Positions 1 through 64,000 of a stretch of 64,000 nucleotides of DNA are shown here, one piece after another. Numbering within the stretch: the first letter of the stretch is position 1; every line of letters starts with the position of its first letter. The stretch spans positions 62,001 to 126,000 of the forward strand of contig NZ_LNFY01000010.1 in assembly GCF_011057685.1 (NCBI RefSeq), read 5' to 3'. The stretch comes from Thermotoga sp. Ku-13t. Its GTDB lineage: Bacteria; Thermotogota; Thermotogae; Thermotogales; DSM-5069. The notes under the pieces were generated by a model, which did not search any database, was not told the origin of the DNA, and was given only the letters and a program-made list of their open reading frames with translations. A program made the position numbers and the translations under genes.

Positions 1-78
1 TCCGCAGGAGGGACACGTGAGTTCGGTTATGATGAGCTGGTTGTCACACACGGGACACCTTGAGATCACACGCGCCAT
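1..78 (-). CDS. DUF2089-type zinc-ribbon protein, N-terminal fragment
   Basis: The first 26 codons of a leftward gene are visible before the window edge. They encode a basic, cysteine-rich start with CPVC at residues 8-11 and CPSC at 22-25, the beginning of a zinc ribbon. The pattern (CPVC, then an 'L.IT.L.C..C' stretch) matches the DUF2089 family, small putative DNA-binding regulators. A good Shine-Dalgarno (GAGGTGA) lies 5 bases before the ATG, and a TTGACA/TAAGAT promoter lies upstream. It is divergent from pyrH. The family call rests on the zinc ribbon only. Confidence 0.6.
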   Translation of the reverse strand, partial: MARVISRCPVCDNQLIITELTCPSCG

Positions 79-119
79 TGAAATCACCTCTTCCATTTTG
101 TTCATACTCAACTAAAAAT

Positions 120-148
120 ATCTTAGTTCCGAGTTCAAATTCTGTCAA
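120..148 (-). promoter_or_regulatory. promoter of the DUF2089-type gene
   Basis: On the minus strand TTGACA (148-143) is followed after exactly 17 bases by TAAGAT (125-120). This is a good sigma-70-type promoter. It points at the start codon at 78. Confidence 0.6.
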
Positions 149-194
149 GTACACGTCGATTTAACATCGAAGACGTTCCGACTGCCAAAGCAGT

Positions 195-203
195 TGATAG
201 AAT
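195..203 (+). promoter_or_regulatory. extended -10 promoter of pyrH-eno
   Basis: TGATAGAAT fits an extended -10 (TGn followed by TAnAAT) and ends 21 bases before the pyrH GTG. Only a weak -35 (TTCCGA, 176-181, 16-base spacer) is present. An AGGAGGGG Shine-Dalgarno follows at about 207-215. Confidence 0.45.
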
Positions 204-224
204 CCTTGAGGAGGGGATCGGAGA

Positions 225-926
225 GTGTACAGGAGGGTGCTCATAAAACTGAGTGGAGAGGTCATGTGCGGTGAAGGTGCCAGGGGTTTCGATAGAGAAA
301 ACATCGAATTTCTTGTCAAACAGCTGTCACAGGTCATAGAGTACGGCGTGAACGTGGGCATCGTCATAGGTGCGGGCAACATATTCCGAGGGGAAGAGCT
401 CGTGGATCTTCCGCATTCGCTCGCCGATCAGATAGGTATGCTCGGCACAGTGATAAATGCACTGTATCTCAAAGGTGCCCTGCAAAAGGTGGGTATAAAG
501 AGCGTTGTGGTGTCTCAGATCAGCTCCTTACCATCTATAAGACCTATTCACTACGACGATATAAACCTTTACTTCGATGCCGGTTACGTGGTCATTTTCG
601 CGGGTGGCACGAGCAACCCATTCTTCACGACGGACACCGCCGCGGCGTTGAGGGCTGTGGAGATGGGTGCAGAGCTTTTGATCAAAGCGACCAAGGTTGA
701 TGGAGTGTACGACAGCGACCCGAGGAAGAACAAAAATGCAAGGAAATTTGAGAAGCTGTCTTACCAGGATGCGATAAAATTAGGCTTGAAGGTCATGGAC
801 ACGGAAGCGTTCTCGATCTGTGGCAGGTACAAGCTGCCCATAGTTGTGTTGAACTTCTTTGAGGAAGGTGCGCTGTTGAAGGCCGTGAAGGGAGAGCCAG
901 TTGGTAGCTATATCTCACCCGAATGA
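225..926 (+). CDS. pyrH: UMP kinase PyrH
   Basis: 233 residues, the normal length for bacterial UMP kinase, which phosphorylates UMP to UDP with ATP in pyrimidine nucleotide synthesis. It belongs to the amino-acid-kinase fold. Visible marks are the N-terminal IKLSGE phosphate-binding strand (residues 7-12), GAGNIFRG near 49-56, the GGTSNPFFTTD loop near 126-136 and DGVYDSDP near 164-171. The GTG start is supported by AGGAGGGG upstream. Enolase follows 12 bases after the stop with its own Shine-Dalgarno, so the two genes are probably one transcript ending at the hairpin at 2250. Confidence 0.96.
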   Translation: MYRRVLIKLSGEVMCGEGARGFDRENIEFLVKQLSQVIEYGVNVGIVIGAGNIFRGEELVDLPHSLADQIGMLGTVINALYLKGALQKVGIKSVVVSQISSLPSIRPIHYDDINLYFDAGYVVIFAGGTSNPFFTTDTAAALRAVEMGAELLIKATKVDGVYDSDPRKNKNARKFEKLSYQDAIKLGLKVMDTEAFSICGRYKLPIVVLNFFEEGALLKAVKGEPVGSYISPE

Positions 927-2225
<1,299 letters not shown>

Positions 2226-2249
2226 ACTCAACAAGAAAAACAAGAAACG

Positions 2250-2273
2250 GCGCGGCTGCACGCCGCGCTTTTT
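2250..2273 (+). terminator. intrinsic terminator after eno
   Basis: A perfect 7-bp inverted repeat (GCGCGGC / GCCGCGC) with a 5-base loop is followed by TTTTT. Only 7 bases separate the T-run from the Shine-Dalgarno of the next gene. Confidence 0.9.
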
Positions 2274-2293
2274 GATCGATGGAGGAACAGAAC

Positions 2294-3217
2294 ATGAACG
2301 AGAGGAGTAAACAGTTTTCGAGAGCGGCCTGGATCGGTGTCTGGGCGAATGGAATACTCTCCGCTGCAAAAGTGATGGCTGGGCTGCTGTTCAACAGCTC
2401 GGCCGTGCTGGCGGACGGCATCGACACAAGTACAGACGTGTTCACTTCCTTAGTGACGCTGGTTTCTGCAAAGATATCCAGCAGACCACCGGACAAAACG
2501 CATCCTTACGGCCATGAGAGGGCTGAAACCATAGCGGCGAAGGTCGTTTCGTTCGTGGTGTTCTACGCCGGAGTGAGCCTGCTGATCAGTTCCATCAGGA
2601 GAATAATCCTGCTCGAACATGCAAAGATCCAGGGCGTGATACCGCTGTTTGTGACGATCGTTTCGATGGTGGTGAAAAGCTGGCTGTTCCTGTACAAGTA
2701 CAGCGTCGGAAAAAAGTTGAACAGTTCGGCGCTCATCGCCGACGCGTTGAACATGAGAAACGACATTCTCATCTCGAGCACGGTCCTCTTCGGTGTGATC
2801 CTGAACAAGTTTGGGATCTGGTGGATGGACAGCGTTGCGGCGCTCGTGGTTTCTATCATGATCGTCAGGACGGCGTTCAACATTTTCCGTGAAACGAGTT
2901 ACGAACTCATGGACGGCATGCAGGATCTGGAGATCTACGAACAGATTTTTGAAGCAGTCAGGTCGGTGGAGAACGTGAAAAACCCGCACAAAGTTCGTGT
3001 GAGGCAGGTGGGCTACAAGTACTTCGTTGACATAGACATCGAAGTCGATCCGAGTTTCACCGTCCAGAGAGGTCACGAGCTCGCCACGCGAGTCAAAGAA
3101 GCTATAATTGCCAAAAACGATAGGATCGCGGATGTTTTGGTGCACGTTGAACCTGCCGGCAACATCGAGCAGGAACCGTTCGGCCTGGACCAGGAGAAAC
3201 TGAATTCCAGCAGGTGA
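2294..3217 (+). CDS. cation diffusion facilitator (CDF) metal exporter
   Basis: About 307 residues. Membrane segments in the N-terminal two thirds are followed by a cytoplasmic ferredoxin-like domain (from about 205) typical of CDF antiporters, which export divalent metals against protons. It carries the HPYGHERAE loop, a first metal-site segment ADGIDTSTD in TM2 and a second ADALNMRND in TM5. The second site has Asn where zinc exporters have His, which suggests Mn, Fe or another metal; that is inference. The start is set at the ATG 8 bases after GGAGG (2281-2285), because the earlier ATG at 2279 overlaps the ribosome site. Thermotoga has a CDF protein beside enolase too. Confidence 0.9.
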   Translation: MNERSKQFSRAAWIGVWANGILSAAKVMAGLLFNSSAVLADGIDTSTDVFTSLVTLVSAKISSRPPDKTHPYGHERAETIAAKVVSFVVFYAGVSLLISSIRRIILLEHAKIQGVIPLFVTIVSMVVKSWLFLYKYSVGKKLNSSALIADALNMRNDILISSTVLFGVILNKFGIWWMDSVAALVVSIMIVRTAFNIFRETSYELMDGMQDLEIYEQIFEAVRSVENVKNPHKVRVRQVGYKYFVDIDIEVDPSFTVQRGHELATRVKEAIIAKNDRIADVLVHVEPAGNIEQEPFGLDQEKLNSSR

Positions 3218-3219
3218 AA

Positions 3220-4032
3220 TCACTTGGTTTCACGGAGAACGGCGAGTTTTTCGACGAGCGAGTCCATCAACTGGATGTAATCGCCCACGCTCCAGCCCAT
3301 CAGGTCGATGGTCACAGGCTGTAAATTCAACTGCTCCGCCAGTTTCAAAGCAGCTGCACTCTCTACGTGTTCGTCCACGAACAGGTGTTTCACGAGGCCT
3401 TTTTTCACCAGATTCGTCAGCTCTGCCAGTTTCTTGGTGGTCAAGCCCACTTCATGACCCGTTTCCAAAGCGAAGATCTCTCCGAGGTCGAAACGCTTTG
3501 CGAAGTGTGTGAGAGCTGGATGAACCTCAACTATGATTCTGTTCTTTACAGGCGCAAGCTTTTCGTTCCACAGCCAGAATCTCTCCAGCAAACGTTTTGA
3601 AAAATGCACCCAGTTGGCTTCAAACTGCTCAGTGAGTCCTGGTTCGAGACGTGAAAACGATAGCATCAGCAAGTGCGAAAAAACAAGCACGTTCACAGGA
3701 TCGAGCCACAAATGTTCGTCTTCTTCGAAATCTTTCTCGAACACTCCTTCGCTGAACATCAGAACCTTGTTGGCGAACATCGACTGAACCTTGCTTGCCC
3801 ACTGCTCAAAGCCAGCCAGGATTATCAGATCGGCCCGGTTCAAGAGTTCCAGATCGCTGGTTTTGAGCTGGTAGAGATGCGGGTTACTGTCTTTGTTCAT
3901 GACGCACACAACATTGTGTCCCTCGGGCAGGATCTCTTTCACGATGAGTTCCAGAGGTCTGATCGAAACTGCGACCGTTACGGATAGAGCGAACGTGCAG
4001 AGCAATGAAAGAAGTACGATCATCCAGCGCAC
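3220..4032 (-). CDS. zinc/manganese ABC transporter substrate-binding protein (ZnuA/TroA family)
   Basis: 270 residues with an N-terminal hydrophobic signal and the cluster A-I metal receptor fold. Ligand-bearing segments are visible: NPHLYQ near 56-61, DEHLWLDP, EVHPALTHF and a C-terminal VDEHVES. The likely role is binding Zn or Mn outside the membrane for an ABC importer. The permease and ATPase are not adjacent. The GTG at 4032 is chosen because a GGGGGG Shine-Dalgarno ends 6 bases upstream; longer versions run back through the tRNA-Ala gene and are artefacts. It lies directly behind the tRNA-Ala terminator with no room for its own promoter. It converges on the CDF exporter with 2 bases between them. 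Confidence 0.85.
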   Translation of the reverse strand: MRWMIVLLSLLCTFALSVTVAVSIRPLELIVKEILPEGHNVVCVMNKDSNPHLYQLKTSDLELLNRADLIILAGFEQWASKVQSMFANKVLMFSEGVFEKDFEEDEHLWLDPVNVLVFSHLLMLSFSRLEPGLTEQFEANWVHFSKRLLERFWLWNEKLAPVKNRIIVEVHPALTHFAKRFDLGEIFALETGHEVGLTTKKLAELTNLVKKGLVKHLFVDEHVESAAALKLAEQLNLQPVTIDLMGWSVGDYIQLMDSLVEKLAVLRETK

Positions 4033-4048
4033 GTTTATCCCCCCAATC

Positions 4049-4074
4049 AAAAAGAGGGGGATCTTTCCCCCTCT
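4049..4074 (-). terminator. intrinsic terminator after tRNA-Ala
   Basis: AGAGGGGG pairs with CCCCCTCT around a 6-base loop, followed by a T-run on the minus strand. The stem begins at the final A of the encoded CCA. The T-run ends 4 bases before the GGGGGG ribosome site of the metal-binding protein gene. Confidence 0.85.
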
Positions 4075-4150
4075 GGTGGAGCCGATGGGACTTGAACCCA
4101 CGACCTCTACCGTGCCATGGTAGCGCTCTCCCAAACTGAGCTACGGCCCC
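4074..4150 (-). tRNA. tRNA-Ala (anticodon GGC)
   Basis: 77 bases including an encoded CCA. The acceptor stem is GGGGCCG with CGGCTCC (one G-U pair). The anticodon stem is CTACC/GGTAG with loop ATGGCAC, giving anticodon GGC, which reads GCC and GCU. The T-loop TTCAAGT is standard. A consensus-like promoter lies 11 bases upstream and a terminator abuts the 3' end. Confidence 0.97.
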
Positions 4151-4161
4151 ACGCACAATTT

Positions 4162-4190
4162 ATTATACCCCATGGTGCGCAAGTTGGCAA
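4162..4190 (-). promoter_or_regulatory. promoter of tRNA-Ala
   Basis: On the minus strand TTGCCA (4190-4185), a 17-base spacer and a perfect TATAAT (4167-4162). Transcription would start a few bases before the tRNA 5' end. Confidence 0.85.
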
Positions 4191-4225
4191 CAGGTTCCAT
4201 GAAGTGCCGGCAGTGGAACTTCTCC

Positions 4226-5167
4226 TCAGAAATAGTGCCCCGCTGCGTGAACTGCGGCGATCGCTCCGTCGGCGACGGCTGTGATGATCTGTCTCACGTT
4301 CTTCTTCCGAACGTCTCCGATCGCGTAGATGCGTGGCACACTCGTTTCCATCCACTCGTTCGTTATCACGTAACCGTTTTCGTCGAGCTCGATCAAGCCT
4401 TTCACCAGGTCGGAGTTCGGAACCGAACCGATGGCCACGAAGACTCCGTCGATTTTTAGCTCGTTCAACTCGTTAGTCTTGACGTTCCTCACGACGATCT
4501 TCTCGAGTTTCTTATCTCCGACGAACCGGTCCACGACGGTATCGAAGAGAAACTTTATGTTCGGTCTTGCGAAAGCTTTATCCTGGAGGATCTTGACGGC
4601 TCTGAGCTTGTCCCTCCTGTGGATCACGGTAACGGTGCGTGCGATTTTCGATAAGTATATAGCATCGTTGATCGCCGTGTCGCCGCCCCCAACTACCGCC
4701 ACGTCCTTGTCCTTGAAGAAGTAACCATCACACGTGGCACAGTAAGAAACACCTTTTCCCGTCAGTTCCAGTTCTCCAGGAACGTTCAATTTCTTTGGAT
4801 CCGTGCCAGTGGCGAGTATCAGCACACCCGCTTCGATGGTTCTTCCATCGTCAAGCACAACGGCACGCTTATCGCCATCCACCACGATCTTCGTCACGGA
4901 AGCGTTCAGGAACTCGGTTCCCAGCGATTCGGCGTGTTCTTTCATCCTCTTGGCGAGCTCGGATCCTTCGATGTTTGGAAAGCCGAGGTAGTTGTCTATG
5001 TACGTTGTGAAGTTCAGCTGACCACCTTCGAGCACTTTTTCTACAATCAGAACACTCAATCCGGCTCTGCGAGCATAAACCGCAGCACCGAGCGCTGCAG
5101 GTCCACCGCCTATGGTCAACACATCGTATCTGTCTTTAACTTCTCCTGAGCTCAGTTCGAACAACAT
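4226..5167 (-). CDS. trxB: thioredoxin reductase (NADPH/NADH:disulfide, TrxB-like)
   Basis: 313 residues, typical for the low-molecular-weight bacterial enzyme. FAD-binding GGGPAA is at about 20-24, the redox centre CATC at 143-146, a second dinucleotide-binding GGGDTA near 160 and a C-terminal YAIGDV FAD contact. It reduces a thioredoxin or glutaredoxin-like partner. Its probable partner is the protein disulfide oxidoreductase encoded immediately upstream with one base between the genes. This reductase-PDO pair is known from Thermotoga and other hyperthermophiles. Confidence 0.94.
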   Translation of the reverse strand: MLFELSSGEVKDRYDVLTIGGGPAALGAAVYARRAGLSVLIVEKVLEGGQLNFTTYIDNYLGFPNIEGSELAKRMKEHAESLGTEFLNASVTKIVVDGDKRAVVLDDGRTIEAGVLILATGTDPKKLNVPGELELTGKGVSYCATCDGYFFKDKDVAVVGGGDTAINDAIYLSKIARTVTVIHRRDKLRAVKILQDKAFARPNIKFLFDTVVDRFVGDKKLEKIVVRNVKTNELNELKIDGVFVAIGSVPNSDLVKGLIELDENGYVITNEWMETSVPRIYAIGDVRKKNVRQIITAVADGAIAAVHAAGHYF

Positions 5168-5168
5168 T

Positions 5169-5831
5169 TCAGATCTTCCTCACCGCTTTCATGAGTTCCT
5201 GGACGAACATGTGCTCAGGATAAGCGCCTATGAACTCGTGGACGTCGTTTATCACGGTGTGTGGAACCGAAGAGACACCGTACCTCATGCTGAGTTCAGG
5301 AAATTCGTTCGCTTCGATCATCTCGGCCACGATGTTTCTGTTGATCAGAGCCGCACTGTGCGCCATGAGCACGGCCTTTGGACAGTACGGACAGGTCGGC
5401 GTGACGAAAACCCTTATCCTTACAGGAACGTTTATCGATTTGATCTGGTTGATCTGTTGTTCGTTGAAGAAGACGGGTTTGCTGTTGGAGACGGCGATGA
5501 TGTCCTGAATGAGTGTTGAAAATTCATGGCCCGACGGGACGCCGTAGAAGCGTATGCCGGTCTCCTGGCCATTCGAATCCAGAAGGATTATGGCCGGCGT
5601 CATTTCCACCCTGTAACTGTTCGCCAGCTCTGGTTCCTTTTTGACGTGGTGACTGCTCAACTGGATCTTCCCATCTATGGTGGAGAGTTCCTCCAGAACC
5701 TGCTTTGTCAGATCACAGTACTCGCACTCGCTCGGATCGTCAACGAAGATCAGTACCTTCACCGGGTCTTTCAGTTGTTCGTCGAACATCTTCTTCAGAT
5801 ATTTCGTGTCCTTTTCACTCAACAGCGGCAT
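5169..5831 (-). CDS. protein disulfide oxidoreductase (PDO, glutaredoxin-like)
   Basis: 220 residues made of two thioredoxin folds in tandem, each with its own redox motif: CEYC at 36-39 and CPYC at 147-150. The cis-proline contexts MTP and SVP are also visible. PDOs shuffle disulfides in the cytoplasm of thermophiles and accept electrons from the thioredoxin reductase encoded next to it. The ATG at 5831 is preferred: it sits 9 bases after GGGAGG, while the ATG two codons earlier (5837) is only about 3 bases from it. An extended -10 lies upstream. Confidence 0.92.
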   Translation of the reverse strand: MPLLSEKDTKYLKKMFDEQLKDPVKVLIFVDDPSECEYCDLTKQVLEELSTIDGKIQLSSHHVKKEPELANSYRVEMTPAIILLDSNGQETGIRFYGVPSGHEFSTLIQDIIAVSNSKPVFFNEQQINQIKSINVPVRIRVFVTPTCPYCPKAVLMAHSAALINRNIVAEMIEANEFPELSMRYGVSSVPHTVINDVHEFIGAYPEHMFVQELMKAVRKI

Positions 5832-5867
5832 AACCATTTCCCTCCCATCGATGTTTCTTCCGAGAAA

Positions 5868-5876
5868 ATTCTACCA
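5868..5876 (-). promoter_or_regulatory. possible extended -10 promoter for PDO-trxB
   Basis: TGGTAGAAT on the minus strand matches TGn plus TAGAAT, about 40 bases before the PDO start. No convincing -35 is seen. It would let the redox pair be transcribed apart from the SPFH operon. Confidence 0.4.
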
Positions 5877-5889
5877 GAATAGTCGGAAT

Positions 5890-6390
5890 TTAGTATCTTC
5901 GATCGAGTAAAAAAGATGTTACACCAAGACACAGCAAAAACAACCCCAACCAGAAACTTTGGGCTCTCAGAACGTTCATCTCGCGCAGTACGAAGCTTGT
6001 GGTCAACAAACCCCAGCAGAGCAGGAGCGAGGCGATGTTTTTCCTGATCGCGCGCTTGAAAAGATAGTTGAGGGCGTATTCGCTTTTGGTATGACCTGCG
6101 GACAGGAAAAATATCCTCAGCCTCTTGTCTTCGTTTTCCAGAAGCGTGGACAGTCTGCCGGCATGGAAAAAGAAAGAGACGGCCAGGAAAATGAGTAGAT
6201 CTCGAGCCCTGTAAACTTCGAAAGAACTCGTGTACAGCAGAAGAAGTCCGAGTGTGGTCAGTGTGTTCATGAACGCGAACGGGGAAAGGTTTATGTTTGC
6301 AAAACTCACGAAACCTGCCCACGCCAGCAAGCCGGCAATGACCAATCCAGTGGTGGAAAGGAACAGACCAAGGAGAACCTCGTTCAACAT
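5890..6390 (-). CDS. uncharacterised four- or five-TM membrane protein
   Basis: 166 residues that I do not recognise as a named family. Hydrophobic segments lie at about 5-25, 38-58, 62-80, 116-133 and 142-161. A short charged loop (ENEDKRLR) sits at about 85-92. It starts one base after the stop of the SPFH gene, so it is almost certainly in the same operon (NfeD, SPFH, this protein), which suggests a role at the same membrane complex. That is inference from position only. There are no cysteine or histidine clusters that would suggest cofactor binding. Confidence 0.75.
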   Translation of the reverse strand: MLNEVLLGLFLSTTGLVIAGLLAWAGFVSFANINLSPFAFMNTLTTLGLLLLYTSSFEVYRARDLLIFLAVSFFFHAGRLSTLLENEDKRLRIFFLSAGHTKSEYALNYLFKRAIRKNIASLLLCWGLLTTSFVLREMNVLRAQSFWLGLFLLCLGVTSFLLDRRY

Positions 6391-6391
6391 T

Positions 6392-7309
6392 TCACTGCTT
6401 CTCTCCCTCTTCTGGTTCTTTCCTTAGAGCCTCCACTATACCTGCCAAGCTCGACACGATCGCCGTAGCTTCGATCGGGAGGAATATCTTGGTCGCTTTA
6501 CCGTTGGCGATCTCCTTGAGCGCCTCGAGGTATCTTATCGCGATCAAATCGCTGGTTGGAGCGCCTTCGTGTATCGCTTTAAAGACGTTCAGTATGGCCT
6601 GGGCCTGGCCTTCCGCTTCGGCTATGAGTTTGTAACGATTCGCCTCGGCGACCTTCTTTATCGCCTCTGCCTCACCTTCCGCCCTCAGTATTGCTGCGTT
6701 TTTCTCGCCTTCAGCCTTCAGAATCTCCGCCTGTTTGATACCTTCTGCTTCGAGAATCGCAGCCCTCTTGGTTCTTTCCGCCTTCATCTGTTTGCTCATC
6801 GCTTCGGTGATGTCCTTCGGTGGATCGATCTTCTTGATCTCCACCCTTGTGATTCGAACGCCCCACTTGTCTGTCGCGTCGTCCAGAACGGTCCTCAGTT
6901 TCGCGTTGATCTTTTCCCTGGAGGTCAGCGTCTGATCTAACTCGAGTTCACCTATCACGTTCCTCAGGTTGGTCTGTGCGAGTTTCAGAGTGGCGAACTG
7001 GAAGTTGTTGACGTTGTAGACCACCTTGTACGCGTCGGTTACCTCGTAATAGATCACGGCGTCCACCGTCACCACGACGTTGTCCTTCGTTATGACTTCC
7101 TGCGGCGGAACGTCTATGACCATTTCCCTGAGATCGACCTTGATCATTCTGTCGAAGAACGGTATGATGAAGTGTAGGCCAGGTCCGACTTCCCTGTGGA
7201 ACTTTCCAAGTCGTTCGATGAGACCTCTCTGGAACGGTCTCACAACCTTGATACCGGTCGCGGCGATTATGAACAGCAGAACGACCAGCACAGCGAGGGC
7301 TATCATCAT
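6392..7309 (-). CDS. SPFH/Band 7 (stomatin/slipin, QmcA-like) membrane protein
   Basis: 305 residues. One N-terminal membrane anchor (about 2-20) precedes the Band 7 domain starting [18 protein letters not shown], with the characteristic [10 protein letters not shown] and VDLRE stretches. A long Ala/Glu/Lys-rich coiled coil at about 175-235 follows. SPFH proteins oligomerise into membrane scaffolds. The NfeD gene overlaps its start by 4 bases, the classic SPFH-NfeD pair, in which NfeD's OB fold binds the SPFH cage. No protease domain is encoded nearby. Confidence 0.93.
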
Positions 7310-7752
7310 GCTTCACCACCCCTTTCGATTTTTCGCACCACCACGTGGGCACCTTCCACCTTCAGAATCGTCACTTTTTCACCTTCTTCGATCGTTGTAT
7401 CGTCCGATTCAGAATAAGCCCGCCAGATTTCACCGTTCACCTTCACGAGGCCCTTGCTCTGCTTGTTGTCTATGGTCTCTACGACTATCGCTTCCTTTCC
7501 TATTATCTCATCGATGTAGATTTTTCTCGTTTCAGATTTCGTGAGTTTCTTGGCCAGGGGTCTTGTGAGGAGGACGAGGGCTGCAGAGACCCCCATGAAG
7601 GTGACCAGCTGCATTATCGTTCCAGATAGAAAGCTCACCCCAGCCGCCGCAAAGGCTCCGAGGGCGAACCAGAAGAAGAAAAATGTTGGTGTGAGGATCT
7701 CGGCAACCACCAAGATTACTCCGAGGATGAGCCAGAACACGTAAGGCTCCAT
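7306..7752 (-). CDS. NfeD-like short membrane protein
   Basis: 148 residues, the short NfeD form without the ClpP-like protease domain. Three hydrophobic segments (about 6-25, 27-44 and 48-65) are followed by a C-terminal OB-fold (about 75-148) containing the family's '[10 protein letters not shown]' and '[10 protein letters not shown]' strands. It begins 7 bases after a GGAGG site. The overlap with the SPFH gene indicates translational coupling. NfeD proteins are thought to dock onto stomatin-type proteins. Confidence 0.92.
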
Positions 7753-7764
7753 CGTATCACCTCC

Positions 7765-8601
7765 TCACATCGTGAACAGTTCGTTCGGATCAACGTAATA
7801 AACCTCGAACGATTCTTCTGAGAGGTTCTTCAGATACTTCTCTATCTTTCCCGAATAACGCGACGATATGTGGTAGAGAATGAGTTTCTTAACCTTTGCC
7901 TCCCTGGCTATGGAGAGAACCTCATCCAGAGATGCGTGCGCATTCATCTTCCTGTCTTCTTTCTTCAAGAATGTGCATTCGTGCAGGAGGATTTCCGTTT
8001 CAAAGGCGTCTTCGGGGTCTATTCCGTAAGTGTCCCCTGAAATGGTGAGAACCTTCTTCTCATAAGATTCCGTGATGCTGTCTTGACCGAGTTCTCGAGA
8101 GAGGCGGGCGATCTGTGCCTGCGATAGGTTCTTGTACTCTTCTTTCAATCTTCTTCGAACTTCGATCACGTTGTATCCGAGACTTTGATCGTACTGTGTG
8201 TGCCTGACTTTGAAAGGGACCACGTACCTTGCAAAGCTTCCCGCCTGTCTGAGGAAGATCTTCTGTCCCGCAGTTATGGGGACGAAGCTCAATTCAAACC
8301 TCAGATCACCATTGACTTTCAGGATGAACTGCAGCCACTCCTCGACCGCCGTGTTTCCTTTCGGGTAGTATACGATGAGGGGTTTTTCTCTGTCCCCCAT
8401 GGAGTTGTTTCTGGAGTTTATTATCGTCCATAAACCGGATATGTGATCGACGTGACCGTGTGTCAGGAAGATGTACTTTATGGCGTAGATCCTGTTCCCC
8501 ATGGTCAAAGAAACGCCTTCACCGGCGTCGAACAGGATCCTCTCTGGCGCGTAATAGATCCAAGTTGAATAGAGAGCCTTGGAGTATACCTCGAGTATCA
8601 G
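7765..8601 (-). CDS. rnz: ribonuclease Z (tRNA 3' processing endonuclease), CTG start
   Basis: 278 residues of metallo-beta-lactamase fold with the zinc motif HGHVDH at 48-53. The other ligands expected of the family include HECTF and a C-terminal YHISSRY. It cuts tRNA precursors at the 3' end. The conserved N-terminus (SKAL.STWIYY.PERILFDAGEG) lies upstream of the first ATG, GTG or TTG in frame. An in-frame TGA sits only three codons before a CTG (8601), so CTG is the probable start. It overlaps the rplI stop as CTGA, and GGGAG lies 9 bases upstream. Calling the gene from the TTG at 8508 would delete 31 conserved residues. Confidence 0.9.
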   Translation of the reverse strand: MILEVYSKALYSTWIYYAPERILFDAGEGVSLTMGNRIYAIKYIFLTHGHVDHISGLWTIINSRNNSMGDREKPLIVYYPKGNTAVEEWLQFILKVNGDLRFELSFVPITAGQKIFLRQAGSFARYVVPFKVRHTQYDQSLGYNVIEVRRRLKEEYKNLSQAQIARLSRELGQDSITESYEKKVLTISGDTYGIDPEDAFETEILLHECTFLKKEDRKMNAHASLDEVLSIAREAKVKKLILYHISSRYSGKIEKYLKNLSEESFEVYYVDPNELFTM

Positions 8602-9062
8602 CCCTGTTCACTCCCTTTGCCGGCGACGACCTCAACCTTCACCGTGCCTCTAACGCCTCCGGGAAGCCTCAATTTGACGTCGTACAACCCGACTTCCTTG
8701 ATGGGTTTTTCGATTTCGATCCACTTCTTATCGATCTCGGTTCCCACGCTTTGACTCAACAACTCTGCGAGGGCCACGCCCGTGAGCGCCCCGAAGAGTT
8801 TACCACCAGCTCCAGCCTTGACCTCGATCCTGTGAACCTTCCTCTGAAGCTGTCTCAGAATCTCTTCGCTCTTTTTTCGAACCAGATCCTCCTTGTGTTC
8901 TTTCATCGCTTTTTCGTTTTCCAGCCTTTTAATCTCACCTTCCGTGGCCGGTTTGGCGAGACCTTTGGGTATCAAATAATTCCTCGCGTACCCATCGCTC
9001 ACTTCCTTGATCTCGTTGGCTTTCCCAATATTGGGAACATCCTTGAGGAGTATGACCTTCAC
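8598..9062 (-). CDS. rplI: 50S ribosomal protein L9
   Basis: 154 residues, standard for L9. The N-terminal RNA-binding domain has the L9 signature (ILLKDVPNIGKANEIKEV...GYARNYLIPKG), followed by the long connecting helix rich in Lys and Glu (about 45-75) and the C-terminal domain. The GTG at 9062 follows GGAGGGGGAG. The open frame continues upstream without a start that fits the protein. It heads the leftward operon rplI-rnz-NfeD-SPFH. Confidence 0.96.
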   Translation of the reverse strand: MKVILLKDVPNIGKANEIKEVSDGYARNYLIPKGLAKPATEGEIKRLENEKAMKEHKEDLVRKKSEEILRQLQRKVHRIEVKAGAGGKLFGALTGVALAELLSQSVGTEIDKKWIEIEKPIKEVGLYDVKLRLPGGVRGTVKVEVVAGKGSEQG

Positions 9063-9086
9063 GTTTTCTCCCCCTCCCTCAAGTTC

Positions 9087-9092
9087 ATTATA
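9087..9092 (-). promoter_or_regulatory. possible -10 of the rplI operon
   Basis: A perfect TATAAT lies 24 bases before the rplI GTG on the minus strand. No good -35 is found at 16-18 bases. Confidence 0.45.
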
Positions 9093-9200
9093 CATGGTGG
9101 GTCGAATCACATTTATGGAACAGTCCTTTCGTTTCAACCCCACAAAGTGCAGTTCACCACGATCCGCATTTTTCTGGTTATACTCTCTGTGGGTGAGAAC

Positions 9201-9428
9201 ATGGAATACGACGTGTATCTGGGCATAGACAGTGAGGACGTTCATAAGCTGAGCTACATCCTCGAGGTTGAGGACAATCTTTTGAACATGAGAAAGTACC
9301 AGAACGGGCTTCTGAGGATACTCGTTCCTGCCGATCTGCTCGACGAACTGCTGAACCTTCTTCAGAGTGTGAAGGATTATGTGAAGTTCGAGCTGGTGGA
9401 CGTGAGACTGAACCGTGGGGTTATTTGA
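9201..9428 (+). CDS. small uncharacterised protein (75 aa)
   Basis: 75 residues starting MEYDVYLGID, alpha/beta in character, with many Leu, Val and Asp residues (e.g. LRILVPADLLDELLNLL). The ATG follows GGGTGAGA. It overlaps the next gene (yqeG) by 14 bases and so probably forms the head of the yqeG-yqeH operon. No catalytic motif is visible. Its form suggests a small ACT- or ferredoxin-like fold, but that is inference. It may belong to one of the short DUF families of Thermotogota. Confidence 0.7.
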   Translation: MEYDVYLGIDSEDVHKLSYILEVEDNLLNMRKYQNGLLRILVPADLLDELLNLLQSVKDYVKFELVDVRLNRGVI

Positions 9429-9900
9429 TTTTCTCAAACCCGACGAGTTCGTGGACGATGTGAAAAACCTGCGGATCGACGAATACCTTTCCATGGGGAA
9501 GGATGTGTTCGTTTTTGACTTTGACAACACGCTCGGTTTCTGGCGGACCGCCGAGGTGAGGGAAGATTTCAGACCTGTGCTGGAATATTTGAAATCCAAA
9601 TCGGGCCAGGTTTTCATCGTGTCAAACGGTCGTCCAAGAAAGCTGAAGGATCTGGATGGATTCAACGTTGTCTGGCGGGCGGGTAAGCCTTTTTCGAGGA
9701 AACTGAGGAAAATTTTCGAAGATTTCAATCCATCCCGTGTGGTGCTCATAGGCGATCAAATTTTCACCGATGTGGTAACCGGAAAAAGGCTGGGTTTCTA
9801 CACGGTGAAGGTGAAACCTCTCTCTAACAGAGAATTCTTCGGCACCAGGATACTGAGAGTTTTCGAAAAGATTCTTTTCATGTGTTGGAAGGGAAGATGA
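9415..9900 (+). CDS. YqeG family HAD-type phosphatase
   Basis: 161 residues. HAD motif I is DFDNT (about 37-41), motif II is VSNGRP (about 67-72) and motif III/IV is the GDQIFTDV stretch (about 109-116), all diagnostic of the HAD IIIA YqeG family. The yqeG-yqeH order is the same as in Bacillus. The substrate is unknown. The GTG start overlaps the upstream small gene by 14 bases, and the ribosome site is weak, suggesting translational coupling. Confidence 0.88.
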   Translation: MGLFDFLKPDEFVDDVKNLRIDEYLSMGKDVFVFDFDNTLGFWRTAEVREDFRPVLEYLKSKSGQVFIVSNGRPRKLKDLDGFNVVWRAGKPFSRKLRKIFEDFNPSRVVLIGDQIFTDVVTGKRLGFYTVKVKPLSNREFFGTRILRVFEKILFMCWKGR

Positions 9901-9903
9901 GCG

Positions 9904-11001
9904 ATGAAGTGTAAAGGATGCGGTGCAGAGCTTCAGCATGAGGACGAAGCTCTTCCCGGTTACATACCCAAAGACGTGTTCGAAAGAAGAACGCTCTTGG
10001 GTGAAGAGATTCTCTGCCAGCGTTGTTTCAGAGCGAGACACTACGGAAAATTGATGCCCGTAAGGTTCGAAGAGTTCTCGAACCAGCTGCGAGACGTGGC
10101 CAGGTCTGTGGATGTGGTCGTGTGGGTTCTCGATATCACCGATTTCGAAGGCAGTTACGATCCACAGGTCACACAGATCCTTTCCGGGGTGAAAAAGATT
10201 CTCGTTGTCAACAAGATAGATTTGCTCCCGAGGGCCGTCACCGTGCGGGAGATAGAAGAGTGGGTTCGGAAACAGATCAGCGATCATCCTTTTGATGTGA
10301 TTCTCACCAGCGCCACGGGGCATTACGGGATCGGAAGGTTGAAAGAAAGGATTCTCAAGTTTCGTCAGGTGCTCTTCGTCGGCGTGACCAACGTTGGTAA
10401 ATCTTCACTCTTCAAAGAACTCACCGGGATGGATGTGAGCGTCACACCTTTTCCCGGAACAACTCTGGGATTCATACAGGCGAAGATGTCCGACACCGTG
10501 CTTTTCGATTCGCCTGGCATAACCACCGGTCGCAGGCTGATAGATCTGCTCAGTCCGGAAAGCCAGAAAAAACTCACACCAACGGATCATTTGAGCAGGT
10601 TCACCTTCAAGCCGGACCGAAACGACGTGATCTTCCTCGGAGGGGTGTGCCGGCTGGATTTCGACTTTGAAACGGAGTTGCGGCCCATCTTCCAGATCTT
10701 TGCGAGCGAGGCGGTGAAGTTCCATCAGACGAGCAAGAATAAGGCTGAGGATCTCTGGAGAAGACAGTATGGAAAACTTCTCACCCCGCCTTTCGATCCA
10801 GAGGAATTGCCGCTGGAGAATTTGAAACTCCGGGAAGAGAGGTTCACGCTGAACGCCGGTGAGGAGCTCGCGATAGCAGGTTTAGGCTGGTTGAGCGTCC
10901 GTCGCGGACCGTTTGAAATTTGTTTGAAAACGATCGATGGTATAAATATAAGAAAGAGAGAAGCACTGGTGAACCCTGCGAGAAAGGAGAGACGAGCATG
11001 A
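9904..11001 (+). CDS. yqeH: YqeH-like circularly permuted GTPase (ribosome biogenesis)
   Basis: 365 residues. An N-terminal treble-clef zinc finger (CKGC at 3-6, CQRC at about 39-42) precedes a circularly permuted GTPase domain: the G4 motif NKID (about 102-105) and the G5-like SATG come before the G1 P-loop GVTNVGKSS (about 160-168) and G3 DSPG (about 201-204). YqeH in Bacillus acts in 30S subunit assembly. It begins 3 bases after yqeG, and its TGA overlaps the next ATG (ATGA). Confidence 0.92.
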   Translation: MKCKGCGAELQHEDEALPGYIPKDVFERRTLLGEEILCQRCFRARHYGKLMPVRFEEFSNQLRDVARSVDVVVWVLDITDFEGSYDPQVTQILSGVKKILVVNKIDLLPRAVTVREIEEWVRKQISDHPFDVILTSATGHYGIGRLKERILKFRQVLFVGVTNVGKSSLFKELTGMDVSVTPFPGTTLGFIQAKMSDTVLFDSPGITTGRRLIDLLSPESQKKLTPTDHLSRFTFKPDRNDVIFLGGVCRLDFDFETELRPIFQIFASEAVKFHQTSKNKAEDLWRRQYGKLLTPPFDPEELPLENLKLREERFTLNAGEELAIAGLGWLSVRRGPFEICLKTIDGINIRKREALVNPARKERRA

Positions 11002-11585
11002 AGAAAAAAGAACCAGGAATTGTAGTTGGTGTGAGTAACAGGCACGTACACCTCTCGAGGGAAGATCTGGACATTCTCTTCGGCAAGGGTTACGAGCTGA
11101 AACCCATCAAAGATCTGGGACAGCCAGGCCAGTTTGCCGCCGACGAAAAAGTCATAATCGTTGGTCCCAAGGGAGCGATAGAAGGCGTCAGGGTACTTGG
11201 ACCTGTGAGGAAGGAAACGCAGATCGAGATTTCCAGAACAGATGCCTTCAAACTTGGGCTCAACCCACCGGTGAGAGATTCCGGAGACATAGAAGGTTCT
11301 CCTGGCATTGTGATCGTTGGGCCAAAGGGTGTGGTGGTGAAGGATAAAGGCGTCATCCTGGCGAAGAGGCACATCCACATGCATCCGAAGGATGCGGAGC
11401 ATTATGGCGTCAAGGACAAAGACTCGGTGAAAGTTCTGTGCGAAAAAGAAGGTCGCAGGCTCATCTTCGACGATGTTCTGATAAGGGTCAGTGAAAAGTT
11501 CGCTCTCGAATTTCATGTGGACACGGACGAGGCCAACGCGGCGTTGCTGAACAACGGTGATCTGGTATGGATAATAGAAGAATAG
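10998..11585 (+). CDS. pduL: PduL-type phosphate acyltransferase
   Basis: 195 residues starting at the ATG in the ATGA overlap with yqeH; GAAAGGAGAG precedes it. Two tandem PduL domains show the zinc-binding repeats NRHVHLS (about 14-20) and KRHIHMHP (about 125-132). PduL enzymes transfer acyl groups between CoA and phosphate. In a sugar-fermenting Thermotogota this would most plausibly be the phosphotransacetylase step from acetyl-CoA to acetyl phosphate (inference). No microcompartment genes are nearby, so a shell-associated role is unlikely. Confidence 0.88.
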   Translation: MKKKEPGIVVGVSNRHVHLSREDLDILFGKGYELKPIKDLGQPGQFAADEKVIIVGPKGAIEGVRVLGPVRKETQIEISRTDAFKLGLNPPVRDSGDIEGSPGIVIVGPKGVVVKDKGVILAKRHIHMHPKDAEHYGVKDKDSVKVLCEKEGRRLIFDDVLIRVSEKFALEFHVDTDEANAALLNNGDLVWIIEE

Positions 11586-11770
11586 TTGTTGTGTACCAGG
11601 GAAGAACTTTCGAATTCGAAAAGTCAATGACGGTGAAACAACTGCTGAACGAATTGCGGTTGAATCCGCTCGAACATCTCGTTCAGGTGGATGGAAAGCT
11701 CTACACGGAAGACAGGACCATAAAACCTGGTTCGCAGGTCGTGATCCGCAGGGTGACTTCTGCAGGCTGA
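11567..11770 (+). CDS. ThiS/MoaD-like ubiquitin-fold small protein
   Basis: 67 residues with a beta-grasp pattern: VVYQGRTFEF, a helix TVKQLLNELRL, LVQVDGKLYTED and KPGSQVVIRRVTSAG. It resembles ThiS, MoaD and TtuB sulfur carriers. Those end in Gly-Gly, whose last Gly is adenylated and thiocarboxylated. This protein ends Ser-Ala-Gly, so only the terminal Gly is kept. No ThiF/MoeB-type activating enzyme lies nearby. It overlaps the pduL gene by 19 bases. Confidence 0.7.
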   Translation: MDNRRIVVVYQGRTFEFEKSMTVKQLLNELRLNPLEHLVQVDGKLYTEDRTIKPGSQVVIRRVTSAG

Positions 11771-11782
11771 GGGGGCTGAGGC

Positions 11783-12964
11783 ATGTTCGAACCAGAAGTG
11801 CTGAACTTGAAGGATGAAGTGGTTGAGCTACGCAGGACGTTCCACATGTATCCAGAGATCGAGTTCGACCTGCACAGAACGTCCCAGATCGTGGCAGATT
11901 ATCTTGAATCGCTCGGACTGGAAGTGAAACGCAACGTTGCAAAAACGGGTGTTGTTGCTCTTCTAAAGGGTGCGAAGCCTAGCAAGACGATCATGCTGAG
12001 AGCGGACATGGACGCACTCCCACTGCAGGAACTCAACGACGTACCTTACAGATCAAGGATAGACGGAACGATGCATGCGTGCGGGCACGATGGACACACC
12101 GCGATGCTCCTCGTGGCTGCGAAGGTGTTATCGCACAGAAGGGAGCAGCTGTGCGGAAACGTGAAGTTCGTCTTTCAACCTTCTGAGGAACGTTTTCCTC
12201 CGGGCGGGGCGCTGCCCATGATCGAAGAAGGAGTGCTCGAGAATCCGAAAGTCGACATGGCGTTCGGGATCCATCTGTGGAACGCCTTACCGGTGGGAAC
12301 GGTTGGGGTGCGTGCGGGGGCGTTGCTCGCTGCGGCAGATGAATTCAAGATAGTTCTCAAAGGTAAAGGTGGACACGGTGCTTATCCACACGTATGTAAA
12401 GATCCTGTGGTCACGGCGAGCGAACTCGTGCTGGCGTTGCAGACTCTGGTGAGCAGGAACGTCGATCCTCTCGAGAGTGCTGTCGTGACTGTTGGAAAGA
12501 TTCAGGCGGGCACGGCGTTCAACATAATTCCTGAAACGGCCGTGCTCGAAGGTACGGTCAGAACGTTGAACGAGCGAGTGCGTGAGACGATCAAGCAGAG
12601 GATGAAACAGCTCGTCGCCGGCATCTGTGCTGCCTACGAGATGGATTTCGAAATCGATTACAAGGATGGTACTGCGGTTCTGATGAACGATCCAGAGCTG
12701 ACAGAGTTCGTTCGTAAAGTGGCAGAGAAAGTCGTTGGAAAAGACAGAGTCGTCGAAGTTCCACCGTCCATGGGTGGGGAAGATATGTCGTTCTTTTTGC
12801 AGAAAGTCCCTGGCGTGTTCTACCTGGTCGGCTCAGCCAACCCCGAGAAGGGACTGGACAAACCGCACCATTCACCTTACTACGACATAGATGAAGATTC
12901 CCTGCTCGTAGGTGTACAAATGCATGTGAGCCTGGTAACTACGCTGTTGGGAGAAACATGCTGA
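11783..12964 (+). CDS. M20 family amidohydrolase (N-acyl-L-amino acid amidohydrolase / carboxypeptidase)
   Basis: 393 residues, usual length for the M20D amidohydrolases that cleave N-acyl amino acids, hippurate or IAA-like conjugates. The metal-binding segments are RADMDALPLQE (about 74-84), ACGHDGHTAML (about 98-108), SEERFPPGG (about 134-142) and a late HHSPYYDIDE (about 363-372). The substrate cannot be told from sequence. The start follows GGGGG 7 bases upstream. It overlaps the next gene by 7 bases. Confidence 0.9.
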   Translation: MFEPEVLNLKDEVVELRRTFHMYPEIEFDLHRTSQIVADYLESLGLEVKRNVAKTGVVALLKGAKPSKTIMLRADMDALPLQELNDVPYRSRIDGTMHACGHDGHTAMLLVAAKVLSHRREQLCGNVKFVFQPSEERFPPGGALPMIEEGVLENPKVDMAFGIHLWNALPVGTVGVRAGALLAAADEFKIVLKGKGGHGAYPHVCKDPVVTASELVLALQTLVSRNVDPLESAVVTVGKIQAGTAFNIIPETAVLEGTVRTLNERVRETIKQRMKQLVAGICAAYEMDFEIDYKDGTAVLMNDPELTEFVRKVAEKVVGKDRVVEVPPSMGGEDMSFFLQKVPGVFYLVGSANPEKGLDKPHHSPYYDIDEDSLLVGVQMHVSLVTTLLGETC

Positions 12965-13704
12965 TCGTTCTTGTGAAAATAATCGAAGCGTTCGTTTTAC
13001 CGCCAGGTTTGTTTGTCAGCGTGCCTTTTGTGTTCGGCCTGCTGTGGTTGAAGAGTTCAAAGAAGAAGGCTTTGCTGTTGCTGTTTTTTTCTCTTCTGAG
13101 TTATCTGCTGACCACCAGTATAGGTACTTTCCTGTTCATCAGACCGCTGGAAAAGAGTTTTCAACCGCAGGTGTTTGAGAACTGCGATGCGGTGATCGTG
13201 CTCGGTGGGGGAATCTTCAAAACTCCCGATGGTTACGAACTGCGTCCCCACGCGTTCAAAAGGATCGTGGAAGCAATTCAGCTTGCAAAGAAGTACGACG
13301 CCGTGCTCATAGTTTCTGGCGGCACGCTGCCGGGCACTTTTAGTGTGCCTGAGGCTTCGATCATGGCGGAACTGGCACGAAGGTTTGGATTGTCCGACGA
13401 GAAAATACTTCTGGACCTCCAGAGCAGGAACACCTACGAGAACGCGAAGAACGTGACCAACATCGTGAGACAGTTGGATTTGAAACGACCGGTGCTGGTC
13501 ACATCAGCCGTGCACATGAAGAGGGCCGTTATGAGTTTCAAAATGTTCAACTTGGAAGTTCAACCACATCCTGTGGATTATCTCTGCGATTATGGACCGC
13601 TCAGCTGGGTCGATTTCGTGCCAACAAGAGAATCGCTCGAAGCGAACATGCTGGGACTCCACGAAGTCGTGGGGTTGCTCTGGTACAAGCTCAGTTCAAG
13701 ATGA
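12958..13704 (+). CDS. DUF218/YdcF-ElyC-like membrane protein
   Basis: 248 residues. Two N-terminal membrane segments (about 8-28 and 36-56) precede a DUF218 domain with VIVLGGGIF (about 80-88), VSGG (about 121-124) and the SRNTYENAKN motif (about 159-168). Relatives in E. coli (ElyC, SanA) act in envelope integrity and peptidoglycan precursor metabolism. It overlaps the amidohydrolase gene and ends one base from the convergent nrdG stop, leaving no room for a terminator. Confidence 0.85.
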   Translation: MLIVLVKIIEAFVLPPGLFVSVPFVFGLLWLKSSKKKALLLLFFSLLSYLLTTSIGTFLFIRPLEKSFQPQVFENCDAVIVLGGGIFKTPDGYELRPHAFKRIVEAIQLAKKYDAVLIVSGGTLPGTFSVPEASIMAELARRFGLSDEKILLDLQSRNTYENAKNVTNIVRQLDLKRPVLVTSAVHMKRAVMSFKMFNLEVQPHPVDYLCDYGPLSWVDFVPTRESLEANMLGLHEVVGLLWYKLSSR

Positions 13705-13705
13705 A

Positions 13706-14377
13706 TCACCTCACGAGTGCCCCAAAGCGTGAGGCGAGCTTGTGAAGAACTTCATCGCTTGGCGTTTCGATGCCCGGCAAAGGTTTCAGGGTTTTCTGAG
13801 CCCTGAAACGCTGCAGATACCACGTACTGCCTCCCACGATCTTACCGATGAACGCAAGGTCATCCTCATTCATCAAGCCTGGAACGTACGTGGTTCTGAC
13901 CTCGTGTGGAATGGAACACTTTTTGAGAATGTTGAGTGTCTGGAGAACGTTCTCAAACATATCCTGCGCGGTATCGTGGTCCAGGCCTGTGATTGAGTGA
14001 AAGTGCTCCGCGCCAGCCTTGAAATCCAGCGCCACATAGTCCAGAAGAGCTTCCTTGAGAAGCTGTTCGACCAGTTCCGGATTACTCCCGTTCGTATCGA
14101 GTTTCACAAGATAGTTTTCTTCCTTGAGAATGCGAACGAAGTTCAGAAGCTTCTCGTGTATTGTCGGTTCTCCACCTGTTATCACCACGCGGTTCGTGAT
14201 GGTCCTTCTGCGTATCTCTTCGAGGATCTCATCTTCCGTTGCTTTCTCCACTCGCCCCAGCACCAGCTCCGGATTGTGACAGTAGGGGCAACGAAAGTTG
14301 CAACCCACCGTGAAAACAACGCTCGAGACCGATTTCGGGTAATCCAGCAGGCTGGTGAGAATCATTCGTGCGAACAT
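13706..14377 (-). CDS. nrdG: anaerobic ribonucleotide reductase activating protein
   Basis: 223 residues. It is a radical SAM protein with the cluster motif CNFRCPYC (CxxxCxxC, about 26-33), the GGEPT motif near 70 and a conserved DTNGSNPE segment. It generates the glycyl radical of NrdD. It overlaps the nrdD stop (TGATG), which gives the ATG at 14377; a TTG at 14380 is the alternative. Its sequence is like the single-domain NrdG-type activases of anaerobes. Control is expected through the NrdR boxes upstream of nrdD. Confidence 0.92.
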   Translation of the reverse strand: MFARMILTSLLDYPKSVSSVVFTVGCNFRCPYCHNPELVLGRVEKATEDEILEEIRRRTITNRVVITGGEPTIHEKLLNFVRILKEENYLVKLDTNGSNPELVEQLLKEALLDYVALDFKAGAEHFHSITGLDHDTAQDMFENVLQTLNILKKCSIPHEVRTTYVPGLMNEDDLAFIGKIVGGSTWYLQRFRAQKTLKPLPGIETPSDEVLHKLASRFGALVR

Positions 14378-16185
14378 CAAACCCTCACGGTCTTCCTCAA
14401 CCTGAATTCCTCCTGCTTTCCTGAGTTCCAGCTCTTGACCGGCCTGTAATAACCAACGACCCGGGAATAAACCTCTACCGGCTTACCGCAGAACGGACAG
14501 TTTTTCTGTTCCCCGCGCAGATATCCATGGTCCTGGCACACGCTGAACGTAGGCGTCAGGGTCAGGTAAGGCAACTTGTAACGGGTGAATACGGATCTCA
14601 GAAGCTGTGGAACGGTTTCTGCCTCTATCGATTCACTGAGGTAGATGTGCAGCACCGTTCCACCCGTGTAAAGAGACTGCAGCTCGTCCTGGTGCTCGAG
14701 CACGTGGAAAAGATCGTACCCACCGTCAACGGGAAGCTGGGTCGAATTCGTATAGAACGGTTCGTTCACCCCGCTCGTGTAGATATTCGGGAAAGTTTTT
14801 CTGTCTATCTTCGCGAACCTGTAACTCACACTCTCGGCCGGAGTGGCTTCCAGGTTGTAGAGGTTGTTCGTCTCCTTCTGGAACTGTAAAAGTTTCTCTC
14901 TCATGAATTGAAGAACCTTTATCGCGAATTGCCTGCCTTCTTCGGTATCTATCCCCACCCCCAAGAAGTTCATACAGGCTTCGTGCATACCCACTAGACC
15001 TATGGTTGAGAAGTGATTCGACCAGTAACTGCCCGTCGTTTCGTGGACATCGGAAAGGTAGAAACGTGAGTACGGATAGAGCCCTTTCTCCGTGAGATCT
15101 TCAAGAACACGCCTCTTGATCTCCAAACTGTCTCTGGCAAGCTCCATCAGCTTGGAGAGCCTTTCGAAAAATTCGTCTTCGTTCGAAGAAAGGTAACCGA
15201 TCCTCGGCATGTTTATCGTAACCACGCCTATGCTGCCTGTGAGTGGATTGGCACCGAACAGACCCCCGCCTTTTCTTGCCAGCTCACCTTTCTGGACCAG
15301 GAACTGTGAGAGCCTTTGTCTCACCGATGTGTTGTCCAGACGCAACCTGCAACACATGCTTCTGACGTCCGAAGGATCCATGTCGCTGTTGATGAAATTC
15401 GAAAAGTAAGGTACTCCGTACTTCGCTGTGAGTTCCCACAACGGATGGAACCTGTCCGAATCCCAGGGGAAGTCCCTAGTGATGGCGTAAGTCGGGATCG
15501 GAAAAGTGAAGATCCTCCCATGTGCATCCCCTTCGATCATCACTTCCCAGAACGCCCTGTTGAGCATATCCATTTCGTCCTGGAATTCAGCGTAAGTGTG
15601 GTTCTGGCGCTCACCAGCGACGATAACCTTCTGCTGCTTCATGTGTTCCGGAACGACCAGATCGAAGCTCAGGTTCGTGAAAGGAGTCTGAAAGCCTGTC
15701 CTAGTTGGCACGTTCAGGTTGAAGATGAACTCCTGGATTGCCTGCTTCACTTCCTCGTACGTCAGTCCATCGTGTGCAATGAAAGGGGCGAGCAGGGTGT
15801 CGAAATTCGAAAAGGCTATCGCACCGGCCGCTTCTCCCTGAAGCGTGAACATGAAGTTGACGATCTGACCCAGGGCACTTCGAAAATGTCTTGGAGGTCT
15901 GCTGGATATTTTTCCCTGCACACCTGTGAAACCTTTTAAGAGGAGGTCTTCCAGGCTCCAGCCCACGCAATAGACAGACAGAGAACCGAGATCATGGATG
16001 TGCATGTCCCCTTTGATGTGTGCAGAAGCGATTTCTTTAGGATAGATCTCTTCGAGCCAGTATCTCGCGACGATCGAAGAATAGAGATAGTAGTTGAGCC
16101 CCTGGAGCGAATACGACATGTTGGAATTCTCGTAAACCCTCCAATCGGCTCTGTTGAGATAATCTTTCACAAGGTTTCTGATCAT
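14377..16185 (-). CDS. nrdD: anaerobic ribonucleoside-triphosphate reductase
   Basis: 602 residues. It reduces NTPs to dNTPs by a glycyl radical. The C-terminal zinc site (CQDHG...CPFCG, about 557-573) and the glycyl radical segment RVVGYYRP (about 579-586) are intact. The active-site segment MCCRLRLD is near 276-283. There is no N-terminal ATP-cone before the catalytic barrel, as the protein starts right at the DYLNRADW segment, so allosteric activity control by ATP/dATP is probably absent. The ATG at 16185 follows GGGAGG by 7 bases. The promoter carries two NrdR boxes. Confidence 0.95.
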   Translation of the reverse strand: MIRNLVKDYLNRADWRVYENSNMSYSLQGLNYYLYSSIVARYWLEEIYPKEIASAHIKGDMHIHDLGSLSVYCVGWSLEDLLLKGFTGVQGKISSRPPRHFRSALGQIVNFMFTLQGEAAGAIAFSNFDTLLAPFIAHDGLTYEEVKQAIQEFIFNLNVPTRTGFQTPFTNLSFDLVVPEHMKQQKVIVAGERQNHTYAEFQDEMDMLNRAFWEVMIEGDAHGRIFTFPIPTYAITRDFPWDSDRFHPLWELTAKYGVPYFSNFINSDMDPSDVRSMCCRLRLDNTSVRQRLSQFLVQKGELARKGGGLFGANPLTGSIGVVTINMPRIGYLSSNEDEFFERLSKLMELARDSLEIKRRVLEDLTEKGLYPYSRFYLSDVHETTGSYWSNHFSTIGLVGMHEACMNFLGVGIDTEEGRQFAIKVLQFMREKLLQFQKETNNLYNLEATPAESVSYRFAKIDRKTFPNIYTSGVNEPFYTNSTQLPVDGGYDLFHVLEHQDELQSLYTGGTVLHIYLSESIEAETVPQLLRSVFTRYKLPYLTLTPTFSVCQDHGYLRGEQKNCPFCGKPVEVYSRVVGYYRPVKSWNSGKQEEFRLRKTVRV

Positions 16186-16218
16186 ACTGACACCTCCCAC
16201 GCAGGATCCGGCACGAAC

Positions 16219-16248
16219 AGTATACCCAATATGTAGTATCCCTGTCAA
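16219..16248 (-). promoter_or_regulatory. promoter of nrdDG
   Basis: TTGACA (16248-16243), an 18-base spacer and TATACT (16224-16219) on the minus strand, about 34 bases before the nrdD start codon. The proximal NrdR box fills the spacer. Confidence 0.8.
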
Positions 16249-16269
16249 GAAGAACACTATATATGGTCT
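16224..16269. promoter_or_regulatory. tandem NrdR boxes upstream of nrdDG
   Basis: Two 16-base sites resemble the NrdR consensus ACACwATATwTwGTGT. The distal site 16254-16269 (ACACTATATATGGTCT) matches at 14 of 16 positions. The proximal site 16224-16239 (ACCCAATATGTAGTAT) matches at 13. The sites start 30 bp apart, close to three helical turns, the spacing known for NrdR pairs. The proximal site lies between -35 and -10, which suits repression. The nrdR gene is in this window at 40791. Confidence 0.85.
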
Positions 16270-16348
16270 ATCATTCACGCAAGTGTGATCTCTCTTTGAC
16301 AGTTTTCCTGAAGATCGGTACGTTACCTGGCACAGATCCCGGTGTGCC

Positions 16349-16357
16349 TGGTAAAAT
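16349..16357 (+). promoter_or_regulatory. possible extended -10 promoter for the YhaM-like gene
   Basis: TGGTAAAAT fits TGn plus TAAAAT. It lies 21 bases before the GTG start at 16378. A separate TTGACA at 16296-16301 has a poor -10 (TACGTT) 17 bases on. Confidence 0.35.
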
Positions 16358-16377
16358 CGCCATAGGAGAGTGAGAGA

Positions 16378-17421
16378 GTGAAGCTGGAAAATATTCTACC
16401 AAAGGAGATCATCGAAAAGTTGAAAGAACAAGCAAGATCCGGTGGACCATACATACAGGAACTTTCGGATAAGATGAAGGAGACCGTTGAACTCGTTGGA
16501 AAGGTCGCGAGCAAGAAACTCCAGGAATCCAAGGACGGCAAGAAGTTCCTCCTCATAACGCTCACCGACAGAACCGGGAGCATACGTGCGGTGGACTGGT
16601 ACAATGCAGAAGAGAATGATGCGCGTCTCACGGAGGGAGACGTCGTCCTCGCGAAGGGACGTGTTGTGTTCTTCGAGGGGCACCTGCAGCTGAACATCGA
16701 GAAAGAGAAGGACGCTCTGACAATTCTCGCTGAGGATCAGTACGATTACGAGAGGTTTGTGGAAATAACCAAGAAAAACATCGAGTTGCTGTACCAAAAG
16801 CTCATCGAGTTCATAAACGATGTACGTGACAGGGAGATAAGAACCTTACTTGAGTCGCTTTTCGTGCGTGACAAAGAGTTCGTTTCCAGTTTCGTTCAGG
16901 TACCTGCGGGTGTCAGCGTGCACCACGCTTACGTTGGCGGGTTACTGGAGCACACCGTTGACGTTGTCACCCTGTGTCGGAAGGTGAACGACGTTTACGA
17001 TTTTCTCAACAGGGATGTGCTCATCGCGGGTGCGATACTGCACGACATAGGCAAGGTTAAAGAATACAGAATAACGAAGAAGGGTTTGGAGGTGACGACA
17101 GAGGGAGAGCTCAAAGGGCACATCGCGCTCGGTCTGGAAATACTCCGGCAGAAAGCCAGCGGAGTGAACATTTCCAGATCGAAGCTTTTGCAGCTGGAAC
17201 ACATAATCCTCTCTCACCACGGAGAGTACGAGTTCGGTTCTCCCGTCCTGCCCAAGACTGTGGAAGCTTACGTGGTGCATTCACTCGAAAACATGGATTC
17301 GAAATTGTCCAGGTTCAGGATCATAAACGAGAAACAGAAGAACGGTGACAAAGCTTGGAGCGATTTCGACAAACATCTGGGAAGACGCATCTGGCTGGGA
17401 AGGTGGAAGGATGAAGATTAA
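16378..17421 (+). CDS. YhaM-like 3'-5' exoribonuclease (OB-fold plus HD domain)
   Basis: 347 residues. An OB nucleic-acid-binding domain (about 38-125, with LITLTDRTGSIRAVDW) is followed by an HD phosphohydrolase domain. The HD residues are visible as HHAYVGGLLEHT (about 181-192), ILHDIGK (about 220-226), GH (about 245-246) and LSHHGEYEFGSP (about 279-290). This is the architecture of Bacillus YhaM. The GTG start has GGAG upstream. The next gene starts inside its last codons. Confidence 0.88.
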   Translation: MKLENILPKEIIEKLKEQARSGGPYIQELSDKMKETVELVGKVASKKLQESKDGKKFLLITLTDRTGSIRAVDWYNAEENDARLTEGDVVLAKGRVVFFEGHLQLNIEKEKDALTILAEDQYDYERFVEITKKNIELLYQKLIEFINDVRDREIRTLLESLFVRDKEFVSSFVQVPAGVSVHHAYVGGLLEHTVDVVTLCRKVNDVYDFLNRDVLIAGAILHDIGKVKEYRITKKGLEVTTEGELKGHIALGLEILRQKASGVNISRSKLLQLEHIILSHHGEYEFGSPVLPKTVEAYVVHSLENMDSKLSRFRIINEKQKNGDKAWSDFDKHLGRRIWLGRWKDED

Positions 17422-18820
17422 ATTCGGTACGAGCGGCTGGAGGGCCATCATCAGTGACGAATTCACGTTCAAAAATGTGCGCATCGTGTCGCAGGCCATC
17501 GCCGAGTACCTGAAGAGAATCGGTGGAAAAAGGGTGATCGTCGCACGCGACACGCGCTTCATGACCGAACGTTACGCCCGACTGGTTGCGGAGGTGCTCA
17601 CGGCCAACAATCTGAAGGTGTTGATGCCGGAAAATCCTACTCCCACGCCGGTGGTTTCTTTCACAATACGCCACCGAAGGCTCGACGGAGGAATAAACAT
17701 CACCGCATCGCACAATCCACCGGAGTACTGCGGGATCAAATTCAACCCGGCGGACGGTTCGCCAGCACTCCCCGAGGTTACCCAGCAGATCGAATCGATC
17801 ATCGCATCGCTCGATGAAAGCAAAATTTTGACCATGTCCCTTGTGGAAGCCAACAGCAAAGATCTGCTCGAGATCTTCGATCCAAAACCAGCTTACATGG
17901 AAGCACTCGCCAGGATCGTTGATTTCGAAGCGATCAGGAAAGCCAATTTGAAAGTTATCGTCGATCTCATGTACGGTACTGCGATGGGGTATCTGGACGA
18001 ACTGTGTTCGAGGCTATGTAAAGAGGTGGAAGTTTTCCACAACTACAGAGACCCGTATTTCGGAGGCAACAGGCCAGAGCCCGATGAAGAGAGACTCGCC
18101 TTGCTCGCTAACAGGGTGAAGACGAAAAGTTGGGACGCCGTACTTGCCGTGGACGGTGATGCGGACAGGTTCGGTATCGTTGACGATGAAGGTAAGTACA
18201 TCAAAGCCAACGAAGTCATTGCCTTACTGGCACACCATCTTTACAAGAACAGAAACATGAAAGGGCCCGTCGCCAGGACTGTTGCCACCTCTCACGCGGT
18301 GGACGAAGTCGCAAAGGCGTTCAAGTCTAACGTCATTGAAACACCTGTGGGGTTCAAATTCTTAGCGTCCGTGCTTTTGAACGAGAAAGCTGTGATCGTT
18401 GGAGAGGAAAGCGGTGGACTTTCTGTTGCGAACCATGTTCCCGAGAAAGACGGGATTCTGGCTTGCCTCTTGGTCTTAGAAATGATCGCTTACGAAGGAA
18501 AACCCCTCTCCCAGATCAGAAAAGAGTTCAGACAGAACTATGGAACCTTCCACAACAGCCGTGTGGATTTCGAACTGCCCAGTGACGAGGAAAAGAAAAA
18601 ATTGTTTGAGAGATTCGAGAACCTGGAGCAGTACGTGACGGACCTCAAAGTTGTTTCCAGTGACAGGATCGATGGACTGAGGTATTTCTTCGATAAACTC
18701 GGAAGCTGGTTACTGGTGCGAGCTTCCGGAACGGAACCGGTGGTGAGGGTGTATTTTGAGGCGAGGGACGAGGGCACTTTCCAGAAGCTGAACATGTTCG
18801 TCAAGAGGATCAGCAGGTGA
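17411..18820 (+). CDS. phosphoglucomutase/phosphomannomutase (alpha-D-phosphohexomutase)
   Basis: 469 residues with all four domains. The catalytic phosphoserine loop is ITASHNPPEY (about 97-106), the metal loop DGDADRFG (about 251-258), the sugar-binding loop GEESGGLS (about 334-341) and the phosphate-binding loop RASGTEPVVRV (about 438-448). It interconverts hexose 1- and 6-phosphates. Which sugar is preferred is not clear, and GlmM is less likely because the start lacks the GlmM pattern. The ATG overlaps the upstream gene by 11 bases. Confidence 0.9.
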   Translation: MKIKFGTSGWRAIISDEFTFKNVRIVSQAIAEYLKRIGGKRVIVARDTRFMTERYARLVAEVLTANNLKVLMPENPTPTPVVSFTIRHRRLDGGINITASHNPPEYCGIKFNPADGSPALPEVTQQIESIIASLDESKILTMSLVEANSKDLLEIFDPKPAYMEALARIVDFEAIRKANLKVIVDLMYGTAMGYLDELCSRLCKEVEVFHNYRDPYFGGNRPEPDEERLALLANRVKTKSWDAVLAVDGDADRFGIVDDEGKYIKANEVIALLAHHLYKNRNMKGPVARTVATSHAVDEVAKAFKSNVIETPVGFKFLASVLLNEKAVIVGEESGGLSVANHVPEKDGILACLLVLEMIAYEGKPLSQIRKEFRQNYGTFHNSRVDFELPSDEEKKKLFERFENLEQYVTDLKVVSSDRIDGLRYFFDKLGSWLLVRASGTEPVVRVYFEARDEGTFQKLNMFVKRISR

Positions 18821-20994
18821 AAAAGATGGCGAAAAAGATCATAATCGTTGAATCCCCGGCGAAGGCAAAGACCATAAAAGAGATCCTCGGTGGAGAGTAC
18901 GAAGTTATATCTTCCAGAGGACACGTGCGTGACCTTCCCGAGAAAGAGTTCGGTGTCAACATTGAAAACTTCGAGCCAACTTTTCAGATCATAGACGGAA
19001 AAGAGAAAGTTGTGGAGGAAATCATCGAAAAGACGAAGAATAAGGAAGTCTACCTTGCTTCCGATATGGATCGGGAAGGTGAAGCGATTGCCTGGCACCT
19101 TGCAAATATACTCAACATTCTGAACAAAAAAAACAGGATCGTGTTCAGCGAAATCACCCCGCAGACGATAAGATCTGCCGTTAAATCTCCGAGATTCATA
19201 GACATGAAGAAGGTCCATGCGCAGCTTGCCCGCCGTATCCTCGATCGCATCGTCGGATACAAAGTCAGCCCGCTACTGTGGAAGCTTCTCAGGACCAGTT
19301 CCAGTGCGGGAAGAGTTCAGTCTGCAGCGCTAAAGCTCGTCTGTGAGCGCGAAGTTCAGCGCCACAGGTTCGTCCCGAAACGTTTCTGGAAGGTGCAGGG
19401 ATACATAGGTTCTTTAAGGTTCTATCTGACCCACGTGGATGGGAAGAAGATAGAGATGCAACAAGTGGATGAAACTCTCGCCCAGCAAATAAAGCGTGAG
19501 GTCAAAGAACTGAAGCTCGTTCAAAAAAAGGTCAGAACCGTTGAGAAGAAGCCTCCCCTGCCTTTCATAACTAGCACCCTTCAGCAAGAAGCGGCCAACA
19601 GGTTCGGTTTTTCCGTGGCAAAAACGATGCAGCTCGCCCAGATGCTCTACGAAGGCGTGGAGACGCCCGAGGGCCACAGGGCCTTCATAACGTACATGAG
19701 AACCGATTCAACACGCATTTCTGAGTACGCGAGAGATCAGGCTGAGAAATTCATCAAGAAGAATTTTGGAGAACGTTACCTTGGTGAATTCAGGACGGAG
19801 CAGAAGAAGCCAAACGTCCAGGACGCGCACGAGGCGATCAGGCCCGTCGACGTTGAGCTCACGCCGGAAAAGGCTCAGAAACTTCTGGATAGGGATCTTT
19901 TGAAGCTGTACAGGCTCATCTGGGAAAGGTTCGTCGCCTCACAAATGGCTCCAGCAGTTTACGAGGAAACGATCTACATATTCGAATCTGACAGGTACGG
20001 CTTTGAAGCTAAGATGGAGAGAAGGATTTTCGAAGGCTTCGAAGCGGTCATGAACAAGCAAGAGGAACACGTGAAACCCCTTGAAGGAGAAATCTTCAGT
20101 GTGACTAAGTGGAACATCGAACAGGACGAGACGAAGCCCCCGGCCAGGTATACAGAACCTTCAATGGTCAGGGCGCTGGAAGCGAAGGGCATCGGGAGGC
20201 CGAGCACGTACGCGACGATCATCTCCACATTGCTCGAACGAAAGTACGTCGTGAAGAAGTCGAAGGAGCTGGTTCCAACTGTTTTGGGATTTGTCGTCAA
20301 CCATTACATGGAGCAGAGATTTCCGAAAATAGTAGACCTCGACTTCACAGCGAGGATGGAGGAAGCGCTCGATGCTATCGAAAGGGGCGAGAAGGACTAC
20401 AAGCAGGTGCTGAACGAATTTTACGAGGAGTTCTCCGAGCAGTTCACGAGGGCTGAAAGGGAGTGGCTTTCCATAGATATTCAGACGAACGTTGATTGTG
20501 AGTGTGGTCAGAAGTTCTCACTGAAGGTTGGACGTTTCGGACTGTATTTGTCGTGTCCTTCGTGCGGGAAAACGTCTTCCATCGAGCTGGAAAGTCCTGC
20601 AGTCATGGATGGAAACGTGATGTATTTCACCGATCAAGAGGAAAGCAGAAGTTACACGTGCCCGAACTGTGGAGGAGAACTCAAGAGGACCAGTGGCAAG
20701 TACGGTGCTTACTACCACTGTCCCAAATGTGGTAAGAACTACAAAGACTTTGCGAGGGGTAGCTGTCCAAGATGCGGTTCTGCAGTGGAGAAAAAAGTGA
20801 GTAAGAACAAAAAGAGCTTTTTCAAGTGCACCAATCCAGACTGCGACTACGTGAGCTGGCTCGAACCTTCACAGGAGTCGTGCCCAGACTGCGGCGAAAG
20901 GTTACATTATAGAAAAATCCGTTCCTCAGAAAGGTTGTACTGTCAGAAGTGCAGAAAGATGTTTCAGAAACCCGGGGAGGGAACAGAAAGTTGA
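18817..20994 (+). CDS. topA: DNA topoisomerase I (type IA)
   Basis: 725 residues. The Toprim domain starts IIIVESPAKAKTI and carries ASDMDREGEAIAWH. The active-site tyrosine lies in YMRTDSTR (about 289-296), and GRPSTYATI follows later. The C-terminus from about 560 carries several four-cysteine zinc motifs in series (CECG...CPSCG, CPNCG...CPKCG, CPRCG...CTNPDC, CPDCG...CQKC), which bind single-stranded DNA. It relaxes negative supercoils. Starts at GTG 18817 (GTGA overlap with the previous stop) and ATG 18826 (5 bases after AGGTGA) are equally plausible. Confidence 0.96.
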   Translation: MKKMAKKIIIVESPAKAKTIKEILGGEYEVISSRGHVRDLPEKEFGVNIENFEPTFQIIDGKEKVVEEIIEKTKNKEVYLASDMDREGEAIAWHLANILNILNKKNRIVFSEITPQTIRSAVKSPRFIDMKKVHAQLARRILDRIVGYKVSPLLWKLLRTSSSAGRVQSAALKLVCEREVQRHRFVPKRFWKVQGYIGSLRFYLTHVDGKKIEMQQVDETLAQQIKREVKELKLVQKKVRTVEKKPPLPFITSTLQQEAANRFGFSVAKTMQLAQMLYEGVETPEGHRAFITYMRTDSTRISEYARDQAEKFIKKNFGERYLGEFRTEQKKPNVQDAHEAIRPVDVELTPEKAQKLLDRDLLKLYRLIWERFVASQMAPAVYEETIYIFESDRYGFEAKMERRIFEGFEAVMNKQEEHVKPLEGEIFSVTKWNIEQDETKPPARYTEPSMVRALEAKGIGRPSTYATIISTLLERKYVVKKSKELVPTVLGFVVNHYMEQRFPKIVDLDFTARMEEALDAIERGEKDYKQVLNEFYEEFSEQFTRAEREWLSIDIQTNVDCECGQKFSLKVGRFGLYLSCPSCGKTSSIELESPAVMDGNVMYFTDQEESRSYTCPNCGGELKRTSGKYGAYYHCPKCGKNYKDFARGSCPRCGSAVEKKVSKNKKSFFKCTNPDCDYVSWLEPSQESCPDCGERLHYRKIRSSERLYCQKCRKMFQKPGEGTES

Positions 20995-21884
20995 AGATCG
21001 CAGTCCTGATGGGTGGCATATCCAGAGAGCGCGAAATCTCTCTGAGAAGCGGTGAGAACGTTGTTAAAGCCCTGAGGAAGCTCGGTCATGATGTGACTCC
21101 GATAGACGTTAGAGAGAACTTTCTTCAAGTGCTACCCACGCTGAGAGGGTTCGATCTGGTCTTCATAGCGCTCCACGGTAAGTTTGGTGAGGATGGCACC
21201 GTTCAGGCTCTCCTCGACTGGCTCGGAGTACCTTACACCGGCTCGGGAGTAGTGGCGAGCGCTCTGTGCTTTGACAAGTTGATGACCTACAGGGTCGTGG
21301 AAAAGTTCGTTCCAGTTCCGGAATACATCGTTGTTGATAAGCCCACGAGGGAATCTCCTTTCGGTTTTCCCTGCGTGGTGAAACCCCGCAAGGAAGGTTC
21401 GAGCATAGGTGTGCACATATGTGACGGTCCAGAAGAACTCGAAGAGAGTTTGAAAACAGAATTGAAGCTCTATGGGGAAATGATCCTGCAACGGTACATA
21501 GATGGCAGGGAACTCACGGTATCCGTGATAGAAATGGATGGTGAACTGAGAATACTTCCGATACTCGAGTTGAGGCCGAAGCGCAGGTTCTACGACTACA
21601 TAGCCAAGTACACGCCGAACATGACAGAGTTCGTCCTTCCAGCCCCGCTGACGGAGGAGGAGTACAGAGCGGTCTGTGACTCCTGTTTGAAAGCCTTCAG
21701 AACGTGTGAGTGCAGAGGTTTTGCGAGGATAGACGGAATCCTGAAGGATGGCACGTTCTACTTTCTGGAGATCAACACGATACCCGGTATGACGGATCTG
21801 AGTGACATGCCAGCGTCCGCTCGTGCGGCGGGAATGAGTTTTGAAGATCTGATCGACGCGATAGTGAAGACGGTGAAAAGATGA
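20991..21884 (+). CDS. ddl: D-alanine-D-alanine ligase
   Basis: 297 residues, ATP-grasp fold. It begins KIAVLMGGISREREISLRSG, the hallmark N-terminus of Ddl, and carries FIALHGKFGEDGT (about 56-68), YTGSG, CVVKPRKEGSSIGV (about 130-143) and the C-terminal FLEINTIPGMT (about 257-267). It makes the D-Ala-D-Ala dipeptide for peptidoglycan. The start is TTG, sharing TTGA with the topA stop, 9 bases after GGGGAGGG. Confidence 0.96.
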   Translation: MKIAVLMGGISREREISLRSGENVVKALRKLGHDVTPIDVRENFLQVLPTLRGFDLVFIALHGKFGEDGTVQALLDWLGVPYTGSGVVASALCFDKLMTYRVVEKFVPVPEYIVVDKPTRESPFGFPCVVKPRKEGSSIGVHICDGPEELEESLKTELKLYGEMILQRYIDGRELTVSVIEMDGELRILPILELRPKRRFYDYIAKYTPNMTEFVLPAPLTEEEYRAVCDSCLKAFRTCECRGFARIDGILKDGTFYFLEINTIPGMTDLSDMPASARAAGMSFEDLIDAIVKTVKR

Positions 21885-22906
21885 GGGCAACTGTGGAACT
21901 GCCACTGCTCTCTTTCTGGCTGAGGTTCTGCGATAAACTGATTGGATCGTCCGAGTACAGTTTTGGAAACGTCTATTTTTCTTACCAGGAAGGCCTCGTC
22001 GTACGCGCAACCGATGGCTGTCTGCACGGATGGATGAGGGTGGGAAGCTGCGAGCCATTCGAAGGTGAAATCGCCATACCGCTGAAGCTGTTGAAGGGTT
22101 TCCTGGTCAGTGAGAGCGGTGAATTTCTCAACTTGGTACTGACGGAAGATGAAATCGTGCTCAGTTCTCCGAGCGAAGCTCTGAGGATCAAGCTCGCGGC
22201 GAGGAGGGATAAACAGGTCCCGGTCGAGCACGAAACCGTGGCCTGGTCGGATGTGCCCAGTTTCAACCGGGCGCTGGACTTTGTGACGTCGCCGCTCGAG
22301 GAAGGAGATTTCGCCCTTTTCGGTACGTTCCAGAAAGAGTTGTTGCTCTTTGCCTCCACACGAACGCTACTCTGTTTGACTCAGTTGAAGGGAGAAACCG
22401 TCAAGGAATTCGTTTTTTCTTTCCCTTACATGAGCGCGAGGCACATCGTGAAGGCTCTCGAAATTTACGGCAGGGATACCCGGTTGAACTTCGGTTTGGG
22501 CGAAGCACTTTTACTGCGAACAAACGATTTCACGCTACAATTGTGTGGGGAACAGGCTTCTTTCGATCCCAGGATAGGAGATTTTCTCGTGAGAGGGGAA
22601 AGTTATGTTCTTCCGAAGAACTTTCAAAGGTTCGTTTCAAAGGCAGCATGGCTCATGCCGAGGGAGAGTATTCTCAGGGTCGAGTGTGTCAAGAGCACTC
22701 TGAGGTTTTTCGGAGGCTACGGCACGGTTGCGTACAGGGCGATTCTACCGTTCGAATGTCCTTTGAGGTTCGAGGTCGAATTCTCCCCACACAAGTTGAG
22801 GTCTGCACTCGCGCGGATGGGCAGCAAGCTCTTTCTGAGCGCTGGAGATGGGTTCGTCAAGATAGAGGACAGTTCATCCAGAACAGTGGTGTTGAGAAGA
22901 CAATGA
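21881..22906 (+). CDS. divergent DNA sliding clamp-like (DnaN-fold) protein, tentative
   Basis: 341 residues, close to the length of bacterial beta clamps (about 365). I do not see a clear named family, but three successive segments follow the clamp layout: domain 1 with RATDGCLHG and an IPLKLLKGFL stretch, domain 2 starting near residue 120, and domain 3 from about 238 with VLPKNFQRFVSKAAWLMPRES and a final FSPHKLRSALARMG (about 304-317) like the FNPKYLLDAL segment of DnaN. If right, it is a paralogue of dnaN. It overlaps ddl and the chromate transporter gene by ATGA each. Confidence 0.5.
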   Translation: MRATVELPLLSFWLRFCDKLIGSSEYSFGNVYFSYQEGLVVRATDGCLHGWMRVGSCEPFEGEIAIPLKLLKGFLVSESGEFLNLVLTEDEIVLSSPSEALRIKLAARRDKQVPVEHETVAWSDVPSFNRALDFVTSPLEEGDFALFGTFQKELLLFASTRTLLCLTQLKGETVKEFVFSFPYMSARHIVKALEIYGRDTRLNFGLGEALLLRTNDFTLQLCGEQASFDPRIGDFLVRGESYVLPKNFQRFVSKAAWLMPRESILRVECVKSTLRFFGGYGTVAYRAILPFECPLRFEVEFSPHKLRSALARMGSKLFLSAGDGFVKIEDSSSRTVVLRRQ

Positions 22907-23436
22907 GCGAAGGTAAGTGGAAGCGCACATTGAAAGTTTTTTGGGTTTTCCTGAAGATCTCTTCGCTGACGCTCGGCGGCGGTTACGCGATGGTTCCTGT
23001 GATACAGTGGGAAGTTGAAAGGCTGGGCTGGATGAAAAAAGAAGAATTTCTCATCCTGCTGTCTGCCGCACAGAGCATGCCGGGACCGATCGCGTTCAAC
23101 ACCGCCGTACTCGTAGGCAAGAGGGTGGCAGGTGTACTCGGGGCCATCCTAGCGGGTGTTGCGATCTCACTGCCTCCGTTCTTCGCGATCGTGGCCGTTG
23201 CCAGTGCACTTAGGCCTTTTTTGAATAGCACGTACGTCAGAGCTTTTTTGCTTGGTGTCTACGCGGCGGTCGTGGGTCTGGTCTTCAACGTGCTTCTCGG
23301 TCTGCTCAAAAGACAGAGATGGGGAATTCTGAAAGTCGTGGTAGTTGCTCTTGGAGTAGTCTTGCTCACGGTCAGTAAGAACTTGCTGTATGCGGTTTTC
23401 GTCGTGAGCGTTGCTGTACTCTATCTGTGGGAGTGA
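22903..23436 (+). CDS. chromate transporter (ChrA), N-terminal half protein
   Basis: 177 residues. This is a half-size CHR protein with the family motif LTLGGGYAMVPVIQWEV (about 20-36) and the SMPGPIAFNTAVLVG stretch (about 59-73), plus four or five further membrane segments. Half-size CHR proteins work as pairs of antiparallel halves, and the second half is encoded 4 bases further on. Substrates may be chromate, sulfate or others; none is shown by sequence. The ATG lies in the ATGA overlap with the upstream gene. Confidence 0.88.
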   Translation: MSEGKWKRTLKVFWVFLKISSLTLGGGYAMVPVIQWEVERLGWMKKEEFLILLSAAQSMPGPIAFNTAVLVGKRVAGVLGAILAGVAISLPPFFAIVAVASALRPFLNSTYVRAFLLGVYAAVVGLVFNVLLGLLKRQRWGILKVVVVALGVVLLTVSKNLLYAVFVVSVAVLYLWE

Positions 23437-23440
23437 GGTT

Positions 23441-23959
23441 GTGAACCTGTTCAGGTTGGTTCTCATCTTCTTGAAGATCGGTTTTCTTTCTTTCGGTGGT
23501 GGCTGGGCGGTTGTTGGCATACTGAAAAAGGAACTCATATCTGTGGGGATCCTCTCTGCGGAAGAGTTCACCGAAATGGTATCGATAGCCCAAATGACGC
23601 CTGGACCGATCGCGCTCAACCTGGCCACTTACGTCGGTTACAAGTATTTCGGTTTCTTGGGTGGATTGCTGAACACGTTCTTCTTTCTGCTCGCCCCATC
23701 GCTCACCATCGTAGCCGTTTTTACGATTGGAAGGAGAACGAAACTGGACTCCGCCAGGCTGTCTCGTGCACTGATGGCTTTTGCAACGATCATGGTGATC
23801 GTTACGCTGATCTCACTCTCGAGTTCCAGGCTCACCGATGTGCGCTTCTTTCTCATCGCAGCGCTCGTCTTTTTCGCGCTGAACAAGTTCAAGGTTCATC
23901 CGCTCGTTTTGATGTTCGCGGGAGGTTTTCTGGGCGTTCTTCTGTACACTAATCTGTGA
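23441..23959 (+). CDS. chromate transporter (ChrA), second half protein
   Basis: 172 residues, the partner CHR half: LSFGGGWAVVGILKKELI (about 16-33) and MTPGPIALNLATYVGYK (about 54-70), followed by hydrophobic segments. Sequence homology to the first half is obvious (FGGGW/LGGGY, PGPIAxN). A GTG start sits 8 bases after GGAG; earlier starts overlap the partner gene too far. Its 3' end overlaps the convergent nadE stop by 11 bases. Confidence 0.88.
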   Translation: MNLFRLVLIFLKIGFLSFGGGWAVVGILKKELISVGILSAEEFTEMVSIAQMTPGPIALNLATYVGYKYFGFLGGLLNTFFFLLAPSLTIVAVFTIGRRTKLDSARLSRALMAFATIMVIVTLISLSSSRLTDVRFFLIAALVFFALNKFKVHPLVLMFAGGFLGVLLYTNL

Positions 23960-24812
23960 GTCGAACATTGGAGATTTTTCTGCGCTGTGCCGCGGAAACT
24001 ATCTGTTTCACGCGTTGTACGAGTCCTGGATCTTCGCTCGAGAGATCCTCATTCGCTTCGATCTTCATGAGTATTCGATCAAGTTTCTCGTAGTTCAAAC
24101 CCAGGATGAACTCATCCGTCAGACCGGGTATGAGGTCTGGCGCGGGTGGTTTCTCCACGATCTTTCGTGGTACGCCGATCGATCTTGCAAGCTCCATAAC
24201 TTGTGTTTTGTAAAGGTGCGCTATGGGTTCGAAATCGGCAGCACTGTCACCCCACTTGACGTACAGACCTGTCTTCAGTTCAGTTTTGTTCACACAGCCC
24301 GCAACGGCGTAGCCCCTCTTTTCTGCTTCGAAGTAAAGAAGGCACATTCTGATCCTGTGCTTTATCCTGTAGTAGGCGAGGCCCTTTTTGAAAAACGCGT
24401 TACCCGCATCCAGAAGGTCGTCCAGGTAGGGATCTTTTGAAAGCGTCCTCCATTTGTTCTTCACATAGTTTTCCTGAATTCTTCTCGGAAAGATGAAGGC
24501 GGGAGGAAACATCCTATAAATTCCCACCTTCCTGAGCAATGGTGTGATTGAAAAGACACGATGTGGAACACCGAGTTCCTCGCAGAGTTCGACGGCCAGT
24601 CGCGTGCTGGTTCTAGGAGAATCGCGGTCTGGTAGTATCAATCCAAAAACGCGCTGGGCTCCGAGTGCCCTCGCGCACAGGACTGTAACGACGGCGGAAT
24701 CTACCCCACCGCTGACACCCACGACGACACCGTGATAATTGCTGGTTTCAACGAACCTTCTGATGAATTTCTGTATCTCCTCAGCGGTTTTCAGCGGATC
24801 GAAGGACATCAT
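23949..24812 (-). CDS. nadE: NAD synthetase, ammonia-dependent type
   Basis: 287 residues. The PP-loop ATPase motif SGGVDSA (about 34-40) and the C-terminal conserved region (about 178-215, GCVNKTELKTGLYVKWGDSAADFEPIAHLYKTQV) identify NadE. It makes NAD from deamido-NAD and ammonia. There is no nitrilase domain, so glutamine is not split by this protein. The start overlaps the end of rnhA by 32 bases. It is the last gene of a leftward group. Confidence 0.93.
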   Translation of the reverse strand: MMSFDPLKTAEEIQKFIRRFVETSNYHGVVVGVSGGVDSAVVTVLCARALGAQRVFGLILPDRDSPRTSTRLAVELCEELGVPHRVFSITPLLRKVGIYRMFPPAFIFPRRIQENYVKNKWRTLSKDPYLDDLLDAGNAFFKKGLAYYRIKHRIRMCLLYFEAEKRGYAVAGCVNKTELKTGLYVKWGDSAADFEPIAHLYKTQVMELARSIGVPRKIVEKPPAPDLIPGLTDEFILGLNYEKLDRILMKIEANEDLSSEDPGLVQRVKQIVSAAQRRKISNVRLTD

Positions 24813-25431
24813 TCAAATCCTCCCAGTTCCAGTCGATGTTTGAGTTCTTGCTGACTGCTAACTTTGCGAGTTCGTCGGCCCTCTCATTGCACGGATCTTT
24901 CGAGTGCGCTTCGATCTTTTCGAAATCGATGCGTACACCTTTTTTCTGTGCGAATTTCACGGCCCGCACGTAGATCGTGGTGAGAAATGCTTTCGCACTG
25001 TACTCGCCACTGGCCCACCTGTGGAGGTTCTCAAAGTCATGTCTGATGATGAGGTGCTTTGCACCCTTTTGAAGGGCATAGTCGATTGTGAAGAGCACGG
25101 CCAGGACCTCTCCCGCCACGTTCCTCATTGTGGCAAGATCTGGTTCGTCTGTCCAGAAATAAAACTCATGCAGGTCTTCGTCATCGCACAACACGATCGC
25201 CGAACCGCAGACACCGTTCCTGTAGCTTCCATCGACACAGGCGAAAATCGTACGTTCAGGCGTTTTTGGACACCGCCAGGTTTCACCCTTCAGGTACGCA
25301 AGCGCATCCTCTTTCGACGCAAAAGAGCGATACTCGGCGTTGGGATAACCTTCAACCTGTTGTTTTGCAATCTCCCAGTCTTCGTATACACCCGGCATTC
25401 TACCACGTTTCACGGCGTAGTACTTTCTCAC
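24781..25431 (-). CDS. rnhA: ribonuclease HI with N-terminal hybrid-binding domain
   Basis: 216 residues. An N-terminal hybrid-binding (viroplasmin-like) domain (about 1-50, KYYAVKRGRMPGVYEDWEIAK) is followed by an RNase H domain from about 65. The carboxylate residues are D in VDGSY, E in VAGEVLAV, D in IRHDFENL and D in NERADELA. It removes RNA from RNA:DNA hybrids. The GTG at 25431 is preferred because GGAAGTGA lies 5 bases upstream and the family starts MKKYYAV; a GTG at 25440 is possible. Confidence 0.9.
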   Translation of the reverse strand: MRKYYAVKRGRMPGVYEDWEIAKQQVEGYPNAEYRSFASKEDALAYLKGETWRCPKTPERTIFACVDGSYRNGVCGSAIVLCDDEDLHEFYFWTDEPDLATMRNVAGEVLAVLFTIDYALQKGAKHLIIRHDFENLHRWASGEYSAKAFLTTIYVRAVKFAQKKGVRIDFEKIEAHSKDPCNERADELAKLAVSKNSNIDWNWEDLNDVLRSAENR

Positions 25432-25436
25432 GCGAA

Positions 25437-26213
25437 TCACTTCCAGAAAGATCTTCTCGAGAGTCTGAAAGACAAATAGCTTGTGATTGCAACGATCGAA
25501 AGGATTGTGATCAGTTTTGGAAGGTCGATGTGCTCCTTCGTGAAAGGTTCTATCTTGAAGATGGAAGCCACGACCAGGCCGAACGTGAAGCTTCTGGTCT
25601 GGCTCGGAAATGTCTTGGTGAACCAGTCCATGATGATCGACATCAGGGCTATACCGAGGATCACACCAATTCCAAACGGAACAACGATTGAAAGATTCAG
25701 TTTCGCCACGCCTTCAATCACGGGACTGTAAGCACCGAGGATCAGGAGCACCAGAGAACCGCTGATACCAGGAAGAACCATCGCACATGCTGCAACGACG
25801 CCCGCCAGGAACAGGAAAATCTGAGAAAGTTGCACCGCGCGAGACATCAACTCAACGGCAATCATCAACGTCGCACCGATCGTGAAGTGAATGACTTTGA
25901 ATTTTCCAATCTCTTTGAACAATCCTGGTAACGAGCCCAGAATGAGGCCGAAGAAAACGGCATAGGCCACCGCGGGATAAGCTTCGAGCAGTTTTTTCAT
26001 GCCGATGGAGCCGGCGAATATCGCTGTGACGATCCCCAGGCCAACGGTTGCGATGAAAAAGATTTGTTCTCTCGTGAATCTGAACTTCATGAGGTTCGAA
26101 ACCGCTCCGATCAGCTTTTCATAGATACCGAGTATGACAGCCATCGTAGCACCGCTCACACCGGGAATCAGGTTTGCGAGTCCTATCAAAAAGCCTCTGA
26201 GGATGTTCAGCAT
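25437..26213 (-). CDS. DUF368 (PopT-type undecaprenyl phosphate translocase family) membrane protein
   Basis: 258 residues with seven or more hydrophobic segments. It carries the DUF368 signature twice in the same style: NLIPGVSGATMAVILGIYE (about 13-31) and MVLPGISGSLVLLILGAY (about 142-159). DUF368 proteins have been shown in Vibrio and Staphylococcus to recycle undecaprenyl phosphate across the membrane. The assignment to that role here is by family only. The ATG follows AGGAGG by 7 bases. Confidence 0.9.
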   Translation of the reverse strand: MLNILRGFLIGLANLIPGVSGATMAVILGIYEKLIGAVSNLMKFRFTREQIFFIATVGLGIVTAIFAGSIGMKKLLEAYPAVAYAVFFGLILGSLPGLFKEIGKFKVIHFTIGATLMIAVELMSRAVQLSQIFLFLAGVVAACAMVLPGISGSLVLLILGAYSPVIEGVAKLNLSIVVPFGIGVILGIALMSIIMDWFTKTFPSQTRSFTFGLVVASIFKIEPFTKEHIDLPKLITILSIVAITSYLSFRLSRRSFWK

Positions 26214-26224
26214 CGAAAGTCCTC

Positions 26225-26908
26225 CTATTCACTCATGTACGACAGGATCGTTTTTTCAATTTCGAGGAAGGAAGGACTGAAGAAATTCAGTTTTGTGCTG
26301 AGTTCCATCCGATGAACGAATTTCGCGGGCCGGCCGTGCATCACGTAGATGCGCTTTGCCAGGCTCAGTGCTTCCCTTATGTCGTGTGTCACCAGGATGT
26401 AGCTGATTTTCACGTTTTCCAGCAACGACGAGATGTCCTGTATCAATTTTGTCTTCGTGGGAGTATCCAGGCTTCTGAAAGGCTCGTCGAGCAATAAAAG
26501 GTCCGGTTCCACGACGAGAGCACGTGCTATGTTCAACCTCTGTCTCATGCCACCACTCAGCTGATCTGGTTTATAATGTTCAAAACCCGTGAGCTTCACC
26601 TGTTTGAGTACCTGTAGTATCTTATCACGATCTTCACACACGAATTCAAGGTTCCTGTAAGCGTCACACCAGGGGATCAGTCGATCTTCCTGGAAGACGA
26701 AACCTACGCGCGCATAATGTCTTCTTATTGCTCCGCTGTCAGGTTGTTCCAGGCCAGCAATGATTCTGAGCAGGGTTGTTTTGCCACAACCCGACGGCCC
26801 AACGATCGCGACTGCGTCGGATTCGAAAATCTGTAGATCTATTCCACCAAGTACGGGAAACTTTCCGTAACTTTTGAAGATCCTTTCAAGTTCAAGAATG
26901 CACTTCAA
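26225..26908 (-). CDS. ABC importer ATPase (nitrate/sulfonate/taurine type)
   Basis: 227 residues. Walker A is GPSGCGKTT (about 37-45), the Q-loop is FQED (about 71-74), the ABC signature is LSGGMRQR (about 114-121), Walker B is LLLLDEPF (about 133-140) and the switch His lies in VTHD. It is most like SsuB, TauB and ThiZ. It probably starts at TTG 26908, overlapping the permease stop by 17 bases, with GGGAGAGG upstream. Confidence 0.92.
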   Translation of the reverse strand: MKCILELERIFKSYGKFPVLGGIDLQIFESDAVAIVGPSGCGKTTLLRIIAGLEQPDSGAIRRHYARVGFVFQEDRLIPWCDAYRNLEFVCEDRDKILQVLKQVKLTGFEHYKPDQLSGGMRQRLNIARALVVEPDLLLLDEPFRSLDTPTKTKLIQDISSLLENVKISYILVTHDIREALSLAKRIYVMHGRPAKFVHRMELSTKLNFFSPSFLEIEKTILSYMSE

Positions 26909-27644
26909 AAGGCTTCCTCTCCCAGATGAATGTGAACAGACCTTCCAGGATCAATCCAAAGATGACGGCCACGAACGTGTAGGAAAATACCTCGACCGTA
27001 TTGACGTAGAACTTGGCCTGCATGATCTGCACTCCGAGTCCCGTCTCACCTATGAGGTATTCTGCCACGATCGCCACCTTCCACATGTTACCGATGCTCA
27101 ACTTTAGAGAAGAAAGCAAGAACGGCCACACGGAACCCATGTAGATGACCACGAACACTTTCATTTTCGGCACGGTGTATATCCTGGCCATCTCCAGAAG
27201 TTTCTTGTCTACGATCCTTACACCTTCGCAGACGTTGAACGTCACGATGGGAAGAAGTGAGATGAAGACTATGAAAACCACGCCACGCCATCCTATACCC
27301 CAGGCGAGTATCACGGTTGAAAGCCACGAAACGATCGGGACGGATCTGATCACCATGTTCAGCGGCTGAAACAGAAGATAGATCTTGTCAGATACACCCA
27401 TGAGAAATCCGAGTGCTGTGCCCGTGACGAGGGCCAGACCCATACCGAAGAAAGCCCTGAGGAAAGTTAGGCCGACGGGTCTGAACAATTTGCCCTCGAT
27501 GAAAAATCGATAAGATTGGACCAGCACTTTCACTGGTCCTGGAAAAATGAGATCAGACGAAACAAGCTTTGATACAACGAACCAGACGCAGAAGAGAATG
27601 GCTACTCCCAGCAGGAAGAATTTAAAACGTGAAGAACTTCTCAT
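26892..27644 (-). CDS. ABC importer permease (SsuC/TauC type)
   Basis: 250 residues with six hydrophobic segments. The EAA loop region is near residues 150-180 (VRIVDKKLLEMARIYTVPKMKV). It belongs to the binding-protein-dependent importer permeases of the nitrate/sulfonate/taurine group. It overlaps the binding-protein gene by 23 bases and the ATPase gene by 17 bases, so the three are one operon. Confidence 0.9.
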   Translation of the reverse strand: MRSSSRFKFFLLGVAILFCVWFVVSKLVSSDLIFPGPVKVLVQSYRFFIEGKLFRPVGLTFLRAFFGMGLALVTGTALGFLMGVSDKIYLLFQPLNMVIRSVPIVSWLSTVILAWGIGWRGVVFIVFISLLPIVTFNVCEGVRIVDKKLLEMARIYTVPKMKVFVVIYMGSVWPFLLSSLKLSIGNMWKVAIVAEYLIGETGLGVQIMQAKFYVNTVEVFSYTFVAVIFGLILEGLFTFIWERKPFEVHS

Positions 27645-28536
27645 CTGGCAATACGGGCATTGCGTCGGGATCCACCCGCTGTGTGACGGTCAGATAGCGT
27701 ATCACTTCATCCATCACTTCGTTCGCTGGCGTGTACTGATACAAGGTTCTTGTGAGGGATTCTTCGATGATCTCGGCCGGCATACCACCGAGATAACTTA
27801 CAGACAGCTGCGCCGTTTCACGCTTGTTCTCCATGGAGTATCTGAGAGAATTCTCTATCGCTTTCAAAGCAGCTCGAAACGTTCCTTCGTCCAGATTTTT
27901 CACCACGAACACACCAGTTATAGGTATTCTGGCAGGAAGGTTGGTGTACTTCGACCAGAGCATCTGTAGATCCTGTGCGATGCGCGCCTGTGCCCGTTTC
28001 ATTGCCAGCGTAGCGTAAGGTTCGGGAAGCACGGCGATTCTGACCTTTCCAGCGCTCATGAGCGAAACTATTTCGGCGGGAGCGGCGTATCTGATTTTGA
28101 CATCGATGTCTGGTTTCAGCCCCGCCTGTTCGAGACAGTACCTGATCAGCACATCGCCCGTCTGTCCTTTGCCTTGAGGGGTGTAAACTTCCTGACCGGA
28201 CAGCATTTTCAAATCTGTGAGATCGAAATCTTTCGTAACGATGTAGAAACCGCTCCAGAGAGTCACCGCGGCGAGTCTCACATCTATTCCCTTAGCGTAC
28301 AGGGAAGCTCCGATCGATACGGGCAGAACGATCAGATCGACATTTTTCGACGCGATCTGTGAGCTCACTTGATCGAGCGTTCTCCAGAAATCGATCTTGA
28401 GTTCCACATCACTGTCCACCCTTTTCTCGAGCAATCCGACGAAAGCAACCACCGTGGGACCGACGGGTATGAGCACATTCACCGCCATACTAACGCAGAC
28501 TGCCAGCAGGAATAGAAGAGAAAGGTACTTTTTCAT
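27622..28536 (-). CDS. ABC importer substrate-binding protein (NMT1/SsuA-like)
   Basis: 304 residues with an N-terminal signal (MKKYLSLLFLLAVCVSMAV). It has the type II binding fold of the NMT1/ThiY/SsuA group (YTPQGKGQTGDVL near 114-126, RIAVLPEPYATLA near 171-183). The substrate is unknown; no neighbouring gene of thiamine, sulfonate or nitrate metabolism helps. The ATG follows AAGGGGTGA. A strong terminator ends 1-2 bases before this ribosome site, so expression needs read-through from hydA or an undetected promoter. Confidence 0.85.
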   Translation of the reverse strand: MKKYLSLLFLLAVCVSMAVNVLIPVGPTVVAFVGLLEKRVDSDVELKIDFWRTLDQVSSQIASKNVDLIVLPVSIGASLYAKGIDVRLAAVTLWSGFYIVTKDFDLTDLKMLSGQEVYTPQGKGQTGDVLIRYCLEQAGLKPDIDVKIRYAAPAEIVSLMSAGKVRIAVLPEPYATLAMKRAQARIAQDLQMLWSKYTNLPARIPITGVFVVKNLDEGTFRAALKAIENSLRYSMENKRETAQLSVSYLGGMPAEIIEESLTRTLYQYTPANEVMDEVIRYLTVTQRVDPDAMPVLPDEKFFTF

Positions 28537-28550
28537 GATTTCACCCCTTC

Positions 28551-28580
28551 AAAAAGAGGCGAGGTTTGCTCCTCGCCTCT
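28551..28580 (-). terminator. intrinsic terminator between hydA and the ABC operon
   Basis: A perfect 10-bp stem (AGAGGCGAGG / CCTCGCCTCT) with a 6-base loop is followed on the minus strand by TTTTT. The T-run ends directly before the AAGGGGTGA ribosome site of the binding-protein gene. On the plus strand the T-run is only three bases, so it is oriented to end hydA transcripts. Confidence 0.9.
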
Positions 28581-28602
28581 TTCATTCCTGACCATTTTCC
28601 TG

Positions 28603-30348
28603 TCAAATCTGGGCGGCTTGCGATACCTTCTTTCTGGATCTATCGACGTAGGTTGTGTGGAGCAATTCGTGCGAAACGTGGCTGAGAGGATGTTCGAAGA
28701 ATTCTTCGTAGAGCTTCTTTATTGACGGGTTCTCGTGTGATTTTCTCAACACGCTTCTTTCATCGATCGTGTAAATGGCTTCCATGCGTTTGGTCAACAC
28801 GTCTTTGTCCAAACTCTTAGGCTGGCCTCCGCCACCGATGCATCCACCTGGACAAGCCATGATCTCGACGAAGTCGTAGTAGACTTCTCCTCTCGTTATC
28901 TTGTCGAGCAATTTTCTGACGTTCGCTCCACCGTGGGCAACAGCCACTCTGAGCTGCTTACCATCGAAGTCGATCGTTGCTTCTCTTATACCCTCCAGAC
29001 CACGCACGCTGGTGAACTCTATTCTGGGTAGCGGTTTACCCAATCCGAGCTCGTACGCCGTTCTGAGGGCAGCCTCCATCACACCACCGGTGACACCGAA
29101 TATGGCCGCAGCACCTGTGGATTCACCGAGGGGATCGTCGTAGCTTTCCTCTGGCAAGGAAGCGTACGGGATCTTTTTCATCTTTATCAGTCTTCCAAGT
29201 TCGCGCGTCGTCAAGACAACGTCCACTGCCGGCACGCCGTTGACCATATGCTGTGGCCTTGTGATGTCATCTTTCTTCGCGGTGCACGGCATTATGGATA
29301 CGACGAAGATCTTTTCAGGTGGTACGTTTATCTTCTTGGCGAAATAAGACTTGATAACGGCACCGAGCATCTGGTGTGGTGACTTTGCACTCGAGAGGTT
29401 CTTCAAAAACTGTGGGTACAGCTTTTCAGCCAGATTGACCCACGCTGGGCAGCACGAAGTGAACATGGGGAACGGTCCGCCTTTTTTGAGCCTTTCGAGG
29501 AATTCCGAACCTTCTTCCATGATGGTCAAATCTGCCGCGAAGTTCGTATCGAACACGTAATCGAAACCGAGTCGCCTCAGTGCTGCGACCATTTTTCCGG
29601 TTGAAATGCTGCCCGCTTCTAATCCAAATTCTTCACCCAGTGCCACGCGTGTTGCAGGAGCCGTCTGAACCACGAGGACTTTGTCGTGTTTTTCAAGTTC
29701 TTCGAGTACTCTTCTTATATTCATATTTTCTGTGATGGCTCCAACGGGACAGAACGCGGAGCACTGACCGCAACTTATGCAATCCGTTTCGTAAAGTGGC
29801 ATCTCGAAAGCTGTTTGGGGTAGTGTTTCGTAACCTCTATCGACCATCGAGTAGATGTCCATTCCCTGAAGCTCCGAGCATGCTCTGACGCATCTACCGC
29901 AAACGATACATTTCTCCAGGTCCCTCACAACGGCTGGTGAGCTCAGATCCTTTGGAACGGCTCTAACCTCGCTTGGAAAGATGTCCTGAACGTTGTAAAG
30001 GTAGATCAGGTCTTGAAACTCACATCTGCCGTTCACATCGCACGTCATACAGTCTTTTGGATGGCGGGACAACAACAACGCGAGGTTGAACTTTACGGCG
30101 TTCGTCACACGTGAGGTGTTCGTTCTGACCTTCATTCCATCCTGAACCTTTGTCACGCAAGCCGGTTGCAGGTTCCTGGCACCTTCGACTTCTATCACAC
30201 ACACCCTGCAGGCTCCGGTTGGTTCGAGGCGCGGATGGTTGCACAGCGTTGGGACGTACACACCAACTCGATTGCACGCTTCGAGGACCGTTATGTCCGC
30301 CGGTACTTCGTAGCTTTTTCCGTTGATTTCGATCCTTATACCGGCCAC
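28603..30348 (-). CDS. hydA: [FeFe]-hydrogenase catalytic subunit (HydA/HndD-like)
   Basis: 581 residues. An N-terminal [2Fe-2S] domain (CNHPRLEPTGACRVC region), a His-ligated 4Fe-4S motif (HPKDCMTCDVNGRC) and two 4Fe-4S motifs (CIVCGRCVRAC, CISCGQCSAFC) precede the H-cluster domain. All three H-cluster motifs are intact: TSCCPAW, MPCTAKK and MACPGGCIGGGGQP. It produces or uses H2. Its partner subunits (NADH-binding, Trx-like) are not adjacent, so it differs from a full HydABC operon. The GTG at 30348, 6 bases after GGAGGG, is preferred over the TTG at 30354. Confidence 0.95.
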   Translation of the reverse strand: MAGIRIEINGKSYEVPADITVLEACNRVGVYVPTLCNHPRLEPTGACRVCVIEVEGARNLQPACVTKVQDGMKVRTNTSRVTNAVKFNLALLLSRHPKDCMTCDVNGRCEFQDLIYLYNVQDIFPSEVRAVPKDLSSPAVVRDLEKCIVCGRCVRACSELQGMDIYSMVDRGYETLPQTAFEMPLYETDCISCGQCSAFCPVGAITENMNIRRVLEELEKHDKVLVVQTAPATRVALGEEFGLEAGSISTGKMVAALRRLGFDYVFDTNFAADLTIMEEGSEFLERLKKGGPFPMFTSCCPAWVNLAEKLYPQFLKNLSSAKSPHQMLGAVIKSYFAKKINVPPEKIFVVSIMPCTAKKDDITRPQHMVNGVPAVDVVLTTRELGRLIKMKKIPYASLPEESYDDPLGESTGAAAIFGVTGGVMEAALRTAYELGLGKPLPRIEFTSVRGLEGIREATIDFDGKQLRVAVAHGGANVRKLLDKITRGEVYYDFVEIMACPGGCIGGGGQPKSLDKDVLTKRMEAIYTIDERSVLRKSHENPSIKKLYEEFFEHPLSHVSHELLHTTYVDRSRKKVSQAAQI

Positions 30349-30390
30349 CGTCAACCCTCCCCTTCTGTGGAGTGAATACCTTCCAAGTTC

Positions 30391-30399
30391 ATTTTATCA
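30391..30399 (-). promoter_or_regulatory. extended -10 promoter of hydA
   Basis: TGATAAAAT on the minus strand matches TGn plus TAAAAT, about 43 bases before the hydA start, in the gap after rplT. No good -35 is visible. Confidence 0.5.
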
Positions 30400-30406
30400 C
30401 AAAGGT

Positions 30407-30772
30407 TCAAGCGGTGACCTTCTTCAAATGTTGCTTGGCGAGTTCGACGTAGGATTCGAATGCTGCCGGATCGTTAACAGCCAGTTCAGAGAGCATTTTT
30501 CTGTTGATGCTAACGTTCGCCAGCCTCAATCCGTGGATCAGTTCGCTGTATTTCAGTCCATACTTTCTCGCGGCGATGTTTATTCTCGTGATCCAGACCC
30601 TCCTGAAATCCCTCTTCTTTATCTTCCTACCAGCGAAAGAATACCATTTCGCTCTGACGTAGTGCTGTTTCGCCAGCTTGTATCTTCTGCTGATGGCACC
30701 TCTGAAACCCTTGACGGCCTTCAGGATTTTCCTTCTTTTCTTCTTGGCATGTACCGCTCTCTTGACTCTCAT
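30407..30772 (-). CDS. rplT: 50S ribosomal protein L20
   Basis: 121 residues, very basic N-terminal half (MRVKRAVHAKKKRRKILK...GFRGAISRRYKLAKQHYVRA) and a C-terminal globular part with the GLKYSELIHGL motif. It is an assembly protein that binds 23S rRNA early. It starts 7 bases after GGAGG and is the last gene of infC-rpmI-rplT. In other bacteria L20 also represses this operon. Confidence 0.97.
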   Translation of the reverse strand: MRVKRAVHAKKKRRKILKAVKGFRGAISRRYKLAKQHYVRAKWYSFAGRKIKKRDFRRVWITRINIAARKYGLKYSELIHGLRLANVSINRKMLSELAVNDPAAFESYVELAKQHLKKVTA

Positions 30773-30788
30773 GGTTCAACCTCCTCTC

Positions 30789-30989
30789 TCAGACACCGAG
30801 CAGTCTTTTGATTCGCTTGGCATCACCTTTGTGCAGGACGTCTTTCTTCCTCAGTTCACGCAGAGTGGACCTTCTCCTTTTTCCTGTGGTGTGCCTCGTT
30901 CTCGCGTGGTTGAAAAGGATCTTCCCATTCTTTGTGACACGAAACCTCTTTGCAGCAGTCTTGCTGGTTTTCATTTTGTTCTTGGCCAT
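30789..30989 (-). CDS. rpmI: 50S ribosomal protein L35
   Basis: 66 residues starting MAKNKMKTSKTAAKRFRVT, the L35 signature, and ending RIKRLLGV. The ATG sits 8 bases after AAGGAGG; the open frame upstream is non-coding. Located between infC and rplT, as in nearly all bacteria. Confidence 0.97.
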   Translation of the reverse strand: MAKNKMKTSKTAAKRFRVTKNGKILFNHARTRHTTGKRRRSTLRELRKKDVLHKGDAKRIKRLLGV

Positions 30990-31003
30990 AACTTCAACCT
31001 CCT

Positions 31004-31525
31004 TCACCCTTCCTTAGGCTTGATCTGCATCCACATGTCTCTACCTTCGAGCTTGGGTTCCACTTCGACAACACCTATGTCGCTGATGTCCTGAGCGATT
31101 CTCTTCAGGATCTCCTCACCTTTCTCCGTAAAAGCGATCTCCCTACCCCGGAACATCACGGTCACCTTGACCTTGTTGCCCTCTTCGAGGAACCGTCTGA
31201 TGTGCTTGAGCTTGGTCAAATAATCATGTTCATCGATCTTGACTCTGAATTTCATCTGCTTGATTTCCTGAACCTTTTGCTTTTTCTTGGCTTCCTTCTG
31301 TTTCTTCGCAAGCTGATACATGTACTTGCCGAAATCCATGATCTTCGCAACGGGTGGATCGCTGTTGGGAGAAACCAGTACTAAGTCGAGCCCTTCTCTC
31401 CTCGCGAGTTCCAAAGCTTTGTAGGTTGGCATGATGCCTAACTGCTTTCCGTCCTGTCCGACTACCCTGACCTTTGGCACTCTTATTTGTTCGTTCTTCA
31501 GGAAAGTCTGTTCTTTTTCGATAAT
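31004..31525 (-). CDS. infC: translation initiation factor IF-3 with an ATT or ATC start
   Basis: About 173 residues. The N-domain starts FLKNEQIRVPKVRVV...LGIM, and the C-domain carries DFGKYMYQLAKKQKEAKKKQK and the CTD ending IKPKEG. The nearest ATG, GTG or TTG in frame is a TTG (31555) that lies inside the terminator hairpin and has no ribosome site. AAGGAGG (31537-31531) instead points to ATT (31525, 5 bases) or ATC (31522, 8 bases). A rare start (AUU) is the known signature of infC in E. coli, where IF-3 represses its own non-AUG start. I cannot tell ATT from ATC. Confidence 0.92.
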   Translation of the reverse strand: MIEKEQTFLKNEQIRVPKVRVVGQDGKQLGIMPTYKALELARREGLDLVLVSPNSDPPVAKIMDFGKYMYQLAKKQKEAKKKQKVQEIKQMKFRVKIDEHDYLTKLKHIRRFLEEGNKVKVTVMFRGREIAFTEKGEEILKRIAQDISDIGVVEVEPKLEGRDMWMQIKPKEG

Positions 31526-31541
31526 CTCTACCTCCTTAAAC

Positions 31542-31563
31542 AAAAAGGCGGGCAAAGCCCGCC
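31542..31563 (-). terminator. terminator or attenuator in front of infC
   Basis: GGCGGGC pairs perfectly with GCCCGCC around a 3-base loop, followed by TTTTT on the minus strand. It sits between the tRNA genes and infC. The T-run ends 4 bases before the infC Shine-Dalgarno. It can end the tRNA transcript, control infC-rpmI-rplT by attenuation, or both. Confidence 0.85.
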
Positions 31564-31593
31564 TCCCTGATTTCTTTCAGGTACCGCTCTGAA

Positions 31594-31632
31594 CCCCTTC
31601 GACCGAGTCTCGGGGTGGGAAGCAAGGCTTCC
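31594..31632 (-). promoter_or_regulatory. structured leader upstream of infC
   Basis: Two further hairpins precede the terminator: GGAAGC / GCTTCC with a 3-base loop (31618-31632) and a CCCC/GGGG-bounded hairpin (31594-31615) with an inner CCGA/TCGG. Together with 31542-31563 this makes a three-hairpin leader. No promoter -10 is seen between tRNA-Lys and infC, so the leader is probably read from the tRNA promoter. Attenuation by L20, as in Bacillus, is a possibility only. Confidence 0.5.
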
Positions 31633-31643
31633 GCTTCTACATC

Positions 31644-31719
31644 TGGTGGGCCGTGCAGGATTCGAACCTGCGACCCCCTGATTAAGAGTCAGGTGCTCTA
31701 CCTGCTGAGCTAACGGCCC
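31644..31719 (-). tRNA. tRNA-Lys (anticodon CTT)
   Basis: 76 bases with encoded CCA. The acceptor is GGGCCGT/ACGGCCC. The anticodon stem is CCTGA/TCAGG with loop CTCTTAA, anticodon CTT (reads AAG). The T-loop is TTCGAAT. It follows tRNA-Arg by 6 bases, so both are one precursor. Confidence 0.97.
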
Positions 31720-31725
31720 ACATTA

Positions 31726-31800
31726 TGGTGCCCCTGGGAGGAATCGAACCTCCATTTGCGGATTAGGAATCCGCCGTTCTATCCATTGAACTACAGGGGC
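31726..31800 (-). tRNA. tRNA-Arg (anticodon CCT)
   Basis: 75 bases with encoded CCA. The acceptor is GCCCCTG/CAGGGGC. The anticodon stem is GCGGA/TCCGC with loop TTCCTAA, anticodon CCT (reads AGG). The T-stem is GGAGG/CCTCC. It is first in the tRNA-Arg/tRNA-Lys unit. Confidence 0.97.
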
Positions 31801-31815
31801 TTTGTACCTTTAAGT

Positions 31816-31844
31816 ATCCTACCATGCACTCAGCGAAAAATCAA
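31816..31844 (-). promoter_or_regulatory. promoter of the tRNA-Arg/tRNA-Lys unit
   Basis: TTGATT (31844-31839), a 17-base spacer and TAGGAT (31821-31816) on the minus strand, 16 bases before the tRNA-Arg 5' end. It may also serve infC-rpmI-rplT through the leader. Confidence 0.7.
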
Positions 31845-31861
31845 GTGGTTAGAACTCGCTT

Positions 31862-32455
31862 CTAAGACTCCGTTTTTCCCATCAATCCGGACAGGATGAA
31901 CGATTCAATTGACTGTATAGCGGAACCCGACGATGCTGTAGCCACAAGAGCTTCGGTGATCAGTCTGGCTGTCGTCCGTGAGTCTAGCTCCGGGTTGATC
32001 AGTTCACTCTTTTTGCCTTCCTCTATGAGTTGCGCCACCCTGTTGAGAAAGGCATCGTAACGTCTTTTGAGCCTCTTCCAGACATCTCCTTCTCCAGATT
32101 CATCCATCACGCTTGCCCGTTCTTTCTCTATCACCTTCGATAGAACCTTCCTGCTCGTCACGAAATCTATGTATGCCCTCAGGAACATCTTGATTTTTCT
32201 AACGTAGTAGCTCTCGCCTTCGACTTCTCTGAAGATGTGGTTCTCGAGTTCTTCCATCGCCCTGTTCCAGACCTCTTCGAAGAGCACCTCTTTGCTGGGA
32301 AAATAGTAGTATATGAGGGCTTTTCGCACCCCGGCGCGCTGAGCGATCTCCTCCATGCTCACGCCATCGAAACCCTTTTCAGAGAAAGCAGCTTTCGCTG
32401 CTTCCAGAATTTTCTCTCTGGCGCCGGACAAGTTCTTCACTCTCCATTTTTTCAC
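31862..32455 (-). CDS. TetR family transcriptional regulator
   Basis: 197 residues. An N-terminal TetR HTH (ILEAAKAAFSEKGFDGVSMEEIAQRAGVRKALIYYYFPSKEVLFEEV, about 15-58) precedes an all-helical ligand domain. The GTG start shares GTGA with the stop of the radical SAM gene. Because it is the second gene of that operon, and the operon start carries a 20-bp palindrome, autoregulation is likely. The ligand is unknown. Confidence 0.9.
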   Translation of the reverse strand: MKKWRVKNLSGAREKILEAAKAAFSEKGFDGVSMEEIAQRAGVRKALIYYYFPSKEVLFEEVWNRAMEELENHIFREVEGESYYVRKIKMFLRAYIDFVTSRKVLSKVIEKERASVMDESGEGDVWKRLKRRYDAFLNRVAQLIEEGKKSELINPELDSRTTARLITEALVATASSGSAIQSIESFILSGLMGKTES

Positions 32456-33900
32456 TTCAGAGTTTTGTCAACGGCCAGGGCTTCTTCTCTGTTCATGTAG
32501 CGCTTCATTCTCGTCTCGTAGTTGTAGATTCCCCTGTTAACAGGGTAGCGATCGACGTAGCCATGTTCGTACCAGAGTTTATCGGCGTAGACTTTCCATT
32601 CTTCGGCGAGTTTGTCTATCTCCGGGGCCAGCTCTTCAACGACGCGCTCGGAACCTTCGTGCTGCGGGATCGCATTGAAGTGCTTGACCATTGCCCTGTA
32701 AACCTTCGGATTGTCGATGATCGGGCATGGTCTGAACAGGTTGTTGGAATACGGAACCATGCGCTTGTATGCTTCAAAGAACGGTGATTTGAGTATCTCT
32801 ATCAACGATTTTTCCCTTATGCTGTCCACAGCGTACTGCTGGAACACGCAGGGCTCAACGTAGCCTTTGGCATTCACGTGGAAGTACTTCGCACCGGCGG
32901 CGAGACAGCCGTGCGTCAGGAAACCGTGGTTCCAGAAGTCCGCAACGAAAGCGAACCTGCCACTGAGTCTGACCTCATCGGTTTTGAAGAACCTTTCGTA
33001 CCTTTGTTGCGGCGTTGGTACCAGGTCCATGGATGCGTTCATGCCGACGGGCATGTACTGGAAGACCCAGGCGTAGACTACCTGCTGTTCCTCGAGGAAC
33101 TGCCAGAATTCGTCCTTCATCAACGTATCATGGTTCATCCTCGTTGCCGTTATCGAGGCGCCGAATGGCACGCCATACCTTCTCAGCCTTTCCCATGCCT
33201 CGATCACGCTCTTGAAGACTCCTCTTCCCCTTCTCCAGTCCGTATCGAGTTCGAACCCTTCCACGGATATCGCGGGTGTGGCGTTGCCAAGCTCAGACAG
33301 TTTCTTGGCGACTTCTTCTGTTATGAGTGTGCCATTCGTGTAGATCAGGAAATAGTTGTCGTTGAACTCTTCAAGTATCTCCATCAGGTGTGGCCAGTAG
33401 AAAGGTTCGCCTCCGGTGATGACCCAGAAATACAGTCCGAGTTCGTTTCCTTCCCTTATGACTTTGCTCACTTCTTCTTTCGTGAGCTCGTACTTTCTTC
33501 CGTAGAGTCCCGCATAACAACCGACGCAGTTCAGGTTGCACGCGTAAGTTGGACTTATGACCCCGAGTTTTGGCAGAACGACTTTGTACTCGTGCATCTT
33601 CTGCTGTCTTATGGGTTCACCGAGCGCAAACTCGTTGATGATCAGGTTGTTGATGATCTTTTCAACACACTTGGGGCTCAAGCGTCTGAACACCTTGACC
33701 CAGCTGGTGATCATGGGGTGCTTGTCCTTAGCCATGAGCGCGAGTTTCTTCAGGCCACTCTTGGAAGGTTCCTTCGTCAGGGCGCTGAGGGTTGAAAACA
33801 ACCTGTACAGACCCTCTTCGTCCGTGTTGCGCAGCACAGAGGCGACGAGCTTTCCAGCCTGATGGTATATGAAACCCTTCACTCCTCCAACAGTTGCCAT
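32452..33900 (-). CDS. radical SAM protein of the TetR-associated CNLxCxGC family
   Basis: 482 residues. About 110 N-terminal residues of unknown helical domain precede the radical SAM core with CNLNCVGC at 121-128 (CxxxCxxC) and TGGEPF near 161-166. A later half has HGCLAAGAKYFHVNAKGYVEPC and RPCPIIDNP, a SPASM-like auxiliary-cluster region. This COG0535 type is common in anaerobes next to a TetR gene. I know no proven reaction. Links to lipid chemistry are discussed in the findings. The ATG follows AAAGGAGG by 7 bases, and a palindromic operator overlaps the region just before it. Confidence 0.85.
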   Translation of the reverse strand: MATVGGVKGFIYHQAGKLVASVLRNTDEEGLYRLFSTLSALTKEPSKSGLKKLALMAKDKHPMITSWVKVFRRLSPKCVEKIINNLIINEFALGEPIRQQKMHEYKVVLPKLGVISPTYACNLNCVGCYAGLYGRKYELTKEEVSKVIREGNELGLYFWVITGGEPFYWPHLMEILEEFNDNYFLIYTNGTLITEEVAKKLSELGNATPAISVEGFELDTDWRRGRGVFKSVIEAWERLRRYGVPFGASITATRMNHDTLMKDEFWQFLEEQQVVYAWVFQYMPVGMNASMDLVPTPQQRYERFFKTDEVRLSGRFAFVADFWNHGFLTHGCLAAGAKYFHVNAKGYVEPCVFQQYAVDSIREKSLIEILKSPFFEAYKRMVPYSNNLFRPCPIIDNPKVYRAMVKHFNAIPQHEGSERVVEELAPEIDKLAEEWKVYADKLWYEHGYVDRYPVNRGIYNYETRMKRYMNREEALAVDKTLK

Positions 33901-33912
33901 GTCGATACCTCC

Positions 33913-33932
33913 TTTACCGACCGGTCAGTAAA
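33913..33932. promoter_or_regulatory. palindromic TetR-type operator
   Basis: A 20-bp palindrome with arms TTTACC-GACC and GGTC-AGTAAA has one mismatched pair and a GACCGGTC core. It lies directly before the Shine-Dalgarno of the radical SAM gene, whose operon encodes a TetR regulator. The length and position fit a TetR-family site repressing its own operon. Binding is inferred. Confidence 0.75.
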
Positions 33933-33960
33933 ATGCTAGCCACGTTAATTTTCTTTTGCA

Positions 33961-35199
33961 TTACTTGTTTGTAACACTCTTTTGGCACGACAACGATTTC
34001 ATCCTTTCGACGACGAGCCGTGTGGCGCGTACATCGTCTTCGTTGTATTTCAGAACCGTGTCGAGCAGGGAAGGTTCGCGGGTCACGAGCCACAGTTGAA
34101 AGTACTTGCACGCGCGCCAACCGTCCAATTTCGTCCTCCATTCAAAATTCCAGTATCGAGCCACGCTTTTGAGGGAATAGCTGAACAGTGGCAATGCGAC
34201 GTGGTTCGACAGGATCTGATAAACATCCACGAAACGTTTCTTCATCTGATGATACTTTTTCTCTAAGCCGTAGGTTTCTGCGAGCTGCTTGAAATGCGCT
34301 GGTTCGTACGCGCAGTAATGGTAGATGGGTCCGTTCTCTGAAAGGAGAAAATCGAGGACTCGGTTGAAAACAATACCTTCCTGATCTTTGTCCTCACACA
34401 GGAACGGTATGTACTCGTCTTCCTTGAGGATTCCGAAGAGGTAATCGTACCCCGCTGTAACGTGGGACTCTATGTCGAGAAACAGTCCCTCGGGGAAAGA
34501 AGGTAGTGGTTGCAGGAGGATCGGACGTCTTTCGAGCAACGCCTGTGCTTTCTTTTTCAGTTTTTCCAGCATTTCCTTTGAAAAATCCTTCAGTTTCTGG
34601 ACCTGAACCAGATCCTGCAGATCTTCGATCCCTTCTCTGAGTAGCCTCAGTCTCGTTCGCTCGTTCAGACCATGGATTGCGATCAGATCCTTTTTCTGAA
34701 TCAAAGCCTCGCAGCACTCCACCACGTAGGGACAGGTTTTGCACAATGACGAAGGTTTCGGATCGTAAAGTTCATCGCGAGTCGTGGTGATGAGTTCGAG
34801 CAAAGACATCAATCTTGGCAGATAGTTTCGCCAGTCGAGATCAACTTCGAAGTATGGAGATCTGACGGTAACACCCGTCACGGGAAAACCACGCTGAGAA
34901 AAGATGTAGGCATGATAGGCTGCTTCAATCGCGTACTTTTGCTTGAAATTCTTTGCATCCTTTTTCAGAATCAAACGCCAACCATCCTTTTCCGGTATCG
35001 CAAAATCTGGATCTGCCACGAACCTTTTCCCAAAGATTTCAGCTTCGAGCACTGGCTTTTCGACACTGAAACCGAGCCTGAGCAATTGTGATGAGTCTGG
35101 GATCTGCTCGGACTCATCTATCATGCTCCTTTCTAACTGGAATCTCCTGGGACACATCAGAAACTGCTCAAGATCGTCGTACCAGATGGATTCATTCAT
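33961..35199 (-). CDS. TM0106-type RecB-family nuclease with RNase H-like domain
   Basis: 412 residues. The N-terminal half has RecB/Cas4-like features: CPRRFQLE (about 16-23), the carboxylate-bearing ADPDFAI segment, and the cluster CKTCPYVVECC (about 153-163), which with the first Cys could hold a 4Fe-4S cluster. The C-terminal half (from about 240) is an RNase H-like exonuclease domain with FLDIESH, YHYCAYEP, VDVYQIL and YNEDDVRAT. This matches the TM0106 'putative RecB nuclease' family. Its DNA role is unproven. It starts inside the last codons of hutH. Confidence 0.82.
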   Translation of the reverse strand: MNESIWYDDLEQFLMCPRRFQLERSMIDESEQIPDSSQLLRLGFSVEKPVLEAEIFGKRFVADPDFAIPEKDGWRLILKKDAKNFKQKYAIEAAYHAYIFSQRGFPVTGVTVRSPYFEVDLDWRNYLPRLMSLLELITTTRDELYDPKPSSLCKTCPYVVECCEALIQKKDLIAIHGLNERTRLRLLREGIEDLQDLVQVQKLKDFSKEMLEKLKKKAQALLERRPILLQPLPSFPEGLFLDIESHVTAGYDYLFGILKEDEYIPFLCEDKDQEGIVFNRVLDFLLSENGPIYHYCAYEPAHFKQLAETYGLEKKYHQMKKRFVDVYQILSNHVALPLFSYSLKSVARYWNFEWRTKLDGWRACKYFQLWLVTREPSLLDTVLKYNEDDVRATRLVVERMKSLSCQKSVTNK

Positions 35200-36709
35200 A
35201 TTCCGTCCACCACTCGGTGTGTGCCACTTTGAGTTTTCGTTCGACGAATCGTTCGATCTTCCTGAAAGATTCCTGCCAGTAAGCGTCGTTCGAAGCAGGT
35301 TCCAAGAGATTCTCCAGCTGTGAAAAGAGTTCTTCGTTTTTCTTGGAAGACCGCATGGGTCGTCTGGCTTGCAGAGCCCTCGCGGCGCACATGAGTTCGA
35401 TGGAAATCAGGGTTTCAACGTTTTTAAAAACCTTCATGAGCTTCAGACACGCGTTCATGCCCATGCTCACGTGGTCTTCCTGGAAACCGCTCGTCGGAAT
35501 GGTGTCGACCGAGGCGGGGTGCGACAGGACCTTGTTTTCGTTGCAGAGAGCGGCGGCGGTGTACTGCCATATCATGAACCCGGAATTGACACCGGCTTCT
35601 CCGAAGGCGAGGAAAGGAGGTAAATCCTCGTTGAGTTTTGGGTTGAGGAGTCTGTCTATCCTGCGCTCAACGATGTTTCCAAGGTCCGTCAGGGCTATAC
35701 ACAGAAAATCTGCTGCGAAAGCGAGGGGCTCTCCATGGAAGTTACCCTGCGAGATCAGTCTGTCTCCGTAAACGATCGGGTTGTCCGTCACGGAGTTTAT
35801 CTCATCCTCAACGACCTTCTTCGCGAAGAACAGTACGTCGAGAACCGCTCCGTGGACCTGCGGTATGCAGCGAAGCGAGTAAGGATCCTGAACCCTGGGA
35901 CAATCTACGTGTGACGCTCTGAGCTCGCTGCCTTCGAACCTTTCTCGCAGGAGTCTAGCCACGATACTCTGGCCACGGTGCCTCCTAGTCTTCGCTACAG
36001 CCTCGTCGTAAGCATCCGGGGAGGCAAAAAGAACATCCGCACTGAGTGCAGCAACTTCCGTTGAGAGCCGCACCAGGTTGAGGGCGTCGTTGACGACCAA
36101 CGCCAGACAGGCCGACATCGCCTGGGTACCGTTCACCAGGCTGAGTCCCTCTTTCTCCAGCAATTGTATGGGTTCAAAGTTGAACATGTGCAGAACTTCC
36201 CTAGCCGGTCTGGGTACACCGTCGATGAGCACTTCACCCTCTCCGATGAGCACGAGTGCGATGTGTGCCAGAGGTGTAAGATCGCCGCTTGCACCCACGG
36301 ATCCTTTCGATGGTACGTACGGTAAGATCGATTTGTTCAGAAGCTCGCACAGCTTTTCGACAACGATGGGTCTGACTCCAGAGTGCCCGAGGGCCAGCGT
36401 ATGAGCCCTCGTCAGTATGATCGCACGGACCACGTCTTCTGCCAGAGCTTCCCCCACTCCACAGGCGTGAGAGAGGAGTATGTTTCTCTGCAATGAGAGC
36501 AGCTTCTCTTTGGGTATCTTAACGGTGGCAAATGCCCCGAAACCGGTGTTCACACCGTATACAGGTCTTTCCGAGCTAACGATCGTTTCAACGAGACATC
36601 TTGAAGCCCTCATTCTTTCGATTGCTGACGGAGCCAGCAACACCTGCTCGTTGTATCTCGCGACTTTAACGATCTCTCTCACATCGAGATCGTGTTCACC
36701 CAGGAGCAA
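35192..36709 (-). CDS. hutH: histidine ammonia-lyase
   Basis: 505 residues, standard for HAL. The cofactor (MIO) tripeptide Ala-Ser-Gly is in GSVGASGDLTPLAH (near residue 140), with YGVNTGFGAF (about 51-60), NGTQAMSA and the late GVNSGFMIWQYTAAALCNENK segment. It deaminates histidine to urocanate. No other hut gene is next to it, so the use of urocanate is open. The TTG start is 7 bases after GGGGTGA. It overlaps the nuclease gene by 8 bases, which is an unusual partner. Confidence 0.92.
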   Translation of the reverse strand: MLLGEHDLDVREIVKVARYNEQVLLAPSAIERMRASRCLVETIVSSERPVYGVNTGFGAFATVKIPKEKLLSLQRNILLSHACGVGEALAEDVVRAIILTRAHTLALGHSGVRPIVVEKLCELLNKSILPYVPSKGSVGASGDLTPLAHIALVLIGEGEVLIDGVPRPAREVLHMFNFEPIQLLEKEGLSLVNGTQAMSACLALVVNDALNLVRLSTEVAALSADVLFASPDAYDEAVAKTRRHRGQSIVARLLRERFEGSELRASHVDCPRVQDPYSLRCIPQVHGAVLDVLFFAKKVVEDEINSVTDNPIVYGDRLISQGNFHGEPLAFAADFLCIALTDLGNIVERRIDRLLNPKLNEDLPPFLAFGEAGVNSGFMIWQYTAAALCNENKVLSHPASVDTIPTSGFQEDHVSMGMNACLKLMKVFKNVETLISIELMCAARALQARRPMRSSKKNEELFSQLENLLEPASNDAYWQESFRKIERFVERKLKVAHTEWWTEYE

Positions 36710-36822
36710 GATGTCATCACCCCAACAGGAAATTTATCACACGACGAGTGGAAAGACAAAAATTTGTATTCCTTGTGATATCATTATTCGTGAAAAAGCA
36801 CACTGGAGAGGGGTGTGCGAGT

Positions 36823-37053
36823 TTGGACAGGATCGCCGAACTGGAGGAACTCATTGATAAGCTTTTAGAGGATTACAAACGCTTGAAAGAGGAAAACGAG
36901 CAGCTCTGGAATCAGATTAACGAGGTGCTCAGCAAGCTCGAACGGGTGGAAAATGAGAAGAGAGAGCTGGAAAAGCTGGTGGAGACCTACAGGAACACGA
37001 TGAATTCGCTGGTGGAAAAGCTTCAGAAAATGATAAGTATGGCGGGGAATTGA
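36823..37053 (+). CDS. small coiled-coil protein (ZapB-like), upstream of zapA
   Basis: 76 residues, nearly all one coiled coil: repeated Leu/Ile at heptad spacing in DRIAELEELIDKLLEDYKRLKEENEQLWNQINEVLSKLERVENEKRELEKL. It is placed directly upstream of zapA, which suggests a cell division role like ZapB; this is inference. The TTG start follows GAGGGG by about 9 bases; an in-frame GTG at 36790 would add 11 residues. Confidence 0.65.
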   Translation: MDRIAELEELIDKLLEDYKRLKEENEQLWNQINEVLSKLERVENEKRELEKLVETYRNTMNSLVEKLQKMISMAGN

Positions 37054-37058
37054 TCGCC

Positions 37059-37316
37059 ATGAAAAGGACCCTGACGCTCAAGCTGGGTGAGAAATCTTAC
37101 GAGTTGTTGACGGACGCGTCTGAAGAAGCTGTGCTCGCTGTGGTCAACAGAATACAGAATCAGTTTGCCCAGATCAGAAATAATTCTCCGGATGCTAGTC
37201 TGGACGAGATTTTGGTCGTGATGCTCGCAAACTCAGTCTTGAACGAGATACACTACGAGGAAGGCATCTCGAGAATAACCAGCAGACTCAGGAATTTTGT
37301 TCCCCACAAGAGGTGA
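37059..37316 (+). CDS. zapA: cell division protein ZapA-like
   Basis: 85 residues. The pattern MKRTLTLKLGEKSYELLTDASEEAVLAVVNRIQNQF with a following helix (LDEILVVMLANSVLNEIHYEE) is the ZapA fold, a tetramer that bundles FtsZ filaments. The ATG at 37059 gives the family's usual N-terminus; the TTG at 37050, sharing TTGA with the upstream stop, is possible. Confidence 0.75.
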   Translation: MKRTLTLKLGEKSYELLTDASEEAVLAVVNRIQNQFAQIRNNSPDASLDEILVVMLANSVLNEIHYEEGISRITSRLRNFVPHKR

Positions 37317-37322
37317 TTCTCA

Positions 37323-38081
37323 CTGAGAGTAGGACTTTTTGATTCGGGGTTAGGTGGCCTCACAGTTTTGTTGCGGCTCGCCGAGCACAGAATAGGTTCG
37401 GAATACGTGTACCTCGCCGATACAGCCCGGGCGCCTTTCGGCACGAAGAAGATCGAGGAGATCAGAGACATCGCGCTGGACTGTGTCAAATTTCTGTTCA
37501 AGAAGGGTGCAGATGTGGTGATCTCAGCGTGCAACACGGCGCAGGCGGCGTTGATGATTTCCAACGCTCAACCTTGGAAGAACTTTTTTGGCATCCTCGA
37601 TATCGATTTACCGGCTGGTTTGAAGAAAGTGGGTGTGCTGGCGACCGTGGCGACGGTGAACAGTGGAATCTACTATAAAAAGTTGGGTGATGCCGGTGTT
37701 GAAGTGATTCAGCGCCCGTGTCAGGAATTGGTCACGGCGATCGAATCTTTTGCTCCGGATACCGAGATCGAGCGCATCGTGAGCGAAGCCGTGTTTCCTT
37801 TTCGCAAGGAAGGAGTTGACGCGATAATTCTTGGTTGCACACATTTTCCCCTGGTCAAACACATTTTTGAGAAATTTTCTGGGGGAATCTCGGTGCTCGA
37901 CCCGGCTGAACTTCTGGCTGAAAAGCTTAAGAAGATTTTTCCTGAAAGCACTGATAACGATGTGCGTGTTACTTTCTATGTCACATCTGATGCGAAAATC
38001 TTCTCTGAAAAGCTGAAACGGTACTCTTTGCATCTTCTTTACACGGTCGAAGAATTTTCGTGGGGTGAAGTAAAAGAGTGA
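37323..38081 (+). CDS. murI: glutamate racemase, CTG start
   Basis: 252 residues. It supplies D-glutamate for peptidoglycan. The catalytic DSGLGGL motif (residues 7-13 with the CTG start), the first catalytic Cys in ACNTA (about 65-69) and the second in GCTHFPL (about 172-178) are all present. In frame there is no ATG, GTG or TTG between the TGA at 37314-37316 and the DSG motif. CTG at 37323, behind GAGGTGA, is the only fitting start and gives the family's N-terminus (MRVGLFDSG). Calling from the TTG at 37368 loses the DSG motif. Confidence 0.93.
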   Translation: MRVGLFDSGLGGLTVLLRLAEHRIGSEYVYLADTARAPFGTKKIEEIRDIALDCVKFLFKKGADVVISACNTAQAALMISNAQPWKNFFGILDIDLPAGLKKVGVLATVATVNSGIYYKKLGDAGVEVIQRPCQELVTAIESFAPDTEIERIVSEAVFPFRKEGVDAIILGCTHFPLVKHIFEKFSGGISVLDPAELLAEKLKKIFPESTDNDVRVTFYVTSDAKIFSEKLKRYSLHLLYTVEEFSWGEVKE

Positions 38082-38914
38082 AGCGAATAGTCGTGGTGTC
38101 TGGCCTTTCCGGTGCCGGCAAAAGTACAGCGATAAGAGTCCTCGAAGATCTCGATTTTTTCTGCATAGATAACCTTCCTCCTTCGCTACTGAACGACTTC
38201 ATAACCATCGTCATGAATTCGTCTATAGACAAAGTCGCCCTCGTGCTCGATGTGAGGAGTGCGCAGTTTGGAGACTTGACGAGCGCGGTGAAGAAGTTGT
38301 TGCAAACCTACGAGGGTTCTGTCACGGTACTTTTCCTGGAAGCCTCAAAAGAGGAATTGATCAGAAGGTTCTCCGTGACTCGCAGAAAGCATCCTTTGGA
38401 AGGAAAGATGAGTTTATCCGAAGCCATAGATGCAGAAAGGAAGATGCTCGATGAGATAAGGAACGTAGCGCTGATCATAGACACCACAGATATGGACATA
38501 CAAACGCTCCGTGAGCGTGTGAGCAGTTTGCTGGCCTTCGAAAGGACATTCCTCATAAGGCTGAGGAGCTTCGGTTTTAAATATGGTTTACCCACCGACA
38601 CGGATTTCTTGCTCGATACTCGGTTCATGCCCAATCCTTACTATCGAGCAGAGCTCGCTCCGCTGGATGGTCGTGATGAGAGGATCAGAGATTTCTTCCA
38701 GTCCCAGGAATGCGTGTCCGAGTACATAGATCACGCCGTGAATCTGATCCGGATCGCTGCCAAGCAGTATGAGAAAGTTGGTAGAGCCAGCATGACCGTG
38801 TCTGTAGGCTGCACTGGCGGCAGGCACAGGTCCGTTTACGTTGTGGAACAGATCGCGGAAAAACTTTCACGTGAGTTCAAGGTTGAGGTTGAGCATCGGG
38901 ATGTGAACAGATGA
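38078..38914 (+). CDS. rapZ: RapZ/YvcJ nucleotide-binding protein
   Basis: 278 residues. The P-loop GLSGAGKST is at 9-17, Walker B-like LVLDVRS is near 49-55, and the C-terminal domain has the conserved VSVGCTGGRHRSVYVVEQIA (about 247-266). E. coli RapZ controls GlmS by guiding RNase E; Bacillus YvcJ is linked to competence and sRNA. Overlaps of 4 bases with murI and yvcK make it part of the conserved rapZ-yvcK-whiA cluster. Confidence 0.94.
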   Translation: MKRIVVVSGLSGAGKSTAIRVLEDLDFFCIDNLPPSLLNDFITIVMNSSIDKVALVLDVRSAQFGDLTSAVKKLLQTYEGSVTVLFLEASKEELIRRFSVTRRKHPLEGKMSLSEAIDAERKMLDEIRNVALIIDTTDMDIQTLRERVSSLLAFERTFLIRLRSFGFKYGLPTDTDFLLDTRFMPNPYYRAELAPLDGRDERIRDFFQSQECVSEYIDHAVNLIRIAAKQYEKVGRASMTVSVGCTGGRHRSVYVVEQIAEKLSREFKVEVEHRDVNR

Positions 38915-39864
38915 AAGTGGTGGCTATAGGCGGTGGAACAGGCCTTTCGACCATCCTGAAGGGTTTGAAAAATAAAGGACTCCAATTGACGGCCGTGGTT
39001 GCCGTCACAGACGAGGGAGGCAGTTCTGGGAAAATCAGGCAGGAGCTCAACGTGCCCCCACCCGGTGATGTGAGGAACAACATCATTGCCTTGGCGAAAT
39101 CTGAAAGTTTGATGAGCAAACTTTTCTCCTACAGGTTCACCACGAACGGCACCTTATCGGAACACAGTGTTGGCAACATAATTCTCGCGGCACTCACGAT
39201 GATGACCGGTAGTTTCGCTAAAGCTGTGCGGTATGCCTCCGACATACTCGCTATCGAAGGAAAAGTGCTACCGGTGTGTGAGGAACTCATAAGACTGGTG
39301 GCGACATACAGCGATGGTTCTGTTGTCGTCGGGGAAACTGAGATAGCCAAAAAAATTGACGCAAGAATCGTTTCTGTACACCTTGACAAAAAAGCGTGTG
39401 CCCTTGAAGAGGTGATACAGGAAATCTCCGAAGCGGATGCAATCGTGCTCGGTCCAGGTAGCCTCTACACGAGTGTTATCACCAACCTCCTGGTTGAGGG
39501 CGTCACCGAGGCTGTACGCGGCAACGAGAGGGCGAGAAAGATTTACATAGCGAACATCATGACGCAACCTGGTGAGACCATCGGTTACAGTCTAGAAGAT
39601 CATGTGCTGGAGGTGGAGCGGTACTTGGGGATCGAACTGGATCACATCATCGCCAACAAAGCGCTGCCATCACAAGATGTGCTGGAGTCGTACGCGAAAC
39701 AGCGTTCAGAACCAGTGTTACCACGCGGCCCTGTGGACAAAAGGTATCATTTCTTCAACCTTCTGAAAGTCACTTACGACGCGAACGATCCCAGACCGAA
39801 GGCGCGGCACGACCCAGATAAGACCGCCAAGATCGTGATAGATTTGCTCAGGGGTGGTTCCTGA
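38911..39864 (+). CDS. yvcK: YvcK/CofD-like gluconeogenesis factor
   Basis: 317 residues with the UPF0052/CofD start KVVAIGGGTGLSTILKGLK, then VTDEGGSSGKIR (about 34-45), GDVRNNI and the NIMTQPGETIGYS (about 213-225) stretch. YvcK in Bacillus binds UDP-sugars and is required for growth on gluconeogenic carbon and for cell shape. It is typically encoded between rapZ and whiA, as here. Confidence 0.93.
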   Translation: MKVVAIGGGTGLSTILKGLKNKGLQLTAVVAVTDEGGSSGKIRQELNVPPPGDVRNNIIALAKSESLMSKLFSYRFTTNGTLSEHSVGNIILAALTMMTGSFAKAVRYASDILAIEGKVLPVCEELIRLVATYSDGSVVVGETEIAKKIDARIVSVHLDKKACALEEVIQEISEADAIVLGPGSLYTSVITNLLVEGVTEAVRGNERARKIYIANIMTQPGETIGYSLEDHVLEVERYLGIELDHIIANKALPSQDVLESYAKQRSEPVLPRGPVDKRYHFFNLLKVTYDANDPRPKARHDPDKTAKIVIDLLRGGS

Positions 39865-40785
39865 ATGAAAAATGTGGGCAACTTTTCCGAATTTGTTCGA
39901 AACGAACTCTGCTCTCTGGGCGTTGAAGATCGGATGTTCGCGATGAGTGAAGCGTACGGCTTTGTCAAGGCGAGGGGTTCACTGAACATTTCACGTTCCG
40001 GAACGGAGCTTTTACTCAGATTCCCAAACGTTCAAACCGCGCGCAGGTTTCTGAAGCTGTTGAAGGCTCTTTCAATAAGAAATTACCGAATGGTCGTTCT
40101 CTCCAGCAAGGGATTGTGGCCGGCCAAAGGGGCGGAGATCAGGCTTGAAATGGACTTCCTGGAAAAAATCGGTGTGAGAGAATCTCTGTGGGAAAACATG
40201 GTTGAACGGAACGATCCCGTGATGTTTGGAGCCTTCTTGAGGGGATTTTACCTGGGTTGTGGTTCTATTCTGAACCCCACGCGTACATACCACTGGGAAC
40301 TCACCTACCACGACGGGGAATTTCTGGAAGAAGTAGCTAACGTTCTGAGTCATACCTTCGGTTTAGAACCGAAGATGAGACGTATCAGACACACCTATCG
40401 GCTTTTGCTGAGGCGAGCACAGGATGTTGTGGAAGTCCTGCACCTGATCGGCGCCGTGGAGGCTGCCAGCTATATCGAGGAACTCATTCAGCAACGTTCC
40501 ATCGCTGCTGATGTTAACAGAAGTATGAATTTCATTTCTGCAAATGCTGATAGAATAGGTGAGAGTACGATAGAACAGTTGAAAGCCATAAGGATCATAG
40601 AGGAAACTGTAGGTATAGATTCGCTGGATGAGGAGCTCAAACAGCTTGCAAAGTTGAGGCTGGAAAATGAAGATCTGAGTCTGAGGGAACTCGGCGAGCT
40701 CATGACACCGAGGATGAGTAAATCGATGGTTTACTCGAGGATGAAAAAGATCATGAACATAGCCAAAAATTTGGATCAGGAGTGA
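39865..40785 (+). CDS. whiA: DNA-binding protein WhiA
   Basis: 306 residues. The N-terminal half is the degenerate LAGLIDADG homing-endonuclease-like fold ([19 protein letters not shown], about 113-131); the C-terminal half is a helix-turn-helix (about 230-300, [24 protein letters not shown]). WhiA controls division and sporulation genes in Gram-positives and is conserved in Thermotogota. It starts directly after the yvcK stop. Confidence 0.93.
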
Positions 40786-40790
40786 GTACA

Positions 40791-41258
40791 ATGAAATGTC
40801 CGTACTGCGGACACCCTGACAGCAGGGTTCTCGACTCGAGACCCACTTTAGATGGTACGGCAATAAGACGCAGGAGGGAATGTTTGGAATGTGGCGCTCG
40901 TTTTACAACGTACGAGCGTTATGAGCTTCTTCCGATCATCGTTGTTAAAAAGGACGGAAGAAGGGAGACCTTCGACAGGAACAAAGTTTTGAACGGGGTC
41001 CTGAAAGCGTGCGAGAAAAGGCCTGTACCATATGAAACGCTGGAGAAACTCGTGGAGGAAGTCGAGCTCACGATACAGAAGATGGGTTATACGGAAGTTC
41101 CTTCGAAGGTGATCGGTGAGCTGGTCATGCAGAAGCTCAAGAACATAGATCAGGTCGCGTACGTGAGGTTCGCGTCGGTTTACAAAGATTTCAGAGAGAT
41201 AGACCAATTTCTGGAAATCGTGAAAGAGCTAAAAAAGAACGAGGAGGGAAAAGCATGA
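40791..41258 (+). CDS. nrdR: transcriptional repressor NrdR
   Basis: 155 residues. An N-terminal zinc ribbon (CPYC at 3-6, CLEC at about 31-34) precedes an ATP-cone domain (about 49-139, [16 protein letters not shown]). NrdR senses ATP/dATP and represses ribonucleotide reductase genes. The ATG at 40791 has AGGAG 8 bases upstream. The tandem NrdR boxes in front of nrdDG at 16224-16269 are the expected target within this window. Confidence 0.96.
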
Positions 41259-41728
41259 AAAAGAACGTGATCAAACTCACCAAGGAAGGTTACGAAGCGC
41301 TCAAACAGGAGTTAGAGAGTCTGAGACATAAGCTCATGTACGAAATCTCTCAGCGCATAAAAGAAGCGAGGGAGCTCGGTGATCTTGCCGAAAACGCGGA
41401 GTACGATGAAGCGAAAAACGAGCAGGGCAGGATCAGTGGCAGAATTGCCGAGCTGGAAGAGATCCTGAACAACGCTGAGATCATAGAATCAACGGAATCG
41501 GATGTTGTCTCCATCGGTTCCTGGGTGGTGATCAAGAACCTCAACACGGGCGAAGAGAGGACGATAAGGCTTGTCAACCCACAGGAATCGGACATCTTTT
41601 CGAACAAGGTGAGCGTAGATTCCCCTGTAGGCAGGGTACTTTTGGGCAAAAGGATCGGCGAGGTAATTCGTTTGAGAACACCGGCAGGACAAGTGAGGTA
41701 CGAAATAATAGGTATAAGGACGGAATGA
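41255..41728 (+). CDS. greA: transcription elongation factor GreA
   Basis: 157 residues: an N-terminal coiled coil (about 1-75) with the [12 protein letters not shown] tip that enters the polymerase channel and stimulates cleavage of backtracked RNA, and a C-terminal FKBP-like domain. It overlaps nrdR by ATGA. Usually encoded next to lysS, as here. Confidence 0.96.
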
Positions 41729-41737
41729 GGTGATCGT

Positions 41738-43243
41738 GTGACTCACGAGATCCGCAATCAGAAACTGCAGAAAATAAATGAGCTGAGGAAAATGAATATC
41801 GACCCCTACCCTTACAGGTTTGAAAAAACCCACTCGAGCGGCCAGGTACGGGAAAAGTTCGGACATTTGAATCCATCAGAGGTTCTTGAAAACGAAAAAG
41901 TTGCCACTGCGGGCCGCATAATGACTATCAGACTGCACGGAAAATCCTGTTTCTTCACCATTAAGGATTTCGATGGGAGGATCCAGGCTTACATCAAGCA
42001 AGATACGGTTGGTGAAGCCGCCTACGAATTTTTCAAACGGTACATCGACACGGGTGACATCGTTGGAATCAAGGGTTTCCCGTTCAAGAGCAGGACCGGT
42101 GAACTGACCATATTCGTCGAGGAATTCCATCTTCTGAGCAAGGCTGTGAGACCTCTTCCAGAAAAATGGCACGGACTTAAGGACAAAGAGCTGGCGTACA
42201 GGCAGAGGTACGTTGATATGATCGCGAACGACAGCACCATAGAAAGGTTCAAGATCAGGTACAGAGCCATAGCCTTCATCAGACAGTTCCTCACGGAGAG
42301 AGGATTCGTGGAAGTCGAAACGCCTATTTTGAACTTCGTACCCGGCGGGGGAAGTGCGAAACCCTTCGTAACAAGGCTGGAAGCACTCGACTGTGATGTT
42401 TATCTCAGAATTGCCCCGGAGCTTCACTTGAAACGTTACATAGTCGGCGGCTTCGAGAAGGTCTTCGAGATAGGCAAGAATTTCAGGAACGAGGGAATAT
42501 CCTATAAACACAGTCCGGAGTTCACATCGATCGAAATATACCAAGCCTACGCCGACTACAACGATATGATGGAACTCACTGAGCAGATGGTTTCGAGTCT
42601 TGTACATCATCTCTTTGGCACCTACAGGATCCGTTACCAGGGTGTTGAACTCGATTTCACACCACCGTGGAGACGCATAAGAATGCACGAGTTCATAAGA
42701 GAAAAACTCGGGGTGGACATTCTCGAGGACAGTGATGAACAGCTGTACTCTTTCCTGAAGGAAAGGGGTGTCGAACCGGAGCTCAAGCTCAGGGGCAAAA
42801 TGATCGAGAAGTTGTGGGACTTGGTCGAAGATCAGGTCGTTCAACCGACCTTCCTGATGGACCACCCGGTCGAGATATCACCACTGGCGAAGAGACACAG
42901 GCAGGATCCCCGACTCACTGAAAGGTTTGAGCCCATCGTTTGTGGTATGGAGCTCGGTAATGCCTTCAGTGAATTGAACGATCCTCAAGAACAACTGGAA
43001 CGCTTCCTGGCGCAGGCGAAACTCCTCGAAGCCGGTGATAAAGAAGCACACCGGATGGATTGGGATTTCGTGAGGGCTCTGGAGTACGGCATGCCTCCGA
43101 CGGGTGGCCTGGGTATAGGCATAGATAGGCTCATCATGCTTCTGACGGATTCACCTTCAATAAGGGACGTCATCGTGTTCCCACTCGTCAGCCAGCGTTT
43201 GGATGAAGCCCTGGATGAGGAAGAAGGGAGTGCTGGGTCATGA
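41738..43243 (+). CDS. lysS: lysyl-tRNA synthetase, class II
   Basis: 501 residues. An N-terminal OB anticodon-binding domain (about 55-150) precedes the class II core: motif 1 near [10 protein letters not shown] (about 190-199), motif 2 [20 protein letters not shown] (about 249-268) and motif 3 [10 protein letters not shown] (about 456-465). It charges tRNA-Lys, including tRNA-Lys(CTT) in this window. GTG start behind GAGGTGAT. The stop overlaps the next ATG. Confidence 0.97.
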
Positions 43244-44838
43244 GGGAATGGTTCAAGAAGTGGCAGAACGTCATTGTCTGGATCATTGCAGCTTCGTTCA
43301 TCGCGGGAATCGCTTGGTGGTCGGTCGCAGGGTACATATCCGCAAGGTCCAGAAGCAACGAAGCTGAAGCGGAAGCGGTAGGATACGTGGTCATGGGTGG
43401 GCAGATACCGAAAGATTCCTGGAGCAGGGTTTCATGGAACGAACTGGAATCAGAGTATTCAAATTTCCTTGCGAACTATGGAGTGAGTAGCTTGGATCCA
43501 TTGTTCGAAGAACCTCCACAGAAAGCCAATTTGCTGAAGGAAATGTTGAAAGAACGCGCCATTTTACTGTACGCAAAAGAAAACGAACTCCTGCCAACGA
43601 AGAAGGAGATCGAGGCCAAGCTCAAAGAATATGTAAGCGAAATAAAGAAAAATGAGGCGTTCGCAGAGTACGTCAAGCAACGTTTCGGTTCCGTTGAGGC
43701 TTACGTGGACAAGATGTTGAAGCCATCGGTAGAAAAACAGATGATCCTCGACAAGGTGAAAAACAAAGTAGCGAATGTAAGCGAAGAAGAAATGAAGAAG
43801 TACTTTGAGGAACACTTCGAAGATATCAGGAACAAGTACGATTCGGCCAACCTTGATGTGGCATGGTTTGAGAAAGAAGAAGACGCAGAAAAATTCGTTT
43901 CATTGTTATCGGGCATGACGTTCGACCAGGCTGCGAGTCAGATGAACCTTGAAACGACACCTTTGAATAACTTGAAGAGGGGTATCTTCGATAAAGAAAT
44001 CGATGAAAAGTTGTTCTCCGCCACTCCGAACAGCATCGTTGGTCCTTTCAAGCTGTCCGATCTCTGGCTCGTGGCGCGGGTGAAAGATGTTACAACCATT
44101 AAAGATTTTACAAGTTTTCTGCTCAGTGAGTTTTATGAAACAGAGCGAACCACCCTCCAGAACGAAGCGATGGAGATATGGTACGAAGAATACGTGAAAA
44201 ACAAAAACATCGAGATTCGCATAGTCGATGAGGTTTTATCCTACTGGGACAGGATCAGCGAAGCCGCCAGTCAATCCGATCTGGTGGAACTCGAAAAGGA
44301 GCTTGCAAAGAAAATCTTTCTCGAAGATGGAAGTGTATCTCCCGAAGCACCGGATACACTCAAGAGCGCCTACATCGTACTTGTTGAGAAGATGAAAGAT
44401 TTGGGTGACGTGGAAGAAAGCCTCGAGAGCAAGAGGCAATCTCTGGTGCGTTACCTTTACGATCAGTACCCATCGTTGCTGCAGGTCGCCAGAAGGATGT
44501 ACGAGATTGATAGAAAAGATCCTCAGATCAAGTACAATTACTTCACGCAGCTCTATTCGATCATCAAACCTTACATCTCGATCGTGGGGGCGCAGACGTT
44601 GCTTCAAAGCATACTCGAAATAGAAGCTGGGCTGGCTTCAATAGTTCTGGATACATCCGTGGCGACAGAGCTGCGCGCCAGCGCCTGTTACAATCTGTAT
44701 GACCTGTTAAAGGAGCTAAAGGACGCAACGTCTGCCAAGTTCTATCTTGATCAGCTCCAAAAACTCAACCCCAACTACATAGACTTTGAGGCGGCGATGA
44801 AGGAACTCGAAGAAATGTCACGGAGCTCTTCACAGTAA
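43240..44838 (+). CDS. membrane-anchored SurA/PpiD-like periplasmic chaperone
   Basis: 532 residues. One N-terminal membrane anchor (about 10-32) precedes a SurA-N-like helical domain (about 60-190), a divergent parvulin-like part (about 200-290, with ILVGPF-type strand [18 protein letters not shown]) and a helical, TPR-like C-terminal third. The active-site residues of parvulin PPIases are not obvious, so activity may be lost. Probable role: folding of exported proteins. It is translationally coupled to lysS (ATGA) and closed by a terminator. Confidence 0.7.
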
Positions 44839-44844
44839 AAATGA

Positions 44845-44867
44845 AGTGGGCCCTCGGGCCCACTTTT
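44845..44867 (+). terminator. intrinsic terminator, probably bidirectional
   Basis: AGTGGGCCC and GGGCCCACT form a perfect palindromic stem around two bases, followed by TTTT. On the minus strand the same stem is followed by TCATTTTT and lies just beyond the 3' end of tRNA-Gln, so it may serve both directions. Confidence 0.9.
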
Positions 44868-44868
44868 C

Positions 44869-44944
44869 TGGCTGGGGCGGGAGGATTCGAACCTCCGAAT
44901 GTCGGATCCAAAGTCCGATGCCTTACCAGCTTGGCGACGCCCCA
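44869..44944 (-). tRNA. tRNA-Gln (anticodon TTG)
   Basis: 76 bases with encoded CCA. It starts with T as in bacterial tRNA-Gln (TGGGGCG/CGCCCCA). The anticodon stem is TCGGA/TCCGA with loop CTTTGGA, anticodon TTG (reads CAA and CAG). The T-stem is GGAGG/CCTCC. Discriminator base G. Confidence 0.97.
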
Positions 44945-44954
44945 ACGTTCACCG

Positions 44955-44963
44955 TGATATAAT
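44955..44963 (+). promoter_or_regulatory. extended -10 promoter for the TGS/kinase gene
   Basis: TGATATAAT is a perfect extended -10 (TGn plus TATAAT), 44 bases before the TTG start at 45008. There is no matching -35. It overlaps the tRNA-Gln -10 on the other strand by two bases. Confidence 0.6.
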
Positions 44964-44990
44964 TCTATCACTGACCGTGAAGTCATTCAA
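44962..44990 (-). promoter_or_regulatory. promoter of tRNA-Gln
   Basis: TTGAAT (44990-44985), a 17-base spacer and TAGAAT (44967-44962) on the minus strand, 18 bases before the tRNA 5' end. Confidence 0.75.
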
Positions 44991-45007
44991 GTGTGGGGTG
45001 ATCCGCC

Positions 45008-46681
45008 TTGAAGTTTTTCACCCTCAAGATACTGGACACGAACGAGGAGATCCAAATCCCAGCTGGGGAGAAACTCCTGGAGCACGCGAAGCGATGCTGG
45101 AAGTACCACGACACACCTATAGTGGCCGCAAGGCTTGACAACACGATCGTTGAGCTCACAAGGCCTTTGGATAGGGGTGGCACGGTTGAATTCATAGACC
45201 TTCGCTCTCTGGATGGTCTGAGAATATACCAACGTGGGGCGCTCTTCGTGCTGAACATGGCACTGAAGGAGCTCTATCCCGAATGTCAGCTGTGGGTGTT
45301 GCACTCTCTCGGTAACGCGCTCTATTGCGAGCTCAGGTGCGATGGGAAGGTTCATCCACTTTCCGAAGAAGAAATTCAAAAGGTGAAGGCGAGAATGAAT
45401 CAGATCGTGGCACACGATCTTCCCTTCGAGAAAAACGAGTACTACAAGGATGAGGCGTTCAAGATTTTCATTCAACAGGGTGACGAAGACAGGATCAGAC
45501 TTTTCAGGTTCAGAAAGAAGAAAACGATAAAACTTTACAGATGCGGTGATCACTACGACTATTACTACGGTTACATGCCACCGAGCACGGGGGTACTGAA
45601 GTGGTTCGATCTGGCGAAGGAGAACGACGGTTTTCTGCTGATCTTGCCAGATCAAAAAGATCCTTTGAACGTCAACCCACTGAAACCGCTGGTCAAGCTC
45701 TCTTCGGTCTTTCACGAGTACGCCAGATGGCTCGATGTGATAGGCATCAGAACGGTGGCGGATCTGAACGAGATCATCTCCAGGGGTGAACGCGAAGTTG
45801 CTGAGCTGATGATCATAAACGAAGCGCTGCACGAGAAAGTGATCTCTCAAATTGCCGAGCAGTTTGCAAACAGCAAAGCGAGGTTGATACTGATAGCTGG
45901 ACCTTCTTCGTCCGGGAAGACCACCTTCGCCAAGAGGCTTCTGGTTCAATTGCGCGTTCAGGGATTCAAACCCCTTGTCATATCACTCGATGATTACTTT
46001 GTGGACAGAGAGTTGACCCCAAGGGATGAGCAGGGCAATTACGATTTTGAGGCTTTGGAAGCGATAGATTTGAAACTTTTCAACGAACATCTTTCGATGC
46101 TCATCGAAGGAAAAGAAGTGGAACTACCGAAATTCGATTTCAAACTCGGAAAACGCATCTGGACGGGACAGAAGGTCAAGCTGGACAGGAACCAGCCGAT
46201 AGTGGTCGAAGGCATCCATGGGTTGAACGAGAAACTCACCGAGAGTATCGATAGGTCGATGAAGTTCAAAATTTATGTCAGCGCTCTGACGCAGCTGAAT
46301 TTGGATCCGCACAACAGGATAACCACCACGGACACACGTCTTCTGAGGAGGATCATAAGGGATTACAAGTTCAGGGGTCACAGCGCCCTGGACACGCTCA
46401 GGATGTGGCCCAGTGTGAGGAGAGGCGAAGAAAAGTACATCTTTCCTTTCCAGGAAGAAGCCGATGTGATGTTCAACTCCGCCATAGTCTATGAATGGGC
46501 TGTTCTGAAAGTCTTCGCCGAGCAATTGCTCGTTCAGGTACCACCGGAGGAGCGGGAATACACCGAGGCACTGAGACTGATGAAGTTGCTCGATTATTTC
46601 TTACCCATCACCAACTTGGAGGACATCCCAAGGACTTCCATACTGAGAGAATTCATTGGAAGGAGTGCGTTCAAGTATTGA
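45008..46681 (+). CDS. TGS-domain plus uridine kinase-like protein
   Basis: 557 residues. The N-terminus (about 1-60) is a TGS-like beta-grasp domain, followed by a region like the second additional domain of threonyl- and alanyl-tRNA synthetases. The C-terminal half is a uridine/phosphoribulokinase-like P-loop kinase: GPSSSGKTTFAKRL (about 299-312), SLDDYF (about 328-333) and VVEGIHGLN (about 398-406). Such fusions are annotated as 'uridine kinase' in Thermotoga, but the substrate is unproven. TTG start behind GGGGTGA. Confidence 0.8.
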   Translation: MKFFTLKILDTNEEIQIPAGEKLLEHAKRCWKYHDTPIVAARLDNTIVELTRPLDRGGTVEFIDLRSLDGLRIYQRGALFVLNMALKELYPECQLWVLHSLGNALYCELRCDGKVHPLSEEEIQKVKARMNQIVAHDLPFEKNEYYKDEAFKIFIQQGDEDRIRLFRFRKKKTIKLYRCGDHYDYYYGYMPPSTGVLKWFDLAKENDGFLLILPDQKDPLNVNPLKPLVKLSSVFHEYARWLDVIGIRTVADLNEIISRGEREVAELMIINEALHEKVISQIAEQFANSKARLILIAGPSSSGKTTFAKRLLVQLRVQGFKPLVISLDDYFVDRELTPRDEQGNYDFEALEAIDLKLFNEHLSMLIEGKEVELPKFDFKLGKRIWTGQKVKLDRNQPIVVEGIHGLNEKLTESIDRSMKFKIYVSALTQLNLDPHNRITTTDTRLLRRIIRDYKFRGHSALDTLRMWPSVRRGEEKYIFPFQEEADVMFNSAIVYEWAVLKVFAEQLLVQVPPEEREYTEALRLMKLLDYFLPITNLEDIPRTSILREFIGRSAFKY

Positions 46682-47604
46682 AAGCCAGATTCACCGTGAT
46701 TTTTTCTTTGCTCTTTCTGCACGTTTTTGCCGTTCAGGTGTTTTTCGGAGATCATCCGATCCTCAATCTGCCCGAGGATAAACTGCTGGAATGGGATAAA
46801 TTCGTGGGGCTTGTAGAACGTTACTTCGAACTCATGGGTTTTGAACCCCCCATGGTCGGGAAGGTTGGGAATTTCAACTACATCGTCTGGAACGGGCACA
46901 CGGTCGGTTTTGACTCATCTTCGAAGTTCGTCAGTCTGGATGGCGTGAGTAAACGCAGTGAAGGCATCGATTTGATCGAGGCGTTGAAGATCTTCGGATT
47001 GCCGTTCGTGTTGGAACAGGAAAGATTGATTTTACCAAACATGTGGATTTACGAAATTCAAAAGGTTCAAGACATCATCGAGGTCCACTATGGGGGAGAA
47101 GAAAAACTGAAGGTTTCACAGGACGGAGGAAGTATACTTTTCAGCAGCGATGGGTACGTTTTCTACAACAACGCGCTGTACACACCGGGTCAGACAGTGG
47201 CAAGATTTGCGCACGATCAGGGTGAATCGATCAAGCAACAGATCAGTTTCAAAGGGCTCGTTCGTGTCGTTATCGGAAGGGAATTCTCCGTTTCCAGAGT
47301 GCGCGTCTTGGAGTTAGGTGAGAAGTTGGCAGCCGTTGGCGCCGACGAACTCGTACTTTTCTATGCTCGGGGGGACAACAGGATCATAATTCGACCGTAC
47401 GTGCCAGAGTATGACGGCGTCGACTGGCCAACCTACGCTGAGGTTAGAAAAGTAGCGGGGATGCTATGTGAGAGATTTTCTCTGAAACTCGAAATCTGTC
47501 CGTTGATCGTTTTACCACCTCAAACCATGACGATGTTGGTCCTTCTGGAAGACGAAACGAAACTTTTCGAAATGGAAAAGTTCCTGGAGGAGCTTCTGCG
47601 ATGA
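46678..47604 (+). CDS. exported protein of unknown function
   Basis: 308 residues starting TTG (TTGA shared with the upstream stop). A signal peptide (KARFTVIFSLLFLHVFAVQVFF) is followed by a soluble part, mostly beta, with a repeated GFD/GG pattern. Parts (DGVSKRSEGIDLIEALKIFGLPF) resemble the copper amine oxidase N-terminal domain found in cell-wall proteins, but weakly. The ribosome site GGAAGGAG is about 12 bases away. It is followed by a GerMN-like protein, which supports an envelope role. Confidence 0.7.
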   Translation: MKARFTVIFSLLFLHVFAVQVFFGDHPILNLPEDKLLEWDKFVGLVERYFELMGFEPPMVGKVGNFNYIVWNGHTVGFDSSSKFVSLDGVSKRSEGIDLIEALKIFGLPFVLEQERLILPNMWIYEIQKVQDIIEVHYGGEEKLKVSQDGGSILFSSDGYVFYNNALYTPGQTVARFAHDQGESIKQQISFKGLVRVVIGREFSVSRVRVLELGEKLAAVGADELVLFYARGDNRIIIRPYVPEYDGVDWPTYAEVRKVAGMLCERFSLKLEICPLIVLPPQTMTMLVLLEDETKLFEMEKFLEELLR

Positions 47605-48059
47605 GGAAAATAGCGATCCTCATCCTGCTGGGTTTGTCGGTATCTCTCTTGGCGAGACAGCTGGTGCTGTTCTATCTCAACGATGAACTCAAGCCTGTTC
47701 GTATCGAAGAAAATGTCGATGAAAACTCGGATCTGGTGAAATCCATCTTCGACAGGCTGGCCAGTCCGCCGAAGGGGTTGAAGAGTTTCGTCCCGAACGA
47801 TGTTCTCAGGGCTTATTTTTTTGTGGAACGGTGTTTGATCATAGATCTGAAGAGTTCTTCTGTCAGTATCTTTGATTTCACACAGGAACGGTACTTCGTG
47901 CATCAGGTTCTGAGAACCGTTTTCGAAAATTTTTCGGGCATAGAAGCTGTCTATTTCCTGCTGGATGGTTCCAGGCGCGATGTGCTCAGCGGAATGGTGG
48001 ATATCAGGTTCGGTTTTGCGAGACATTTCTGGTCTCGCTGGCCTGTGGAAGGTGAATGA
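47601..48059 (+). CDS. GerMN-like exported protein
   Basis: 152 residues with a short N-terminal hydrophobic signal (about 4-19). The rest fits a GerMN domain, with strands such as LVLFYLNDELKPV, then SSVSIFDFTQ and FSGIEAVYFLLDG. In spore formers GerM acts in the cell wall. Here it probably works at the envelope together with the upstream exported protein; both overlaps are ATGA. The GerMN call is moderate. Confidence 0.6.
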   Translation: MRKIAILILLGLSVSLLARQLVLFYLNDELKPVRIEENVDENSDLVKSIFDRLASPPKGLKSFVPNDVLRAYFFVERCLIIDLKSSSVSIFDFTQERYFVHQVLRTVFENFSGIEAVYFLLDGSRRDVLSGMVDIRFGFARHFWSRWPVEGE

Positions 48060-48835
48060 TCGTGAACCCTGTTCGACTCGGTGACAGAATCTTGGCAGTG
48101 TTCGAGGATGGACGTTCTTTTCTCTTCACGGTTCAGGAAGGGAAGCTTCAGACACATCACGGAGTGATAGACTTAGCTTCGCTCGTGGGGAAAAGTTATG
48201 GAAGTGTTTGTGAAACCCACACAGGAAAACGTTTCTACATCATGAAGCCACGTTTCGTCGATGAAATCTACAAGATGAAACGGCAAACGCAGATAGTTTA
48301 TCCAAAGGATATGGGTTTCATCCTGCTCATGCTCGATGTTCATGAAGGAAGAACCGTCATCGATGCTGGTGTGGGTAGTGGGGCGATGTGTGCCGCACTG
48401 GCTCGAGCGGTTGGCACCACCGGAAAAGTGTATGCTTATGAAAGGAGAGAGGAGTTCAAAAGACTCGCGGAGGAGAATCTGAAAAAATGGGGATTGATGG
48501 ACAGGGTGGAAATCAAGTTGAAGGATATCTCTGAAGGTTTCGATGAAACTGTCGATGCGATTTTCTTGGACGTTCCAGATCCGTGGAACTACATCCGTCA
48601 ATGTTACGAAGCTTTGAATGGTTCTGGGAATCTCGCGATCGTGTGTCCAACGACCAACCAGGTTCAGCGGGTGCTCGAAGAGCTTTCGAAGTTTCCCTTC
48701 TTGAACGTCGAGGTCTGGGAGAGTCTTTTCAGGCAGTACAAACCCGTTGCGGAGAGACTCAGGCCTTTCGACAGGATGATCGCGCACACCGCTTACATGG
48801 TGTTTGCCAGGAAAACGATGGATTGGAGGGATTAA
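48056..48835 (+). CDS. trmI: tRNA (adenine58-N1)-methyltransferase TrmI
   Basis: 259 residues. The N-terminal beta domain precedes a Rossmann methyltransferase with SAM motif I VIDAGVGSGAMCAAL (about 101-115), Y-E-R after strand 2, and DAIFLDVPDPWNYI (about 165-178). This is the TrmI pattern. m1A58 stabilises tRNA in thermophiles. The Thermotoga TrmI gene is also close to a carboxyl-terminal protease gene. The ATG shares ATGA with the upstream stop. Confidence 0.93.
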   Translation: MIVNPVRLGDRILAVFEDGRSFLFTVQEGKLQTHHGVIDLASLVGKSYGSVCETHTGKRFYIMKPRFVDEIYKMKRQTQIVYPKDMGFILLMLDVHEGRTVIDAGVGSGAMCAALARAVGTTGKVYAYERREEFKRLAEENLKKWGLMDRVEIKLKDISEGFDETVDAIFLDVPDPWNYIRQCYEALNGSGNLAIVCPTTNQVQRVLEELSKFPFLNVEVWESLFRQYKPVAERLRPFDRMIAHTAYMVFARKTMDWRD

Positions 48836-48836
48836 C

Positions 48837-50045
48837 ATGAGGAAAAACATTTTTGTCGTCGTGGTGATCGGTGTTGTCGTCCTGCTGACGAGCTGGCTTT
48901 TGAGTGGCGCGGTGAGCCCAAAGGATGTGGACAAGGCGTTGACGCCTTTCTACCAGACACTCTCCTACATCCTGAACGCGTACTATGAAAGGGATAACAT
49001 CGATCTCAACAAGCTCATCGACTCTGCTATCGACGGTTTGGTGAAAGGTCTTGGAGACGATTTCTCTTACTACGAGGGACCGGAAGAAGTTGAAGAGAAG
49101 CAGATAGAGATGGAAGGCGAGTACGGTGGACTGGGCATAGAGGTGACTTACGACAGCGAGTACAAGGCGGTGAAAGTCATAGCGCCCATGTATGGAACAC
49201 CTGCGTGGCGTGCAGGCCTGAAGCCAGGTGATAGGATCGTCTCCATAGACGACCAGCCTGTGAGCGAGATGCAGTACATGGAGGCGGTTAGAAAACTGAG
49301 AGGTCAGCCCGGTACAACCGTGAAGATAAAAGTTCTGAGAGAAGGTGAGCAGGAGCTCTTGACGTTCGAGATCACCAGGGAGGTCATACAGATCATACCT
49401 GTAAAACACGCCTACATCGAGACGCAGAAGGGACGGATCGGTTACATCATGATCACCCGCTTTGGCGCAAAAACTTCCCAGGAAATGGCCTCGGCGCTGA
49501 ATGAGATTTTCCAAAAGGGTGTTCGAGGCATCATACTGGATCTCAGGAACAATCCGGGAGGTTATCTCAACAGCGCGATAGACGTTGCGAGTTACTTCAT
49601 CGACAAGGGAGTGATCGTGAAGACGAGGAACGCTTACAGCGTTGAGGAAGTGTACGAATCGAAAGGAAACAATTACCCCAACGTCCCAGTGGTGATTCTG
49701 GTTAACAAAGGTTCTGCGTCCGCATCCGAAATCGTCACAGGGGCTTTGAAAGATCACAACATGGCAAAAATCGTCGGTCAAAGAACGTTTGGAAAAGGTT
49801 CGGTCCAGACGGGATTCCCCTTGGCTAACGGAGGAACACTCTATCTGACGACGGCAAGGTACATGACACCTTCTGGTAAGGATATCCACAGGATAGGAAT
49901 CGAGCCGGACGTTTTGGTTCAGGAGGAAAGTGAAACACCACGAGAGACTCTCGTGTACGACTACACGAAGAAGATCGTTGAGGTCAACTTGGAAGATCCG
50001 TTCATCGCCAAGGGTCTGGAAGTTCTGCTGGGGTTGATCGAATGA
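48837..50045 (+). CDS. ctpA: carboxyl-terminal processing protease (S41, CtpA)
   Basis: 402 residues. An N-terminal signal or anchor (about 4-22) precedes a PDZ domain (about 95-180, GEYGGLGIEV) and the S41 protease core. The nucleophile Ser is in NKGSASASE (about 297-305) and the Lys in FGKGSVQT (about 321-328), forming the Ser-Lys dyad. It cleaves periplasmic proteins from the C-terminus. GGAGGG is 6 bases before the ATG. Confidence 0.95.
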   Translation: MRKNIFVVVVIGVVVLLTSWLLSGAVSPKDVDKALTPFYQTLSYILNAYYERDNIDLNKLIDSAIDGLVKGLGDDFSYYEGPEEVEEKQIEMEGEYGGLGIEVTYDSEYKAVKVIAPMYGTPAWRAGLKPGDRIVSIDDQPVSEMQYMEAVRKLRGQPGTTVKIKVLREGEQELLTFEITREVIQIIPVKHAYIETQKGRIGYIMITRFGAKTSQEMASALNEIFQKGVRGIILDLRNNPGGYLNSAIDVASYFIDKGVIVKTRNAYSVEEVYESKGNNYPNVPVVILVNKGSASASEIVTGALKDHNMAKIVGQRTFGKGSVQTGFPLANGGTLYLTTARYMTPSGKDIHRIGIEPDVLVQEESETPRETLVYDYTKKIVEVNLEDPFIAKGLEVLLGLIE

Positions 50046-50617
50046 CACCCTTCGGTTTTGCCACGATCTGTTTTTCACTCTGTCTGATCGTGGCGTTGTT
50101 TTTTCAGTTCCAGGCGGGGGCAGGGAAAGAGATTGTTGAAGTACAACCTTTCCCAAAGGTAGTGCTGGTTTCACCCATTCAGCAGTTCTTGATGATGCTG
50201 AGACAGAGAATGAATCTGATAATGGAAGTCAGGCAACTTCCAGCTGGAAGTTTTTCTGCCAGTTCTGGCGGGGTCACAATGACTGTGAGGCTCGATCGAC
50301 TTTCGGATTACATGTCTCTCCATGCAAAGAAGGGTAAGCCTTCAGAGGACAGGATCGAGGTGGACGTGGCGGGTTCGAAGAAGCTGGTGCGTGCGGCGTT
50401 CCAGAAAGAAGGAATGCGGGTGATCTATTCGGCCACGATATACTTTGGTTCTGAAGGACAGGTGCTCGCGAGTCATTTGGATGTTGCGAGGGTTTTGAAC
50501 CAGGTTTTGAACGGTGAACCACAGTACGTGAACGTCAGAAGTAGCAGCGAGGAATACGTTGAATCTTTGAAGATGCTTGCACAGAGGTACGGCGTAGAGG
50601 TGCGCATGCCAGAATGA
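50042..50617 (+). CDS. uncharacterised membrane-anchored protein
   Basis: 191 residues. One N-terminal hydrophobic segment (about 4-24) is followed by a soluble domain with many Val, Arg and Gln residues. I recognise no family. The ATG shares ATGA with the ctpA stop, and its own stop overlaps the next gene, so it is coupled within an envelope operon ctpA to DUF3307. An exported, anchored location is the only inference. Confidence 0.65.
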   Translation: MTPFGFATICFSLCLIVALFFQFQAGAGKEIVEVQPFPKVVLVSPIQQFLMMLRQRMNLIMEVRQLPAGSFSASSGGVTMTVRLDRLSDYMSLHAKKGKPSEDRIEVDVAGSKKLVRAAFQKEGMRVIYSATIYFGSEGQVLASHLDVARVLNQVLNGEPQYVNVRSSSEEYVESLKMLAQRYGVEVRMPE

Positions 50618-51060
50618 GAGTCCTGAAAGCGCTTTTCGTGAGGGATGCTTTTCTCAAAATCCGAGAACCGTGGTCGTTCTTGGCCGCGTTCGTGGTCTTC
50701 AACGTGGTTGTCATTGCCTTCTGGAAGCACGTGCGGTTCACGTTCGTGGGGAGCAATCTTCTGGAGGTCTGTGCAGAGCTCAACGTGGCCTTTCTGGTTT
50801 ATATGTTTTTACTTTGCGGTTTGACAGCCTTGCGCTCCGGAGGCCGGAAAGTATTTTCAATTCCGGTGCTGTTCTTTCCTTACGTTCTCACACCAATTTA
50901 TGCGGTCATACTCACGTGGCTCAGACTTCCGAAGGCTCTGTCTTTCACGATTGCCTTCCTTCATTCGATCCTCCTGTCCAGTGAACATGACATCTTGATT
51001 CTTTCAGCAAGGATCGCCACTTATGGCGTTCTGCTGATGGTGGTGAGACACTGGGTATGA
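50614..51060 (+). CDS. uncharacterised membrane protein
   Basis: 148 residues with about four hydrophobic segments (near 20-37, 53-71, 80-101 and 128-145). No family is recognised. It directly precedes the RND transporter gene and overlaps it by ATGA, so it may be an accessory membrane component of it. This is inferred from position. Confidence 0.65.
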   Translation: MRVLKALFVRDAFLKIREPWSFLAAFVVFNVVVIAFWKHVRFTFVGSNLLEVCAELNVAFLVYMFLLCGLTALRSGGRKVFSIPVLFFPYVLTPIYAVILTWLRLPKALSFTIAFLHSILLSSEHDILILSARIATYGVLLMVVRHWV

Positions 51061-53375
51061 TAAACCTTATCACGAGGCATTTCAAAGCTGTCGTGATCGT
51101 GTTCTTGCTCTCAGCTGTGATCATTGGACTTTTTGGTTTCAGAAGGATCTCGATAAATTCAGATCTGACAAACCTAGCAGACAAGTTCAACGAAGCTTAC
51201 AAAGAACAAATAGATTTTCTCGCAGAAAAGCTCTCTTCGAACACCCTGATAGTACTCGCCTATACCGATGGAAACATCGGGAAGACGAAGAGGGCCATCG
51301 AATTACTGAAGGAACGGTTCGAAGAGAGCGGATACATAGCAGCAACGCTGGAGATGGACAACCCTGAGCTGTTTGTGAAATACGGTTTTCTGGGGTTCGA
51401 CACGGAGATGTTCCAACAGGTGGGAGGCCTTCAGGATCTTGGCAGAGGTGGCTTCCTGGATTTCGCTTACTGGAGAAAGACATTCACGATTCTATCTATG
51501 TTGTCTGACTTTGCCGAAGCATACACCAGCAGAAAGGGTATAGAACGGTACGTGCTGGTTTCTCCGGATCAGAAAATAATGCTCATCAACTTCACGTTGA
51601 ATCAGAATTTGAGCGATGTTGGATCTATCAGTCGGGCCGTTGGTGAACTTCGCAGCATAGCGAAGCAGGTTACGAAAGCCACGGGAACGAAGTTTGCGTT
51701 CACCGGAACCCCCGCAGGCGTGTACGAGTCGAACAAGCAAGTGCAAAAAGATTTCACGATCACGTCCATGGTTTCGTTGGCTGGTATCACTCTGCTCATT
51801 TATCTGGGTTATGGGAGCTGGGGTGTTCTTCTGTGCTTGTTCGTTTCCATGATAATTGGCATGTGTTTGACCTTGGGTCTGGTAGGATTGGTCGTCGGTG
51901 AGATCAATATAGTGACTTCTTTCGTGAACGCGATGGTGCTTGGGCTGGGTATAGACTACGGCATACACATGATGTCACGAATGGCAGAGTATGCGAAGAA
52001 GCTGGAGATAGAACAGAGTGTTCGCGAAGCTTTTTCTGAAATAGCAAGGCCAAGCTTGGCAGCCCTCCTGACGACCATCGGTGCGTTCGGCTCGTTGTAT
52101 TTCGGATTGTCCAGGCCCTTCGTCCAGATGGCTACCTTCTCTATCCTAGGAATGATCTGTTTTTATCTGACGATGATGTTCTTTTTGCCTTCCCTTGTGC
52201 TTGTGTTCAGAGTCCGGCCTTCAGAAAAAGATAAGCTTGGATTTCTGAAAGAAATGTTCCTGACCGTCAGATCCAGAAAGTTTGCCATCGTTGTTTCCAT
52301 CATCTTTGTCTGTTTAATCCTCCTTGGAGTTTTGAACCTGAGGGAGTACTGGTACACTCCCCCCGGATTGGTCTCCAGAAACGCAGAGTCTGCTATCGCT
52401 TTTGCAGAGCTGAAGAGAAGTTTTCAGAGGGTTGGGTTCGGAGAAGTGTGCGTAGTGGCGGAGGATTTCGAAGAGCTGAAGAGAATCGATGAGCTGCTGA
52501 GAAAATCGGACCTTTTCATCCCTCCGCTGTCTGTGCTGAGCTTGATGGAGTTCTCCAACTTCAATTCCAACCGCAGAACGTTCGATTTGTATGCGAGTCT
52601 CAGTGAAACCGTTAACAATCCGTTTCTTGTGGCACTTTTCAAAAGGATCGAGATGTATCCCCAGATACTCGATATGCTGAGGTTGTTGAAGAGTTCGAAG
52701 GATCTGAACGATATCCTGAACGAACTCAAAAAGGATGTGCCGCTTTTCTTTTATGAAAGGAACGGCCGCACGATGTACGTTCTGTACACCGACACGGTGA
52801 AAGACCTGTACAAGGGCAACCATTTGAAAACTGTTCACAACTTTCTTGTGGCGAACGATGTCAAATTCTTTGGAACGCCCGCGATGCTTTACATGATCAT
52901 GGAAGACATGAAAAAGAGCATGTACAAGCTGACCTTTCTGACTATCTGTGGTGTGTTTGTGATGCTTCTGTTGAGCATCAAATCGCTTAAAGGAAGCTTG
53001 CTGATATCAATGGGAGTCCTGTCCTCAATAGTGATCACTTTCGGTGTTGGAATAATCTTCGGCATTCATGCGACCTTCATGACTCTACTGTCACTGCCTC
53101 TGTTACTGGGGCTTGGGGTTGACGGTTTGATCCACATGAGGCACGCTATTTTGAGACAGGATGAATCTCATACGTACAGGACCTTCAAGTCTGTGTTTCT
53201 GTCGAGCGTGACCACGATAGTGGCCTTTGGGAGTTTCTCGGTTGCCCAAGGTGAACTGTTGAGAGAATTCGGCATACTCATGAGTATAGGATTCGTCGTC
53301 TGTTTCCTGGTCACCGCACTTCTGAGTTTCCACGTCTTCGGGGGTGAAGTTCATGAAGATAGCAATGTTCACTGA
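51057..53375 (+). CDS. RND superfamily transporter (MmpL/HpnN-like)
   Basis: 772 residues, two similar halves each with a first membrane helix, a large extracytoplasmic loop and five further helices. The duplicated helix-4 motif shows the internal repeat: GLGIDYGIHMMSRMAEYAK near 300 and GLGVDGLIHMRHAILRQDE near 685. These RND proteins (MMPL, HpnN, SSD-like) move lipids or hydrophobic compounds, powered by protons. A glycosyltransferase gene follows with a 23-base overlap, suggesting export or assembly of a glycolipid (inference). Confidence 0.88.
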   Translation: MINLITRHFKAVVIVFLLSAVIIGLFGFRRISINSDLTNLADKFNEAYKEQIDFLAEKLSSNTLIVLAYTDGNIGKTKRAIELLKERFEESGYIAATLEMDNPELFVKYGFLGFDTEMFQQVGGLQDLGRGGFLDFAYWRKTFTILSMLSDFAEAYTSRKGIERYVLVSPDQKIMLINFTLNQNLSDVGSISRAVGELRSIAKQVTKATGTKFAFTGTPAGVYESNKQVQKDFTITSMVSLAGITLLIYLGYGSWGVLLCLFVSMIIGMCLTLGLVGLVVGEINIVTSFVNAMVLGLGIDYGIHMMSRMAEYAKKLEIEQSVREAFSEIARPSLAALLTTIGAFGSLYFGLSRPFVQMATFSILGMICFYLTMMFFLPSLVLVFRVRPSEKDKLGFLKEMFLTVRSRKFAIVVSIIFVCLILLGVLNLREYWYTPPGLVSRNAESAIAFAELKRSFQRVGFGEVCVVAEDFEELKRIDELLRKSDLFIPPLSVLSLMEFSNFNSNRRTFDLYASLSETVNNPFLVALFKRIEMYPQILDMLRLLKSSKDLNDILNELKKDVPLFFYERNGRTMYVLYTDTVKDLYKGNHLKTVHNFLVANDVKFFGTPAMLYMIMEDMKKSMYKLTFLTICGVFVMLLLSIKSLKGSLLISMGVLSSIVITFGVGIIFGIHATFMTLLSLPLLLGLGVDGLIHMRHAILRQDESHTYRTFKSVFLSSVTTIVAFGSFSVAQGELLREFGILMSIGFVVCFLVTALLSFHVFGGEVHEDSNVH

Positions 53376-54630
53376 AACCTATGTGCCTCAGAAGAACGGT
53401 GTGGCAACCTCGGTCTTCCTCTACAAACGAGCCCTCGAACAGCGCGGGCATCAGGTGTACGTGGTCACAACAGTTGGCAACAACAGTGATGAGGTTCTGG
53501 TGCTCGAGAGCATCCAGTTCAAGTACGAGTCTAACCACGTGATCCCGGTGGACGGTCGTTTGCTCCCCATCTTTGATTTTGTGCGTACCAGGAACGTGGA
53601 GATTGTTCACAGTCACGCGCCATTCGCCCTCGGATTGAGAGCTTTGGCGGTGCAGAAATATCTGAAGCTCCCGCATGTTCACACGTACCATACCCTGCTG
53701 GTGGAGTATAGGCACTACATTCCAAGACCCCTGACCCCTTCCAGAAAGAGCGTGGCGGAGTTTTCAGCCTGGTTCTGTAATATGGTCAACAGGATCGTTG
53801 CACCGACCGAAAACATCAAGCGAGAACTCGAAAGTTACGGTGTCGTGAGACCCATTCACGTTATACCGACAGGCATAGATGTGGACTCTTTCGATAGGCC
53901 TTCTCTCTTCGATGTCCGGAAGAAGCACGGAATACCGTCAAAAACCAGGTTGTTACTTTATGTTGGAAGAATGGCGAAGGAAAAGAATGTGTCTTTTCTG
54001 ATACATGTGCTTGCAAATCTGCTACAGAAAAAGCACGATGTGCACCTTTTGCTCGTCGGTGACGGACCTGAGAAAGACCAGCTCAAGGAAGAAGCCAAAC
54101 AGCTTGGGATTGAAGATAGAGTGACTTTCACAGGTGCATTACCGAGGGAACAGCTCGTCGATTATTACCAGCAGGCCGACGTGTTCGTTTTTGCTTCCAT
54201 GACCGAGACGCAGGGATTGGTGGTGCTCGAATCCCTGGCTGCAGGAACCCCTGTCGTGGCCGTGGCGAAGATGGGTGTTGCGAACGTGTTGAAAGATAAA
54301 GAAGGTGCGCTGCTGCTGGAAGAACCGGTGCCGGAGGAATTCGCCGAGAAAGTGGAAATGCTGCTTTCTGATTCAAGGCTCTACGATGAGATGAGATCGA
54401 AAGGTAGAGTCTACGTGAGACAGCACTGGTCGATAGATAAAACCGTTCAGGAACTCGAAATGGTGTACGAGATGGGAATTGAAGAGGGGCCAATCGAAGT
54501 GGAGTACTACACCAGCGTGTGGGTCGAGGTCATGATGGAAAAAATGAAGCAAATTTCGAACAAGATCTTCACTACAGGAGGTGGCAGGCGTGTTACCTTT
54601 GCACCTTTTTCTCGGACACGTGGTCGCTGA
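53353..54630 (+). CDS. glycosyltransferase family 4 protein
   Basis: 425 residues. A GT-B fold with an N-terminal TETYVPQKNGVATSV start, the phosphate-binding GRMAKEKN loop (about 200-207) and the retaining-enzyme ETQGLVVLE motif (about 281-289, E-x7-E). It resembles the diacylglycerol glucosyltransferase/Rv0557-like group, so glycolipid synthesis is plausible. Start: ATG 53353, 5-6 bases after GGGGTGA; a GTG at 53344 is less likely. Confidence 0.9.
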   Translation: MKIAMFTETYVPQKNGVATSVFLYKRALEQRGHQVYVVTTVGNNSDEVLVLESIQFKYESNHVIPVDGRLLPIFDFVRTRNVEIVHSHAPFALGLRALAVQKYLKLPHVHTYHTLLVEYRHYIPRPLTPSRKSVAEFSAWFCNMVNRIVAPTENIKRELESYGVVRPIHVIPTGIDVDSFDRPSLFDVRKKHGIPSKTRLLLYVGRMAKEKNVSFLIHVLANLLQKKHDVHLLLVGDGPEKDQLKEEAKQLGIEDRVTFTGALPREQLVDYYQQADVFVFASMTETQGLVVLESLAAGTPVVAVAKMGVANVLKDKEGALLLEEPVPEEFAEKVEMLLSDSRLYDEMRSKGRVYVRQHWSIDKTVQELEMVYEMGIEEGPIEVEYYTSVWVEVMMEKMKQISNKIFTTGGGRRVTFAPFSRTRGR

Positions 54631-55219
54631 CCACGCGTTCACCAACAACGCGAAGATAAGGACCTACAGGGGTTCGAAGCTTTTTGGACACATCCTCTGG
54701 TCGCTGTTCGCAATCTTGGCCTTCACGTTCGATACTTTTCTGCGTTCAAGACTGGGCACAATACTGTTGATATTGTTCTTCACTGTGCATGCGTTGCTGG
54801 ACATCATGAGGGTGAAAGTCTATCCAAAGAGTAACCTACTCAACCTCGTGGAACTCGCCGGCCTGGCCTCGGCGTTTGTCTTCAACATCTTGGGTGTAAG
54901 GTTGCTGAAAGGTTCGTACCTGTCGAACGAGTTCGTTCTGTATCTGCTCGGCATGTCGGTTGTGTCAACTGGCGTAACGTATTTCTTCAGAAACTTCTAT
55001 CCGAAAGATGAGTTCATGTCTGACATAGAAGGCATCTCGGAGAGATTGGCAGTTTTCATATTCTTGCTCGCATCGAAGCCATTGTTCGTGTTTCTCTCCC
55101 TCGTTATAGCGCTCTTCTACCGACTGATCTTCGTGAAAAGGTTCGACCACACCTGGTGGATCAGTCCTGTCAGTGGCTTACTGGTCAGTTTCGCCTGGAG
55201 GCTGATGCTTTACAGATGA
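54590..55219 (+). CDS. DUF3307 membrane protein
   Basis: 209 residues. N-terminal motif LHLFLGHVVADHAFTNN (about 4-20) is typical of DUF3307, whose function is unknown. Multiple hydrophobic segments follow. The GTG at 54590 is 8 bases after AGGAGG, inside the 3' end of the glycosyltransferase gene (41-base overlap). The gene overlaps birA by ATGA. Confidence 0.78.
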   Translation: MLPLHLFLGHVVADHAFTNNAKIRTYRGSKLFGHILWSLFAILAFTFDTFLRSRLGTILLILFFTVHALLDIMRVKVYPKSNLLNLVELAGLASAFVFNILGVRLLKGSYLSNEFVLYLLGMSVVSTGVTYFFRNFYPKDEFMSDIEGISERLAVFIFLLASKPLFVFLSLVIALFYRLIFVKRFDHTWWISPVSGLLVSFAWRLMLYR

Positions 55220-55929
55220 TCGGTGAAAACATCATAAGGGTTCCGGTGATAGGTTCAACGAACGACTTTTTGAAGGAAAACTGGCGAACGTTTCCTCATG
55301 GCACGGTTGTGGTGGCCGATGTACAGACTGCGGGTCGAGGCAGGTTCAACAGGTTGTGGCATTCACCGGAAGGCGGTCTGTGGTTTTCGATACTTTTCAA
55401 GCCCAAGAAGCGTGTCCGGCCGAATTTCTACACGAAGTTGTGTGCCGTTTCGATCGTCAGAGCGTTGAAACGTTTGAAAATCGATGCGAAACTTAAATGG
55501 CCAAACGATATTTACGTGGATGGGAAAAAGCTGGCAGGAATACTCACAGAAACTGTCTTTGAAGAAGAACAGATCAGGGCCGTCATTGTTGGGATCGGTT
55601 TGAACGTGAACAACGAGATTCCCCAGGAACTGAAAGCGAAAGCCACCAGTTTGAAGATCCTGACAGGAGAGGAATTCGAGAAGCTGTCAATTATGACCTC
55701 AATCCTGAAACAGATCAACAAGTCACTGAAGGTTTATTCGAAAAAACCAGAGGCGCTCACGCGGGTGTGGAAGAACATGTTGATCCAGAAAGAAGGACAG
55801 ATGATCGTTTTCAAAACTTCTAACGGTCTGCTGAAAGGTAAACTCGTGAAGATAAGTGAAGAAAGCCTCACGCTGAGCACGGAAAACGGTCCTGTAGAAC
55901 TGTCATCGCTCGAGATAGTGGATGAATGA
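55216..55929 (+). CDS. birA: biotin-[acetyl-CoA carboxylase] ligase
   Basis: 237 residues. The biotinoyl-AMP site GRGRFNRLWHSPEGGLWFS (about 51-69) and KWPNDIYVDGKKLAGILTE (about 94-112) are clear. A C-terminal SH3-like domain (about 190-237) is present, but the N-terminal HTH repressor domain is missing, so it is the monofunctional form and not a biotin repressor. ATGA overlap at the start; the ribosome site is about 14 bases away. Confidence 0.93.
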   Translation: MIGENIIRVPVIGSTNDFLKENWRTFPHGTVVVADVQTAGRGRFNRLWHSPEGGLWFSILFKPKKRVRPNFYTKLCAVSIVRALKRLKIDAKLKWPNDIYVDGKKLAGILTETVFEEEQIRAVIVGIGLNVNNEIPQELKAKATSLKILTGEEFEKLSIMTSILKQINKSLKVYSKKPEALTRVWKNMLIQKEGQMIVFKTSNGLLKGKLVKISEESLTLSTENGPVELSSLEIVDE

Positions 55930-56079
55930 AGACACTCGACTACTCGTTTTTGCCTCGATTTGAGCGGCACGTGTGTCCCGCAGCAAACCGGATCGATTTT
56001 ACTCCCATAGCCTGACCCAGTGAGTGCTGTTTTCCAAATGAAGGGTTGCGCTGGTGCTTGCCTTGTCCGCAGAATGGGC
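55930..56079. other. 150-base intergenic region between convergent birA and the S4 gene
   Basis: No protein-like gene, known RNA motif or clear terminator was found. A 29-codon ORF (55926-56015) overlaps the birA stop by ATGA but looks non-coding. Comparison with the riboswitch and SRP, RNase P and tmRNA core motifs I know gave no match. Confidence 0.5.
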
Positions 56080-56343
56080 TCAGTTGTCGGACGGATCTGC
56101 ACAATCAATGTGGTCTTTTTTTGTTTCGTTCAAAAGTTCGGGTTTACCCTGCTGATCGATAAGTAATTCCACTTCCTTGAAAGGAAAGATTATCTTTATC
56201 TTGTCCCCGATTTTCACTTCATAAGATGGTTTAACAATCCTTCCATTCACGAAGACCTTTCCGCTTTCTATCATCCTCTGTGCGATTGTTCTCCTCTTGA
56301 TGATCCCGGACTGTTTGAGATACTTGTCTATTCTCACACTCAT
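56080..56343 (-). CDS. S4 domain RNA-binding protein (RqcP/YabO-like)
   Basis: 87 residues. The S4 fold starts MSVRIDKYLKQSGIIKRRTIAQRMIESGKVFVNGRIVKPSYEVKIGDKI. Length and pattern match Bacillus RqcP (YabO), which helps move peptidyl-tRNA on the stalled 50S subunit in ribosome quality control; Hsp15 is the related E. coli protein. The ATG at 56343 lies only a few bases after the predicted transcription start, so the mRNA is nearly leaderless; a GTG at 56337 is possible. Confidence 0.82.
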   Translation of the reverse strand: MSVRIDKYLKQSGIIKRRTIAQRMIESGKVFVNGRIVKPSYEVKIGDKIKIIFPFKEVELLIDQQGKPELLNETKKDHIDCADPSDN

Positions 56344-56383
56344 CACCCATCTGTAGTATACTTTTTTCAAAAGGAGAGGTGAA
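56335..56383. promoter_or_regulatory. divergent promoter with a shared palindromic -10
   Basis: The octamer AGTATACT (56355-56362) reads TATACT on both strands. Leftward, TTCACC (56383-56378) lies 17 bases from it; rightward, CTCACA (56335-56340) lies 16 bases before it. It would drive the S4 gene and the pilus operon. Confidence 0.6.
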
Positions 56384-56387
56384 CTGA

Positions 56388-57581
56388 GTGCCTTACTTTC
56401 AATACACGGCTCTGACGCCTGATGGGAAAAGAATAAAAGGAACGGTTCAGGCCAACAGCGAATCTCAGGCTGCCGACCTCATCAGGAGAAGGAACTACAT
56501 CGTGTTGAAGCTTCAGCCTGCCGCTTCGAAAAGAGACTTCGTGCTGTTCGGGGTCCATCTGAACGAGCTTGTGGTGTTCTGCCGTCAGTTGGCAACGATG
56601 GTGAGCGCTGGCGTGAGGCTCAAGGACGCTTTATCCATACTGTCAAGACAGGACGTGTTCTCGTCGCGTTTCAGAAGGATCATCACCAACCTGGTACTGT
56701 CACTCGAAATGGGTATGTCCTTCTCGGAAGCTTTGAGGAACGAGAAGGTGTTCGATTCCGTATTCATCAACCTCGTTTCGTCAGGCGAAGAAGGTGGCAT
56801 ACTCGACAAAGCCCTGGAAAAGGCTTCGGACTTTTACGAATCTTCGAAAAAGCTTCAGGATGAGGTCAAATCCGCCATGGCTTACCCAACCTTTGTTCTC
56901 TTCTTCGCGATAGGGGTCATATTCCTGATAACGTTTTACATTCTGCCAAAGTTGATTTCAGTCTTCGGAAGTATACCCACCAGTGGGATCGTCAGTTTTC
57001 TCATGAACGCGAACAGGTTTCTCTCTCAGCACTGGCTCTCCGTCTTGATCACTCTGGTTTTAGGCATCATCGGGATCGTCATCTTCTTAAGGACCAGGTA
57101 CGTCAGTTACGTGAAGGAATGGCTCGCAACACTGTTTCCTCCGCTCGCCAGGCTTCGCAACATGATGGCGGTGGAACGTTTCTGCAGAATCTTGGGAACG
57201 CTGATCGGTAGTGGCGTTCTTCTGACTAAAGCTGTTGAAATGGCTGCTGCCGCATCGAACAGTCCCAGACTGATCAAATTGAGCAAACGCATAAGCGAAA
57301 GGGTACGCGAAGGTGCAAGTCTTAGACAAGCGATGCTCGAAAGCGGAGTCTTTCCACAACTGGTTTACGAGATGGTGGGAACGGGTGAGGAGACAGGAAA
57401 GCTCGAAGAAGTGTTGCTCAAGGTGGCAGACTTCTACGAAGATCAAATAAGAACGGGCGTGAAAAGGTTGGTTTCTTTGATCGAACCGATGCTGATCGCG
57501 GGCGTTGGAGGATTCATAGCGTTCATGGCACTGACAATGTATTCGACGATCTTCCAATTGCAGCAAACCATAGGCAGGTGA
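56388..57581 (+). CDS. pilC: type II secretion/type IV pilus inner-membrane platform protein (GspF/PilC)
   Basis: 397 residues. Two copies of the GspF domain (about 65-185 and 265-385) each start with a 'CRQLATMVSAGVRLKDAL' or 'CRILGTLIGSGVLLTKAV' helix and end with membrane helices. It anchors the assembly ATPase at the inner membrane. GTG start behind AGGAGAGGTGA. First gene of the operon with pilM, N, O, P and Q; the ATPase gene is not in the window. Confidence 0.92.
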   Translation: MPYFQYTALTPDGKRIKGTVQANSESQAADLIRRRNYIVLKLQPAASKRDFVLFGVHLNELVVFCRQLATMVSAGVRLKDALSILSRQDVFSSRFRRIITNLVLSLEMGMSFSEALRNEKVFDSVFINLVSSGEEGGILDKALEKASDFYESSKKLQDEVKSAMAYPTFVLFFAIGVIFLITFYILPKLISVFGSIPTSGIVSFLMNANRFLSQHWLSVLITLVLGIIGIVIFLRTRYVSYVKEWLATLFPPLARLRNMMAVERFCRILGTLIGSGVLLTKAVEMAAAASNSPRLIKLSKRISERVREGASLRQAMLESGVFPQLVYEMVGTGEETGKLEEVLLKVADFYEDQIRTGVKRLVSLIEPMLIAGVGGFIAFMALTMYSTIFQLQQTIGR

Positions 57582-57988
57582 TTTTAACGTTAGTCGAAAT
57601 TGTTGTCAAACTACTGGTTCTGGTCTCTTTCGCCGTGGGGATATTTTCGTGCTTGCCCGTCCTGGACAGAGTGATGGGATACGTTGAACCACTGTATCTG
57701 AAGTGCCTCGTCTATTCAGGATTGCGTTACGTACACGGTGACAATCCATCTGGGACCGTGACGATAAGTGTGATCAACGACGAAATAAGGCTGAGGTGCG
57801 TTCCTTCGAATAAAGACAGAAAAGTTGTGACGGTCGCACTCGTTCCAAAAGGCTCGGTCAGAATCGTGAGTGATGGCGGACCCATAACACTATCATCTGT
57901 GAATGTCATGAACGCAGGGAGCATTTTGAGCGACGAGTGGGTTGTCAGTTTTCCACCTGTGGTTCTGAGAATGAATATCAAGAGGTGA
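57578..57988 (+). CDS. pseudopilin-like protein without a visible leader
   Basis: 136 residues. The start, ILTLVEIVVKLLVLVSFAVGIFS, resembles the mature N-terminus of type IV pilins and pseudopilins (FTLVELLVVLAI), including Glu at position 5 from the Ile. A prepilin leader ending in Gly is missing, with only Met before it. The rest (about 30-136) is beta-rich. It is translationally coupled to pilC (GTGA). Assignment as pseudopilin is an inference; alternatively an anchored accessory protein. Confidence 0.55.
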   Translation: MILTLVEIVVKLLVLVSFAVGIFSCLPVLDRVMGYVEPLYLKCLVYSGLRYVHGDNPSGTVTISVINDEIRLRCVPSNKDRKVVTVALVPKGSVRIVSDGGPITLSSVNVMNAGSILSDEWVVSFPPVVLRMNIKR

Positions 57989-57992
57989 TGTT

Positions 57993-58973
57993 GTGCAGAT
58001 ATTTCACAAGATGATAACTGCGATCGATGTGGGAAAAAGCTGGATAAGCGGGGCGAGGGCGAGAAAGTTTAGAGGCATCATCTCGAACCCGGTTTTCGCG
58101 AGCGTCAGAAACGGAGAGAACGTTGTGGAACGTCTGAAGACGCTGAAAGAGAAGCTAAGGCCAGACGTGGAGGACATAGTCGTAACGAACTTTCCAGTAG
58201 AAGAAGTGCTCTTCAATACCCTGGAAATCCCCAGGGAACTGAGAAAATCAGAGCTCAGAACGTACATAACCGCTGAAATGTCGAGGATTCTGAACCTTTC
58301 TTCATCGGAGATAGCACTCGATTTTGTGAGAAACCCCATCGGGAAAGCGCTTGTGATGGTGACGAAGACACGCCGCCTCAACGAATGGATAAGTAACATC
58401 ACCGCAGCAGGTTTTCCACTACCAGATGTGGTGATGCCCGACGTCTTTAAGTATCTGCAACTGTTGAAGATATCCGGGCCTGAAGCGTGCGTGCTGGTGC
58501 TTTTGACACACGATTACAGCGTGGTCATCGTGTGCGTATCTGGCTCACCGCTGGGCATCAGGACGTTCTCTTATTCTCTGGATGAAACCGTCTCCATAGT
58601 CAGTGAGGAGACAGGTCTTGACGAGGTAGAGATAGTCCGGGAGCTATCCAAGCAAGAATCCAGTAACGTGAAGAACATTTTCGAATCCATAACGGTTGAT
58701 TTGCCCTATTCTGTGGAAAGGGAAATCATATTCTTGCTCAGCTCATCTCTGCCAGGATCGTCCATAAGGGATGTCGCGAAATTCTACATTTTCTGTGATC
58801 CTTTAGGGTTTACACCCCATTATGTGAAGCTCTTCGACACAGTTGAAACCATGCAGGGAAAGATCCAACCGTTGACCCCGAGCATCGATGTGAAAAATTT
58901 ATCTGTGGGAACGATTGGACTTCTGGTACGTGGGGGTGAAGAATTTGGAAAGAATAAACTTGTTCAGGTATAA
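57993..58973 (+). CDS. pilM: type IV pilus assembly protein PilM-like
   Basis: 326 residues. An actin-like ATPase fold with ITAIDVGKSW (about 8-17) and a later strand pattern; PilM binds PilN's cytoplasmic tail and bridges to the motor. Sequence is divergent, so the call rests on the fold pattern and the position before PilN, PilO, PilP and secretin. GTG start. Confidence 0.8.
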   Translation: MQIFHKMITAIDVGKSWISGARARKFRGIISNPVFASVRNGENVVERLKTLKEKLRPDVEDIVVTNFPVEEVLFNTLEIPRELRKSELRTYITAEMSRILNLSSSEIALDFVRNPIGKALVMVTKTRRLNEWISNITAAGFPLPDVVMPDVFKYLQLLKISGPEACVLVLLTHDYSVVIVCVSGSPLGIRTFSYSLDETVSIVSEETGLDEVEIVRELSKQESSNVKNIFESITVDLPYSVEREIIFLLSSSLPGSSIRDVAKFYIFCDPLGFTPHYVKLFDTVETMQGKIQPLTPSIDVKNLSVGTIGLLVRGGEEFGKNKLVQV

Positions 58974-59520
58974 AAGACCTGTTTTGAGGTTTTCTTCCTT
59001 CTTGATCCTTACGCTCGCGCTGATCGCACCGGTTCTCGCCATGCGGTTCACTTTGGATTTTTACAAGCGCTCCGTTATCGATTCTATTTACGCCAGCCAC
59101 GGAAGAATCGCTGAGAAATACAGAATCGGTCGCGCCCCATCTCTAACTGGCATCATCGCAACGCTGGACTCTATCAACAACCAGCTCGTTCAGACCAGTA
59201 AACGTCTCCAAGCGCAGATAGACGTTCTGGAGAATCACATCAAAAGTTTCAACGACAGGATGCAACCGTTGCACAAGATTCTGGAGACGCTGAAGAAGAC
59301 CGATCAGAACTGGATCGTCTTGAAGCAGCTGATCTTTGGTGACTCTGTCAGGATCGATCTGTACGAACTCTACGATCCAGCCATAATCAGAACGGCCGAT
59401 CGGTTAGAGAAAGCCCTGCTCGAACTTGGATACAAGGTGAGCAAGAATGAAGAGTACGACGCTCTCATGCAATTCCTTGGCAGAAGGATTTGCAGCGTCT
59501 CTGTGGAAGGAAGGAGGTAA
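58945..59520 (+). CDS. pilN: type IV pilus assembly protein PilN-like
   Basis: 191 residues. The INLF motif (residues 4-7), which in PilN binds PilM, is followed by a membrane helix (about 15-38) and a periplasmic helical domain with coiled-coil repeats. The TTG at 58945, a few bases after GGGGGTGAAG, keeps INLF near the N-terminus as in the family. Overlaps pilM by 29 bases. Confidence 0.8.
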   Translation: MERINLFRYKRPVLRFSSFLILTLALIAPVLAMRFTLDFYKRSVIDSIYASHGRIAEKYRIGRAPSLTGIIATLDSINNQLVQTSKRLQAQIDVLENHIKSFNDRMQPLHKILETLKKTDQNWIVLKQLIFGDSVRIDLYELYDPAIIRTADRLEKALLELGYKVSKNEEYDALMQFLGRRICSVSVEGRR

Positions 59521-59521
59521 C

Positions 59522-59986
59522 ATGCCAAGAAGATTGGCCATCCTGCTGGCCTTGCTCATCACGTTAGTTTCTGCGCTCTATTTAGATGTGTACGAATATT
59601 TCAGATCCAGGAACCTCATCCTCAAACTCGAAAATTCCTTCATAAAGCTCGAACAGTACGACGAGAACGTGGAGCAGAAAAGGGAATATCTGGCGAAACT
59701 TGAAAGCACCGTTCAACCACGCGTGACACTGAAAGAACTCGAAAATTTATCGAAAGTTTCGAGTCTGTCGTTCTCACTACAGAAGGATGGAACATACCTC
59801 GTTGAGGGAACCTGTGGAGCTGATCAGCTGGTGAACCTGCTGAACGAGTTGCTGAAGAATGCGAACCTGACCGTTCAGCTACTCCAGATAGAAGCAAAGG
59901 AACTCGTGCCCGTGGTCACGGATCAAGCGCAGAGATACACGAACGTGAACGTGAAGATGGTTCTGAAGGGCGTGATGCTCGAATGA
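59522..59986 (+). CDS. pilO: type IV pilus assembly protein PilO-like
   Basis: 154 residues. One membrane helix (about 5-22), a coiled coil (about 33-75) and a small ferredoxin-like domain (about 80-154) form the PilO pattern. PilO pairs with PilN in the periplasm. ATG 4 bases after GGAGG; overlaps the next gene by ATGA. Confidence 0.75.
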   Translation: MPRRLAILLALLITLVSALYLDVYEYFRSRNLILKLENSFIKLEQYDENVEQKREYLAKLESTVQPRVTLKELENLSKVSSLSFSLQKDGTYLVEGTCGADQLVNLLNELLKNANLTVQLLQIEAKELVPVVTDQAQRYTNVNVKMVLKGVMLE

Positions 59987-60447
59987 ACAGGCGTTTGGTG
60001 GTCTTACTTCTGGTACTCGTTGCAGTTTGGTCTGTGGCCATCTACGTGCTGTTCTTATATCAAAAATCACCCACAGCTGCTCCCGCAACACGGACCAGTG
60101 AAGCTGTCATTCAGCCTTTGATCAGGAGGTTGAACGATCCAGATATCGAGAGGTTCAGAACGATTGTTGGAACGTCGAAGCCAATTGAGAACGTCTTCGA
60201 ACCTTACGTGTTGAAGCTCAACAGAGATCGATTGATGCGTCAGGCGCTCTCAGAACTGGAAGTGCTGCCGAGTTACAAATTCAGAGGTTACTTCGTGGGC
60301 GAGAACGAAGATTTTGTGATGTTTTCAAGCGGTATTGTAAGACCCGTTGGATCGATCCTTGAGAATAGATACCTGATAGTTCACGTGGTGAGCTTCGCTG
60401 CGATAGTTATGGATCTGTCCACGGGGAACCTTTTGGTTGTGAAGTGA
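59983..60447 (+). CDS. PilP-like pilus assembly protein (tentative)
   Basis: 154 residues. One membrane helix (about 5-26), a linker with Pro/Ala/Thr, and a small beta domain (about 90-154, YKFRGYFVGENEDFVMFSSG, ending LSTGNLLVVK). Position between PilO and the secretin is that of PilP, which links the inner-membrane complex to the secretin. It has a membrane helix where PilP is usually a lipoprotein, so it may be a functional counterpart only. Confidence 0.6.
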   Translation: MNRRLVVLLLVLVAVWSVAIYVLFLYQKSPTAAPATRTSEAVIQPLIRRLNDPDIERFRTIVGTSKPIENVFEPYVLKLNRDRLMRQALSELEVLPSYKFRGYFVGENEDFVMFSSGIVRPVGSILENRYLIVHVVSFAAIVMDLSTGNLLVVK

Positions 60448-60458
60448 GGAGGGGGACA

Positions 60459-63400
60459 ATGAGGAAGACCGTTTTCCTGCTGCTTCTAATTGTGAGCGTA
60501 ATCGGCGTCGCAGCCTCCCTGATCACGATCTCACCAACCTTCAGCACCGCGGGTGTCACACTGACGATGCAGTTCGATACGGACATAAGCGAGAAGAATG
60601 TGTATCTGGAGAAGAATGCCTCGGGTTCTCTGATTTCGATCTATCTGCGGGATGTGAGACCCGTTTCAGATTCTTTCTTCCTGCCCATCGCTTATGGTCC
60701 AGTTGAATCTCTGAGGGTGATCAACACGCGCCAGGGAAGTCTCGTCTTAGTGCAGCTGCTCGTTCCGAGGGAGCCAGAGACAATCTTCTCTGGAAGAACG
60801 CTGAAACTCTTCGTTCCATCCTCTCAGAAGAGGCTGAGCCTCGCGCTGGTGGACGGAGATCTGGAGACGGCGGTGAAGTATCTGTGTGAAGAGTTGAAAT
60901 TGAACGTTGTGCTGTCAGACAGAGTGAAAGCCCAGAAACTCTCACTGAAACTGGACGACGTGCTACCAGAAGACGCACTGAGAAACATTCTTGTCACTGT
61001 GAGAGTGAACAACGAACCTCTCGCTTACAGTTACATGCCCGATGGGACTTTACACGTGGGCACGCGCAGCGATATCGCCGCACGTTTCCAGAAGTTCTGG
61101 GGAGTCTTTGAGGTGAAGGATGAGAGCTTAGTTCAGAAGCTCGAGTCCTTGCTATCGCCTAACGTCGTCATGAGCTATCTTGCGAACAGGTCGGTGCTGT
61201 TCGTCTACGGAGACGTTCAGGAACAGGAAATAATAGCCAAAATTCTTTCACTGACACCACAGGTGGAGACCAGAGAGTTTTCCTGTCCGGGTTTCATAGA
61301 AGAGACAAAGAAACTGTTGGATGCGTTGAAGGGTCTTTACAGCTTCGAATATCATTTGCTCGAAGGCCTGGATAGGTTCGTTTTGAAAGCCGATCCACAG
61401 ACTCTGGACAAGGTGTTCAGTTATCTGAGAGAGCTCGAGAGAATCGTCAGATCGAGACATGCTCAGCAAGAAGTTCAGCGACCTGAAGCAGCTCCAGAAA
61501 CAGTCAGCGAGAGAATTCGAGTCATTTACCCGAAGGAAGCGATCGAAGTTCTCAAGAAGTTCAATCTGGGAATCGAGGAGATGCCTTTCGGCGAGATCGT
61601 GATGAGTGGTGAGAAAGAAAGGATAGAACTCGTGAAGGAAGTTCTCAGAGACCTTGGATTTTTCGATTCCCAGCAGATGGGGAGGTTCATCGTTCCGAAG
61701 GCTCACTCTGAAAAAGTCCTGAATGCACTGACGCAGATTCTAGCCATACCAAGTTCGAGGATCGTGATTTCCGAAGATGGAAACAGCATCAACATCGTTC
61801 TGCTGGTACCGGAAGAGGTTCAAAAGGCTGCCGAAGATCTCATAAGAGGTTTGATGAGGTTCTTCACGTCTTCAAGACTCTCAGAGGTGTTTTTCCTCAG
61901 AGACAGGGAAACAACGCAGCAGGTCTCGGCGATCCTGAACCAGATATACGGAATAGAAACGAGCAGCGTTGAGAACGTGCTGAAAGTTGTCGGCACGAAG
62001 GATGAAATAGAAAAAGCCAGGAAGTTCATCGATATGTTCGTGAGGGAGAGACACACCAAAACCCTTCCACTCGCGATGGACCAGGAACTGTTCGCTGAGC
62101 TCAAAATGCTCGTTGAGTCCATGTTCGATGTCAAGCTGGAAGCGAATCTGAGGTCACTCGGCCTGTTATTGCTTAGCTCTGAAGACAAAGATCAGCTCGA
62201 ATCCGCGGCGCGAGAGATCGAATCTGTGGTGAAAATGTTGCCCGAAAAGCCCTCTGAGGCGTACGAACTGGTCCCTGCGATCGAAAACGTTGATTTCAAC
62301 GATCTGAAGCTCTTGCTATCCGAGATATACAGGGTGAGGATCGAAAGAACTCAGTTCTTCTACCTGCTGGTTGGACAGAAGCAAGCCCTGGACGGAGCCA
62401 AACAGCTTCTTGAAAGGATCAGAAACTTAGTTGGTAAACCTGCCGAGATCACGTACAGGCTAGTGAAGGTCAGGGAAGATATCTCAGTTGAAGCCCTGAT
62501 CCGCGCCATCAGCAGTGTTGCAAAGGTCGAAGCGATCAGTATCGAAAACCTTCTCTTGCTGAAGGGTGAGGAATCCCAGATTTCGAAGGCACTCGAACTG
62601 ATAAGGCTCATCGAAGAGAATGTGCCCGTCAAGGTTGAAGAACCGAAAAAAGTGACCGTGGTGGTGAAGCAACTCGTACCGGAGTTCCCGGCGAGCGAGT
62701 TCAGAGTGTACCTCGAGAAGATAGGTCTGAATGTTGATTTCGAGGCTTTCACGTCTCTGAACACGGTGGTCATTTCAGGTGAAGAAGAGACAGTTAGCAG
62801 AGCGGCTGAAGAGTACGAAAAGTTTGCCGAAACGTTTCTGAAGCAGTTACAGGCACGTGTTGAAGAGGAAAAGAAAAAGCAAGAGAAACCTCTGAAGGTG
62901 CAGAAGGTGTCTGAAAACACCGTTTCAATAGACTGCGATGGAGTTCCGCTGAAGGATGTTGTGGAGGCTGTTTCGCAGGAACTCGGGATTTCGTTGATGT
63001 TTGTGACCTTCCCACAGGAGATCATCACAATGAGGGTTTCTTCCATGAGCTGGGAACAGTTCAAGGACGTCGTGCAGAAGAACTACGGCTACAGCTTCGT
63101 CGAATCAGAAGGCGTCACCGTTCTGCTGAAACCTGTTCCCACACCCGACACAACCGTAGAGCAGAAGTTCATCTACAGAGTCTCCCACAACCTCGATCGG
63201 ATCAAATCCGTGGTGGAATTTTACGGGGGAAAGGTGTACGTGGACGATCTGAACGATTTGATCATCTTGACGAACATCAGTGCTAAAGCCAAGCGAGAAG
63301 TGGAAAAAATCATAGATGAGTTGTCCAAACCTTTGAAGCAGGTGGAAATAGAGGCGCAGTTCATCGACAGGGCCCTGACAGATGAGCTCACAAGAAGGGC

Positions 63401-64000
63401 TAACCTCAACCTGACCATGCCACCTGCAACGATCGACGTTGGTAGCTCCGGCAGTTTGAACCTCTCGACTTCGGTGATCGACCTGGTGGATTACAGGAAT
63501 CTACTGAGCCTCCTTGGAGGGGCTCAGTTGACGCTGAACGCCGAGGCGCAGAAATCCAACAGTACGACGGAGCTGCTGGCGAGCCCAAGGATGGTCACCG
63601 TGAGTGGCAAGGAAGCTAAGATCTTGATAGGTGAGCGTGTACCGTACGTTGCCGGTATAGATGAAAACGGTCGGGTCATAATTGATTACATGGACGTCGG
63701 TATTCAGTTGAGGATCACACCAGTGGTGCGCAACGACGGTAGCATACAGCTGAAGGTTTACACAGAGGTCAGCGAAGTTAAGGAGCGAACGCTCTCAGGT
63801 ATGAACACCTACGGTAAGGTCACGAGGCAGGCTGAAACAGAAGTGATTCTGAAGAACAACCAGACTCTGGTGATAGGTGGTCTGGTCCAGGATAAGTCTG
63901 TCAAAACCGTGGCGAAGGTCCCGGTGCTCGGTGACCTTCCTTTCATAGGTCAGATTTTCAGATCCGTGACCGACAGAAAGGACAAAACGGAACTGCTCAT
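60459..64000 (+). CDS. pilQ: giant secretin (PilQ/GspD-like), C-terminus cut by the window edge
   Basis: 1180 codons are visible. After a signal peptide come an AMIN-like domain (about 20-110), an STN/N0-like domain (about 130-190), roughly nine KH-like N1 repeats of about 55-65 residues (starts near 217, 272, 351, 414, 478, 535, 603, 666 and 735), a second N0-like part (about 823), another N1 repeat (about 905-960) and the secretin pore. The pore ends with PVLGDLPFIGQIFR and TELLI, so only a few residues are missing. It forms the outer-membrane channel of the pilus or secretion system. The ATG follows GAGGAGGGGGACA. Length fits the roughly 1,280-residue Thermotoga secretin. Confidence 0.9.
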   Translation, partial: MRKTVFLLLLIVSVIGVAASLITISPTFSTAGVTLTMQFDTDISEKNVYLEKNASGSLISIYLRDVRPVSDSFFLPIAYGPVESLRVINTRQGSLVLVQLLVPREPETIFSGRTLKLFVPSSQKRLSLALVDGDLETAVKYLCEELKLNVVLSDRVKAQKLSLKLDDVLPEDALRNILVTVRVNNEPLAYSYMPDGTLHVGTRSDIAARFQKFWGVFEVKDESLVQKLESLLSPNVVMSYLANRSVLFVYGDVQEQEIIAKILSLTPQVETREFSCPGFIEETKKLLDALKGLYSFEYHLLEGLDRFVLKADPQTLDKVFSYLRELERIVRSRHAQQEVQRPEAAPETVSERIRVIYPKEAIEVLKKFNLGIEEMPFGEIVMSGEKERIELVKEVLRDLGFFDSQQMGRFIVPKAHSEKVLNALTQILAIPSSRIVISEDGNSINIVLLVPEEVQKAAEDLIRGLMRFFTSSRLSEVFFLRDRETTQQVSAILNQIYGIETSSVENVLKVVGTKDEIEKARKFIDMFVRERHTKTLPLAMDQELFAELKMLVESMFDVKLEANLRSLGLLLLSSEDKDQLESAAREIESVVKMLPEKPSEAYELVPAIENVDFNDLKLLLSEIYRVRIERTQFFYLLVGQKQALDGAKQLLERIRNLVGKPAEITYRLVKVREDISVEALIRAISSVAKVEAISIENLLLLKGEESQISKALELIRLIEENVPVKVEEPKKVTVVVKQLVPEFPASEFRVYLEKIGLNVDFEAFTSLNTVVISGEEETVSRAAEEYEKFAETFLKQLQARVEEEKKKQEKPLKVQKVSENTVSIDCDGVPLKDVVEAVSQELGISLMFVTFPQEIITMRVSSMSWEQFKDVVQKNYGYSFVESEGVTVLLKPVPTPDTTVEQKFIYRVSHNLDRIKSVVEFYGGKVYVDDLNDLIILTNISAKAKREVEKIIDELSKPLKQVEIEAQFIDRALTDELTRRANLNLTMPPATIDVGSSGSLNLSTSVIDLVDYRNLLSLLGGAQLTLNAEAQKSNSTTELLASPRMVTVSGKEAKILIGERVPYVAGIDENGRVIIDYMDVGIQLRITPVVRNDGSIQLKVYTEVSEVKERTLSGMNTYGKVTRQAETEVILKNNQTLVIGGLVQDKSVKTVAKVPVLGDLPFIGQIFRSVTDRKDKTELL

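Follow-up and report, generated by a model that had tools for sequence, protein, structure and literature searches.

The NrdR regulon was reportedly first predicted by Rodionov and Gelfand in 2005. As described in the available parts of PMC9110341, ATP-loaded S. coelicolor NrdR forms dodecamers that do not bind DNA, and octamers carrying dATP and ATP release tetramers, which occupy two boxes and bend the DNA; inverting C4 and G13 of the boxes costs about 50-fold in affinity there, and residues D15, R17 and R26-R29 of the protein are tied to DNA binding. Box pairs are reported to be bound by NrdR at gaps of 14-17 bp (PMC12051234, in part). NrdR control of nrdDG and nrdJ is already predicted for the Thermotogae by RegPrecise and the operator type is thus known: the resource holds a Thermotogales and an NrdR collection (according to the accessible text of PMC3840689) and assigns nrdD, nrdG and nrdJ to the NrdR regulon of eight Thermotogae (PMC4493059, likewise).

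The window, by which we mean the whole 64-kb stretch of DNA analyzed here (64,000 nucleotides), carries on its minus strand a class III RNR gene, nrdD (14377..16185, ATG at 16185), encoding a 602-aa protein with an MCCR motif (Pfam NRDD, 660.7 bits when scanned from 16188; TIGR02487), and the activase gene nrdG (minus strand, 13706..14377; TIGR02495 NrdG2, 184.7 bits). The two genes probably form one operon, as the nrdG ATG overlaps the nrdD stop codon (TGATG). Upstream of nrdD lie two 16-bp palindromes that fit the NrdR-box consensus, which we take to be ACACWATATATWGTGT for scoring: a distal box at 16254..16269 with 14 of 16 matches (AGACCATATATAGTGT in the minus-strand reading, ACACTATATATGGTCT on the plus strand) and a proximal box at 16224..16239 with 13 of 16 (ATACTACATATTGGGT and ACCCAATATGTAGTAT, respectively), both with C at position 4 and G at position 13. 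Consensus matching thus reproduces the two sites, scores and 30-bp distance that the earlier note had given. The distance holds from start to start and hence from center to center, which places the boxes about three helix turns apart with a gap of 14 bp, within the published range of 14-17 bp and at its short edge.

Both boxes are embedded in the promoter of the RNR operon. Read along the minus strand, the distal box (16269-16254) is followed by 5 bases, the -35 hexamer TTGACA (16248-16243, that is, 16243..16248), 3 further bases, the proximal box (16239-16224) and the -10 hexamer TATACT (16224-16219, or 16219..16224), so that the -35 element lies between the boxes. As previously proposed, the proximal box fills the spacer between the two hexamers, which measures 18 bp, and it shares base 16224 with the -10 element. 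This promoter is the sole match in a scan of positions 16100-16450 (11/12). T. maritima promoters are described as sigma-70-like, with spacers centered on 17 bp and transcription starting 7 bp past the -10 (PMC3636130, in the part available); by that rule, nrdD transcription is predicted to start at about 16212, with a leader of some 27 nt, and a ribosome-binding site, GGGAGGTG, can be read at 16191..16198 on the minus strand.

The candidate repressor is encoded in the same window. The nrdR gene (plus strand, 40791..41258, ATG at 40791) lies 24.5 kb from nrdD in a whiA-nrdR-greA-lysS neighborhood, whose other members are named from their sequences; its location beside greA-lysS and apart from nrdDG had been correctly noted, with whiA now added on the other side. 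The 155-aa product exceeds the TIGR00244 cut-off (211.3 versus 124.65 bits), matches the Pfam Zn_ribbon_NrdR and ATP-cone families and aligns over 148 residues with the solved NrdR 9fxk. Counted on this alignment, D15, R17 and R26-R29 are all present, giving a Zn ribbon with D15, R17 and the RRRR stretch, followed by an ATP-cone.

To what extent could such sites arise by chance? Single sites with up to three mismatches number two in the 64 kb versus 0.22 expected, and as many occur in 1 of 100 shuffles. Pairs are far more discriminating: at spacings of 29-33 bp, only one pair in the window scores at least 24, namely that of nrdD at 27 of 32, and the best pair in each of 300 dinucleotide-shuffled windows scores 19 to 23. 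In particular, no pair of 24 or more is found at nrdR that would point to autoregulation. Across the genome, sites with up to three mismatches number 12 versus 6 for the reversed pattern, and single sites alone therefore carry little information; of these 12, only the nrdD distal box has as few as two mismatches. Further genomic NrdR targets were considered and rejected, as no site outside nrdD and nrdJ has a partner above 10/16 at 29-33 or 39-43 bp. Separately, a 16-bp near-palindrome, TCCCAATATATAGTAT, occurs identically at G000:C1:531719 and G000:C4:562 with a partner box at neither, and is perhaps part of a repeated element.

A second NrdR box pair precedes nrdJ, the class II RNR gene of the same genome (PF02867, G000:C1:889666-891159). 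Its layout is as at nrdD, with ATACAACATATAGTAT followed by 14 bases that include TTGAGC and then by GCACAATCGGTAGTAT, which runs into TATAAT; the boxes score 13 and 11 at a spacing of 30. When five genomes of the genus were searched for pairs at 30-bp spacing with up to two mismatches, nrdD and nrdJ alone were recovered, at 10 of 10 sites, and pairs with three mismatches were no commoner than in the reversed control. Both nrdD boxes are kept at the same place in all five genomes.

The nrdJ region shows several additional features. The distal box (G000:C1:891616-891631) overlaps the last codons and stop of an upstream putative Rex-like gene, named from its sequence, and between that gene and nrdJ lies a CCCCC-loop-GGGGG hairpin followed by T's (G000:C1, about 891550-891630; L178, L006). 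The hairpin straddles the predicted nrdJ transcription start, such that read-through transcripts from upstream hold the whole terminator-like structure and transcripts from the nrdJ promoter would miss its first arm. It is seen in ten nrdJ regions, homologous stretches being present in G002 and in the g1, g3 and g4 genomes, and it may insulate nrdJ from read-through, leaving only the NrdR-controlled promoter to count. In four other genomes (G040, G042, G045 and G016), nrdJ frames measure 1122-1217 aa and their PF02867 matches are stretched, suggesting that the class II RNR carries inteins or large insertions.

We extended the comparison to a phylum sample of 103 genomes, with NrdD in 80 and PF02867 in 79, and compared the upstream regions of 159 genes (79 nrdD, 80 nrdJ or class I-like). 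At a pair-score threshold of 23, which is arbitrary, and with G008-G011 and G100-G102 treated separately as seven NrdR-less genomes, pairs precede 66/75 nrdD and 50/73 nrdJ genes in the NrdR-labelled genomes, versus 3/75 and 0/73 for the reversed consensus. In the seven NrdR-less genomes, which represent two lineages, 0/4 nrdD and 0/7 nrdJ genes carry a pair (0/11 in total), so that operator and regulator are lost together. Three genomes had first been counted among the NrdR bearers: G004, whose single cone is in NrdD, and G055 and G073, without an NrdR match. Moving them gives 65/73 nrdD and 49/71 nrdJ for the bearers and 1/6 and 1/9 for the rest. A protein search found NrdR in none of the 10 genomes without any cone match and in all 3 control genomes. 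Among the reassigned genomes, G055 (94% complete, in 520 contigs) has box pairs of 27 and 23 with NrdR not found, and its sister G054 has NrdR; G073 (60% complete, NrdR not found) has a weak pair of 22; and G004 has neither an NrdR-type cone nor a pair (19).

The NrdR-labelled regions that score below 23 (32 of 148) are accounted for in some cases by contig ends, as for G015 nrdD and G056 nrdJ, or by operon position, as in G077-G080, where nrdD carries the pair and is followed by nrdJ at a distance of about 1 kb; others, for example G038 nrdJ, G053, G089 nrdJ and G001 nrdD, fall below the threshold without such a cause. In G083, a pair of 27 precedes the third PF02867 copy, and the nrdD fragments of G096 have none (19), the second fragment being without upstream sequence. 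Two nrdD genes are present in each of G053 and G070, with box pairs at both in G070 and at neither, at threshold and three-turn spacing, in G053. C4 and G13 occur in both boxes of 105 of the 116 phylum pairs scoring at least 23. The earlier note had proposed an NrdR-box search of this genome and of Thermotogota RNR promoters, and had made its reading depend on conservation upstream of nrdD in relatives: pairs precede most nrdD and nrdJ genes where NrdR is present, and those of nrdD are conserved together with the regulator, throughout the genus and, across the phylum, in most genomes that bear NrdR, with the exceptions named above.

The spacing is constrained as well. A search of the 148 regions with spacing left free between 18 and 60 bp finds a pair of at least 25 in 74, of which 72 fall at 29-33 bp (35 at 30 bp, 22 at 31, 13 at 32 and one each at 29 and 33) and the other two at 25 and 40 bp; the reversed consensus yields such a pair in 0/148. 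In G046 (L095, L167), the nrdD and nrdJ pairs lie at 40 and 42 bp in an AT-rich background with shuffle means of 20.6-21.1; this genome may use four helix turns at both genes, as described for Streptococcus, a weak reading given the high background. We rejected the idea that box spacing reflects DNA topology: with reverse gyrase scored as TIGR01054 above cut-off (31/103 genomes), genus-gene means are 30.66 (13) versus 30.76 (27; p = 0.50), and the means by region are 30.44 bp with the enzyme (34 regions) and 30.83 bp without it (63). Nor is it a universal rule that one box fills the -35/-10 spacer. Such filling is seen in 46 of 97 regions (the proximal box in 26, the distal box in 20), compared with 16.4% in box-preserving shuffles (largest of 50: 23.7%), and the other 51 regions lack this arrangement, so that spacer filling is a tendency only.

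Taken as a whole, we consider it highly likely that the two boxes constitute an operator at which an NrdR tetramer represses nrdDG. By analogy with published NrdR work in S. coelicolor, E. coli, Listeria and Streptococcus, rising dATP would load NrdR with dATP and ATP (or ADP) and release a DNA-binding tetramer, which would hold both boxes on one helix face, about three turns apart. As the proximal box fills the spacer and the distal box lies just upstream of the -35, which the two thereby flank, RNA polymerase would be sterically excluded. Filled by ATP alone, NrdR would form larger, non-binding assemblies and nrdDG transcription would resume. The same NrdR would act on the second pair, before the class II gene nrdJ.

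Given that the box consensus itself contains TATA and that the proximal box touches the -10, the palindromes might instead be AT-rich promoter sequence whose -10-like elements resemble NrdR boxes by chance. Such an origin is very improbable in our estimate: the nrdD pair beats 300 of 300 shuffles, the spacing is fixed, C4 and G13 are kept, pairs are absent from the seven NrdR-less genomes and the reversed consensus does not score. We give similarly little credence to the idea that a different regulator, one that reads a similar palindromic motif, binds the sites in place of NrdR. NrdR binding is here predicted from sequence, and further regulators of RNR operons do exist elsewhere, such as H-NS and Fnr at E. 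coli nrdDG (PMC12176259, in the available part); however, pair geometry at three helix turns is an NrdR signature, RNR genes alone have pairs in the genus and the sites vanish with nrdR in two lineages.

A different objection is that NrdR binds but exerts minor control, with nrdDG set mainly by, for example, redox state or cobalamin supply and with nrdJ making most dNTPs. The presence of two RNRs in the genome and of a gene for a Rex-like redox repressor, putative and named from sequence, directly before nrdJ would suit this scenario. Nevertheless, the pair is kept at both RNR operons in much of the phylum, and an Rfam search of the 64-kb window returned four tRNAs only, with neither a riboswitch in the window nor any other known type of leader RNA at nrdD. 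We regard minor control as unlikely and retain direct repression by NrdR as the preferred reading.

The ATP-cone, a domain that usually senses surplus dATP, has a single genome-wide PF03477 match, in NrdR. NrdD of the window aligns with NF006126 over model positions 102-681 of 684, leaving 1-101 unmatched, and has no PF03477 match; an alignment that starts at 102 indicates that the cone region is missing, and the enzyme thus differs from NrdD of the NF006126 type, which has an N-terminal ATP-cone. Pfam and NF006126 therefore agree with the earlier note that this NrdD is cone-less. The accompanying suggestion, that NrdR alone may sense dATP, holds in a sharpened form: the sole genomic cone is indeed that of NrdR, but the specificity site is still open to dATP, as seen in T. 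maritima NrdD (PMC4493059, in the text available). What may be confined to NrdR in this bacterium is dATP sensing through the ATP-cone, and because neither RNR of the genome has one, cone-mediated dATP feedback on total RNR capacity can only be transcriptional. T. maritima NrdD is likewise reported to be cone-less, and cones are present in around 80% of class III enzymes and in fewer than 10% of those of class II (PMC11226230, in part).

Across the 103 genomes, the cone follows the RNR complement. It occurs on NrdD in 23 genomes, of which 21 lack PF02867 genes altogether, and all 21 genomes with NrdD but no class I or II RNR have a cone-bearing NrdD; among the 59 genomes with both NrdD and PF02867, NrdD is cone-less in 57 and cone-bearing in 2 (G015, G086). 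A cone-less NrdD without PF02867 was found in none of the 103, in 70 cones occur only outside NrdD, and in 3 an RNR was not found. Thirteen relatives were found in public genomes; of the 8 N-termini scanned, 7 have a cone (L191, L192, L195, L197, L198, L201 and L202) and one does not (L196). Among 34 canonical NrdD domains selected for a tree, the cone label switches three or more times along well-supported branches, including once outside the phylum, and both g34 and the window's genus g1 (support 87/90) are cone-less beside cone-bearing relatives. Since genomes cluster by family and label changes on the tree are few, the number of independent cone events is small.

We tentatively propose, as a reading we judge plausible yet somewhat less than probable, that the Thermotogota have partitioned an ATP-cone switch: lineages with class III RNR only would keep the NrdD cone, and in those with a cone-less class II enzyme the NrdD cone would have been lost at least twice, so that only the NrdR cone would remain to sense dATP/ATP for total RNR capacity. 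In two lineages, NrdR, boxes and every cone would also have been lost, and with them all cone-based dATP feedback. In their genomes (G008-G011 and G100-G102), RNR genes are present and NrdR, box pairs and ATP-cones were not found, leaving such feedback at neither level; completeness exceeds 90% for G008, G010, G011 and G101. The association of cone and RNR class does not appear in the available portions of PMC11226230, PMC9531940 and PMC9669993 and may still be in print. The phylum offers a natural comparison, with cones in both NrdD and NrdR, in NrdR only or in neither, that addresses the open question of what an enzyme-level ATP-cone adds when NrdR senses the same nucleotides.

In comparison with known systems, the nrdD operator bears out, for a phylum that branches deeply, a regulon known from prediction, with nrdD, nrdG and nrdJ as targets, as in the RegPrecise Thermotogales NrdR regulon (PMC4493059, in part). 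Like the NrdR box pairs of E. coli, S. coelicolor, L. monocytogenes and S. pneumoniae, as set out in the accessible parts of PMC9110341, PMC12051234 and PMC12176259, it consists of two 16-bp C4/G13 palindromes about three turns apart that overlap the RNA polymerase site, and the repressor again combines a Zn ribbon and an ATP-cone. The locus differs in its gap of 14 bp, versus the usual 15-16 bp, and in having its boxes on both sides of the -35; furthermore, unlike the S. coelicolor nrdRJ operon, nrdR of the window has no box pair of its own. As for the enzyme, T. maritima NrdD is assigned to the NrdDh type (PMC4493059, in part), and NrdD of the window falls in a different clade from the NrdDs of genus g13 and related genera, which score low.

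Follow-up and report, generated by a model that had tools for sequence, protein, structure and literature searches.

The secretin gene at the end of the window, i.e., the whole 64,000-nucleotide stretch of DNA analysed here, most likely encodes PilQ, the secretin of a type IV pilus (T4P) rather than of a type II system. Our main reading, to which we attach a probability of roughly 70%, is that the N-domains of PilQ stack into a long pilus-guiding tube across the wide periplasm below the toga, and that the length of this tube is tuned by whole N1 units. According to this reading, twelve or more PilQ copies would form the outer-membrane gate through their C-terminal domain, as other secretins do, and the N-domains would stack as rings from the outer membrane towards PilP, PilN and PilO at the inner membrane, where the distal (first) N0 would meet PilP. 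Such a tube would guide the pilus through the unusually wide periplasm, and the array length would follow the gap by gain or loss of whole N1 units through in-frame duplication. The N1 domains of secretins of solved structure form rings. We infer the ring stacking, the absolute length of the PilQ tube and the passage of the pilus; in known secretins, each N-domain corresponds to a ring and the rings are stacked as a periplasmic tube, as with the six rings of Thermus PilQ (PMC5745081; PMC4463427). It is an open question how machines that span the envelope are fitted to the width of the periplasm. In the present case, a single gene seems to record this width as a repeat number, with the OmpA tether as an independent ruler in the same genomes, and the idea can be tested over about twenty genera, several of which are culturable.

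The pilQ gene starts at ATG 60459, which is the start of the signal peptide and was already the first position given in the initial annotation; the reading frame is open as far back as GTG 60444, but this upstream codon is a less likely start. The stop codon, equivalent to 64029-64031, lies 31 bases beyond the window end, so the complete gene was read from the genome, giving a full-length protein (P0001) of 1190 aa. Pfam, AlphaFold and Foldseek place it in the secretin superfamily, with a PF00263 domain and N0/N1-type periplasmic domains both present. In two AlphaFold models, the order is an AMIN-like β-domain, an N0, the N1 array, a second N0, a last N1 and the secretin domain, as follows:

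60459..64000, + strand: pilQ, long secretin, truncated at the end of the window (ORF and genome copy; Pfam matches to Secretin at E 2.4e-37 and to Secretin_N at E 1e-8)
60459..60512, + strand: signal peptide, residues 1-18 (hydrophobic N-terminus MRKTVFLLLLIVSVIGVAAS; helix 2-14 in the model of residues 1-413)
60513..60818, + strand: AMIN-like β-domain, residues 19-120 (18-120 in the model; all-β sandwich in both models, pLDDT 80-93 in the 1-413 model)
60834..61064, + strand: first N0, residues 126-202 (AlphaFold 1-413, pLDDT 85-93; Foldseek to PilQ and XcpQ N0-N1-N2)
61071..61262, + strand: probable degenerate N1, residues 205-268 (conserved β-α-β-β-α sequence pattern; weak profile match)
61266..61472, + strand: N1-type, residues 270-338 (AlphaFold 1-413; profile match E 7e-4)
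61500..61652, + strand: N1-type, residues 348-398 (AlphaFold 1-413; profile match E 1.4e-6)
61677..61874, + strand: N1-type, residues 407-472 (full-length AlphaFold; corresponds to the Pfam Secretin_N match)
61881..62039, + strand: N1-type, residues 475-527 (full-length AlphaFold; HMM iE 1.2e-9)
62052..62234, + strand: N1-type, residues 532-592 (full-length AlphaFold; weak in sequence profiles)
62256..62429, + strand: N1-type, residues 600-657 (full-length AlphaFold; HMM iE 4.7e-9)
62451..62621, + strand: N1-type, residues 665-721 (full-length AlphaFold; HMM iE 1.1e-7)
62652..62828, + strand: N1-type, residues 732-790, the final helix extending to ~808 (full-length AlphaFold; HMM iE 3.2e-10)
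62895..63128, + strand: second N0, residues 813-890 (ββαββαββ order, full-length AlphaFold, pLDDT 75-85; phylum-wide conservation)
63165..63323, + strand: last N1, residues 903-955, adjoining the secretin (full-length AlphaFold; profile match E 2e-4)
63339..64000, + strand: secretin domain, residues 961-1190, the final 10 residues beyond the window (Pfam PF00263; PDB PilQ and GspD E 1e-25)

The models thus put the total at two N0, nine N1 and one probable N1, besides the AMIN-like domain and the secretin domain. This count bears out the initial annotation, which had proposed about ten N1 and two N0 domains in one secretin, a number from which an unusually long periplasmic chamber probably follows. 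With nine to ten N1-type domains, the protein exceeds three in number, as expected of a Thermus-type multi-ring PilQ, in which these domains would also stack as separate rings. Both AlphaFold runs were fed with the window sequence and sequences of related loci. The full-length run (window residues 1-1180, 11 sequences) reached a mean pLDDT of 61.9, with values mostly of 70-86 between residues 405 and 960; its pTM of 0.28 with 11 sequences makes its inter-domain geometry uninformative. Since it gave no model for residues 122-400, the second run was made on residues 1-413 (mean pLDDT 79.6). The N1-type units of the models show the βαββα order. Residues 203-268 appear in the 1-413 model mainly as helices at lower confidence, and an in-register profile match (E 0.04) suggests that they are probably a degenerate N1. 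The AMIN-like domain had no Pfam AMIN match in the window protein, with residues 18-120 being all-β in both models, and a Pfam STN match for the first N0 is present in the Thermotoga orthologue. The second N0, rightly seen at the outset, had been considered unusual as one of a pair; it is conserved throughout Thermotogota, and most simply reflects a canonical N0-N1-secretin core behind an added N-terminal N0-(N1)n extension.

Structure and sequence comparisons both indicate that the repeats are genuine N1 domains. The best Foldseek matches in the PDB were the secretins GspD, PilQ and InvG for the full-length model, and PilQ and XcpQ N0-N1-N2 for the 1-413 model, and the best PDB sequence matches of the protein were PilQ structures. 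Pfam alone sees just one N1 and the secretin domain, hence an undercount. An HMM built from Kosmotoga-type repeats (cut-off iE<0.01) detected four N1 domains, at iE 1e-7 to 3e-10, so that structure models were needed for the rest; no domain of shuffled and reversed control sequences reached 0.01 against this HMM. In a profile-profile comparison with twenty Mesotoga repeats, seven of the nine window repeats matched at E 7e-4 to 4e-10, residues 405-472 (0.004) and 531-594 (0.07) being weak. Besides, orthologues at 42-94% identity cover the whole gene.

The most striking fact lies outside the window, in the expansion of this array to about sixty domains in Mesotoga; the far longer arrays of related genera were absent from the initial annotation. 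Homologues were found in 89 of 103 Thermotogota genomes by a phylum-wide search. The long secretin measures 732-944 aa in Petrotogaceae- and Mesoaciditoga-type genomes, 1190 aa in the window family, 1283-1287 aa in Thermotoga, 1425-1620 aa in the Fervidobacterium group, 2635 aa in a Kosmotoga-type genome and 3900-4575 aa in Mesotoga. This is accompanied by an N-domain count of ~9 in a genus of the Mesoaciditoga group (938 aa), ~12 in the window PilQ, 14 in Thermotoga, 35 in the Kosmotoga-type genome and 54-62 in Mesotoga. At iE<0.01, the N1 units alone number 10 in Thermotoga, 25 in the Kosmotoga-type genome and 43-53 in Mesotoga, where the five orthologues (3900-4575 codons) are located as follows:

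L035:712-14436, - strand: Mesotoga pilQ
L036:1552-13275: Mesotoga pilQ
L037:1744-13443: Mesotoga pilQ
L038:1633-13395: Mesotoga pilQ
L039:1947-13646: Mesotoga pilQ

The giant gene is a single uninterrupted ORF in all five genomes, one of them a single contig. The 4575-aa protein carries 53 N1 repeats at iE<0.01 over its whole length and 52 consecutive, unbroken N1-type repeats, spaced by ~66 residues, between residues 693 and 4115; when degenerate repeats, the two N0 and the last N1 are included, we estimate about 60 domains. Both AlphaFold runs were made on the window protein, so that the arrays of Mesotoga are read from sequence profiles only. A profile of the Mesotoga repeats gave nothing significant against the PDB, where KH domains and V. 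cholerae PilQ were weak matches. The Mesotoga proteins are the largest secretins found in this analysis. Outside Thermotogota, 59 complete secretin ORFs from one motif scan had a median length of 615 aa, the sole outlier being a Myxococcales PilQ of 2255 aa (L122:3785-10549) that is lengthened by a different route, with a coiled coil of ~1450 residues lying between AMIN-like domains in place of N1 repeats. In Kosmotoga pacifica, the long pilQ appears on the + strand as two large ORFs in different frames, ~800 nt apart (L041:2069-6190 and 6997-9927), which is either a broken gene or a sequencing error. A second, short secretin with an N0-N1-secretin architecture, of ~385-434 aa throughout Thermotogota (e.g., 385 aa at L004:4417-5574, - strand), clusters with an Fn3-like periplasmic protein and a possible β-barrel. 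No description of these domain arrays was found in open-licence papers on the Mesotoga secretin, TM0088 or Thermotogota PilQ.

The length of PilQ was then compared with that of the toga tether. In T. maritima, OmpA1, made of an SLH domain, a 316-residue coiled coil and a membrane anchor, holds the toga ~50 nm away from the cell membrane (PMC3387000). SLH proteins were gathered from 63 genomes, many of the sequences being inspected for a coiled coil and a C-terminal anchor, and genus medians of ORF lengths were compared for 19 genera, with contrasts calculated on a secretin-domain tree. The lengths of PilQ and of the SLH/coiled-coil/TM tether were correlated over the 19 genera (Spearman 0.85), as independent contrasts (r 0.71, or 0.78 without Kosmotogales) and as means of nine clades (rho 0.92). 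Without Kosmotogales, each 65 PilQ residues corresponded to 2.4 ± 0.5 nm of coiled coil. This slope comes close to the 2.5-4 nm that an N-ring measures in height, although ring height had no part in the calculation; the results support a tube following the gap. The short paralogous secretin and PilB showed no significant positive trend with the tether, few genera being available for both controls. The comparison was chosen after both length tables were seen, and left out SLH proteins of ~1000 aa in the Fervidobacterium group and of 864 aa in a sister genus, as well as Mesotoga SLH proteins without coiled coil. In genomes of the Fervidobacterium group, very long coiled coils are present in SLH proteins of ~860-1050 aa (L195, G067:C1:475300-479300; L200; L228), which occur beside normal OmpA homologues of 440-585 aa.

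The suggestion made at the outset that a long channel could bridge the space under the toga is therefore strengthened by the relation between PilQ and tether lengths in 19 genera, but it fits Kosmotogales poorly, as their arrays overshoot the tether. There, ~35 and 54-62 domains imply tubes of 84-250 nm for tethers of 53-72 nm, and a straight fit, in which tube length equals tether length, was rejected for this group, the excess being two- to three-fold. One Petrotogaceae genus deviates in the opposite direction, with a PilQ of 732 residues and a tether of 40 nm. Because of the excess, a straight ring stack is unproven in Kosmotogales. T4P often sit at the cell poles, and it is there that the toga balloons (PMC3387000), so that a longer tube could be needed at this position in Kosmotogales; or else, the extra domains do not stack. 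A bolder version of the main reading, which we hold tentatively and at somewhat less than even odds, is that the Thermotogota secretin is a length-adjustable tube of ~9 to ~60 rings, and that the Mesotoga tube, with a length well above 100 nm and a mass of ~6 MDa, is the longest by far; it perhaps spans the swollen polar periplasm. If the Kosmotogales arrays do stack, the resulting channels would greatly exceed in length every secretin channel described so far.

The best-surviving alternative is that the KH-like N1 domains are joined flexibly, as beads on a string, or pack non-coaxially, with rings formed by the last few domains only and the remainder acting as an extendable tether or binding peptidoglycan, OmpA or DNA. 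The two- to three-fold excess in Kosmotogales is what such a string would allow, the repeats look like KH folds, and AlphaFold gave no confident inter-domain geometry; moreover, the N4 ring serves as a hinge in Thermus PilQ, where one ring gap is also unresolved (PMC5745081). We nevertheless consider it unlikely, since outside Kosmotogales array length scales near-linearly with the tether at about one ring per N-domain, the N1 domains of secretins with known structures form rings (PilQ: PMC5745081), and the regular ~66-residue spacing in Mesotoga leaves short linkers.

Returning to the tube reading, its tuning by whole units is illustrated by two exact 300-nt copies in one Mesotoga genome (L035:6824-7123 and 7628-7927). 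Their spacing of 804 nt keeps the frame and equals four N1 domains, so that they are a recent in-frame duplication. Between two close Mesotoga genomes, dN/dS was 0.11 over 2845 codons of the array and 0.025 at the secretin end, which shows purifying selection on the array. The exact in-frame step together with this dN/dS indicates that arrays grow by whole-domain duplication and are kept by selection. The same duplication would also be expected if array length drifted neutrally by unequal recombination, the link with OmpA length being due to shared ancestry; the interrupted K. pacifica ORF and the number of independent clades, only about nine, speak for this. Such drift is improbable, more so than a flexible array, given the independent contrasts (r 0.71-0.78, sign-flip p 5e-5 to 7e-4), the dN/dS of 0.11 in the array, and PilQ lengths that are nearly constant inside genera such as Thermotoga (ORFs of 1283-1287).

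The gene order in the window is pilC-x-pilM-N-O-P-Q and is identical in Mesotoga. Upstream of pilQ, it comprises:

56388..57581, + strand: pilC, inner-membrane platform protein (Pfam T2SSF E 1.1e-59)
57578..57988, + strand: small protein with a single hydrophobic segment at its N-terminus, in the place of a minor pseudopilin; a Mesotoga gene of the same size occupies the same place
57993..58973, + strand: pilM-like (position; weak, sub-threshold match to Pfam PilM_2 at E 0.002)
58915..59520, + strand: pilN-like, one TM segment (position, topology); the true start is probably downstream of the listed TTG
59522..59986, + strand: pilO-like (position, topology); start taken as the internal ATG MPRRLAILLALL
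59983..60447, + strand: pilP-like, N-terminal TM and β-rich C-terminus (position, topology)

The small protein between pilC and pilM had no family match and is possibly a minor pseudopilin. The pilN-, pilO- and pilP-like products had no Pfam match either and were assigned by size, order and topology. Despite the expansion of PilQ, the sizes of PilC, PilN, PilO and PilP are unchanged between the window and Mesotoga. Two ATPases of the T2SSE family are also encoded in the genome; their ORFs, of 566 and 353 aa, correspond in size to PilB and PilT. The T. maritima orthologue TM0088 is listed as pilQ (PMC5637354). The operon order, these two ATPases and the listing of TM0088 make a T4P secretin the most likely assignment. 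A type II-like protein export system, which has parts in common with T4P and to which the GspD structures among the top fold matches and the assignment of PilN, PilO and PilP from position and topology only could lend weight, is very improbable in view of the PilM-like gene, the AMIN-like domain, the pilMNOPQ order, the PilT-sized ATPase and the PilQ structures as top PDB sequence matches.

Among the closest known systems is Thermus thermophilus PilQ, the longest relative of solved structure, a 757-aa protein with six rings (N0-N5) that measures ~35 nm, the periplasm being 70 nm wide (PMC5745081; PMC4463427). These six stacked rings contradict the initial statement that known secretins have three or four N-domains, and the window PilQ therefore extends a known theme. 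Both are T4P secretins of thermophiles with a wide periplasm, several N-domains, which in the window PilQ would likewise be stacked, and an N-terminal N0, but the window PilQ has 11-12 N-domains and a second N0 beside the secretin, and its orthologues reach up to ~60. With Neisseria and Vibrio PilQ (AMIN-N0-N1-secretin; 4av2, 6w6m), it shares N0, N1, secretin and a pilMNOPQ operon, its AMIN-like domain being a probable counterpart of their AMIN domain; it differs in that an extra N0 and about nine N1 stand in front of a canonical-looking C-terminal N0-N1-secretin. GspD of type II systems (N0-N1-N2-N3-secretin) has the same N-domain folds and secretin, but just three N1-type domains and another operon. 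Finally, TM0088 of T. maritima (ORF of ~1285 aa) is an orthologue of the same architecture with about two more N1 units than the window PilQ.
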